In this document: one piece after another, positions 1 to 64,000 of the stretch
How the letters are laid out: every line of letters begins with the position of its first letter
Numbering within the stretch: the first letter of the stretch is position 1
DNA from: Lineus longissimus
Lineage: Eukaryota > Nemertea > Pilidiophora > Heteronemertea > Lineidae
Direction: 5' to 3'
DNA: 64,000 nt
NCBI RefSeq assembly: GCF_910592395.1
Contig: NC_088325.1
Span: forward strand, 9,798,109 to 9,862,108
Notes under the pieces: model-generated
What the model was told of the DNA's origin: nothing
The model's input: only the letters and a program-made list of their open reading frames with translations
Database searches by the model: none
Made by a program: the position numbers and the translations under genes

Positions 1-2090
1 CAGTCAACAAAATTACTTTTTCTCATTGAAGTTTTTCCATTGCATTGTTTAAGAAGAAATTTTGTCTACAACATAAAAAAATCACGTATTTAGCATAAGT
101 TGCTAAAACGTTTTAGTTGAAAACAGCATTTCCTGCAATTCTTCCATTACTCTACACGTTTCTCGTGGCAGGAGTCTGCTGAATCAGCAGTTGGAGGGTG
201 CACACCTATCACAACAGCCTCCTCAATACTGACTTTCTCTCTGTCTGAGAGATAAGTCTGCATGGATTCCACTGGCATTTTGCGGAAAGGTTAGTGGTGA
301 TGTCATCATGACGTCATCGGGAGATCGCTGCCAGTTCATTACCATGGCATGGGAAGACATTCCAGATATTACGCGCCCCCAATTTGAAGCATTTGGCTTG
401 GGGCAATATGATTTTTTGCAAATTCCACCGGATGTATTGTGATAGTAGCAATATTGGTTGAATTTCCTGAATATATTGTCGATGTTCTTTATTTTTAACT
501 CTGTGAGTGGTGCATGCACTTCTAAGATATGGTGGAGGGCTAGCCCCAGGCAGACCCTTCTGATGTGTTCTATTCACAAATATCTATGGATCTTATTAAG
601 CAGTGGTAGCCGTACTTTTTAACAGGGTCTTTCACACTTTTGAACATTTCTGCTAGGATTGATTGGGACATGTCAGGGACAGATCCAACGGGGAGGGAAC
701 AATTCCTGCGGGGGATTTCCGAATTATCTTTTAAATTGACCCCTGAATTGCATCAATCTGAAGCAATCTGAATTAGATCATGTCATTCGAAAGGTGGGAG
801 TATTGAGCCCTCTTCTCCACAGAGTATTTCATCTGCCCCATTCTGGACCTTGTGGTCTAAACCCCCTTTAAATGTGGCCAGGGTATATCTGGAATAACCT
901 TGGTGGTTAAGATAATCTACCCCTGCCCATCCTAGTAACCATCAGAGCTCAGCAGCAGCAACTATCAAAAATAAAAGTTGACAACCTCTGCGGATCCGTC
1001 AAGAAATGATTGATAGCATGTAATTGTCTTTTATTAATATAATTCGTAGTATTATACAAGTGTAATTGATCAATTGCAGAACCATTCTACTTATAGAACA
1101 GCCTCCCACTGGTATTGATATTTGCTCGAGGCAATACTGTTTCACAACTCCAACAAGAAATGTAGTAAAAATAAACATTTGGTTGATGTAATAACAATTT
1201 GAAAAGTTTGTGTTTTTCTGGAGAAGATTTTGAATAATTTATTGAAATGAATAATAGTGAAATCAAAAGCAGAGTTCATTCAGGACATTATCGGTTCGAA
1301 CGTTCTACCAATATTGGGTAATGATTCGGCCTATATATAAATACATTTGTGGCATTTTTTTTAGCTTTGCTGAAAGTGTGCTAAAGTGAACCTTCTTTTT
1401 CAACTGCATTTGCTCTTCTAAGTGTTTTGTTAGTGCCACTACAGTTTGGTGCCAATGGAAAGTCTTAAATGAAAATGCAACAGCCTCTTGTGAAAAAAGG
1501 CAGGGCAAAATAGGAAAATTCACCAAAAACTAGGGCCGAGCACTGCTAAACCTCTTTAGCTGCAATGCTAATTTTGTACCAACCAACGTGGTTATGGTTG
1601 CGACATTGAAACTGCTGAAACGAGGCCCAATGCATTTACCTTTAAAGCAATGATTCTTTGCAATCAACTTGAATTCTCCACCATCAATGAACTGCTATCC
1701 TCCGGCAAATATTTTTCATCGCGGCCTCAGCATCTGGAGCTAAGCTGTCAACTCCATAAATCTTCACCGCTATGTCTTTCATCCTTCTGCTAAATAACTT
1801 CATTACTAGGGCTGCGTCTGTGACATGAGCCACCCCTAGGAAGTCTAGCAAGGCCACGGAAACATCTTCATTTGTTTCTTCTCAGTTGAGGGGAACTGTC
1901 CCTCTTGGACCTGGTTTGCCTGCTGAATGTTTCAACCGACCAGGTCTATATCGAATCTTGAAACGTTGGGTCACAATTTGAATCGAAAACTGCATTAGTC
2001 TATACCATTGCATTTCCCTTGCATTATCCTCCAAAGCAGGCCTTAGTATCGTATCTAAAATACTCTCGCAGTCTAATTTTAGAAGTGATT
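1..2090. other. Upstream region, no gene seen
   Basis: No exon of the kinase N-lobe or other conserved coding segment was found on either strand. About 1490-1565 shares AAAAAGGCAGGGCAAAATAG-type sequence with 20085-20160, so it is a dispersed repeat. Confidence 0.6.
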
Positions 2091-2513
2091 GAGCCTCATA
2101 GCTTAGTGGTTAACACTGCTGGCTACCCCGCAGTAGGGCCCGGGTTTGATCCCTTGGAGAACACAGGATTCTATTGCTGGATGAACCGGCGTGGCTTTCA
2201 AGGCTAAACTATTCCTGGCTCTTCACAGTCCTTCAAATCAGTAACCTCAGTTACATTGAATGTGACTTAAAACCGAGGTTCCTTGTATCTGGTGTCTATG
2301 CCAGGGCAGCTCGTTTAAGACCCGACCAAGTGAGAAACATGAGTAGCTTTCATGGACTCTACCTCTGGCCATAGTCTGAGTATAGGCCTGGCAAAGTTGG
2401 AGTCACTCGGCCAATAAACCCAATCGGCACCTAACCGTAGTGGCATGCAAAAACGCTCATTCCGCTTTGGAGGAGGAATACTCCCTGGAGAAACACTGAA
2501 GAAGAAAAAGAAG
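2091..2513 (+). mobile_element. tRNA-derived SINE
   Basis: The head GAGCCTCATAGCTTAGTGG with GGGTTTGATCC about 50 bp later looks like RNA polymerase III A and B boxes. A 300-bp body follows and the tail is GAAGAAGAAAAAGAAGG. A second copy is at 20840 and a tail fragment at 47773. Confidence 0.8.
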
Positions 2514-3321
2514 GTGAGGCTGGTCGAAGAGGATGACTTGCATGCAGCTGAAATTTGATATACCGCTGCATCACCTTGGATTCCTGGTTTAGGTGATGGT
2601 AATTAATGATCAGAACACGAACACGAATTTCACGTGTCCTAATACGTCATCCGTGCATCTAGGGTCGCGCATCCTCAATCACAATTTTCTGGGCGTGAAT
2701 ACTACACTGGTAACACATTTTATGCTGCGTGATTAAAAACGCTGAGAACTACCAATGGAAAGCGAGTGATTAAGTCACGTTGCCTTGGTGACCTGGTATG
2801 ATATGACGTCAGTAACCCGTGTCGGGAATCATGGTTTAACGATTGAAATCTTGCTCTAATTGGACGGCGCCGAGATTCTTAGGTTTGATTGTCATTCATG
2901 CGCTGCTAACGGGTGTCATTAACCCTTCAATGAAATCTGTAAAAAAGGACGTTTATCCAATAAATAATTAATTGTGACGCGTGAAGAAGTCCTCTGAGAC
3001 TTAGTACATCTCGCTGTTACGTCTGCTCGCGGGGTGCGAAAACAGATGAAAAACTGTTAGCAATGACACTCTGGCCCCCTGCGCAGACGGAAGCACCAGC
3101 AATGTCAATGTTTTTTGCTATGTGATGCTATAGTGTTTCGTCTTGTTGAAAATAGAAGGGTGCAGCACCCTGCCCCTCTCTGAAAGAGACAGATACATCT
3201 CCATTTTTGAGAACAAATCGCTTCCCTCTTGTTGAGGGACGGGTATGGGGCAGACGCCAAATCTGCTGGATTGTTGGATGTTACTATGTGTTGTCAGCGG
3301 GCTGGTACATGTAATGCAATC

Positions 3322-3506
3322 TACAGTCCAGATCACAATTGACATCCCATAAATAGCGTCATTGATGCACTACCCAGCACGTAGGTCGCGCTTAATATCA
3401 TAGAGATAAGCGCGTCACTGGTGTGTCATTGGCGCGCAAAACACGCCCATACGTTGCGCGTCACTGACGCGAAGCAGGATGGATGTCAATTGTGAATGGG
3501 ACTGTA
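3322..3506. mobile_element. MITE family B copy
   Basis: Family B has TACAGTCCNNATCACAATTGAC at one end and its complement at the other, a TA target and a CpG-rich core with repeated GCGTCA and GCGCGTCAC words. No ORF. This copy is complete. Confidence 0.88.
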
Positions 3507-4243
3507 TGATGCTCAATCACGTCAAGGCTGAATGGGTGAGGAAAGGAGTCAGATAAAGATTCAGCCATCAAGAAAATCAGCTGGCTCTTTTGGCTGACAC
3601 ATGTGTACCACCAGAAAATGGTGATCAATGGCTCTCCAATGGATGATGACAGTGTCAAAAAGTATCATTCTTTCCACTGGTTATTAGCATGCGCAAATGC
3701 TTAAGTCTGCTGCCCAAATTTTTAAAAGATTTTCAACCTCCCCATCAGGACATTCCTCCCCTTCTATCACCACTGTAATATCCCCAATGCGAAGTTACCT
3801 CCCGATACGGCAACATATAGTTCTTGACTGGTGGCCATAAAGGCTTTAGAAATAAGGTTGAAGTGATGGCAAAATCCTTCCACGACAGTGACGTCAGCAC
3901 TGGTGCCACTGGAGTCATCGTTAAGTAATCTGAATCTATTGATTATCTGGCTGCGATTTAAAAGATGAATCCATACCAGAAGCCTTGAAGAGGTTATTAG
4001 TGACAGAGTTTTTTTCTATGGGGGGCTTAGGTGGATGCCATGGGGTGTTTGCCATAGAAACCATGCTGAAAGTGTTATTATGATTTCCGACCCCAAGAGG
4101 GGTGAAGGTAGGGGGCAGGGGGCAAATGCCCTCTCCCCAGAAGTCACCGAAAAATGGGATTTGGGCTGAAAAATTTCAAAAAGTGTCATTATTGGAAGAT
4201 CTCTGTCTCAACTCTGTGGATTGTCATATGCAGATGAGGGACT

Positions 4244-4447
4244 TACATTGGAACCTCCCTAAGCGGACACCTCTCTATTAAGGACACGTTCTTCTCTATT
4301 AAGGACACGTTCTCTATTAAGGACACTACTTTTGGTCCCAAAGTGGTGGTTTCCATTCAATTTGACCTCTCTAGTCAGGACACCTCTCTATTAAGGACAG
4401 CACTTGTCAGTCTTGTGGGTGTCCTTAATAGAGAGGCTCTACTGTAT
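4244..4447 (+). mobile_element. MITE family A copy (upstream of SIK exon)
   Basis: Family A elements are 180-250 bp, with TACAGTRGAACCTC at one end and GAGGTTCYACTGTA at the other. They carry internal direct and inverted copies of GTCCTTAATAGAGAGG and sit at TA dinucleotides, like Tc1/mariner-derived MITEs. They have no coding capacity. Here I call the orientation with the TTAGCGGACACC end first '+'. This copy ends 110 bp before the SIK catalytic-loop exon. Confidence 0.9.
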
Positions 4448-4460
4448 TTCTCTGAAATGA

Positions 4461-24157
<19,697 letters not shown>

Positions 24158-25049
24158 TGACTTTTGCACATTTTAGCAGAATTCATTGCGGATTTTATTC
24201 AACTGATCTGTTGTGGGATTTGGCGATTTTACATATTTCATCCACGTGTTCCTGGTGTGACCTCCTGAACTGCTCTTTGGGAGACATTGACGTAGGATAT
24301 TGGAGGATTCAAATGGGCATCGTTCACAATCTTAGGGCACAATCTTCCCGAACTGGAAATGTATTTAAGTTCTAGTCCTTTTTTTTCCTCTAGCCTTCGA
24401 ATAAGAATATTGATAATAATGTGAATTTCTCCCCAAAAGTGATATTGGAATTTTGTCGGACCGAGACAATCGCAACAACTTCTTAATAATTTATGACTTT
24501 CCATTGTGTTATTTATTTATTTATTTCGCAGGAAGATGTTGACTTATCAAATTGCGATTGTCTGGGTTTTTCACAAACTCAACAGTTTAAATTTTAAAAA
24601 AAATATATTGACGTTCTGTTCCCTGAATATTTTTGTGGCCTAAAGGTGGCCATAATGGTCGATTCAGATCAAATTTAAATACTCGAGTTACACACACCTA
24701 ACGTCCAGCCAGGGAAATTTCAGGCCTTCTATTCAAGCCACTATTGCCATTGACACTACTGGTCAATTAAAAAAGAAACTAACCCCCGTCATGGGCCTAC
24801 CAAAATGAACACATACACTGGCTTATTGCAGTGGACGTTAGGCGTGCGAAACTTGAGTATATTAAAGAAACTGTGAGACTGGAGTTTTGTCATTCATTGC
24901 ATGAGGCCTGAGATTTTGTGCTACTAGTATTTGAGTTTTTGGTTTCTACCAAATTTCCGAAAAAAACCCTGTGAAAATACAATGCTCTGAATATGTGTTT
25001 ACCTTTTTCACATATTACATGTATGTGTTTGAAGCATCTTAGGAAGACT

Positions 25050-25840
25050 GAATGATCTTGTACTGTTTGTTATGACATGTATTTTCTGTTATAAGCTGTA
25101 CAATTCATTATAACCTGTACATTCTGTTATAACCTGTATGATTGATTATGACAGGCACTGTTATAACATGTACAGTCTGTCATTACCAAGGCAGTCTGTT
25201 ATAACTTGTACAGTCTATCATAACATGTAGGCTTACTGTCTATTATAACCTGTACAGTCTATCATAACATGTAGGCTTACTGTCTGTTATAACCTGTGCA
25301 GTCTATCATAACATGTAGGTTTACTGTCTGTTATAACCTGTGCTGTTGTTATAACATGTGCAGTTGTTATAACATGTGCAGTCTATCATAACTTATAGGC
25401 TTACTGTCTGTTATAACCTGTGCAGTCTGTTATAACCTGTACAGTCTATCATAACATGTAGGCTAATGTCTGTTATAATCTGTAGGCTAACAGTACATGT
25501 ATGTTATAACCAATAAGTCTGTTTAGCCTGTTGGCTAACAGTATGTTGTAACCTGTACGGTCAGTTATGACATGTAGGCTTACATCATGTTATAACAAGT
25601 TGGCCTAGAGCGTGTTATAACCTGCAAAGTCTGGTATAACAAGTAGGCTTGCAGTCTGTTATAATCTGTTCAGTCTTTTGTAACCAGTGCAGTCTTTTAT
25701 AACCTGTAGACTTACAATATGTTATAACATGTACAGTCCATTCTAACATGTAGGCTTACAGTCTTTCTGTTGTGTAATCACTGTACAGTCTGTGATAACA
25801 TGTACAATCTATTATAACCTGTATACTCAACACCTTTACA
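25050..25840. repeat. Degenerate TTATAACCTGTACAGTCT array
   Basis: More than twenty loosely spaced copies of TTATAACCTGTACAGTCT and ATCATAACATGTAGGCTTAC. It starts about 0.9 kb after the SIK stop and may be in the 3' UTR. No poly(A) site was pinned down. Confidence 0.85.
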
Positions 25841-27804
25841 TTACTCTCTGTACTATTTGTAATGTCTGACAGCCTTTCCGACAATCTTTTATCTAACTGA
25901 TGGTTTAGTTTAGAAACTGTTAACTGTCTGTTGTGTCCCTAGTGGGGAGGGGGGGGGGGGGTATTTTTGTATTGTAATAGTACAACTAGACTCAAATCGA
26001 AGAAAAATGTATGTAAATTAAAAAAACAATCGACAACAAAGTATGTACATTTTTGAAGTCGCTAATTTAATTGTATAATTTTCCACCAGGTGCGCTGTTT
26101 GCATAAATTATCCTGGTGCTAGTAGTAGTAGGGTGCTTCCCTTTAGGAGGGCTTGGTGTAATTACTGTTAAGAAGGTGCGTATCTGTGTTTTTGTGATAC
26201 AGTGTCGGTCCCGAGAGATTTTCTTTTTGCCAGGTCATCCATTTTATGCATTTTTTACGTCAAGAAGGGACAGCAAGTGAAAATCAGGAGTGTTCCAGTT
26301 TGCTATTGGAAGGGAGGGTATGTTTTGGACTATCTCTCATGGCGTGAACTACCTGGAGCCCCCCCCCCCCCAAAAGAAATTGCCACCCAGGGATTTGCGA
26401 TAGGTTGATAACAAAATGGATGGCTCATATCTAGTCTTCTTTTTCCCGGTTGATCTGCAGTATAATGCCAGTTACAGATTTTGAAAACATTTTTACAGTG
26501 GCTGACAAATTGATAGCTTTTAGCAATTCATATGCTGACTTTTCTGCAGTCGCAATGAAACAGGCCAATGTAATTCTTCAAAAGCCTACGCTGTTGTTAA
26601 AATTTTGTATTTTGAATTTTAAAATGTCCAATTGCAAAAATACATGCCGTTGTGTAGACTGATATACAAATACTATAAATACCAAGTTTAAACAAATTTG
26701 AATTTACGATAACTGCACTACGGCATTGTGTATTAGTGGATTTCTATTTAACTGGACCACAAGTATTTGCGAACAGCGTACCCCTTAAGGGAAAATCGCT
26801 GGCTCACCACAGTTGATGGTTGTACTTAGAATTAAAGTTTTTTCAATGAATGCAAGAATACTGAATTCAGACACAATGGTGGTTTAATACTTGAAAACTT
26901 TTTAAAAGTTTGGTAATCTGCCGTCACCTGGATATAACAATGACGACGCGACTGGAGGCTGTGCGATACATTTCTGTTTCCATGCTTGACTTATCGTGCA
27001 TTGGTAAAGAGGAATATTTCTGGTCCTGTAGAAAATGCTTGTGAAAATATCAAAGTGTACACTATTGTGAATTCTTCCAGACTAAATTCTAAGTCTCTCT
27101 CCTTCACCTCGCTAAGTCCCTGCCACTTCACCTTGTAAAGTCTGCTCACCAAAAATCAGTTGGAACTGTTTGAATGTTATCTAACATTGACGGTACTGTC
27201 TGAAAAAGTATGCTCTACGATGATATTTACCGAATGATAAAAACTGTCTAGGTGTGAGAAATGGCAGACACTCCCAAATGATAGTAAATATTTCCGAACA
27301 AAACGTGTCACTTTGACGTTATTTTATTGTCATTAGAATGTGACCTTTCATTAAAAAGGTCATGATCAGACATGTAGTAACAGCCATTGATTCACCATCA
27401 AAATCATGTATTGATTATTATTGATTAATGATTCTTTAGTGATTGATTGTACACGGAATATAGGTCAAAGTTTAAGATGACGAAGCATTTTATGATGACG
27501 ACATTTTTAACAAATTGAAAATTTTGATTAGATTCTTTTTCGCTATTGCCTCACCAGTTGGCACTCAGAGCAGTGCCAAGACTGCCTCATTTTGGCTTAG
27601 AACTCTAGCCTATTTCACACATGCTTCGCCCTTAGTCACCTCTTTGTCCTTCACGGGTTGACCTCAGGTGAACGCTGAAATGACGACAGCCACTTGATAC
27701 CCCAGAGTGCCTCTGTGTAGACCTATGGTAGTAACAGTTGTCATGAAGCACTTTTGTACAGACCCTGATCAGTGGAAAGCACTATATAAGGACTGACATC
27801 GTGG

Positions 27805-28055
27805 GGCAGCGGTAGCCCAGTGGAAGAGAGTCGGCCTCATATTCAAGAGGTCGTGGGTTCGACTCCCGGCTGAGTCGCTGCTAAGTTCCCCGACTGGTCG
27901 AGTTCAAGTGAGCACCTTCTGGTTGCTCCTTGAAACCCCTGATTGATTTCTGTGGAGACTGGGGTAATAAAATGATATCCCAAAAGTGCTTTGAACAGGG
28001 AAACGTGGTAAAGCACTATATGAGAACTCAATATTATCATTATTAATATTATATG
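27805..28055 (+). mobile_element. tRNA-derived SINE with ATT-rich tail
   Basis: The head GGGGCAGCGGTAGCCCAGTGG and the B box GTGGGTTCGACTCCC form a tRNA-like 73-bp start. The 3' end AAAGCACTATATGAGAACTC and the ATTATTATT-type tail suggest a LINE-borrowed terminus. A related 3' end (AAAGCACTATATAAGGACTG) lies just upstream at 27778. Confidence 0.85.
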
Positions 28056-29372
28056 ATTAGGCCCTTTCAGTCACATCAGTACCTTTGAATAAGGCTAGTC
28101 TGAGCATGATAAAAAGAACACTTCTGGCTATCTAAAGTAATATCAACGGGCAAAGACTCACTCCTTATGGGGAATTAGCCCCCCAACAAAAAATGAAATG
28201 TCAGTCATAAAATTTGAAATTGATAAAATTTGAAATTGGAAAAAAATTTACACAAAAATGTCCATGTCTTCAAATACGTCGTCTTTACCTCTCAACCCCC
28301 CCCCCCCATCATTTCGTAATCAGTATCATCAGAAAAGAAACCATCTGTTTATTATTGATAGTCTATGGATTCTGATAGGCTATATTGATTAACTGTAATA
28401 ACCTAGCAAAGAGCTATCGGTATGTTACAGAAATGTTTCGCTTCAAACGGTTCGGGCAAGGCTGAATGGTTCCAAAATAATTCCACTGACGTCAAGTACA
28501 ACTGATATCGTGTTTTGAGTGCGAATTTGAGGGTTGTTTTGTTATTCAAAACACTCCTCGCATCTTGCACTCTATCATTGTCCCCAAAGTACATACTCTA
28601 GTTACTCCAATCTAAGACCAGTTCGAAATATATTCAATTCTAAGGTAGATATCATTCACATGGACGTTCGCTGCCCTACATCATCTTGGATTTAGACAGA
28701 CAATGGGTTAACAGCACCAAGTTCTTCGATCGTCATGACGTCATTTACGGACTTGGCCTTGTTTCAATTTTGTAGTGGGTAATCAACCGGGCTTATATCA
28801 GTGAGACTAGAGTATGCTTGCATTGTGTCCAAAGGGTGTTAGCAAATTTTGAAAAGATCATACCGTGTATTCTATTCTGCTTGTAAATATTTAATGATTA
28901 CATCTGAGAATAACAAAAAAAAGATGAATCTTTTATTGTTCTGCCTAAAAATGTTATCAAATACATTAGAAAATGTTTCTTTCGACATGGCTGGATATTG
29001 TAAATTTCAATATGCTGGTAGATTACAAATATTCTAAAATTACTAGTATTCAGAAAATATTTTTTTCTTGTGTTATGTCAGAAACAAGATTAGTTTTTGG
29101 CCTGATTTTTCGTACCGGTATTGATTTTTTGTCAAGCTAATTGTGCCTCTCAATCAAATGACGGGATGAAAAAATGATGACGTCAATGATGTGCTGCCAG
29201 CTGCTAAAATGGTCACGCACAGGTTGCTTAGGAATATTATTACCGTAGTACATGATTTATCAAGTTGTGCAAGACTCATTAGATGGGCGTGCAAGACGCG
29301 TTAATCAATTGGCAAATCTCGTAACAATGTTTCACGCACGTCATAATGGTACTTCATCATATACTCCAGTAA

Positions 29373-29556
29373 TACGGTAGAACCTCTCTATTAAGGACAC
29401 CCTCAGGACTGACAAGTGCTGTCCTTAATAGAGAGGTGTCCTGATAAGAGAGGTCAAATTGAATGAAAACTGCCAATTTTAGTTTTCAAAACTAGTGTCC
29501 TTAATAGAGAGGTTGTCCTTATTAGAGAGGTGTTTGCTAAGGGAGGTTCCACTGTA
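29373..29556 (-). mobile_element. MITE family A copy
   Basis: Typical ends TACGGTAGAACCTC and GGTTCCACTGTA in the SIK-U2AF1 intergenic region. Confidence 0.92.
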
Positions 29557-29949
29557 TGTATGACGCTGAGCTGGTCGTTCAAAACCGAGAATAAAGTAAC
29601 TTATAAAAATGTTTATGATATCCACAGGAATTGCGCTCTCTGATTTGTTGAATTGATAAGACGGATCAATTGACAGGTTTACACCATATCATTGACTATG
29701 ACTTGCAGAATTTGACCTATAATTCTAATTTCAGTTGTCCTGTTCCAGTAATGTGTAAATTATCAGACAAAATGTCAATGCTAGTCCCACTTGTAATTCA
29801 ATACGAATATATTTTCCGTGTAATTTGAAAATGTTTGTCCAATAATGTCCATAGTCTATAATCTCTTAGTCTAGGTGCCAATTGAATGCAATCAACAGCC
29901 TCGCTCTGTGGTTTGTCAATTATCTTTGTGCTTATAATATAACTTATTC

Positions 29950-30690
29950 TTGTCTGCATGTTGATGTCTGGTTCATGTTGACACATGGTCCATGTCTGGT
30001 AGTCCATATTGACGTCTAGTCCATGTTGACATCTGGTCCATGTCAGGTTGTCCATGTTGATGTCTGGTCCATGTTGACATCTGATCCATGTCAGGTTGTC
30101 CATGTTGACATCTGGTCCATGTTGACATCTGGTCCATGTCAGGTTGTCCATGTTGATGTCTGGTCCATGTTGACATCTGATCCATGTCAGGTTGTCCATG
30201 TTGACATCTGGTCCATGTTGACATCTGGTCCATGTTGACATCTGGTCCATGTCAGGTTGTCCATGTTGATATCTGGTCCATGTTGACATCTGGTCCATGT
30301 TGACATCTGGTCCATGTCAGATTGTCCATGTTGATGTCTGGTCCATGTTGACATCTGGTCCATGTTGACATCTGGTCCATGTTGACATCTGGTCCATGTC
30401 AGGTTGTCCATGTTGACATCTGGTCCATGTTGTCATCTGACCCATGTCAGGTTGTCCATGTTGACATCTGGTCCATGTTGACATCTGGTCCATGTCAGGT
30501 TGTCCATGTTGATGTCTGGTCCATGTTGACATCTGGTCCATGTTGACACATGGTCCATGTTGACACATGGTCCATGTCAGGTTGTCCATGTTGACATCTG
30601 GTCCATGTTGACATCTGGTCCATGTTGACATCTGGTCCATGTCAGGTTGTCATGTTGACACATGGTCCATGTTGACACATGGTCCATGTT
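29950..30690. repeat. Composite 17-bp and 14-bp minisatellite
   Basis: The 17-bp unit GTTGACATCTGGTCCAT alternates with a 14-bp unit GTCAGGTTGTCCAT in blocks. Because 17 is not a multiple of 3, long frames open in several frames on both strands. These are repeat artefacts, not genes. Confidence 0.95.
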
Positions 30691-31859
30691 GACAGCTTCT
30701 AAAACGTTCAAGTGGTTTTGATTTAGAGGTAAACTAGAGGGTTGGGGATGAAGCCAAAACTGCCTAAATCTATACTAGACATGTTTGGTGTAACAGATAA
30801 AGACAGTCTGGTAAATCAATTTTCATATTTAAAAAAAGTTTTTTTTTTCAAAATATAGTAACACTTCCTCCAAATTAAAAAATACCTGTTTTTGACTCAT
30901 AAAGTGAAAAAATTGTGAAATTTAAAACACCTGATAGACATCAACTTGTGATGTCTGATAGACATCAACTTGTGATGTCTATTAGATGTCCATTAGTTGT
31001 TTGATAGACTTCACCAGAAGTTTTCTTGTGTAGAGGGCAGCGCCTTTAAATGTGTAACTGAATGTGAACACCAATGTTGGTAGAATGTTGGTATAAGCTC
31101 AACAACTACTGTGTGAACATGTTTAAGCCATTTGATGTGCATCTGTTACAGATAGGCCTATTGCAGATGAAATAGGCCTACTGTACCGGCATCCCGTCTT
31201 AAACACATCGAGACAGTATTTTACCGGCCCAGGTTTAATTCATGTTTGTCGATCAATATAAGTTCAGAAATGAGAAAGATTATTTTACATAATGGGATGC
31301 TCAAAATGAGCAAAGATGGCCGTAGAGAAAAAATATACATGTATACTAATGTGTTTACATTAATTATGTGATGTCCGGTGTCCCTTTGAAGGGGACTATA
31401 GGCAGGAGCTAGGGTCTAATTGGAGGTCTTTTTGTGACCAGTGTAGGACTTGGTCATGTTTGATTTGCAATTAATATATTGGTGGTACAAAAACATTTTC
31501 AATTTAGGGTGACCCCTATTGGCAACTTTGTGTCACTTTACCTGGCTCCTGCCTGTATGCTCCCTTTAATACGCTCCAGCCAATGAGTTTGATGTCCCTT
31601 TAAATAATAGATTATTCCACTTTAAAAGTGGCCTTGGATGAGATTATGTATAGATACTTGTAGTTGTAAACAAATGCCAGTGTGCCTGCTGACGGTTAGG
31701 ACTCGTGTCAACTTGCTTTAGATTTACAATAGACGATACACGCTGATACACGGGCGTTTTTGTGTAGCTGAGGTGACACGGACTAGGAGTACTTGCTGTA
31801 AATTTCATGTTGGTTCCTGATGCCACTGCTTGATGGGCGTCGTTGTAATTGACGACCAT

Positions 31860-32170
31860 TTTGACCATAGCAACCCATTTTTACCATAGCAACCAACATA
31901 GCAACCCATATGCGGGCATAGCAACCAAAATAGCAATGCATGGGTGAGCATAGTAACCAACATAGCAACGCATGTGCCAGCATAGCAACCAACATAGCAA
32001 CCCATATGCGGGCATAGGAACCAAAATAGCAATGAATGGGTGAACATAGCAACCAAAAAATGGCATTTTCTGGCTGAGATTTGCATAGCGACCAACATAG
32101 CAAGTACTGTGTGTACATAGTAACCGGCATAGCAACGCATATGCGTGCATAGCAACGCATATGTGTGCAT
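31860..32170. repeat. CATAGCAACC array
   Basis: About fifteen copies of CATAGCAACC with spacers such as CATATGCGGG and GCATGTGCCAG, forming larger irregular units. Minus-strand frames here look Cys-rich only because of the repeat. Confidence 0.9.
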
Positions 32171-33469
32171 AGCAACATCAGTACAGCTGTAGGGGCTACC
32201 ATGATCTGTTGGCTTTAACATGCGAAACTGCTCTCATTTGTATTAAAGTCATGATGGTTGTCAACACCAACATCGCCAGTCAATCAACCAACCGATCTTT
32301 CAATCAATTAATTAATTTAATCATACTGTTCAATACCGATGGGGTCATTATAGTCATCATTAGATTTATCCAGCTGTGGTGTCACGGACCAACGTGTGTC
32401 AATTTATCATGATAAAGTTTGCATAATTTACAACGTGTAAAAAGACAAAATTGTATGTTTGTTTTTTTTGGCCAGGATGATGATTCTGCTGGGCCAAAAG
32501 TTAAAACTTTTTTCAATCGATTTTTTAGGTTAGTGTGACGTAATGTGGTATAGAGTCTTCTGTTCAGGTCTGGTTGGGTTGACCGAAAAAACTTTCGTAG
32601 AACTTGGAACAGTTGAATGACATCCTATCACCACGAGGAATAATTTTCGATTTTTTAAGCGGAGCTAATTGGACTGTTAGCATTATTTACACATCATGAC
32701 GTTATTTCTAATGAAAATCTAATGATAATAGGACCCTTATTGGACTCTGATTGGACACAATTGCTTAAATCTGCAGCCAATATGTCAGCTCGCTCATACC
32801 ATTCTTTACCCTGTGACAAGTTGACGTATTTACTTGATTAATGAATGTACTGCACATTAGATGTGCGTTTTTTGAGCAGGGAAATTATAGTCCCAGCTTT
32901 TGATCTCAGAATATCACTCCATCCCTCATATCAATAATCTAGTCAGAATATGTGTGAAAATTTGGAATAGGCCGTTAAGAAATTAATTTTTTCGATTAAC
33001 GTTACTCTGATTTGAAAAATTTTGTGGAGAGGGGATTTAATATATTATATTGTAATATTTTTTCGATCCATGTTCCGGGGTGTGGCTGGCTGAAACTTTT
33101 GAAAATTTTCAGCCAAAACACAATTTTTTGTGACTTGTGGCCGGAGCAAGGCAGATGCCCCGTCCCCCGTGCCCCCCCCCTCCCACTAGCTACACCCATG
33201 ATGGAGAACCAGGCACATAAACATGACCCGATCAAAAGATCCATTATCCTCTGTGAAGAACACTTTGTTTGTTTTGGTATTCCTCAAGACATTCATTTTC
33301 AGGAACAAACATTCCAAGAACTACCAAAAAATCTAAAAACCTTTTTTGGAAAAAACATTAAATTTAAGAATGTTGAGATAGAGACAAGAATCAGGACGGA
33401 GGGTGGCGTAAATCTAAAAACTAATTTCAGATGGCCATGTAAAAGAAATTCCAAATTTCAAGTCCAGGG

Positions 33470-33975
33470 CCCGGTTGTTCAAAAGCACAAAAGTCACGTT
33501 ATCCCTAACAGTTAACACTTAAGGACGTTATCTCTTTCATTAAAATTTTCATGTTAAGACGTTAATGCAAGTATCAATTCATTTCTTGTACCTCCCCTCC
33601 TCAAGGGTAGTTAAGCTATCACCACTAATCTTTGCCGATGCTTGAGTAGTATTTATTTTTCCTTTAGTGAAAATTTGGCGAAGCTGGAAAGAATAAGGAT
33701 GCTAATGTGTCGATGTCTTGTCGAACATACAGCCTTACCCAGTAAAATTAGTTCGGTTACTTTATATGACGGTGATAACTGATATATTGTTGATGGTGAT
33801 GTTTTGACGAAAGAAAAAGTAGCATTGGTGAAAAAAGGGTGATGCTTGAGCATTAAGATGTCGTTATAGGGTGATAAGGTGTCGTACCCTTGAGGAGGGG
33901 GGGGGGGGGTACAAGACACGAATTGATACTTGCATAAAGCTAACAATACATTTGAACAACTCAGCCCTGTTCTCA
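33470..33975. mobile_element. Inverted-repeat element (about 510 bp)
   Basis: The left arm holds GGTTGTTCAAAAGC and ATGCAAGTATCAATTCATTT. The right arm holds GAATTGATACTTGCAT and CATTTGAACAAC. The arms are about 100-150 bp and imperfect, and both end in CAGGGC. A poly-G run sits in the right arm. Confidence 0.75.
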
Positions 33976-34435
33976 TCACATATCCAGTATACAAACGATT
34001 AATTCAAATGGCTTTGCCTGCTGTATGAAGACTATTATTTCTGTGCCAAATCTTCTTTTTTTAGAAATGGAATAAATGCACCCAGATTAATGTTGAAAAT
34101 TATCTGTAATTTAGTCAGTTATCTGTTACATTACTATAGTGAGAAAAATAGATATTAATTTTACGTAATACAGATCGGAATTCTAAGGGCACACTGTACT
34201 TGAGTGTATCTCCCTTTGATAGTGCAAGCGATTAAATTCAATAAAATGTGTATTTTTAAAGGTGAACTGATACTTTTAACAGTTTTTAAGTTGATCCATT
34301 ATTATCATTATTATGATTATAATAAACATTGCAACAAAAACTTTACAGCGGAAAACACAGTATTTGTCAGCGTAGGGCGACATTGGCCAATAACGTCTTA
34401 AAGGAAACCTATAGTGAAACGCTTATAAAAATGGG

Positions 34436-34630
34436 GAGTTTTGAACGGCCCGGTTAAAACCTAAGGTGAGAATAAGCTTCCATTGATTAATCTTAGCAGT
34501 TTCGAGTTCCCCTCAAGTAGTTCATTATGTAGTCAATGAGCTGCATAAGAAGTAATCTCCAATTTTGTTATTTTTACCATGTTCAGCTAGTCTAAATAAA
34601 GACTTGTGCCACGACTGGATCTCTTTAATG
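34436..34630. repeat. Dispersed repeat, copy 1
   Basis: About 190 bp matching 38606-38797 in the same orientation. Shared words include CCGGTTAAAACCTAAGG, TAGCAGTTTCGAGTTCCCCT and TTCAGCTAGTCTAAATAAAG. The family is unknown to me. Confidence 0.9.
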
Positions 34631-35689
34631 TGTGGAAATACTTACAAAAATTTGTGAGAGCCACTGGGTGAGGCAGCGTTATTGTGAGTTGTGGTTATTT
34701 CTCAAATATAAAAATTGACAGTTCACCTTTAAGGAAAAATAAAGGTAGGGGATGTAAATGGCCCCAATTTTGTGTCGAAAATTGACGAAAAGTCAGGTGA
34801 GCTGTATAGGAGGTGTTTTTTAACATATCCCTGGTGTGATGTAAGTTGATATGCAGGTTATGGGCCACAATAGAATCTGTGGAATCCTTTACGCTTGGTG
34901 AAATCTAGGGGGGGGGGGGGAGAACTGGAGGTGGTGCCACTTTTGAAAAATGTTGATAAAAGATTCTTGCAAATCTGTTGTGGCCAGTAACCTGTATATT
35001 GATTTTAATCACCACCGTGATATTATTTGGACTGGGTGTCCTTCCAGGGGCTTACAGTAGGGTAGAATGGGGTATTTGTAGCCCCTGTATTGTTTGATGC
35101 ATATGGGGATATCAATCAATATCATAGGCAGGGGCTACAATTACCCCATTCTACCTTTACTTGCTTTTTTTCAAGAAAATTCATCTGAAATCGCCTTTTT
35201 TGTCTCTTTTGAATGTATTCTTGTCCTGCAGTTGGTTCCTTTCAAGGCAACTGGTGATTTTTTTGGAAAATGTCCATGTTTGTGTTAATGATAGCAAGAA
35301 TTGATAATATGTTCTTGATGATAGGTAGGGTGTGTTCCACCTCTCGTCGGATGGGAACCGGTGTACCAGCTCATATTAGAGTGGGTGCACAACCTCCCCA
35401 CTACGATTTGAACTCGCAGCTGTTTGGAACTCAGAGAGGTTCAGAACACAGAGCTGTTGGGAACTGGTAGTGATTGAAAGGAAAGCATTGCATCGAACCA
35501 ACAAGCACCGAGACCAAAATTATGCCATGCCCAACACAGGAGCACGTGGTCGTCATCTGCTTGAAGCCTGTCAAGTCGTTTGGCGATTGAGTTGCCCAAC
35601 ATCTCTGCTATTTGTCCATTTTGAGTTCTTGAATATGAAAGTTGTAGTTCCTATGGTTTGGACCGAGACTTTCGCTTAATTTCATCTCA

Positions 35690-36120
35690 GTTGTAAGAAC
35701 AGCTGGACAGAAATTTCATCGCAGTTGTTAGACCAAGATCCAGCTGTGCAGAAATTTCATTACAGTTGTTAGACCAAGATCCACATGTGCAGAAATTTCA
35801 TTACAGTTGTTGGACCAAGATCCAGCTGTGCAGAAATTTCATTACAGTTGTTAGACCAAGATCCACATGTGCAGAAATTTCATTACAGTTGTTAGACCAA
35901 GATCCAGCTGTGCAGAAATTTCATTACAGTTGTTAGACCAAGTTCCACATGTGCAGAAATGTCATAGCAGTTGTAAGACCAAGTTCCAGCTGTGTAACAA
36001 TTTCATTACAGTTGTTAGACCAAGTTCCACATGTGCAGAAATTTCATCGCAGTTGTAAGACCAAGTTCCAGCTGTGTAACAATTTCGTCACAGTTGTTAG
36101 ACCAAGTTCCAGCTGTGCAG
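35690..36120. repeat. 41-bp minisatellite
   Basis: About ten units with the core GTTAGACCAAGATCCAGCTG and GCAGAAATTTCATTACAG; the spacing of GACCAAGATC is 41 bp. Confidence 0.95.
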
Positions 36121-36869
36121 GGAAAACAATGTATCATATTTTCATATTTTGCATGCAGAGTTCAAAATTTGAACCTGGACAGCTATAGAAATCCTGTGAA
36201 AAGCTGGTTACGTTTCCCAATCCAAAGCTCAGAACCATACATTACTGTTTTCAAATGGACCAGAGGTGGAATATACATTAGGCAGTGTAGTCGCATTGCT
36301 ATTGTCTCAGTCACAAGGGTTATATAAGATATACCTTGTTAAAAATGTATTGTTGAGGTATAGAAAAATGTCAGAAAATTTTGCATAAAAATATTAAAAT
36401 ATGAGAAATTTATCTTGTCGTTTGACTCTCTTGATTTCAGTCTGATTTCGGTCCGATTTTAGTCTGATTTCAGTCTGATGAACTCTGTCTGAGGAGACAG
36501 TGTGATGTGGTGTTTTCATGGCAGGAAGAATCTCTGATCACTGAATAATGAAGTGATCTAACCGCCCTGGAAAACCGCACCACATTTCTCTAGGGCATTC
36601 CTCGGTTCGAGATAGGAATTCCTGGAAATGTCTTCCCTGTCTCTGAGGTCATATCACAAACCCACAGAAAGTGTTAACATTTGTATCAAAATAACAATTA
36701 GATGGCTCGGAAAGGCTTCTGTTTGGTGATCCACTTAAAACTGCTGTAAATGAAAGTGTTTTGAGAACCGAGTGTTTCAGTTGCAAGAAGTTGTGGGAAC
36801 AAAAGTGGTGTTGCATGAGTTCTTCCCTTTGGGGCCATCACTATGATAAACATGCACACGCAGACATGA

Positions 36870-37800
36870 CTGAAGTTGTCTCCCGCGCTAGTGCCTGGTC
36901 AAACGGCTTCTGGCAGTAGGGGACAGGGATTTGGAGATGTGGTGCCTCATGCCAACTCTCATCTATCCGTTGAATAGAGCGATGTTGTGGTTCAAGAAGG
37001 TGTCTCCCAGTGCTCAGAAGTAGGGACAGGCGTTTGGAGACTTGGTGCCTCACAAACCAACTCCCACTGGTCCTTTGAATAGGAGCCATATTGTTGCACA
37101 AGAACAAGTTGTCTCGGGTGCCTGGTAAAAAGAGCTAGGCTAGGCTAGGAAGAGGCTACTGGCAGTAGTGGACATGCATTTGAAGACTTGGTGTCTCATA
37201 AGCGCTAAGCCAATTCCCATTTGTCCTTTTGATAGGAACGACAATGGTGTACAAGAAGTTGTCTCTCGGTGCCTGGTAGCACTCTCCAGACTTGGGGGAC
37301 CAACATCACCCATCCCCCTGAAGGAAGTATGAATAGAGGGATGAATGGACTGCCTTGGGATTTTACCTCTCAGTTGGGGACAGGTGTTTGGGGACTTGGG
37401 GGGTCCTTCTCCCATCAGTCCTTTGAGAGGAGTCACACTCTGGATCCTGATGCCTGGAAAGAGGGCTAGGCAAGGCAAGGGCTACTAGCAGCAATGGACA
37501 GGTGTTCGGAGACTTGGTCAGTTGGTGCCTCAAACGCAAACAGTCATTTGTGTTTTGAATATGCTGTACAAGAAGAAGTCGTCTCCCAGGGCCTGGTATT
37601 TAATGGGGCTAGGCCAGGTCAGGCAGGGGCTGCTTGCAGTAGTGGACAGGTATTTGGAAACTTCGTACCACATACATGTAAGCCAACTCCCGATTGATCC
37701 AGTGAATAGGAAAAACATTGTGGTAAAAGTGCTCCCAGTGCCTGGTAGACCCAGTGCTCCCAGTGCCTGGTAGACCCAGTGCTCCCAGTGCCTTGGGACC
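36870..37800. repeat. Degenerate 130-180 bp tandem repeat
   Basis: Recurring words GACTTGGTGCCTCA, GTTGTCTCNCGGTGCCTGG and CAATTCCCATTNGTCCTTT occur five to six times. The region ends with three 27-bp units of GTGCTCCCAGTGCCTGGTAG at 37728-37795. Confidence 0.85.
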
Positions 37801-37847
37801 TCATAAGCGAACTCCTCATTGGTACTTCTAATAGGAGGGACATTAGC

Positions 37848-38245
37848 CGCACGTACACCACCTGAAAATGGACCACCAATCTTGGTTTGGGAACCAATGC
37901 CGCACCATCGAAAATCCACCAAGCGCTTACACCAGCGCTGCAGCTAGTTATAAAATCCGGCTACAGATGGCGTGCAAACAATAAGCAGAACACGGAAAGC
38001 CTTGGCAGAAAGCGCCATTTCGAAAGCGCCGCCTGGAGCCGAACCATCTAACTAGCTAATTGCCGATCCATTTGCGCGTACACCACGACAAAGCCGAGCT
38101 TTTAACAAGCCGGGCGAATTTGGACCATCAAGCTTGGTGGGACAAATTCGCTCGGCAATTTGTATCGGCAATGGATTGCCGAACCAATTTGTCGCGGCAA
38201 TGTGGTGGTGTACGTGCAATTGGTCCACCAATATTTCGTGGTGTA
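37848..38245. mobile_element. Inverted-repeat element near 38 kb
   Basis: CGCACGTACACCACCTGAAA and GGACCACCAAT on the left are mirrored by ATTGGTCCACCAATATTTCG and GTGGTGTACGTGCAATTGG on the right. GCGCTTACACC is also mirrored by GGTGTAAGCGC. The structure is imperfect, so the bounds are approximate. Confidence 0.6.
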
Positions 38246-38605
38246 AGCGCAGCTATTATGGTACAAGAAGTTGTCTCTTGGAGTATCATAGTAGTGAATA
38301 TATGTGTGTGTGTGCCAATTAACATATCAAATGACAAATAACTGATATCTACCGGGTACTTTACTAACTTTTTATTAAGCTGTACAAATTTCTTACAATA
38401 TCAATATTTACAATTTTTACAGCAAACTTAAACATCATGCCATTCCACATTACATCTGGGTCCCTTTGTCCCCATACCTCTTTCTACTCTTCCACATAAC
38501 ATGCACATTTTTGTTATCTCCCTCCCCGCAGACATTTTAAGTACTTAAATTTGATTACAGTGAAAATCGTGGTTAGTTCAATATTATGTGTGCCGCCACA
38601 TCATT

Positions 38606-38797
38606 TTGAACGACCCGGTTAAAACCTAAGGCGGGAATAAAGCTTCCATTGATAAATAGTAGCAGTTTCGAGTTCCCCTCAGGTAAATGATTATGTAGCC
38701 AATGAGCAACATGAGAAGTAATCACCAATTTAGTTATTTTAACCATGTTCAGCTAGTCTAAATAAAGACTTGAGCCACAACTGGATCTCTTTATCTG
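38606..38797. repeat. Dispersed repeat, copy 2
   Basis: Second copy of the 34436-34630 repeat, about 85-90 percent alike by eye. No inverted ends or ORF were found. Confidence 0.9.
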
Positions 38798-40414
38798 GAT
38801 GACCAAGCGTAGGTTAATAGGGCACCTGGGTTATTCTAGAATATCGTTACATTTTCCACGAGGTGGCAGCTTTTGAATAAGAATGCAACAGTTAGCAGCA
38901 AAAAGCCACACTTGTTCGATTTGAGGCACATTTCTGCAGTCAAATTGATCCAAGGGATGCAAATGAGCTAAAGCAAAAAGTCTGAAATTTTTTTGGGGTG
39001 AAAATCTTCCTCTTTGATCAGCACTGGCTGGCACCATTTATTTTTGGTCCGATTTTGAAAATTCAAAGATCCTTGGAAACCTGAGAGAGAGATCTCTCCA
39101 TACCGGCTGACAAGTTTAGCATTTAGCAAGAGGAAACAGTCTGAAATTAGCCAATAATCGGAAATTTGACATCCCTGTAATCAATGGAAGAAACCCGGAG
39201 AAGAAACAGAAATCCTCCATGAAATCATAAATGTCATCCCTGAAAAAAGTCTCACACACATCTCGACCAAATACAAAATCCTCACGATACACCTTTAGGA
39301 ATAATAAATGACATATAGTCTGCCGTCGCACCCCAGCTCGCTCGGTTTAATTGGAATATCACGACCCACGCCGTTATTAACGCAATCCATACTGACGTCC
39401 CAATTATCGATTGAATCACATCTGAAAGAAAGCAGAAAGACTTTTTTTTAAAAATATTCCTGTGAATTCAAAAGTTTCTACAAATCATCTGTAGAAAAAG
39501 ATGTGTCAGGAAAAAATCTACAATCTTAAGGGCCTATGTCATTCGTTGTCATTGTATTTTCTTGTGGCACAGATATATAGAAATAAACACTACTGTAGTG
39601 TTGTTACTAAGCATGCAAATTCACTGAAACTTGGCATTTATAGTATATGTATATCAGTTTACACAATGAAATTGTTGAAATGGGTCTGTGAGGGTTTAAC
39701 TGATGTACTTTTATCAGGGGAGGGGACAGGTGGCCAGGGTTCTCCACTATGCTTTTTGTCCAGGCGCAGCACCCGGGCAGAATCATCTTCCCCACTTCAG
39801 CACCCGGACAAAAAAGTTAGCACCCGGACAGATTCATAGAGTTGGTAATGGTTTTACTGTTATAGCACCCAGACAGATTTTGCTGCCAACCTGGACAGAA
39901 CTGAAGTGAATTCTCAATTGTGTCAAAATATGGCGACAGCACCCGGCCCAAAAAAATTGTTGGGGAGAACACTGGTGGCATGACGTGCTATGCACGTCAA
40001 CGACAGTGAAAGCGTTATTAAAAGGATATCCTTCATCAACACGGGAAGCGTCCTTTGTAAAGGTCACCAGATGAACTTACATGATTTTATCTGCTTCTGC
40101 TGTTCGAATGCTGGTCGCCTAAACGCTTCCTTGAAGAACCATACAAAATTGATGAACCACAGAAAAGGTAATAAGGCGAAGCCACCTGAAAACAACAACT
40201 GATGCCGTTACTATTTATTTAGTGGCTCGCACTGACTGGAAGAAGACCCAGGGAAAGCAGCACTTCAAGGACAGACACGTTACTGCTACTTGGGACAAAA
40301 GATGCTACAACCTTGTACCATCCTTTTTCCTAACTACACATGCATGAGACTACTGTACATGAAGACCTGCCATTTATAACAGTGTCCAAATAGTATTTCA
40401 ACTGGACTCAGGAG

Positions 40415-40596
40415 TACGGTAGAACCTCTTTATTAAGGACACCCTCAGGACTGACATGTACTGTCCTTAATAGAGAGGTGTCCTGATTAGAGAGGTCAAG
40501 CTGAATAGAAACTACCAATTTGGAACCAGACCTAGTGTCTTTTATAGAGTGGTCAACCTTAATAGAGAGGTGTCTGCTAAGAGAGGTGCTACTGTA
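40415..40596 (-). mobile_element. MITE family A copy
   Basis: Ends TACGGTAGAACCTC and GAGGTGCTACTGTA; 1.3 kb upstream of the U2AF1 start. Confidence 0.9.
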
Positions 40597-41897
40597 GTAT
40601 TTTCAGTCAAATTTTCTCAATTCTGGAGTATTGTAGTGATTTCTATCAACATCCAACATGTCCAAAGTGTACTCCGAATGCACCATCCTTTGCAGAATCC
40701 AGCAGTCAAGGAGAACAAATTTCATTTAAGATGATCAAAAAGAGTAATTTAGAATGAGTGCGATTTCGGAGTATCATAATACTTCAAAAGTGTGCTCGTC
40801 TGGTCTGAAATTGGCAACATTATTGTTAGGGGTAGAATGTTCCACAAATCACATTCCTCCAATCGTCTACAATTGCCTCTGATTGACAGTGTAACATTCA
40901 TAATGTAGCCAGATGGTCAGCTATTACCAGAATTGGGTTAAAATACAATTAAAAATGTGTTCGAGCTGTAACTGACTTTCTGTAACTGACTTTTTGGTTA
41001 GATTTGTTAACAGTTACTTCATGTTTTATTTCTCTTAGTGTAGTCTTACCAAGATAGTATTTCCTGCACAAGTCCAATTTGTCGTCATCTTTCATTTTAC
41101 GGAGATCCATTTTGTACTGAAAAGAAAAAAATACATGAAAATTTCAATTAATTGTACCTTCATCTTTCTACATTCTATCTTTATCTTTCTGAGGTACTCC
41201 ATTGGATTGAGACTCATTCGAAAAAAGTTGTGGTGTTAGTCTGGTGGATGATCGAAATCAAAAGTGCTGAATTCTATTTCTAATCTACATCTACGCCTAC
41301 GGTAAGCAGGCCTTTTATCATTGTAGACTCGCTCCCCATTAACAAAAAATGTCGTGAACGCAAGGTCATTTTTCGCTGTTTGGTGCACGGCAGTCATGGA
41401 AATAACCCAGGTCATAAATAATAAATGCCCAGTAATCAATCAAACAAAGGCATTGAGCTTGCCTTGCCTTTGGCAAGGCCAAGGCAAGGGGAGGCCTAAC
41501 CAAGTTTGGGTTCCCCAAGTCGAATGTTTTTTTAGAAATGGAACTAGAGTTGTGGAACAACTTGGCATCTTCATGGGAGATACTTCTGGTTGCCAAAATA
41601 TTTCATAAATTAGATAAAAATCGACAAATTCTCACTTTCTGTTCTTTTTCTGCACAGGGAAATGAGTTACTTGTGAGATACGTCACCAGTTTTTGTGCAA
41701 AAAGCTCTCAAAACTCAATCAACAAATCTTTAGAAACAACTGTATTCAACAAATATTTTCCAATAATCCAACACTGTAGCGTGTTAAATTTCTACATATA
41801 GAGAAATAACGAAAAAATGATATTTATCTTTTGTACTGAATACGTTTGTGCTATTTTTCTTTCATGAGCTCAAAGGCTATATCACAGCGGCAGCAAA

Positions 41898-41941
41898 ATG
41901 GCCGAATATCTAGCTTCGATTTTCGGAACCGAAAAAGACAA
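41898..41941 (+). CDS. U2AF1: U2AF1 exon 1
   Basis: A 44-nt coding part encoding [14 protein letters not shown] plus two bases of Lys15. The donor is GTGCGT. The upstream context GCAGCAAAATGG is a fair animal start context. The 5' UTR limit is not visible. Confidence 0.96.
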
Positions 41942-44900
41942 GTGCGTTTACCCCCCTAAATCGTGTTTAGTCCCCTTAAAAATCCGTTCAAAGTTTACTT
42001 CATATATTCCTCTTAAAATTTATGTCTAGTTTGGTTTGTAGATTTTGGTAGTTGTTGAAGAAAATGAGGCCGAAAATCGGGTTCAAATTCTGTAGTGCTT
42101 TGCCATATAACAATACATGTGCGTGTACGTGCATGCATGTATGTAAATGTATGCATGTATTGTACTTTGTAGTACAAAGACTTGTTAGCCAGTTAAAGAG
42201 TAAATGATATCGAATGTAGGCCTATGTACATGTAGATTGTATAAGCCTTTCTACCTTTAGACGAACCTGTGACTGGAAATCATCGTCCCAGGTCTGATTT
42301 ACCTAAAAGAAGTCTAGGCCCTAGTTATTTTACGAAATACAGCACTTTTAGAAGTTGGCCCGGAAGTTGCGACGGTATGTTTAGACAATGGGAGACTGCT
42401 AAAATGTGGATTCTGCCAACTGGCAAAGCGAGGATGCAACCATTCCCGATTCCACAATTCTGCAGTCTCCCATTGTCTACTCTAAATTTAGTCTAAACCA
42501 TACCTTGGCCACTTCCGGGCCAACTTCTTATACATGCGTCGTATAAAAACAATGGTTCATCACACTTCTGGACGAGTCTTTATTCGGAAACTTTTCTTTA
42601 TTCGGACACTGAGAGTCCGAAATAGGACTAAAGGGTGTCCGAATTTGAAATCGGGTAGTGAAAACATTGAATGGGTGTTCAGAAATGCGTGAAAATGTTG
42701 GTTTTTCAGGTAAAACTTCTTTTGATTATTGTAGGTAAAAATCATGTCCACAACTTGGCTAAGGCTTGCATGTGAATTGAAAACTCTTTTAACGGATCCT
42801 TTTCTTTCAGAGTCAACTGTTCCTTCTACTTCAAGATCGGTGCTTGTCGTCACGGAGAGAGATGTTCGCGATTACATAACAAACCCACATTCAGTCAGGT
42901 AAGCTCAAACAAAAATATCCAAACGAAAAGGGCACACTTAAAAAATTGTTTGTTTGATGTTAGCCTACCTACCCATAAAAACTTCTCCACCTTAAAAATT
43001 AAGAGTTGGGAGGGGGAGGATTGGGAAAATTTGTTGAAAATACGTTATTTCTTCCAATTTTCTGCATTTCTTTTAGGATTTCAGGGAAATATTTGTTTTA
43101 TTGTTGATGATAAACAAAATGCTAGCCTGCCTACCCACACGAAAGTTTCTGGAGACGAATGTTACAGTCACACATGTATATTTAAACTTACGAATTTCAA
43201 GGGTGTTCAAATTTTTCCCCATTTGGCGTTCAGCGACCTTATTTTGATTTTTGAAGTATTGTGCCTACCACCTTCAGTTGACAAGACATCTTTAATATTT
43301 CGAGCTCTGGTAACAAGGAGTCTGTAACTTCTTTTCATTTTGGCGGGTTACTGAAGGCTCTGGTGTAGAGATGTGTCACATTTCTCACAATGGTCATAAA
43401 AATCCATTGGATATTGTTAATGTTATAGGGGTGTGGGACACACAAAGTGCTACGCAGTTGTTTGCTACTGCCAGGGAAAAAAATACAACTTCATCAATGA
43501 TATCTTCATATCTCATTTTCAGAAGGTCATAAGATGGTTCCAGTCCTGCAGATCAAACAACAGAGAGGTGGTAATACTGAAAAGCAATTCCCTCTCTCAC
43601 AACAGGGTTCCTGTACAACCAGGAAAAAAGCAATAATATCTTTACATTACATGTACATCTCACTTTCAGACAATTCTCATTCCCAATCTGTACATCAACC
43701 CGCAGAACAGTGCATTGACTGCAGATGGATCGCACAGTAAGTTTTAAATGCATTACAAGTCTTTAATACTTTCAGACAATTCTGATTCCCCAACTGTATA
43801 TGAATCCGCAGAATAGTGCGTTGACCGCGGATGGATCACATAGTAAGTTTGAAATATATTACATTACAATTCGCACTGTTTTCTTTGTCAATCGGCATGA
43901 GGTTGCTTCTCTAGAAGAGTTTGTAATCAGTCAGGAAGGAGGTGGTATTCCATACCTCCCTCCTTGGCCTGGATTTCCATACTTTTGGTTGGATAGCCAG
44001 GCCACTTCATCATAGCACGTGTTAAAAATTATACATTCACTCTCATCAGGCACAGACACACTCATCTCCCAGAGTAACACTACATCATGTATTCGTAATT
44101 GAAGCCAGTAAGTCAACTAGAAAAGTGACTGAGTCATAATTAGGCTCTAACTTCAAGCAACAGTCTCTTAAATGTTTCAACACAGAATGACCAAAGAAGA
44201 AATGAGATCCAGAAAAAAAAATGGTGGAGACATTCTTATGTCCATGTAGTTTTAGTACTTTTTCAGCAGTCTTGATAGCATTTGTATTTGCATGTCAATT
44301 CTACCATTGCCTCGTGGACCCTGATGAGCTAACAAATATATCTGAGCCGAAAAGCAGGATGTGTTTTTAGTCTCCGCAAATCCGTCCTTGATCAGTTGAT
44401 GTATGTAACCATAAGGGAGAAGTGTCTCGAATTAATGGCCGGCACAGATTAAGTCCACTGAGTTTCAGTATGGAGTGTTGTCGAGATGCATCAAAAAAAG
44501 TACACAGATGTTCTGTACAACATTTACATGTAGATTATCTGATATATACAGTAGAACCACTCTATTAAGGACACCCTCAGGACTGACAAGTGCTGTCCTT
44601 GATCGAGAGGTGTTATGATTAGAGAGGTCAAATTGAATGGAAACAACCAATTTGAGACCAAAACTAGTGTCCTTAATAGAGAGGTTGTCCTTAGTAGAGA
44701 GGTGTCCGCTAAGGGAGGTTCTACTTTAACGGCATCCTCTCTAGACAGTTGGCGAGGATTCTCTGTAACTATCATACTAGAAGGCTAATTACAGGCCTAG
44801 GATCATTTATATGTTTTCTTGATTGTTAAATTTTTCCAGTCCAGTTGAGCGATGTGGAGATGCAGCAGTACTATGACGAGTTCTTCGAGGAAGTGTTCGT

Positions 44901-47375
44901 GGAACTCGAGGATAAGTATGGAGAGATCGAAGAGATGAACGTCTGCGACAACCTCGGTGACCACTTGGTGGGCAATGTCTATGTAAAGGTACGTGTTGTT
45001 CGATGATAGAGACGCTAAATGAATATGAGTGTGGTTACCAGGACATGTTGCCCTTAATATTGAGTCCTAACGTGGTGCATAGACGATGGATTCAAGAGGA
45101 CTCTCTGGAGAGTCTGGTGGCATTGGCTTGGGTGCCATCTGGGGGATGTGCATGAACTCAAGGGCAAATATTGTATGTATTGTTCCAGTACTGGTCAGGG
45201 ACTTTTTTACTCCCCTTATTATAACCAGATGAATCTCCTGGTCAGTTAGAACAGGGGGCGGAGGGGGGGCAGGCATAGGTTGGCGTAGGCTGGCTGGAAA
45301 TGGGTGTGTCTCAAGGACACAGAGACATAACTGTGGTGACCCTTGGCCTTTCAAGTGTAAACTTGCAGCCTGTAACCAATGGGAAATATAGCTACATGTA
45401 CAGTGAGCTGAGGTGGGTAACTGTCCGAAACAAGTTTGCTTTGACAAATTGGTTGCCTTGTCCTTTGAATTAGGTGTAAAACCAAGATTCCTTGTACAGA
45501 GACTGAAATAACTTGTATCTTATCGTATTCAAACTAAGACGAAGTAAAATGCTTTCTCTTTATTTTCCAGTTCCGCTATGAGGAAGATGCCGAGAAGTCT
45601 GTTCAAGGTTTGAACAACCGATGGTTCAACGGCCGGCCAATCCATGCGGAGCTGTCCCCTGTGACAGACTTCCGTGAGGCGTGTTGCCGTCAGTATGAGA
45701 TGGGGTGCGTACAATTCAGTATACGTATATCGCTCCATCAATGACACCCGTAAGGCTGACATATGCTGTCCTTACTCTAGAGGTATCCTGATTAAAGGGG
45801 TGTAACTTAATGGAAATGTCCAGTTCCAGATCAAATTCGGTGTCCTTTAAAATGGGTGTTCTGTGTCTGCTGAGGGAGGTTGCATTGTTCAATACCTGAT
45901 GTTGATTCATTGCCTGAACAAACCAAGGACAGTTTGCATGTGATACCAACTGCTCATGAAATGGACTATAGACTATAGTTGACCTCTGTCCTAAGGATTG
46001 ATGGAAGATCACTTTTAAAGCGAATTTCACACTAACCAGCGTTATAGCCTGCTTAATATTTTCACCACCGACGAAAATGCACCTTCTCATATCCTGTTCT
46101 AAATGCCGGCGAAGATCGCCTCATGAAATTCACCCAACATGTGGACAGTAGGATTCCATTCAGAGTCTCCCATATGGGAATTCCATAACAATGACTCGAT
46201 GCATAGATATTGCTGGGATACCGACTGCGGCGCAGGAAATGCAGGGGCATTATTCTGCTTGTGAGAAATACGCTTTGATTTGTTTGAAAATTCCTCAATT
46301 TCGTCTGCTTGTTTTCAGAGAGTGTACACGAGGTGGATTCTGCAACTTCATGCACTTGAAGCCCATTTCCCGCGAGTTGCGACGGGAATTATACGGCCGT
46401 CAACGCGGGGGTGGTGGAGGTGGGGGTGGGGGTGGAGGACGCAAGCGGGGACGGTGAGTTCAAAACGATGTACAGGAGAACCTCTCTATCAAAGACACCC
46501 TTGGGACTGTTAAATGCTGTCCATATCAGAGAGGTGTCCTGATTACAGAGGTCAATTTTGATGAAAATGAAAGGTTTGGGATCAAACCAGTTTCCATATT
46601 AAAGAGGGTGTCCTTAGAAGTGAGGTGTCCGCTTAGAGAGGTTCCACTGTAACTTAATAATAATGTATGATGGTTTCCAGCCATCTGAGGCTGCATTTGG
46701 TTTACGTCTTCACATGTAACGTGTCACTGTTCACTTATCATTGGTGACATAAAGAACAAACTAGTCGTTTCTAAAGAGCGAGTTACATACGATTCACGAT
46801 GTCACTTTCACCCTCATGTCGTGTTTTCCAGCCTCATGACAAATGAATCATGACAAGTGACAATGTGAACTCTATGAAACTCTGTCTGAGGGTGAACTTT
46901 AGGATACAGAATTGATATTCACAAGAAAAGACGCTCTGTTATAAATGTACTAGGTGACACAAAAAAAAATCGTACACTTTTGATCTTGAATAAGTGCTAA
47001 AATATGGCTTTTTGACCAAATTTCTGTCACTTGAAGCTGAGAATGAGATCAATACTTCTGGTTTCCAGTTTGTTTTATTCTATTGTCTGAATTCGTTATT
47101 GCACAATAACCGTTTAAATTTTTTGGCTCTTCTGCGCTGAAGCAGGTTAAACCCCTGGCCAGGTTTAACCCCAGAACCAAGGGGTTCTGCACCCAAGCAG
47201 GTTTAACCCCTGTTATCATTTATCTTATCTTGTTTTCAGGTCCCGATCCCGCTCACCACCAACGCGGAGGAGTCACAGCCGCAGCAGGTCGCGCAGTCGT
47301 GAACGACGCAGGCGCTCGAGGTCACGCAGCCGTGAACGCAGGAGGGAACGCGAGGACAGGCACGGCCGATTCTAA
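41898..47375 (+). CDS. U2AF1: U2AF1, U2 snRNP auxiliary factor 35-kDa subunit
   Basis: This is the complete small subunit of U2AF, which binds the 3' splice-site AG in the nucleus and pairs with U2AF2. Coding exons are 41898-41941, 42811-42898, 43670-43736 or 43776-43842, 44840-44988, 45571-45704, 46319-46453 and 47240-47375. With one copy of exon 3 the product is 250 aa (human about 240). In order it has [15 protein letters not shown], zinc finger 1 ([20 protein letters not shown]), the UHM domain ending NVYVKF, zinc finger 2 ([20 protein letters not shown]), a poly-Gly stretch and an Arg/Ser tail ending HGRF. Ser34 and the QYEMGE segment are conserved. The start is the ATG after CGGCAGCAAA. 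Confidence 0.98.
42350..42528. mobile_element. Inverted-repeat element in U2AF1 intron 1
   Basis: AGAAGTTGGCCCGGAAGT at the left is mirrored by ACTTCCGGGCCAACTTCT at the right. Inside it, GACAATGGGAGACTGC is mirrored by GCAGTCTCCCATTGTC. Confidence 0.85.
42811..42898 (+). CDS. U2AF1: U2AF1 exon 2, first zinc finger
   Basis: An 88-nt exon between TTCTTTCAG and GTAAGC. It encodes [18 protein letters not shown] and then [11 protein letters not shown], giving the first CCCH zinc finger used in AG recognition. Confidence 0.97.
43670..43736 (+). CDS. U2AF1: U2AF1 exon 3a (first alternative copy)
   Basis: A 67-nt exon after CACTTTCAG with donor GTAAGT, encoding [20 protein letters not shown] then SH plus one base. 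This is the first strand of the UHM domain and the loop after it. Its phase fits exon 2 and exon 4. A second copy follows after only 39 nt. Confidence 0.93.
43776..43842 (+). CDS. U2AF1: U2AF1 exon 3b (second alternative copy)
   Basis: A 67-nt exon after ATACTTTCAG with donor GTAAGT. It is the same length and phase as exon 3a and encodes [20 protein letters not shown] then SH. It differs from 3a at 12 of 67 bases but only two residues (Asn to Gln, Ile to Met). Including both copies would add 134 nt and break frame, so the pair should be mutually exclusive. Confidence 0.92.
44547..44729 (-). mobile_element. MITE family A copy in U2AF1 intron 3
   Basis: The left end TACAGTAGAACCAC is intact and the right end has decayed (GGTTCTACTTTA). 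It lies 110 bp before exon 4. Confidence 0.9.
44840..44988 (+). CDS. U2AF1: U2AF1 exon 4, UHM core
   Basis: A 149-nt exon from TTTTTCCAG to GTACGT. It encodes [19 protein letters not shown] and then [18 protein letters not shown]. It forms the acidic helix and core of the UHM that binds the Trp ligand of U2AF2. Confidence 0.97.
45571..45704 (+). CDS. U2AF1: U2AF1 exon 5, end of UHM and start of zinc finger 2
   Basis: A 134-nt exon after TATTTTCCAG. It encodes [20 protein letters not shown], then [20 protein letters not shown]. The donor is GTGCGT. A divergent family A MITE begins 16 nt into the intron. Confidence 0.97.
45720..45889 (-). mobile_element. Divergent MITE family A copy near a U2AF1 donor
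   Basis: This is the most diverged copy. The core (GACACCCGTAAGGCTGAC, GTCCTTACTCTAGAGGT, GGAGGTTGCATTGT) is recognisable and the left TIR is eroded. It begins about 16 nt after the exon 5 donor. Confidence 0.75.
46319..46453 (+). CDS. U2AF1: U2AF1 exon 6, zinc finger 2 and poly-Gly
   Basis: A 135-nt exon after GTTTTCAG, encoding [30 protein letters not shown] and then about ten Gly residues before RKRG. The donor is GTGAGT. A family A MITE begins 18 nt into the intron. Confidence 0.96.
46471..46651 (-). mobile_element. MITE family A copy near a U2AF1 donor
   Basis: Ends TACAGGAGAACCTC and GAGGTTCCACTGTA. It starts 18 nt after the end of exon 6. Confidence 0.9.
47240..47375 (+). CDS. U2AF1: U2AF1 exon 7, RS domain and stop
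   Basis: A 136-nt coding part after TTGTTTTCAG. It encodes an Arg/Ser-rich tail ([30 protein letters not shown]) ending GRF and TAA at 47373-47375. A tail of this kind mediates protein contacts in the spliceosome. The end of the 3' UTR was not located. Confidence 0.95.
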
Positions 47376-47772
47376 TACTGGAATTCGGAGAGACTGTGTG
47401 TTGTTCCGTCAGGGATGAGAAAGACTTCTTTTTTATAATGCCAAGCATTCTTGATCGATTCCTAACAATCGGCAATTCCAAATTTAGACACGGAACTTCT
47501 GTGGTGTAAACTGTGAAACTAAAACGTGGCAAATTGGTGCATTACCAATTCACAGTTGTAGAGAAAATACCATTTTCCTGTCTATTTTAATGGTTAATGC
47601 ATTACATTTAAAATCTGGCTTTTGAGTTTGCATTTTACATTTGCGAAAATTGAACGCTCGTGAATTTCACACCTTACAAAACAGGACATGTGTGAAATGG
47701 GCAAATTTAGGCTTTGTCCATTAAAATCGGACATTACTAGAATTGACTCAGAACATTTCTACTTCACGAAAG

Positions 47773-47853
47773 AACGCTCATCCTGCCTCGGAGGAGGAAT
47801 ACTCCCTTGAGAAAATCACCTCCAAGTTCAGAGGAAACGCTAAAGAAGAAGAA
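47773..47853 (+). mobile_element. SINE tail fragment
   Basis: AACGCTCATCCTGCCTCGG, GGAGGAATACTCCC and a final CTAAAGAAGAAGAA match the 3' end of the SINE at 2091-2513. The head is absent. Confidence 0.7.
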
Positions 47854-47993
47854 TTTCTGTTTCTTTCATTGGGACTTTTGAACTGAGATCTTTGGTAATT
47901 TTAGTATTTCAATCCTCAGATGCTAAAAACGAACGAAATTTTATACCGGTATCTATTTTTATTGCCTCTCCTTGCAAACAAACCGTACCAACA

Positions 47994-48175
47994 TACAGTA
48001 GAACCTCTCTATTAAGAACACCCTCGGGACTGGCAAGTGCTGTCCTTAATAGAGAGGTGTCCTGATTAGAGAGGTCAAATTGAATGAAAACAGCCAATTT
48101 GGGACCAGAACTAGTGTCCTTAATATAGAGGTTGTCCTTAATAGAGAGGTGTCCGCTAAGGGAGGTTCCACTGTA
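47994..48175 (-). mobile_element. MITE family A copy downstream of U2AF1
   Basis: A well-preserved copy 0.6 kb after the U2AF1 stop, within the 3' UTR or just beyond it. Confidence 0.92.
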
Positions 48176-49092
48176 TATTGAAATCAGACAAAATTTAAAT
48201 TCAGGCATGATCTGCACACATATGGATATTTTACACAATTTCCAAAATCACCTCGCAACATTGGTGAAAGTCATTTATTCTCGAGAACTGTAATATGTGT
48301 TGTTGTGCAACGAGTGGTGGAAATCCAGGACAGGTTGCCGACCGTCCCCTCTGAAATGAATCATGCTATTTAATCTCTCTATGATATTAAAGTACGATTT
48401 CGATTGCACATCAAAATCAAAAGATTTCATGGACTTCCAATTGGGTGCCTCAAAGTAAGGCTGATGTCCTCTGTCTTTGGCCAGTGGTCCTATTTTGTCT
48501 GGCTTTTCACTGGGACCTCTCTGGCATGTTAGGAACTTCCGGTACGGCTTCCAGAGGCGCTAAAGCACGTAAGCTGGCACACCGTGACAGGGTATTGGAG
48601 CAGCGCCATGCACCGAAACATGCATCATTGATCAGAAAGTCATGTTTTTGAAATTATTTTCATCGTTTTTTCTCTCGAAAAGAATCTTTTTTAAGCGAAA
48701 TTGCCACTGGGTTTCCTTTATTCACCTTTTGAGTCCCAACCAACTGGAGTGAAGCCTCAACTGTGACTGTCCTACTAGTAAGAGAACGTCTTGAAAATAT
48801 TACTGTTTATGTTGCTTTTGTCTGTTTTGTCAACGTGATTGGTCACGTCACGTCTTGTGGTGTTGCAAATCCCAAATTCATCTGTTCTTGAAATTCTTAC
48901 GTCTTGTTCGTCTATGAAGAATGAGAAAAGAAATTTCTTTCATTTTACAAATATTTTTATTTCACAACGCATTTCATTTTGTCATTCGAAAATAATTATG
49001 TATGGAAGAAACTTTCGTTCTTGTTGTCAATATAGTCTATTGTTGATGTGCCTGTTTGCTGTGTATTGCATAACGACTCCCTGTTCTTGAAC

Positions 49093-49267
49093 AAGAGCTG
49101 CAGTGATCTAGTGGCTTGGACTCACAGCTAGTGGGCCCTGGTTTGAACCCAGGTATCAGACTCTGAGCAGGTCTCATACTTGCCTTTAATACTCTGCCCA
49201 AGTGTATAAACAGGTACCAGTAAAAATGCAGTAAGAAATACTCTGGTTGTAATGATAATAATAATAA
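49093..49267 (+). mobile_element. tRNA-like SINE with ATAATA tail
   Basis: GAGCTGCAGTGATCTAGTGG and CTGGTTTGAACCC look like A and B boxes. The tail is GTAATGATAATAATAATAAC. Confidence 0.7.
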
Positions 49268-49439
49268 CAAGCCCATTGGCTTCGAGGGTCGCAGCTAGTG
49301 AGGGTGATGACGGCTGAGGAGAGATATGAAATGGCCAGGGCCATTGTGCTCACCTCATATGGAGGAAAGATGGATAAAGAGCATGGTATTGTGTCATGTA
49401 GTGTTAGGTTTGATGTAGGTCCAAGCAATTACAATTTCC

Positions 49440-50065
49440 CCAAAATGGCCAATTTACAGTACATTCGACCTCTGTGACCTTGAAAAGTAGGTCAAATCAA
49501 AGAAGACCCGGGTGACACATTGAATGGTTGTTAGAATTAGATGTACCTATGATATAAAATTGGTGCCAATCGGGCAAGTCATTACTAGGAATAATGGCAT
49601 TTTGAAGAATTTAGGATTTGGCCCCCTCCCTGGAGGCCAAACGGCAAATCAGATCGCACCAAACTTCGGTACTTTAGAAACGTGCCATTGTTACATCCTA
49701 ACGGCCAATTTACACCATTTGACCTCTGTGACCTTGAAAAGGAGGTCAAATCAAAAACCCGGAGGATATATGATGCACCTTTGCTAGAAGTTCCTACCAT
49801 ATTTTTTTCAAAATTTCCCGACTACTATTAAGGGAGATATTGCATATTTTCACTTTTAACGTTTGGCCCCCTGGTGGCCAAACCATGAAACGAATCGGAC
49901 CGAAACTTGGTCTCCAAGGTGTCATTACATAAGGGTACATGTGTACCAAGTTTCAACTCAATAGCTCTAACAGTTACGAAACGTGCCCTGCTAACGGACG
50001 ACGGACGACGACGACGACGACGGATGACGGACGCCACGGTATGGGATAAGCTCACCTCTGCTAAG
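49440..50065 (-). repeat. Inverted copy of the 300-bp module
   Basis: This region carries the reverse complement of the 52-54 kb module: GACCTCTGTGACCTTGAAAA occurs twice and CCCCTGGTGGCCAAAC once. It ends in a GACGACGACG run and AGCTCACCTCTGCTAAGAGG. It is about two units long. Confidence 0.85.
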
Positions 50066-51027
50066 AGGTGAGCTAAAAAGGGGTAAAACACGACCTAAAA
50101 CTCGCCAAGGCAAAAAATCCCATCACAAAGTTAAAATGGGGGAAGGGGAATCCCCAACAATGCAATGCACAGCGTGTTAGTACTTATCACTGTACGGAAA
50201 AAAACTCATGATCTAGATTCCTGCCCTAGTTTACTGTAGACTACTCGGGCTCATACACAGTCACGATGTGCACTGTAATAAAAAGGAAATGTCAAAAGCC
50301 TCTTAAAATTTCCAATAGAAATACTTCATTATCTCTCAAACTGAGTTATTTGAGATTTTAGAATCAATGTCAGACCAGTCTGTTTATAATTTATTAGCTC
50401 ATTTAGACATGTAGGCCTCCTCACAAAAGTGCAAAACTAAATGACTAGGCCATGCGTCAATCATAAAGGGATGTCAACAAAATTGAAGTGAACGCATTTA
50501 CTCATCTTTATACATGTCGCCCATTGTCCCCTCGGCCAGACATTTACCGAAAAGGAACCTAGGTTTTCAAGTATAACCAGGAAGTTCATGTGGGGCACAG
50601 TGAAGAGTTTTTATGGTCATCGCTTGGTGAGTATTCTATATGATTGAAACGCATAACGTTGTTATTAAGACTGAGTTGCGTGGGGGGATCAGTTGTGTTT
50701 TTTCATGAGGACACCGTCACGACCAGAAGTCCTGGAAAAAATCCCTTTGATAACAATGTGTCTTATCTTATAGCCTAAAGTTAAATGCAAGACCATAAAG
50801 CTAGCATCGGATGACACATGAATGCCATGTTGTAGGAACGTCATTTATTTTATTGCTTAATAATTTTATTGGGAATTAACGTGAAGGGAATTTTGCATAA
50901 TTTGGTGGGTGCGTGTCGGAGAAAGACGACCTGGAGTCTTGAAACTGGTATTGGTTGGGAGATGGGGAGCAAGTGGAATTAATATGGTCTCAATAGCCAT
51001 GCATCTCACTTTATCTGCAAAAGGAAA

Positions 51028-51135
51028 TACAGTGGAACCTCTCTATAATGGACACCTCTAGTAAGGACACCCTCTATATCAAAGATACTGCATTTCCTCC
51101 CAAATTGGTAATTCCAATTGAAATAACTGGAATGA
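51028..51135 (+). mobile_element. Truncated MITE family A copy
   Basis: The left end TACAGTGGAACCTC and the first half of the family core are present. The right half is lost after about 51135. Confidence 0.75.
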
Positions 51136-52219
51136 GAGTACCCATGGTTGGGACATTGTCACCCAAAAGAGGAGTTCGCTTATGGCACATCTTTGATCTC
51201 AAGTTTAAGTCCAAGAATGTTCTTGGTATAAAATAATTTTGGTACCGGTACTCAAAAAGTGACAGTTTGTAATAAAGATAAGATAATACATAGGCCTGAT
51301 CAATGACCTACAAACACCGAGTGACACTGCTCGGCCTATGGTCTTGACGGGTATTTTTTGTCCACAAGGAAGTACCTAACGGTATCTTGATACTAGGCTA
51401 AATGTGCCGGATAACTTGACCTGAATATTTTTTGATTGCGCCATGGGATTTACCAGGATGACATGTATATAAGAGACGTATTTCTGATTGAGTAGAATTA
51501 TTTGGCTGTCATCTCGGAGGGTTTCGCTGTCAGTTGAGTTGGATATGTAATGAGAAGGACGACCGCAAGACCATTTGAGATATAAGAATTCGGAAGAGCG
51601 AAAACAAGGTAGGCAAAACATTTGCCGAAGACGATTTATCTCGTCTTTGGAAAAAAACCGCTACCTGCCGAAGACGAGATGTCTCGTTCTTTGGTGTTTA
51701 AGATATCTCCACTGGCCATCATTCTTGTAAACGAAACAGAAAGACTGTTAATCGATTGATTGAGAAAACTGTTATAAAATACAAAATAAACGCTGTTTAT
51801 CTCCGCTTTTTTTGGAGAAAATCGTGAAACCTCCCCCCCCCCCCAAAAAATGTACATTTTCAAGATTTTGTCAAAGAAAAGTGAATGTCGTGGCATAATT
51901 CTGAATTGTGTTCACTCGCACCAGCCATACAGGAAACGCCTGGAAAGTGTCGATGCATGGAGAGCTAACGCTGGTCAAATCGGAGTCAACATCGGAAAAG
52001 CGCGATAATTCAGTCAGATTTTGAATCTTTCATTTTTTTGTGCAATTTGTTGATGGAAACTACTTATGTAGAATAGGAGGTGACTGGGCAGCCGACAGCT
52101 GGGTAATATTGCCCATAATAATGCCAATGGTCCTTTAAATCATTGATTTAATGTTGTCTGTGATGAAGATTTTTTAATCTTTTGATAGAGAATTCCTTTT
52201 CTTTTGTGACATTCACCTT

Positions 52220-54110
52220 TTTGGCTCACCGTAATGGGAGTCTATACGATAGCGCTGTGTCCGTCGTCGTCGTCCGTCGTATCCTGTGGCACGTTTCTTA
52301 ACCGCTTGTGCTACGAACCTGAAACTTCTTACACATCATGGCCAAGGTCATATGTACCCTGACACTGAATTTCGGTCCGATCTGATTCTTGACTTGGCCA
52401 CCAGGGGGCTAAAACCAAAAACTTAAAAAGTGTGATATCTCACTTATTACTGATTTGTTTTTGACAAAAATTTTATGGTGGGTACCCCTAGCAAGGATAC
52501 ATCACATATCATACGGGTTTTTTATTTGACCTACTTTTCACCGATAGTGGCACGTTTTGTCTTTATTCGTCCTATAGTCTTTAAATTTGGTATATAGACA
52601 CCTGTTACGTAGCTCTACATGTCGATGTGGCCTACTTTTCAAGGTCACAGAGGTCAAATGGTGTGAATTGGCCGTTGGTGTGTATGGCACGTTTCTTAAC
52701 CACTAAAGCTATGAACTTTAAACTTGGTACACATGACCCTCTAGGTCAGATGACCTGTGACACTGATTTTCGGTCCGGTCTGATTCTTAACTTGGCCACC
52801 AGGGGGCCAAAACCAAAAATTTAAATAGTGCCATATCTCACTTACTACTGATTAGTTTTTGGTAAAAATTTTTATGGTAGATACTCCGTCACCTTTTTAT
52901 GGTATGCACACAGTTGATCTGAGTCGGGGCAATTTTCGGAAACTGGAAAAGTTGCAGCGTTCCCGGATCAAACGATGCTTTGGTTTATCGAAATTTTGTC
53001 ATCACAGCCCTCTATTAGAGGCATTAGATATTGACAACCCGCGGAAAGTAATCGAACAGAAGCAAATTGGACTTTTAAGAAGGATTCTCTCCATCGATTG
53101 TAAAGCACGAGACGTCGTCATTGGCACGAGAAAAATTAAGGGTACCCTGTGTAACCGAGTATAGTTCGTCGGGCCTCTCTGCCGCCAATGTCCTGTCTGT
53201 AAATCCAACATGTAGGCCTAGACGTATCACCAGGAAGGAGAATGGAATTGTCGATTCGGTAAAAACCTTATGTGCCAATCTAAACCGGAAAAACCATAAA
53301 CTATTGAAGCTTTTACTTTCACCCTTTTGATCGCTTTTTTGATTCGTTCTCTGTGTATGATTTTTATTGCATATTTGTGTTGTCTGCTCCTTATTTGGAG
53401 GTTTTTTACAATAAATTATTATTATCATAATTAGCAAGGATACATCATATATGATACGGGTTTCTGATTTGACGTACTTGTCAAGGTCACAGAGGTCAAA
53501 TGGCGTAAATTGGCCATTTGAGCATAACTGTGGAACGTTTGTTAACCCCTAAGGCTATGAACTTGAGACTTTGTGTAAAGGACCCCCTAGGTCAGCTGAC
53601 CCCTGACCCTGAATTTCAGTCCGGTCTGATTCTTGACTTGGCCACCAGGGGGCCAAAAGTGAAAACCTAGAAAGTGTGATATCTCGCTTATTAGTGATTC
53701 GTTTTCAATAACATTTTTGTGGTAGGTTCTCCTAGCAAGGATACATCACATATCGTATGCGTTTTTGATCTGACCTGCTTTTCAAGGTCACAGAGGTCAA
53801 ATGGCGTAATTTGGCCGTTTGATTGTAAATATGACACGTTTCTTAACCACTAAAGCTATGAACTTGAAAGTTGGTACTCATGACTTCCTACGTCATGTAA
53901 CCTCGGACACCGAATTTCGATCTGATCTGGTACTCAACTTGGCCACCAGGAGGCCAAAACTAAAATAGGTAAAAAGTGCAATATCTCGTTTATTAGTGAC
54001 TTGTTTTTGATGATATTCTTATGGTACTTACTTCAAGCAACGATACATCACATGTCATACCGACTTTGGTTTGACCTATATACTATACATGTACAATGTT
54101 TCTTAACCTG
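52220..54110 (+). repeat. Array of about 300-bp modules
   Basis: Units share CTTGGCCACCAGGGGGCCAA, CAAGGTCACAGAGGTCAAAT and TAGCAAGGATACATCACATA. The CTTGGCCACC words lie at about 52394, 52792, 53636 and 53938. Spacing is about 300 bp once the LINE and a roughly 100-bp insertion are removed. The array begins with a CGTCGTCGTCCGTCGT run after GGCTCACCG. Confidence 0.88.
52885..53432 (+). mobile_element. 5'-truncated LINE inserted in a repeat array
   Basis: The frame from 52859 reads SRGNFRKLEKLQRSRIKRCF, GLSKFCHHSPLLEALDI and EQKQIGLLRRILSID, the usual C-terminal region of non-LTR reverse transcriptases. The frame breaks near 53150 and continues at +1 to 53330. The 3' end is ACAATAAATTATTATTATC. 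No target-site duplication was seen. Confidence 0.75.
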
Positions 54111-54989
54111 GATGAATTCCAAAGCACCAAATATCTATAGGGTGAACACAATGGGCCCTGGCCGTTTCATTCTTAAAGAAAAACATGCCTGGCCTAGAAA
54201 CTTTTTTCCGGGACTGTAGCATTGAATAGAATGACACTTATGTTCAGGAACAAACATTGGTCAGACCATGCGAGTTCACATTCTCGCTTCGGAATGACGT
54301 CAGCAGGTTTAGCAGAGATTGGCCATTACCATGATCGAGAATCATATTATTTTGATGGGTATTCTTGATTTTTTTATTTTTGAGACAGGAAAAAAAATTA
54401 AAAAAAACAAGTTGTTCTACGCCTAGGCTATTTTAAAAAAGTGTAAGTAAAAACCCGCATTGAATACGGAATAAATTGCTGGTACGAATTTGTGCTTTCT
54501 CCTCCTGTTCTATATTGACTTTAGGAGAAATTTGGGTGAATTTTTTCAAGGACAATCGTTGATAAAGCCTCATTTACATACTTTGTATATGTACATGTAC
54601 TTCGTCGCTCGAAGCTCTTTGTTAGGCTTGCGAAACCTGCCTATTATATGGACTACAATGGCTTGCTGATTGGACGATGTAGTTTTTTAAAGGGATAACT
54701 TGGGGATGAGACATGTTCGTTTTTTATACAGAACGAGCTTCAAGCAGGACCGTGGCTTCTCAGTCCAAACCGAATAATTCAAAAATCATTAAACCGTAAC
54801 AAACAATGCACTAAAACAGTGTGTAACCGTATAAGCCTGCTTGATCTCGCAACACTGTCGAAAAAATATTAACAGCGATCAGCATCAACGTGATACCACA
54901 GGTGGCGGCGCATAGTGACAAGCGGCGATATTATCCTCCTAGCCTGGTAAATCCCACGCCCAAGCTGTGCCTTTAAAAAAACGGCTCAA

Positions 54990-55110
54990 TGTCCTGGCGC
55001 TCGGCATCCTCTTGCAAACAGGGCCTACAACACGACTTCTCCTTACGCATGTTTCCGAGGAGTAAGTATGTATCGAGTGAAATGGCCTGATATTGTCAGG
55101 ATGGGCGCTC
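54990..55110. repeat. Dispersed repeat shared with 60125-60320
   Basis: CCTACAACACGACTTCTCC, CGCATGTTTCCGA and GTGAAATGNCCTGATATTGT are shared with 60145-60315. The second copy is longer and contains an internal inverted version of the start. Confidence 0.8.
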
Positions 55111-55280
55111 GGCTGTCATTTGATAAAGTGAATTTGGAGTTAGATCCTAATTGTTATATAATTATGTATATTGTTCGCCATATCTCTAAGTCTAACAAAT
55201 ACTGAGGCTTAGCTAAACTTTGTAGTTGAACAAACTGCCCTAGGGCCTGGCATCTTTTTCAAGCCAAATGATACAAGCCC

Positions 55281-55818
55281 GTCAATTCGTAAATGTTATG
55301 CGACGATGCTCGGTCCGCATGGTTTAGGGCTCTGGAGGGCGAACTACTGGTCGGATTTCTTTGAAGTTTGGTTTTTATTGATCGTTGCCTCAAGGCCCAA
55401 CAGGATCGGTTCTAGGACTTTGGCATTCTAAGTGCAGAAGTAAAGATATTTCTTCAGTGAAGTCCAATATTGTCATTTTAAGGGTCCTCTCGATAAGCCA
55501 TCTTTTGTTTCTGGATATTTCTTATTCATTCTTGGCACATGAGTAGATGGACACAAAAAATAATAACTTGAACATTTCATCCAGATTGGTCGAGAATAAA
55601 CCGTACAGAGCGGAAAATGACCGAATTCAATGCCCAATGTCAATGAACACAAATACATGCAAAAAAATTATTTCGTTACCATGATTACCAAAATGAAAAA
55701 AATCCTGCATTTTGGCCTGGAGGCAAGGATCAATAAAAACCTAACTTCAAAGAAATCCGCTCAGTAGTTTTCTTTCCAGAGCCCCAAACGATGCTGACAT
55801 AACGTTTACGAATTGACC
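55281..55818. mobile_element. Inverted-repeat element abutting the TRIM acceptor
   Basis: Arms of about 115 bp begin GTCAATTCGTAAATGTTATG on the left and end ACGTTTACGAATTGAC on the right. Both arms contain GGATTTCTTTGAAGTTNGG and TTTTTATTGATC. The right arm ends 30 bp before the acceptor of the first TRIM coding exon. Confidence 0.85.
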
Positions 55819-55912
55819 CTTTTAAGGCCTAATCAATCTTATTTTCAGAATCAAAGGAGTGAGACGGACGTGACTGACGAGACCAGCTCCGGTAGAGGCC
55901 AACGCTTCAAGC

Positions 55913-57132
55913 ATGGCAACCTCTATCCAAAAGTGCAACAAATGTGATCGGGCTCGCACCGGCACATACCTTATACAAAAATGTGGTCACACCATCTGCA
56001 AAGAGTGCCTTCCGAATGCTGAATTAGGTTCTTTTCTTAAATGTCAAAGAAAGGTATTCTCTGTGTCTAACCCGGACCATAGCATTTATCGGTATGCGCA
56101 GTACTTTCCTTCTACCCACGAAGATGGCTCCCCAAGACATGCAGATCGGTCATCGGAGCCCCCGGAACTCGTGAACCCGACCCCCGGAGATTGCCCCGTT
56201 TGCCAACAGAGGATCTTGTGCGAGAATATGACACTCAACGTCAACCTTGTAACATTTCATGAGTTCGACTGGATAAAGCAAGTGCATGAAAGATTAGGCC
56301 CGAAGACCTGTGCCGAATGTCCAGAAGGTCAGGTACAAGAGGGGAAGTATCACTGCCTAAAATGTGATCGCATCCTCTGCGAAAAGTGCCAGCGTGTCCA
56401 CCACCCGGATGGAGGCCATCACCCGCTTCCCTTAGATGACATCGCGAACCGAAATTTGCCGTTTAACATTAACTTAAACAGAGGCTTCGACCCGCTGTAT
56501 TGTGGGTTGCATCCTAATCAGAAGCTCTCGCACTTCTGCAAGGGCTGCTCAAAACCAGTGTGTCGCCTGTGTTTACAATTTCATGAACAGGAAGGTCACG
56601 AGCTCATCATGCTCGATGAAGGGCTGGTAGAGATGCAAAAATACGTCAAGGATAATCTAGAAAAAGTCCATCAATACAAGAACATGATTAGCGTCGAGAA
56701 AGATAAATTTCAACGCTGTGAAATCGCCAAGTACATCGCGGAATTAAAGCACCTCCCAGAGATGATAGCAGCCTGTCTGAAGCCTGATATTGACGCAGCC
56801 ATTGACGAACTATCCCGATTCAAGATGATAGCCGTGAACCATGAATCCAAGTACAACGCAGATATCGCAAAAGACGAGATCGGAAACTTGTTGGCGCTGG
56901 AAAAGACCCACGAAATCATGCACAGGGGGAAAGAAAAGAATGTTTGCAGTCATGAGGAACGGCTCATCCGACTTTATAGCTTCTTGAAATCCAATGAAAT
57001 GTCTGTGGAAGGGGCTCAAAGGAGCTTGTGTCGTCTTCAGAGGGACTCAGCAACCCAGCTACCAAATCCTGTAGTCATTTACAACGACTCGGTGAAACAG
57101 TTGCTGAGGAAGACACGCGAAGAGCATCTTCA
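55913..57132 (+). CDS. TRIM exon 1: RING, B-boxes, coiled coil
   Basis: 1220 nt of coding sequence ending with a split His codon (CA then GTGAGT). Reading on would hit an in-frame TGA at 57134, but the next exon restores the frame. An acceptor-like ATTTTCAG at 55841-55848 suggests that 55849-55912 is 5' UTR spliced to an upstream non-coding exon, which I did not locate. Confidence 0.9.
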
Positions 57133-58989
57133 GTGAGTAAAACCTATTTCAAAGTCTTCTACATGGTTTCTGTTTTTATATAGTGCACAAAGCAGCGTCC
57201 CAAATCTTGCCCCCCCCCCGCCCCGAAAAACTTCCATTATTGGTGCTCGTCGGTGTTACTGACCTGCAAGGAGTAACGAATCCCCCAAGGATTATTTATA
57301 AAGCCCCCATATTCTGAAATTGGCAGCACAGCCTGTTGCACTGTATATAAACTAGAAGTGGTATTGGTTGCATATTCTTCGACTTATATTCTTAGTAATA
57401 CCCGACTGTCGTTTTTATAACAAAAAGTCTCTCCAGCTATATTGAAAATCCATCTACTGGTTGTATTTTGACCTATAATGATTCCTTTTGCCCGTCGAAT
57501 TAAATTCTATTGGCCTACATGTATGTGTTATCCCTTTATCTCTAACGAATCTGCTGGATCTGTGTCTTTCAGTGTGGTTCGAAAGGAAAGGGTCAAAGGA
57601 GTGTTCCATCACTGCACCAGAAATCACCCTGCCGATGGCACGCCGCCCAGGTTGGTGTCAGGCACAATCTTGGCAGCAGAAGGAGATCGTAATGTCCAAA
57701 TTGTTGTCGCTGACGCGAATAAAAAAGTGATGGTAAGTTTTCACGACTCCATCATTTTCTCCTCCTTCCTCTCCTCTTCCTTCTTCTTCAACTTTTTTTT
57801 CATCTCTGCGTTAGCATTTTTGACGGACACTTCAGTTATGGGCTGTCTTCGATTACTAGCGCAAGTAAGCGCCAGTGCGTTCTTTTTGGTACTGGCGCCT
57901 CATCTCGCGCCAGGCCGAAGTGAGCGACCCTGCGAGGAAATTGATATTTGGATGTGAAAAAATTGTTCAATGAGGTTAGTGAGTCGTTTTTGTAGTTCAC
58001 GCACATCCGTTAGTGTGTCTGGTCATTCTTTTTGACGCTACTTTACCCTAAAGTTACTCGGGCCTGGCGCGAGAGAGTTTGGGCTCGATTCATACTGGGC
58101 ATGCGCCTCGAGGCGCGAGATCCGATGCTTACCGAAGCGCCGCGCTAGAAATCGAACGCGCTATTAAATAGGTACATTTATATATATATGCTTCGCCGCC
58201 CTGAATCTTGGACTTCTTAACTCGTGTAAAGAAGACCGTGTCGTTAACTACCCCCATCTTCATGGTAAAATCTTTCGATATTTCCAATTTTTAAGAGGTT
58301 TACATTATTTCATACAGGTCTTTGAGTTCAGCCCCACCAAAGGCATCATCCTTAAATGGGAGAAAAGTCAGGAGATAAGTGCAACCCTGCGGAGCATGAA
58401 AGAACTGAAAGAAGCCCGGATCCACCAAGATGGCAAGTTTGTAATTGTTGTTGACGTCGAGGGAGCCGTCTGTGAGATAGGAGGGCACCGGAAGTCTATC
58501 ATATTGAGAAAGGCAGACGTGACGGCCCAGGGTGACCATTGCCTACCCGCGAATCATGGGTATGACCTCCCGAAGTTTCTCGAACGAAAGGGAGTCATTC
58601 CTTACCAGGTGATCGGATTTGTTGAACGGGACACTTTCCTCGTGTCGGGGATGCATACTGCGACCAACAAGCCGCTGATCTTTGTCTCCAGGGGAGGTGA
58701 CGTCGACTTGAATATTATCCGGCCCGAAAATGACCGCCCATCTCGTGTCTGGATGGACTACGAGGGTTTTATCTATTGCGCAAACACCGACGCAAACTCT
58801 ATCACGCGGTATTCGCCCGATGGAAGATTTGACCGAGAGATCCTTTGCGCCTTCGATCATTTGTCCCGACCCGTTGACGTAGCCGTAGATAGGCAGTTTA
58901 TGTACGTCACAGAAGAGGAAGGGAATGTCAAGATATTTGGAAGAGTGCCCGGCCATGTTGCAGCCATATCCGAAAATACTGACAATTAG
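55913..58989 (+). CDS. TRIM protein with NHL-like propeller (683 aa)
   Basis: Coding exons are 55913-57132, 57573-57732 and 58318-58989; phases join cleanly. Family knowledge suggests a RING E3 ubiquitin ligase, cytoplasmic, with the C-terminal propeller binding RNA or protein. Residues 8-97 form a RING (C8, C11, C24, H26, C29, C32, C94, C97) with an unusually long 61-residue spacer before the last pair. B-box 1 spans about 133-170 and B-box 2 about 197-229 (CGLHPNQKLSHFCKGC). A coiled coil of about 160 residues follows. Exons 2 and 3 encode a repeat-like region with NHL-style signatures such as VWMDYEGFIYCANTDANSI and RYSPDGRF, and PVDVAVD. No filamin domain is seen. The ATG is preceded by an in-frame TGA at 55871. 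TRIM genes of this layout are expanded in many marine invertebrates, so orthology to a named TRIM is not claimed. Confidence 0.92.
57573..57732 (+). CDS. TRIM exon 2: start of propeller
   Basis: A 160-nt exon after GTGTCTTTCAG, encoding VVRKERVKGVFHHCTRN, GTPPRLVSGTILAAEGDRN and VQIVVADANKKVM. It ends in phase 0 before GTAAGT. Confidence 0.88.
57848..58160. repeat. GC-rich inverted repeats in TRIM intron 2
   Basis: TCTCGCGCCAGGCC at 57904 is exactly complementary to GGCCTGGCGCGAGA at 58061. A local hairpin GCGCCAGT-ACTGGCGC lies near 57870, and TAGCGC words appear at both outer ends. It is probably a MITE, but the ends are unclear. Confidence 0.6.
58318..58989 (+). CDS. TRIM exon 3: propeller and stop
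   Basis: A 672-nt terminal exon after TTCATACAG, encoding 223 residues to TAG. It contains repeated beta-propeller-like strands (KFVIVVDVEGAVCEI, TFLVSG, FIYCANTDANSITRYSPDG, QFMYVTEEEGNVKIFG). Codon use matches exon 1. Confidence 0.9.
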   Translation, partial: VFEFSPTKGIILKWEKSQEISATLRSMKELKEARIHQDGKFVIVVDVEGAVCEIGGHRKSIILRKADVTAQGDHCLPANHGYDLPKFLERKGVIPYQVIGFVERDTFLVSGMHTATNKPLIFVSRGGDVDLNIIRPENDRPSRVWMDYEGFIYCANTDANSITRYSPDGRFDREILCAFDHLSRPVDVAVDRQFMYVTEEEGNVKIFGRVPGHVAAISENTDN

Positions 58990-61327
58990 TAGTTGGAGAG
59001 TGCAAGGGCTTAAGGATTGGCCATAGGTACCACCATTTTGGCTAGAACTTGAAATCCTATTAGCACTCTTTTCAGAAGAAAGTACAACGTAAATGCCAAT
59101 TTCATGGTTGAGAGTCTGTTCTTTGTGTTTCAGAGAACAGCCTTCTCTAGGTTTTAGATAGGCATTCACTTCATTTTGAAGGACATCTAATTATTTCAAG
59201 TTCGAGCGGCTAAAATGGCGTTACCTATGATTCCCCTGGTATAAGAATTACCAGATTATGCCACGTAGTTTCCTCTTCATTCTTTGTTCATGAACTTGAA
59301 AGTGTCAGCTAAGTACTGGGATTCTTGTTACTAAAAATTTGCATTGAAACGCGCGTTTTAGAGAACACGTCTAATGAAGCTTTGATACCGTATAGGCCAA
59401 CGCATAATATAATTAATTCGAGCATGGTTGTATCAGCTGAGATCAAGGTCGTAGGGCCCATAGTTTTTCTAGCCTTTGGCGTCAAAGATCGTCATGACGG
59501 CGCACTGCCGGGGCAGAGCGCTTTTTAGTCGACAATTCTCAAACATGTAGATTATAGCGAACCGCAGTTTACAGTGTAAATGCATTATGCGCCTACGAAG
59601 CCTCGTTTTGAATTCAGAAGTTCTGGTTGGACAACCAAAATTCCGCTTAGGTTGGTGCAAAATGTGGAAGCAGCCAAAAAGCAATTGAAAACACTTTGTT
59701 CGTTCTTTGATTTGAGAAGTTTTAGAATCCGCTCGGGTAGAGCACAAATATTGGCCAAAACCTATCAATTCCTTAAGTCGAATAACAGACACTTACTAAT
59801 TGGTTGGTCGGTCCCAATTTTCGTTTATTTTTGCTTGTATGGGACAAGCTTCAGAGCCCTTCACTCTGCACTCGAGTGCGAGGTAAGGGCTGTGAGGGGC
59901 ATACAACTGACCCAGGTAGACGAGGATGTTTGGGAATGGCTATAGGAAAGCTTATTCTTTTTCAATTTCTCAGCCCAATAACTATTTCAACATGGCCGCC
60001 AGCAGCCATCTTGGATTAGTAGGTGCTCTAGCTCGAGCCTGAGATACAGGTTTTTCATACTCTTACCTCGTATATCGAGAGGGGAGTATATTGAAAATCA
60101 TTTGTGGGTATGTCAGGATGCTAGCAAACAGCTATGGCCTACAACACGCATGCCGATCCACCGTCGTTGTGCGTGAAAGGAGGTGACTTTAGGACTGATA
60201 TCATACCGCTGATAAATCGGCATGACAACACGACTCCTCCTCACGCATGTTTCCGACATGAGGGAGTAAGTACATATATATGTAGCGAGTGAAATGACCT
60301 GATATTGTCAGGATGAAATGACTGTATTATTAGATATATATTTTTGTATAATACTAGCATGTTATCTAGTTTCATACTCATTTATCATAGGTATATAGAG
60401 AAGTATGAAGAACTCAAAATAACTCAGAATGTACGTCCTTTAAATGGTACAGTGCTCTGCATGCATTAGCACAGTAATCTGTTCACAATTACATTTATAG
60501 TGTACTACATGTATTTTGCTTTTACAAATAGATGTATGTTCATCCTGAACCTCATGGTTTACTCTAAACATAGCCGTGGTATGATATCAATTTTAAATCT
60601 TGATAAGATGCAAAAACCTTGGTGGTCAAGATGATGTATTAGATGTAATTATTTGTAAGACACGCGATACAGGCCTAGTGTCGAAAGCTTGTTCCAATAA
60701 TATTTTTTTGTTGATCTTTATACAAAAAATATTTTATTGCATATTCTGATAGAAAAATGTTACAATAAGCATCCAATTCTAAACCTAAAAGAACATAAAG
60801 TTCTTCCTACGAAATGAAATGAAAATGAAATGAATGAAATTTATTCAGACCTAATTATCGGTACACGTGCATGAAGTTAAACATGTAATACACAAGTTAG
60901 TGTTACTGTATGATAACAAGAATACAAAAAAACATGAATTACACAAGATGGGAAATATCAATTATGTTGTCATTGGATGTGAAAATAAGCCATAAGAGGT
61001 TATGATATAAGGATTTAGTGTACATTTTTCTGAATGGTTTGACAAAAGATTGCCAGGTTTTTCAGTCTCGTGAAGTTATTTTTATTCATGATTAATTCAC
61101 GAAACAACAATTATAAGGTGCTGCCATCTGCTAACAGATAGTTGAACTAGAACTCCATACGAAAGTGCTGCCATCTATCAAGTATAGCGCGAGATGAATA
61201 CAGTGTATCTGCCTGTGTAAAAATACTTACGGGAAATAAACTGCAAATCTAAGTTTACTTCAACTCCAAAAACACCCACATTTGGAACTCGATGTTGACG
61301 TAATACTAATATAAGTACAAGGCCTAA
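58990..61327. other. Intergenic region between the TRIM gene and TIMM21
   Basis: No coding exon was recognised. It holds the 60125-60320 repeat and AT-rich sequence. GTGCTGCCATCT occurs twice near 61110-61170. The TIMM21 promoter should lie just upstream of 61328. Confidence 0.6.
60125..60320. repeat. Dispersed repeat, second copy
   Basis: Longer copy of the 54990-55110 sequence. CAACACGCATGCCGAT and its inverted form ATCGGCATGACAACACG lie about 90 bp apart, giving a hairpin. Confidence 0.8.
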
Positions 61328-61712
61328 GTGTTTTTCGCAAAAGGTGCTGGCATGGCATTGTTATTGAACCAATTCGTGATCAAGGGGAGCAAATTTTGTG
61401 GAAAAGTAAAAATTAACATGAAAATAGACGAAGTCAAAGTGGTGTCTGCTTCTGTTCTGTTTAATGGAAGGTTGTCCTGGTCAGGCCGCTGGTCGACTTC
61501 TAGAAGGACAATGATGACCATGGTTAGTCGGCCTTGGGAGGTCGCTTCTGCTCGGTTTACCCCATGCATGGCAGGCATGTGCTGGTGCCCAGCCTTAACG
61601 GATCGGGTCATACATCAACAAGTTCGGTTGCAAAGCAGGAAGAGCAAGTCCTCGCAGGAACTGGTTGAGGCCAAGGAACCAACATTTGGACAGTTGTCAA
61701 CTGTGCAGAAGG
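61328..61712 (+). CDS. TIMM21: TIMM21 exon 1: presequence
   Basis: The open frame from ATG 61328 encodes 128 residues plus one base before GTAAGA. It is rich in Arg, Lys and Ser and poor in acids in its middle part (SWSGRWSTSRRT), and ends FGQLSTVQK. No homology to other TIMM21 leaders is expected, since they diverge. The start may be further downstream. Confidence 0.7.
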
Positions 61713-63624
61713 GTAAGAGTTGAAGACGCGCCTCAGACTCAAGTCCTGGCCAGTGAGCCTATAGGCCCTATGCCAGGTACGCCTGTACCAACTAAGGATG
61801 GGAAAATGCACCATCTTGCCAAAAGATCACACACACAGTCAAAGACGCCAGACTCTAGGGGCATTTTCTTGCATCTTTGACTTGTGTAAAGCTGTTGATT
61901 GTTTTCCTTTACGTGTTGTCGGGGGAGGGGGAGGGTGTTAGTTGAGTGGGGGCTATTGAGCTCTTATTTCCATGTGCCTGTGCCTGTGCTGAGACCCGCT
62001 GAGGGTCCCACAGACCTTGTCTTCCTCTAATTGGGGCCCACAAAACTTGTCTTCATGTGCCTGGGGCCCACTTAACCTCTCAACTGGTGTCCAGGTTCTC
62101 TAGAACTTGTTTGCTTGTGTTTGTAGCCCACAGCACAAACAAGAATGTTCACCTTTTTATTTCAGTTCAACAAACCACCAAAGATGTAACATATACTGCT
62201 GTGATCGTTGTTGGTGTTGGAATAACTGGTAAGAACTTATTCATTTGCAACTTGGCAGCTACAATTAAGCTCAGTTCTCATTTGAAGGAGGTAGCTGCTC
62301 AGGGTTAAGTGTCTTGCTCGAGGAACAAAGACAAAACAAAGGTGATCCTTCCGAGAAAGGAATCCACAGCCCTTTCCTTAGGGCGCTCGTTTACTACTGT
62401 GCCATTAATCCCCTGAAATTTTTTTTTTCAAAGCCAATACACCGGTTCAATGATTGTACAGTATTGTGTTTCTTGTTTCAGCCATTATGTTTTACGTGAT
62501 AGGAAGAGAGCTGTTCTCGACTCAAAGCCCTAGTGGAGTCTTTGGCGAGGCACTTAAACTATGCAAGAAGAACGACCAGGTTAGTAAGCATACCTTTTCT
62601 TTCGCGTTCTCATGTGAGATCATATGCATTGCACCTTACAGTCCAAATCACAGTTGTCCTCCCTAAATTGGCGTCAATGACACGCTTAGCGTGTAGATCG
62701 AGCATAAGTCGTGCGTAATTTACGCAAAACAGAGAGATAAGCGCGTCCTTGGCACGTAACTCGCACGTGCGTTGCGTGTCGCTGACGTGAAGCAGGACGG
62801 AGGGCAGTTGTGATCTGGACTGTAGTACTGGTAACTGTGACAAATTGGCAAGATGCATATTTCTCTGACGTGCCTTTTGCCCATAGCTGCGGATCGGTTG
62901 GATGAGAATCCTTTCTCTCTTGAATTCCTTTCTTGCTCTTTTTATTATGCACGCCGGTCACCCATCATATTGACGACTGCACTCATCATTGCTGAACTTC
63001 CAAATCTGGAGACAACGCGCCAGCCATTAGGCCATATAGGAATTCCTCCATGGCCAACAGGTTAGGCTGTACCATACAACTGGGGATACACTCCACCCGC
63101 TTCAAATGGTCTCCTGATTTGCACCTCTGATGCCATTTCTGTGTTTCAGATTCGAGACACCCTTGGTGAGCCAATTAAAGGTTACGGTGAGACAACAAGG
63201 CGTGGTAGGCGGAGACATGTAAGGTACGCACTACAGTTGAACCTCTCTATAAAGGACACCCTCGGGACTGGCGAGTGGTGTCCTTAATAGAGAGGTGCCC
63301 TGATCAGGGCGGTCAAATTGAATGGAAACAACCAATTTTGGACCAAACCTTGTGTCCTTAATGGAGAGGGTGTCCTTAAAAGAGAGCTGTCTGCTAAGGG
63401 GGTTCCATTGTACTTGGCTATTTTGGCAATTTCTTGTTTTTTGACAATTTTTTCTAGTAAAGTTGTGCAGAATTCTTTCTGGTTTAGGTCGTATACAAGA
63501 ACTTGAAGTTTTCTCTTTCAGTCACCTAGAATGGCTGAGTGACGATGGTGTGAAACACATGAGGATGAAGTTCTATGTTGAAGGTCCGAGTGCAAAAGGA
63601 ACTGCTCACCTCGAAGTAAAACAA
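61328..63624 (+). CDS. TIMM21: TIMM21, TIM23 translocase subunit (3' end outside window)
   Basis: A mitochondrial inner-membrane protein that docks TIM23 to the TOM complex and helps feed respiratory-chain assembly. Exons are 61328-61712, 62166-62228, 62482-62579, 63150-63223 and 63522-63624. The first exon encodes a basic leader consistent with a presequence. Next come DVTYTAVIVVGVGIT and AIMFYVIGRELFSTQSPSGV (single membrane span and start of the intermembrane domain), IRDTLGEPIKGYGETTRRGR and HLEWLSDDGVKHMRMKFYVE. These match human TIMM21 segments such as IKGYGEVTRRGRRQHV. The final exon is missing because the window stops at the acceptor AG at 63999-64000. The start is uncertain: 61328, 61352 and 61511 are all possible ATGs. 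Confidence 0.93.
62166..62228 (+). CDS. TIMM21: TIMM21 exon 2: membrane span
   Basis: A 63-nt exon between TTATTTCAG and GTAAGA encoding QQTTKDVTYTAVIVVGVGIT. It is the first half of the transmembrane helix. Confidence 0.92.
62482..62579 (+). CDS. TIMM21: TIMM21 exon 3
   Basis: A 98-nt exon after TTGTTTCAG encoding AIMFYVIGRELFSTQSPSGV and FGEALKLCKKNDQ, ending in phase 0 before GTTAGT. It matches the family's KELFSSSSPSKIYGRAL segment. Confidence 0.94.
62637..62824. mobile_element. MITE family B copy in TIMM21 intron
   Basis: Complete copy with TACAGTCCAAATCACAGTTG and GTTGTGATCTGGACTGTA ends, 58 nt after a TIMM21 donor. Confidence 0.88.
63150..63223 (+). CDS. TIMM21: TIMM21 exon 4
   Basis: A 74-nt exon after GTGTTTCAG encoding IRDTLGEPIKGYGETTRRGR then RRHV. 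The donor is GTACGC. A MITE starts nine bases into the intron. Confidence 0.94.
63232..63412 (-). mobile_element. MITE family A copy at a TIMM21 donor
   Basis: Ends TACAGTTGAACCTC and GGTTCCATTGTA. The TA target lies at intron positions +9/+10 after TIMM21 exon 4. Confidence 0.92.
63522..63624 (+). CDS. TIMM21: TIMM21 exon 5
   Basis: A 103-nt exon after CTCTTTCAG encoding SHLEWLSDDGVKHMRMKFYV and EGPSAKGTAHLEVKQ, then GTAAGT. The terminal exon should start at base 64001, after CCATTTCAG. Confidence 0.93.
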
Positions 63625-64000
63625 GTAAGTGTTGGTGAATTACAATAACAATAGCTTTTTCAAGGCCAACCTGAGTTTATTTTGTTTTTGTGAAAAGTAA
63701 CGAATATGACTCCCTTTCCAAGCCCCCCTTCCCCGACCTTCCACAAAAAATGTCAGAATCGCTTCACAAGTGAAAAAACTTTTGCGGGAGTGTGAAGATT
63801 TAGTTCCTAACTTTTCCGTAAGATGGCAGTCATGTCGTTTTAATGCTGATGACTTTAGACTGCAGGGCCAGGTTCTTAATAAAGTCCTGTTTTCTCCAAT
63901 GGTTACATTAAGTATCCTTCAGGACGTTATCTTTCTCAGTTAATCCAATCAAATCCAACGGTAAACTCATCAACTCAAGTACGTATCTTGTCCATTTCAG

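Follow-up and report, generated by a model that had tools for sequence, protein, structure and literature searches.

Adjacent alternative copies of exon 3 in the U2AF1 gene of Lineus longissimus: a candidate mutually exclusive pair that probably arose apart from the vertebrate one

Exon 3 of the splicing factor gene U2AF1 occurs twice, 39 nt apart, in the nemertean worm Lineus longissimus. The locus raises two questions: whether the two copies exclude each other from the mRNA, and whether they descend from the exon pair known in vertebrate U2AF1 or were formed on their own. We analyzed a window of 64,000 nt (the whole stretch of DNA at positions 9,798,109 to 9,862,108 of contig NC_088325.1, forward strand) and its 284-kb neighbourhood (GC content, 41.2%). 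The reading that we favour, with a probability of about 0.72, is that exon 3 was duplicated locally and independently of the vertebrate pair and that its copies are now mutually exclusive, held apart by a three-layer lock.

The U2AF1 gene and its two versions of exon 3

The window carries a complete U2AF1 gene on the plus strand (41898-47375) with 8 coding exons, 2 of them alternative (Table 1), and introns of 582 to 997 nt apart from the 39-nt spacer within the alternative pair. The product has the domain order ZnF-UHM-ZnF-RS, in which zf-CCCH is recognized in two stretches, the central domain matches RRM_1, and the RS tail is read from the translation. It matches Schizosaccharomyces pombe U2AF23 (E = 1e-76) and human U2AF35 (1jmt; E = 1e-50). 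These matches, together with the CCCH fingers and the RRM-type domain, bear out the gene identity proposed in an earlier interpretation made from the letters without database searches (the sequence-only reading). The product is 250 residues long with either copy of exon 3 alone.

Exons 3a and 3b are adjacent homologous exons of equal length and phase, each with ACTTTCAG directly 5' and GTAAGT directly 3'. Recomputed coordinates agree with the two 67-nt copies, 39 nt apart and each with its own acceptor and GTAAGT donor, that the sequence-only reading had described, and a recount returned the same differences, 12 of 67 bases and 2 of 22 residues (N50Q and I53M). Under weight matrices that rest on a general consensus, as do the branch-point assignments, the acceptors of 3a and 3b score 6.5 and 5.0 (5.9 to 12.9 for the other five U2AF1 acceptors) and the donors 6.8 and 6.4 (6.3 to 11.6 for the other five donors). 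The pyrimidine fraction of the acceptors is 0.68 for 3a and 0.63 for 3b, and 0.68 to 0.84 for the other five. An ungapped BLOSUM62 search with the exon 3 peptide on both strands of the window detected no third or relic copy, the next-best match scoring 26 against 114 and 105 for the pair.

Table 1. Coordinates of the U2AF1 exons and of the tandem unit within the window
Feature	Position	Strand	Basis or remark
U2AF1 exon 1 (coding part from ATG)	41898..41941	+	translation, donor
U2AF1 exon 2 (zinc finger 1)	42811..42898	+	zf-CCCH 14-38
Tandem unit copy 1 (25 nt intron, exon 3a, 14 nt intron)	43645..43750	+	repeat finder, TRF
ATTACA, left edge of unit	43646..43651	+	in register at 43752, 43858; another at 43863
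Alternative exon 3a, 67 nt, 22 residues	43670..43736	+	
39-nt spacer: 3a donor, candidate branch point (ATTAC, A at +19), 3b acceptor	43737..43775	+	
Tandem unit copy 2, 106 nt	43751..43856	+	repeat finder, TRF
Alternative exon 3b, 67 nt, 22 residues	43776..43842	+	
U2AF1 exon 4 (UHM)	44840..44988	+	
U2AF1 exon 5 (UHM end, zinc finger 2 start)	45571..45704	+	
U2AF1 exon 6 (zinc finger 2, glycine linker)	46319..46453	+	
U2AF1 exon 7 (RS domain, stop)	47240..47375	+	

Upstream of U2AF1 and on the same strand (+) lies a salt-inducible kinase (SIK) gene, with parts at 4659, 12067, and about 21567-24157. The exon at 12067 has SIK3 as its best match among solved structures (among the best 60 of 115 matches). 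The long open reading frame that ends at 24157 has no Pfam match and is presumed to be the last SIK exon; a 39-nt repeat at 23051-23578 (13.5 copies, 92% matches) lies inside this long open frame and is Gln-rich. Human SIK1 and U2AF1 are close neighbours on chromosome 21, and the proximity of the two genes in the worm may be an old microsynteny. A dispersed element recognized by eye (about 40419-40600, 44551-44730, 45740-45880, and 46475-46650), built of a 17- to 18-nt unit like TGTCCTTAATAGAGAGGT, occurs in several U2AF1 introns and in short tandem runs at many other spots. The window also includes a possible TRIM-NHL-like gene at 55874-58989 (+), with a B-box above its curated cut-off and RING and SGL below theirs, and long tandem arrays at 9051-10074 and 29957-30694 (62-nt unit; 17- to 65-nt units).

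Spacing, reading frame, and maintenance of both copies

Mutual exclusion is the best reading of the anatomy of the pair, as far as sequence features can indicate it, and both grounds that the sequence-only reading had offered for it, frame and spacing, stand. The ATTAC of the spacer is a candidate branch point, and none of the remaining adenines ahead of the acceptor AG lies beyond +32 from the donor. A branch point anywhere within these 39 nt would fall short of the steric limit of about 50 nt that has been proposed for the distance between donor and branch point (PMC7969005, PMC5740500). We propose that the 3a donor and the 3b branch point would be so near each other that U1 and U2 could not both assemble on the spacer, so that 3a would not be joined to 3b. 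The reading frame would form a second layer. Inclusion of both copies (134 nt) breaks the frame, as does the omission of both; the former meets a stop at residue 80, which lies 26 nt upstream of the junction between 3b and exon 4, and the latter at residue 47, and joint inclusion and joint skipping are both predicted to be non-productive by these early stops. As a third layer, readthrough of the spacer would meet a stop as well, at residue 70 when 3a, spacer, and 3b are retained together. With such a three-layer lock, each mRNA would carry one copy, 3a or 3b, and the resulting forms of U2AF35 would differ only at residues 50 (N/Q) and 53 (I/M).

The divergence between the copies is mostly silent. 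Nine substitutions are silent and three, in two codons, are replacements, which corresponds to a dS of 1.12 on 15.5 sites and a dN of 0.06 on 50.5 sites, as estimated from one pair of 67-nt sequences. Twelve random substitutions would leave no more than two residue changes with a probability of 6e-05. Had one copy drifted freely at a divergence (d) of 0.3, a mean of 10 residue changes would be expected, and two or fewer would arise with a probability of 0.00015, rising to 0.0081 at d = 0.2. High silent divergence with little protein change indicates that both copies have been under selection and were maintained at the protein level during most of their existence, in line with the purifying selection suggested by the sequence-only reading; the probabilities disfavour free drift at d = 0.2 to 0.3. 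The recent death of one copy would escape detection at d = 0.1 (P = 0.18). With the AG and the GTAAGT set aside, 9 of 31 positions of the intron flanks differ, against 9 of 15.5 silent sites, which is not significant (P = 0.11), and the idea that the flanks are better conserved than silent sites was dropped. Because the comparison has this P value, the age of the duplication is only loosely constrained.

Very short introns of about 40 nt are spliced in some animals, and the spacer has a GTAAGT, a possible branch point, and a CAG. If this lineage splices a 39-nt intron, the two copies can be joined, and exclusion would depend on frame and nonsense-mediated decay (NMD) alone, as in human. We consider this unlikely, given no excess of donor-acceptor pairs at spacings of 20 to 99 nt in the 284-kb neighbourhood: 78 pairs were counted against 99 in the reversed control at score thresholds of 8/6 and 6 against 13 at thresholds of 9/8, which is weak evidence from a scan that used consensus matrices and, lacking a clear excess at every length up to 400 nt, had no positive control. 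By our own estimate, a short-intron class like that of flies would have shown. It is also improbable that only one copy is productive, with the other in early decay or acting as a poison exon whose NMD targets tune the level of U2AF1. Such a role would suit the early stops that follow from both-in or neither-in splicing, the modest splice-site scores of both copies, and the presence of Q50 in 3b where both human isoform a and fission yeast have N50, and human U2AF1 does yield NMD targets of this sort (PMC5224494, PMC6821156). It fits poorly with heavy silent divergence beside just 2 residue changes and with an AG and a GT kept in each copy, and a pure poison exon would not need to give the full 250-aa protein that either copy gives alone.

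RNA pairing as a possible switch is not relied on here. One local hairpin, which covers the acceptor of 3a, is of marginal strength (z = -1.89; 6 of 200 shuffles as good), and the fold of the 401-nt region is ordinary (z = -0.19; 41 of 100 shuffles as good); a search of the window against Rfam gave no match at the gathering score. An inverted repeat with 13-nt arms (43605-43617 and 43689-43701) and 85% complementarity would bracket the 3a acceptor, and the stretch of 3b that matches 43689-43701 differs from it at three positions by eye. In human, the choice of U2AF1 exon depends on U2AF itself (PMC5224494), and by analogy the choice between 3a and 3b might be self-regulated by worm U2AF, which is a guess.

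Origin of the pair

The duplicated unit exceeds exon 3 by 25 nt upstream and 14 nt downstream. Its two 106-nt copies are identical at 85 of 106 positions, with no indel; a repeat finder delimits them at 43645-43750 and 43751-43856 (80%), and TRF, in agreement, gives a period of 106 nt over 43662-43863, with 1.9 copies, matches of 84%, and indels of 0%. Inside the unit, matches amount to 55/67 in the exon, 12/14 in the right flank, and 18/25 in the left flank, where 7 of the 10 positions from 43652 to 43661 differ. The left end of the unit is less certain than the right end, because little of the upstream flank matches beyond CATTACA and the acceptor. Outside the unit, identity at offset 106 drops to background, with 2-3/10 on the left and 1-3/10 on the right (43765-43804). 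The ATTACA motifs in register fit a duplication through slippage or unequal exchange between short repeats; this is suggestive rather than proof, because the plus strand of the window has 29 copies of ATTACA. We infer a local duplication of a 106-nt segment containing exon 3, possibly through such an event between ATTACA repeats 106 nt apart.

The mutually exclusive 67-nt exon pair that the sequence-only reading had mentioned for vertebrate U2AF1 is confirmed by PMC5224494: exons Ab and 3, which belong to U2AF35b and U2AF35a, are 67 nt each and seven residues apart, and the inclusion of both or neither leads to stop codons. The worm pair resembles them in affecting exon 3 of U2AF1, in length, in breaking the frame when both or neither is used, and in offering variants within the RNP2 region of the UHM. 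The seven human differences include Q49L (Q49 in exon Ab, L49 in exon 3), whereas the worm copies have two, and position 49, the sole human variant position named in the excerpted text, coincides with neither 50 nor 53. Conserved regions lie about 100 and 500 nt upstream of each vertebrate exon, and the authors suggested duplication of an intron 2-exon 3 segment (PMC5224494). Because these regions precede each copy, the vertebrate copies would be more than 500 nt apart, with breakpoints that differ from those of the worm. The human copies can also be joined, as U2AF1c, which is removed by NMD, and control of exon Ab involves a weak cluster of branch points together with a stem loop and a long pyrimidine tract (PMC5224494); the worm copies stand 39 nt apart.

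We find it probable that the worm pair arose by a duplication of exon 3 separate from that in vertebrates. The sequence-only reading had weighed this against gene conversion of an ancient pair; independence gains from the short local tandem unit, the likely spacing of more than 500 nt in vertebrates, and the lack of a long identical tract, and conversion loses. The worm pair does not appear to share breakpoints or a long intervening intron with the vertebrate pair. Recent gene conversion was rejected, as no stretch of identity exceeds 16 nt (P = 0.42 for a uniform scatter of the 21 differences within the unit, which are not quite uniform, with 7 of 21 at 43652-43661). The same reading had also taken the likeness of both copies to the vertebrate 'b' form (TADGSH) as a pointer to origin; this is not decisive, and the likeness may be the ancestral state. 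The letters of the 'b' form other than Q49, and likewise the remaining six human variant positions, are presumed.

A single duplication ancestral to worm and vertebrate, its spacing and differences since erased in the worm by conversion or deletion, would account for the shared exon, 67-nt length, and phases (PMC5224494), and a survey counts 21 tandem-exon events of human for which invertebrates have orthologous events (PMC9741552). U2AF1, which has 0 occurrences in the main text of PMC9741552, is possibly one of these 21. Equal length is no evidence for common ancestry, because duplicating the same exon gives equal length. The 106-nt unit with its 39-nt spacer, the short identical run, and worm differences at 50 and 53 against 49 in human make an ancient pair doubtful, as does the absence of the alternative exons from zebrafish reported in PMC5224494, a remark at odds with the statement of the same paper that the pair persisted across the whole of vertebrate evolution. 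Its authors left the origin of the pair unsettled owing to uncertainties in arthropod assemblies. A search for relatives in viral-contig and genome-contig collections returned none, and among the matches listed in a search of open-licence literature (titles and abstract openings) there was no report of an invertebrate U2AF1 exon pair.

Isoform differences and comparison with known systems

Residues 50 and 53 fall in the RNP2 region of the UHM, which is encoded by exon 3; the UHM binds U2AF65 and bears the zinc fingers. Position 50 is N in human isoform a (1jmt), fission yeast U2AF23, and worm 3a, and Q in 3b. Position 53 is R in human, K in yeast, and I (3a) or M (3b) in the worm. Bit scores against three U2AF sequences are slightly lower with 3b than with 3a (258.7/260.7, 255.7/257.6, and 174.1/175.8). 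Judged by the two outside species, 3b is probably the derived copy at residue 50. Cells with only one vertebrate form of U2AF35 differ in favoured 3' splice sites (PMC6821156), and N50Q in the worm might act likewise.

If the two duplications are independent, a core splicing factor had the same exon duplicated on two occasions and retained in two states each time, which would argue that two forms of U2AF35 are useful in themselves rather than an accident of vertebrates. A bolder and quite tentative proposal is that exon 3 has been doubled independently at least two times in animals, with two U2AF35 forms differing in RNP2 as the outcome on each occasion, as two 3' splice-site readers of slightly different preference profit the cell, that the worm switch is a 39-nt steric lock read by U2AF, and that N50Q shifts the favoured 3' splice sites. 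The worm pair is the simpler natural experiment, in that two residues differ in place of seven and 39 nucleotides suffice to read the proposed lock, and it would allow a compact test of whether RNP2 tunes the choice of 3' splice site.

By its anatomy, the exon 3 pair is a known kind of arrangement. Exclusion through the distance between donor and branch point is described for human OGDH exons 4a/4b and for 57 of 629 human clusters (PMC7969005, PMC5740500). In both OGDH and the worm pair this distance is below about 50 nt, the worm branch point being a candidate only; in OGDH an unusual distance separates the branch points from the 3' splice site, within a longer intron, whereas the entire worm spacer is 39 nt. 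Convergent tandem exon duplications in orthologous genes are known from 27 families shared by human and fly (PMC9741552), and worm and vertebrate U2AF1 would join them as independent duplications in orthologous genes. The ten human and fly calcium-channel events in the survey of PMC9741552 all hit different exons. What makes U2AF1 of interest is that the same exon has seemingly been doubled separately in worm and vertebrate.
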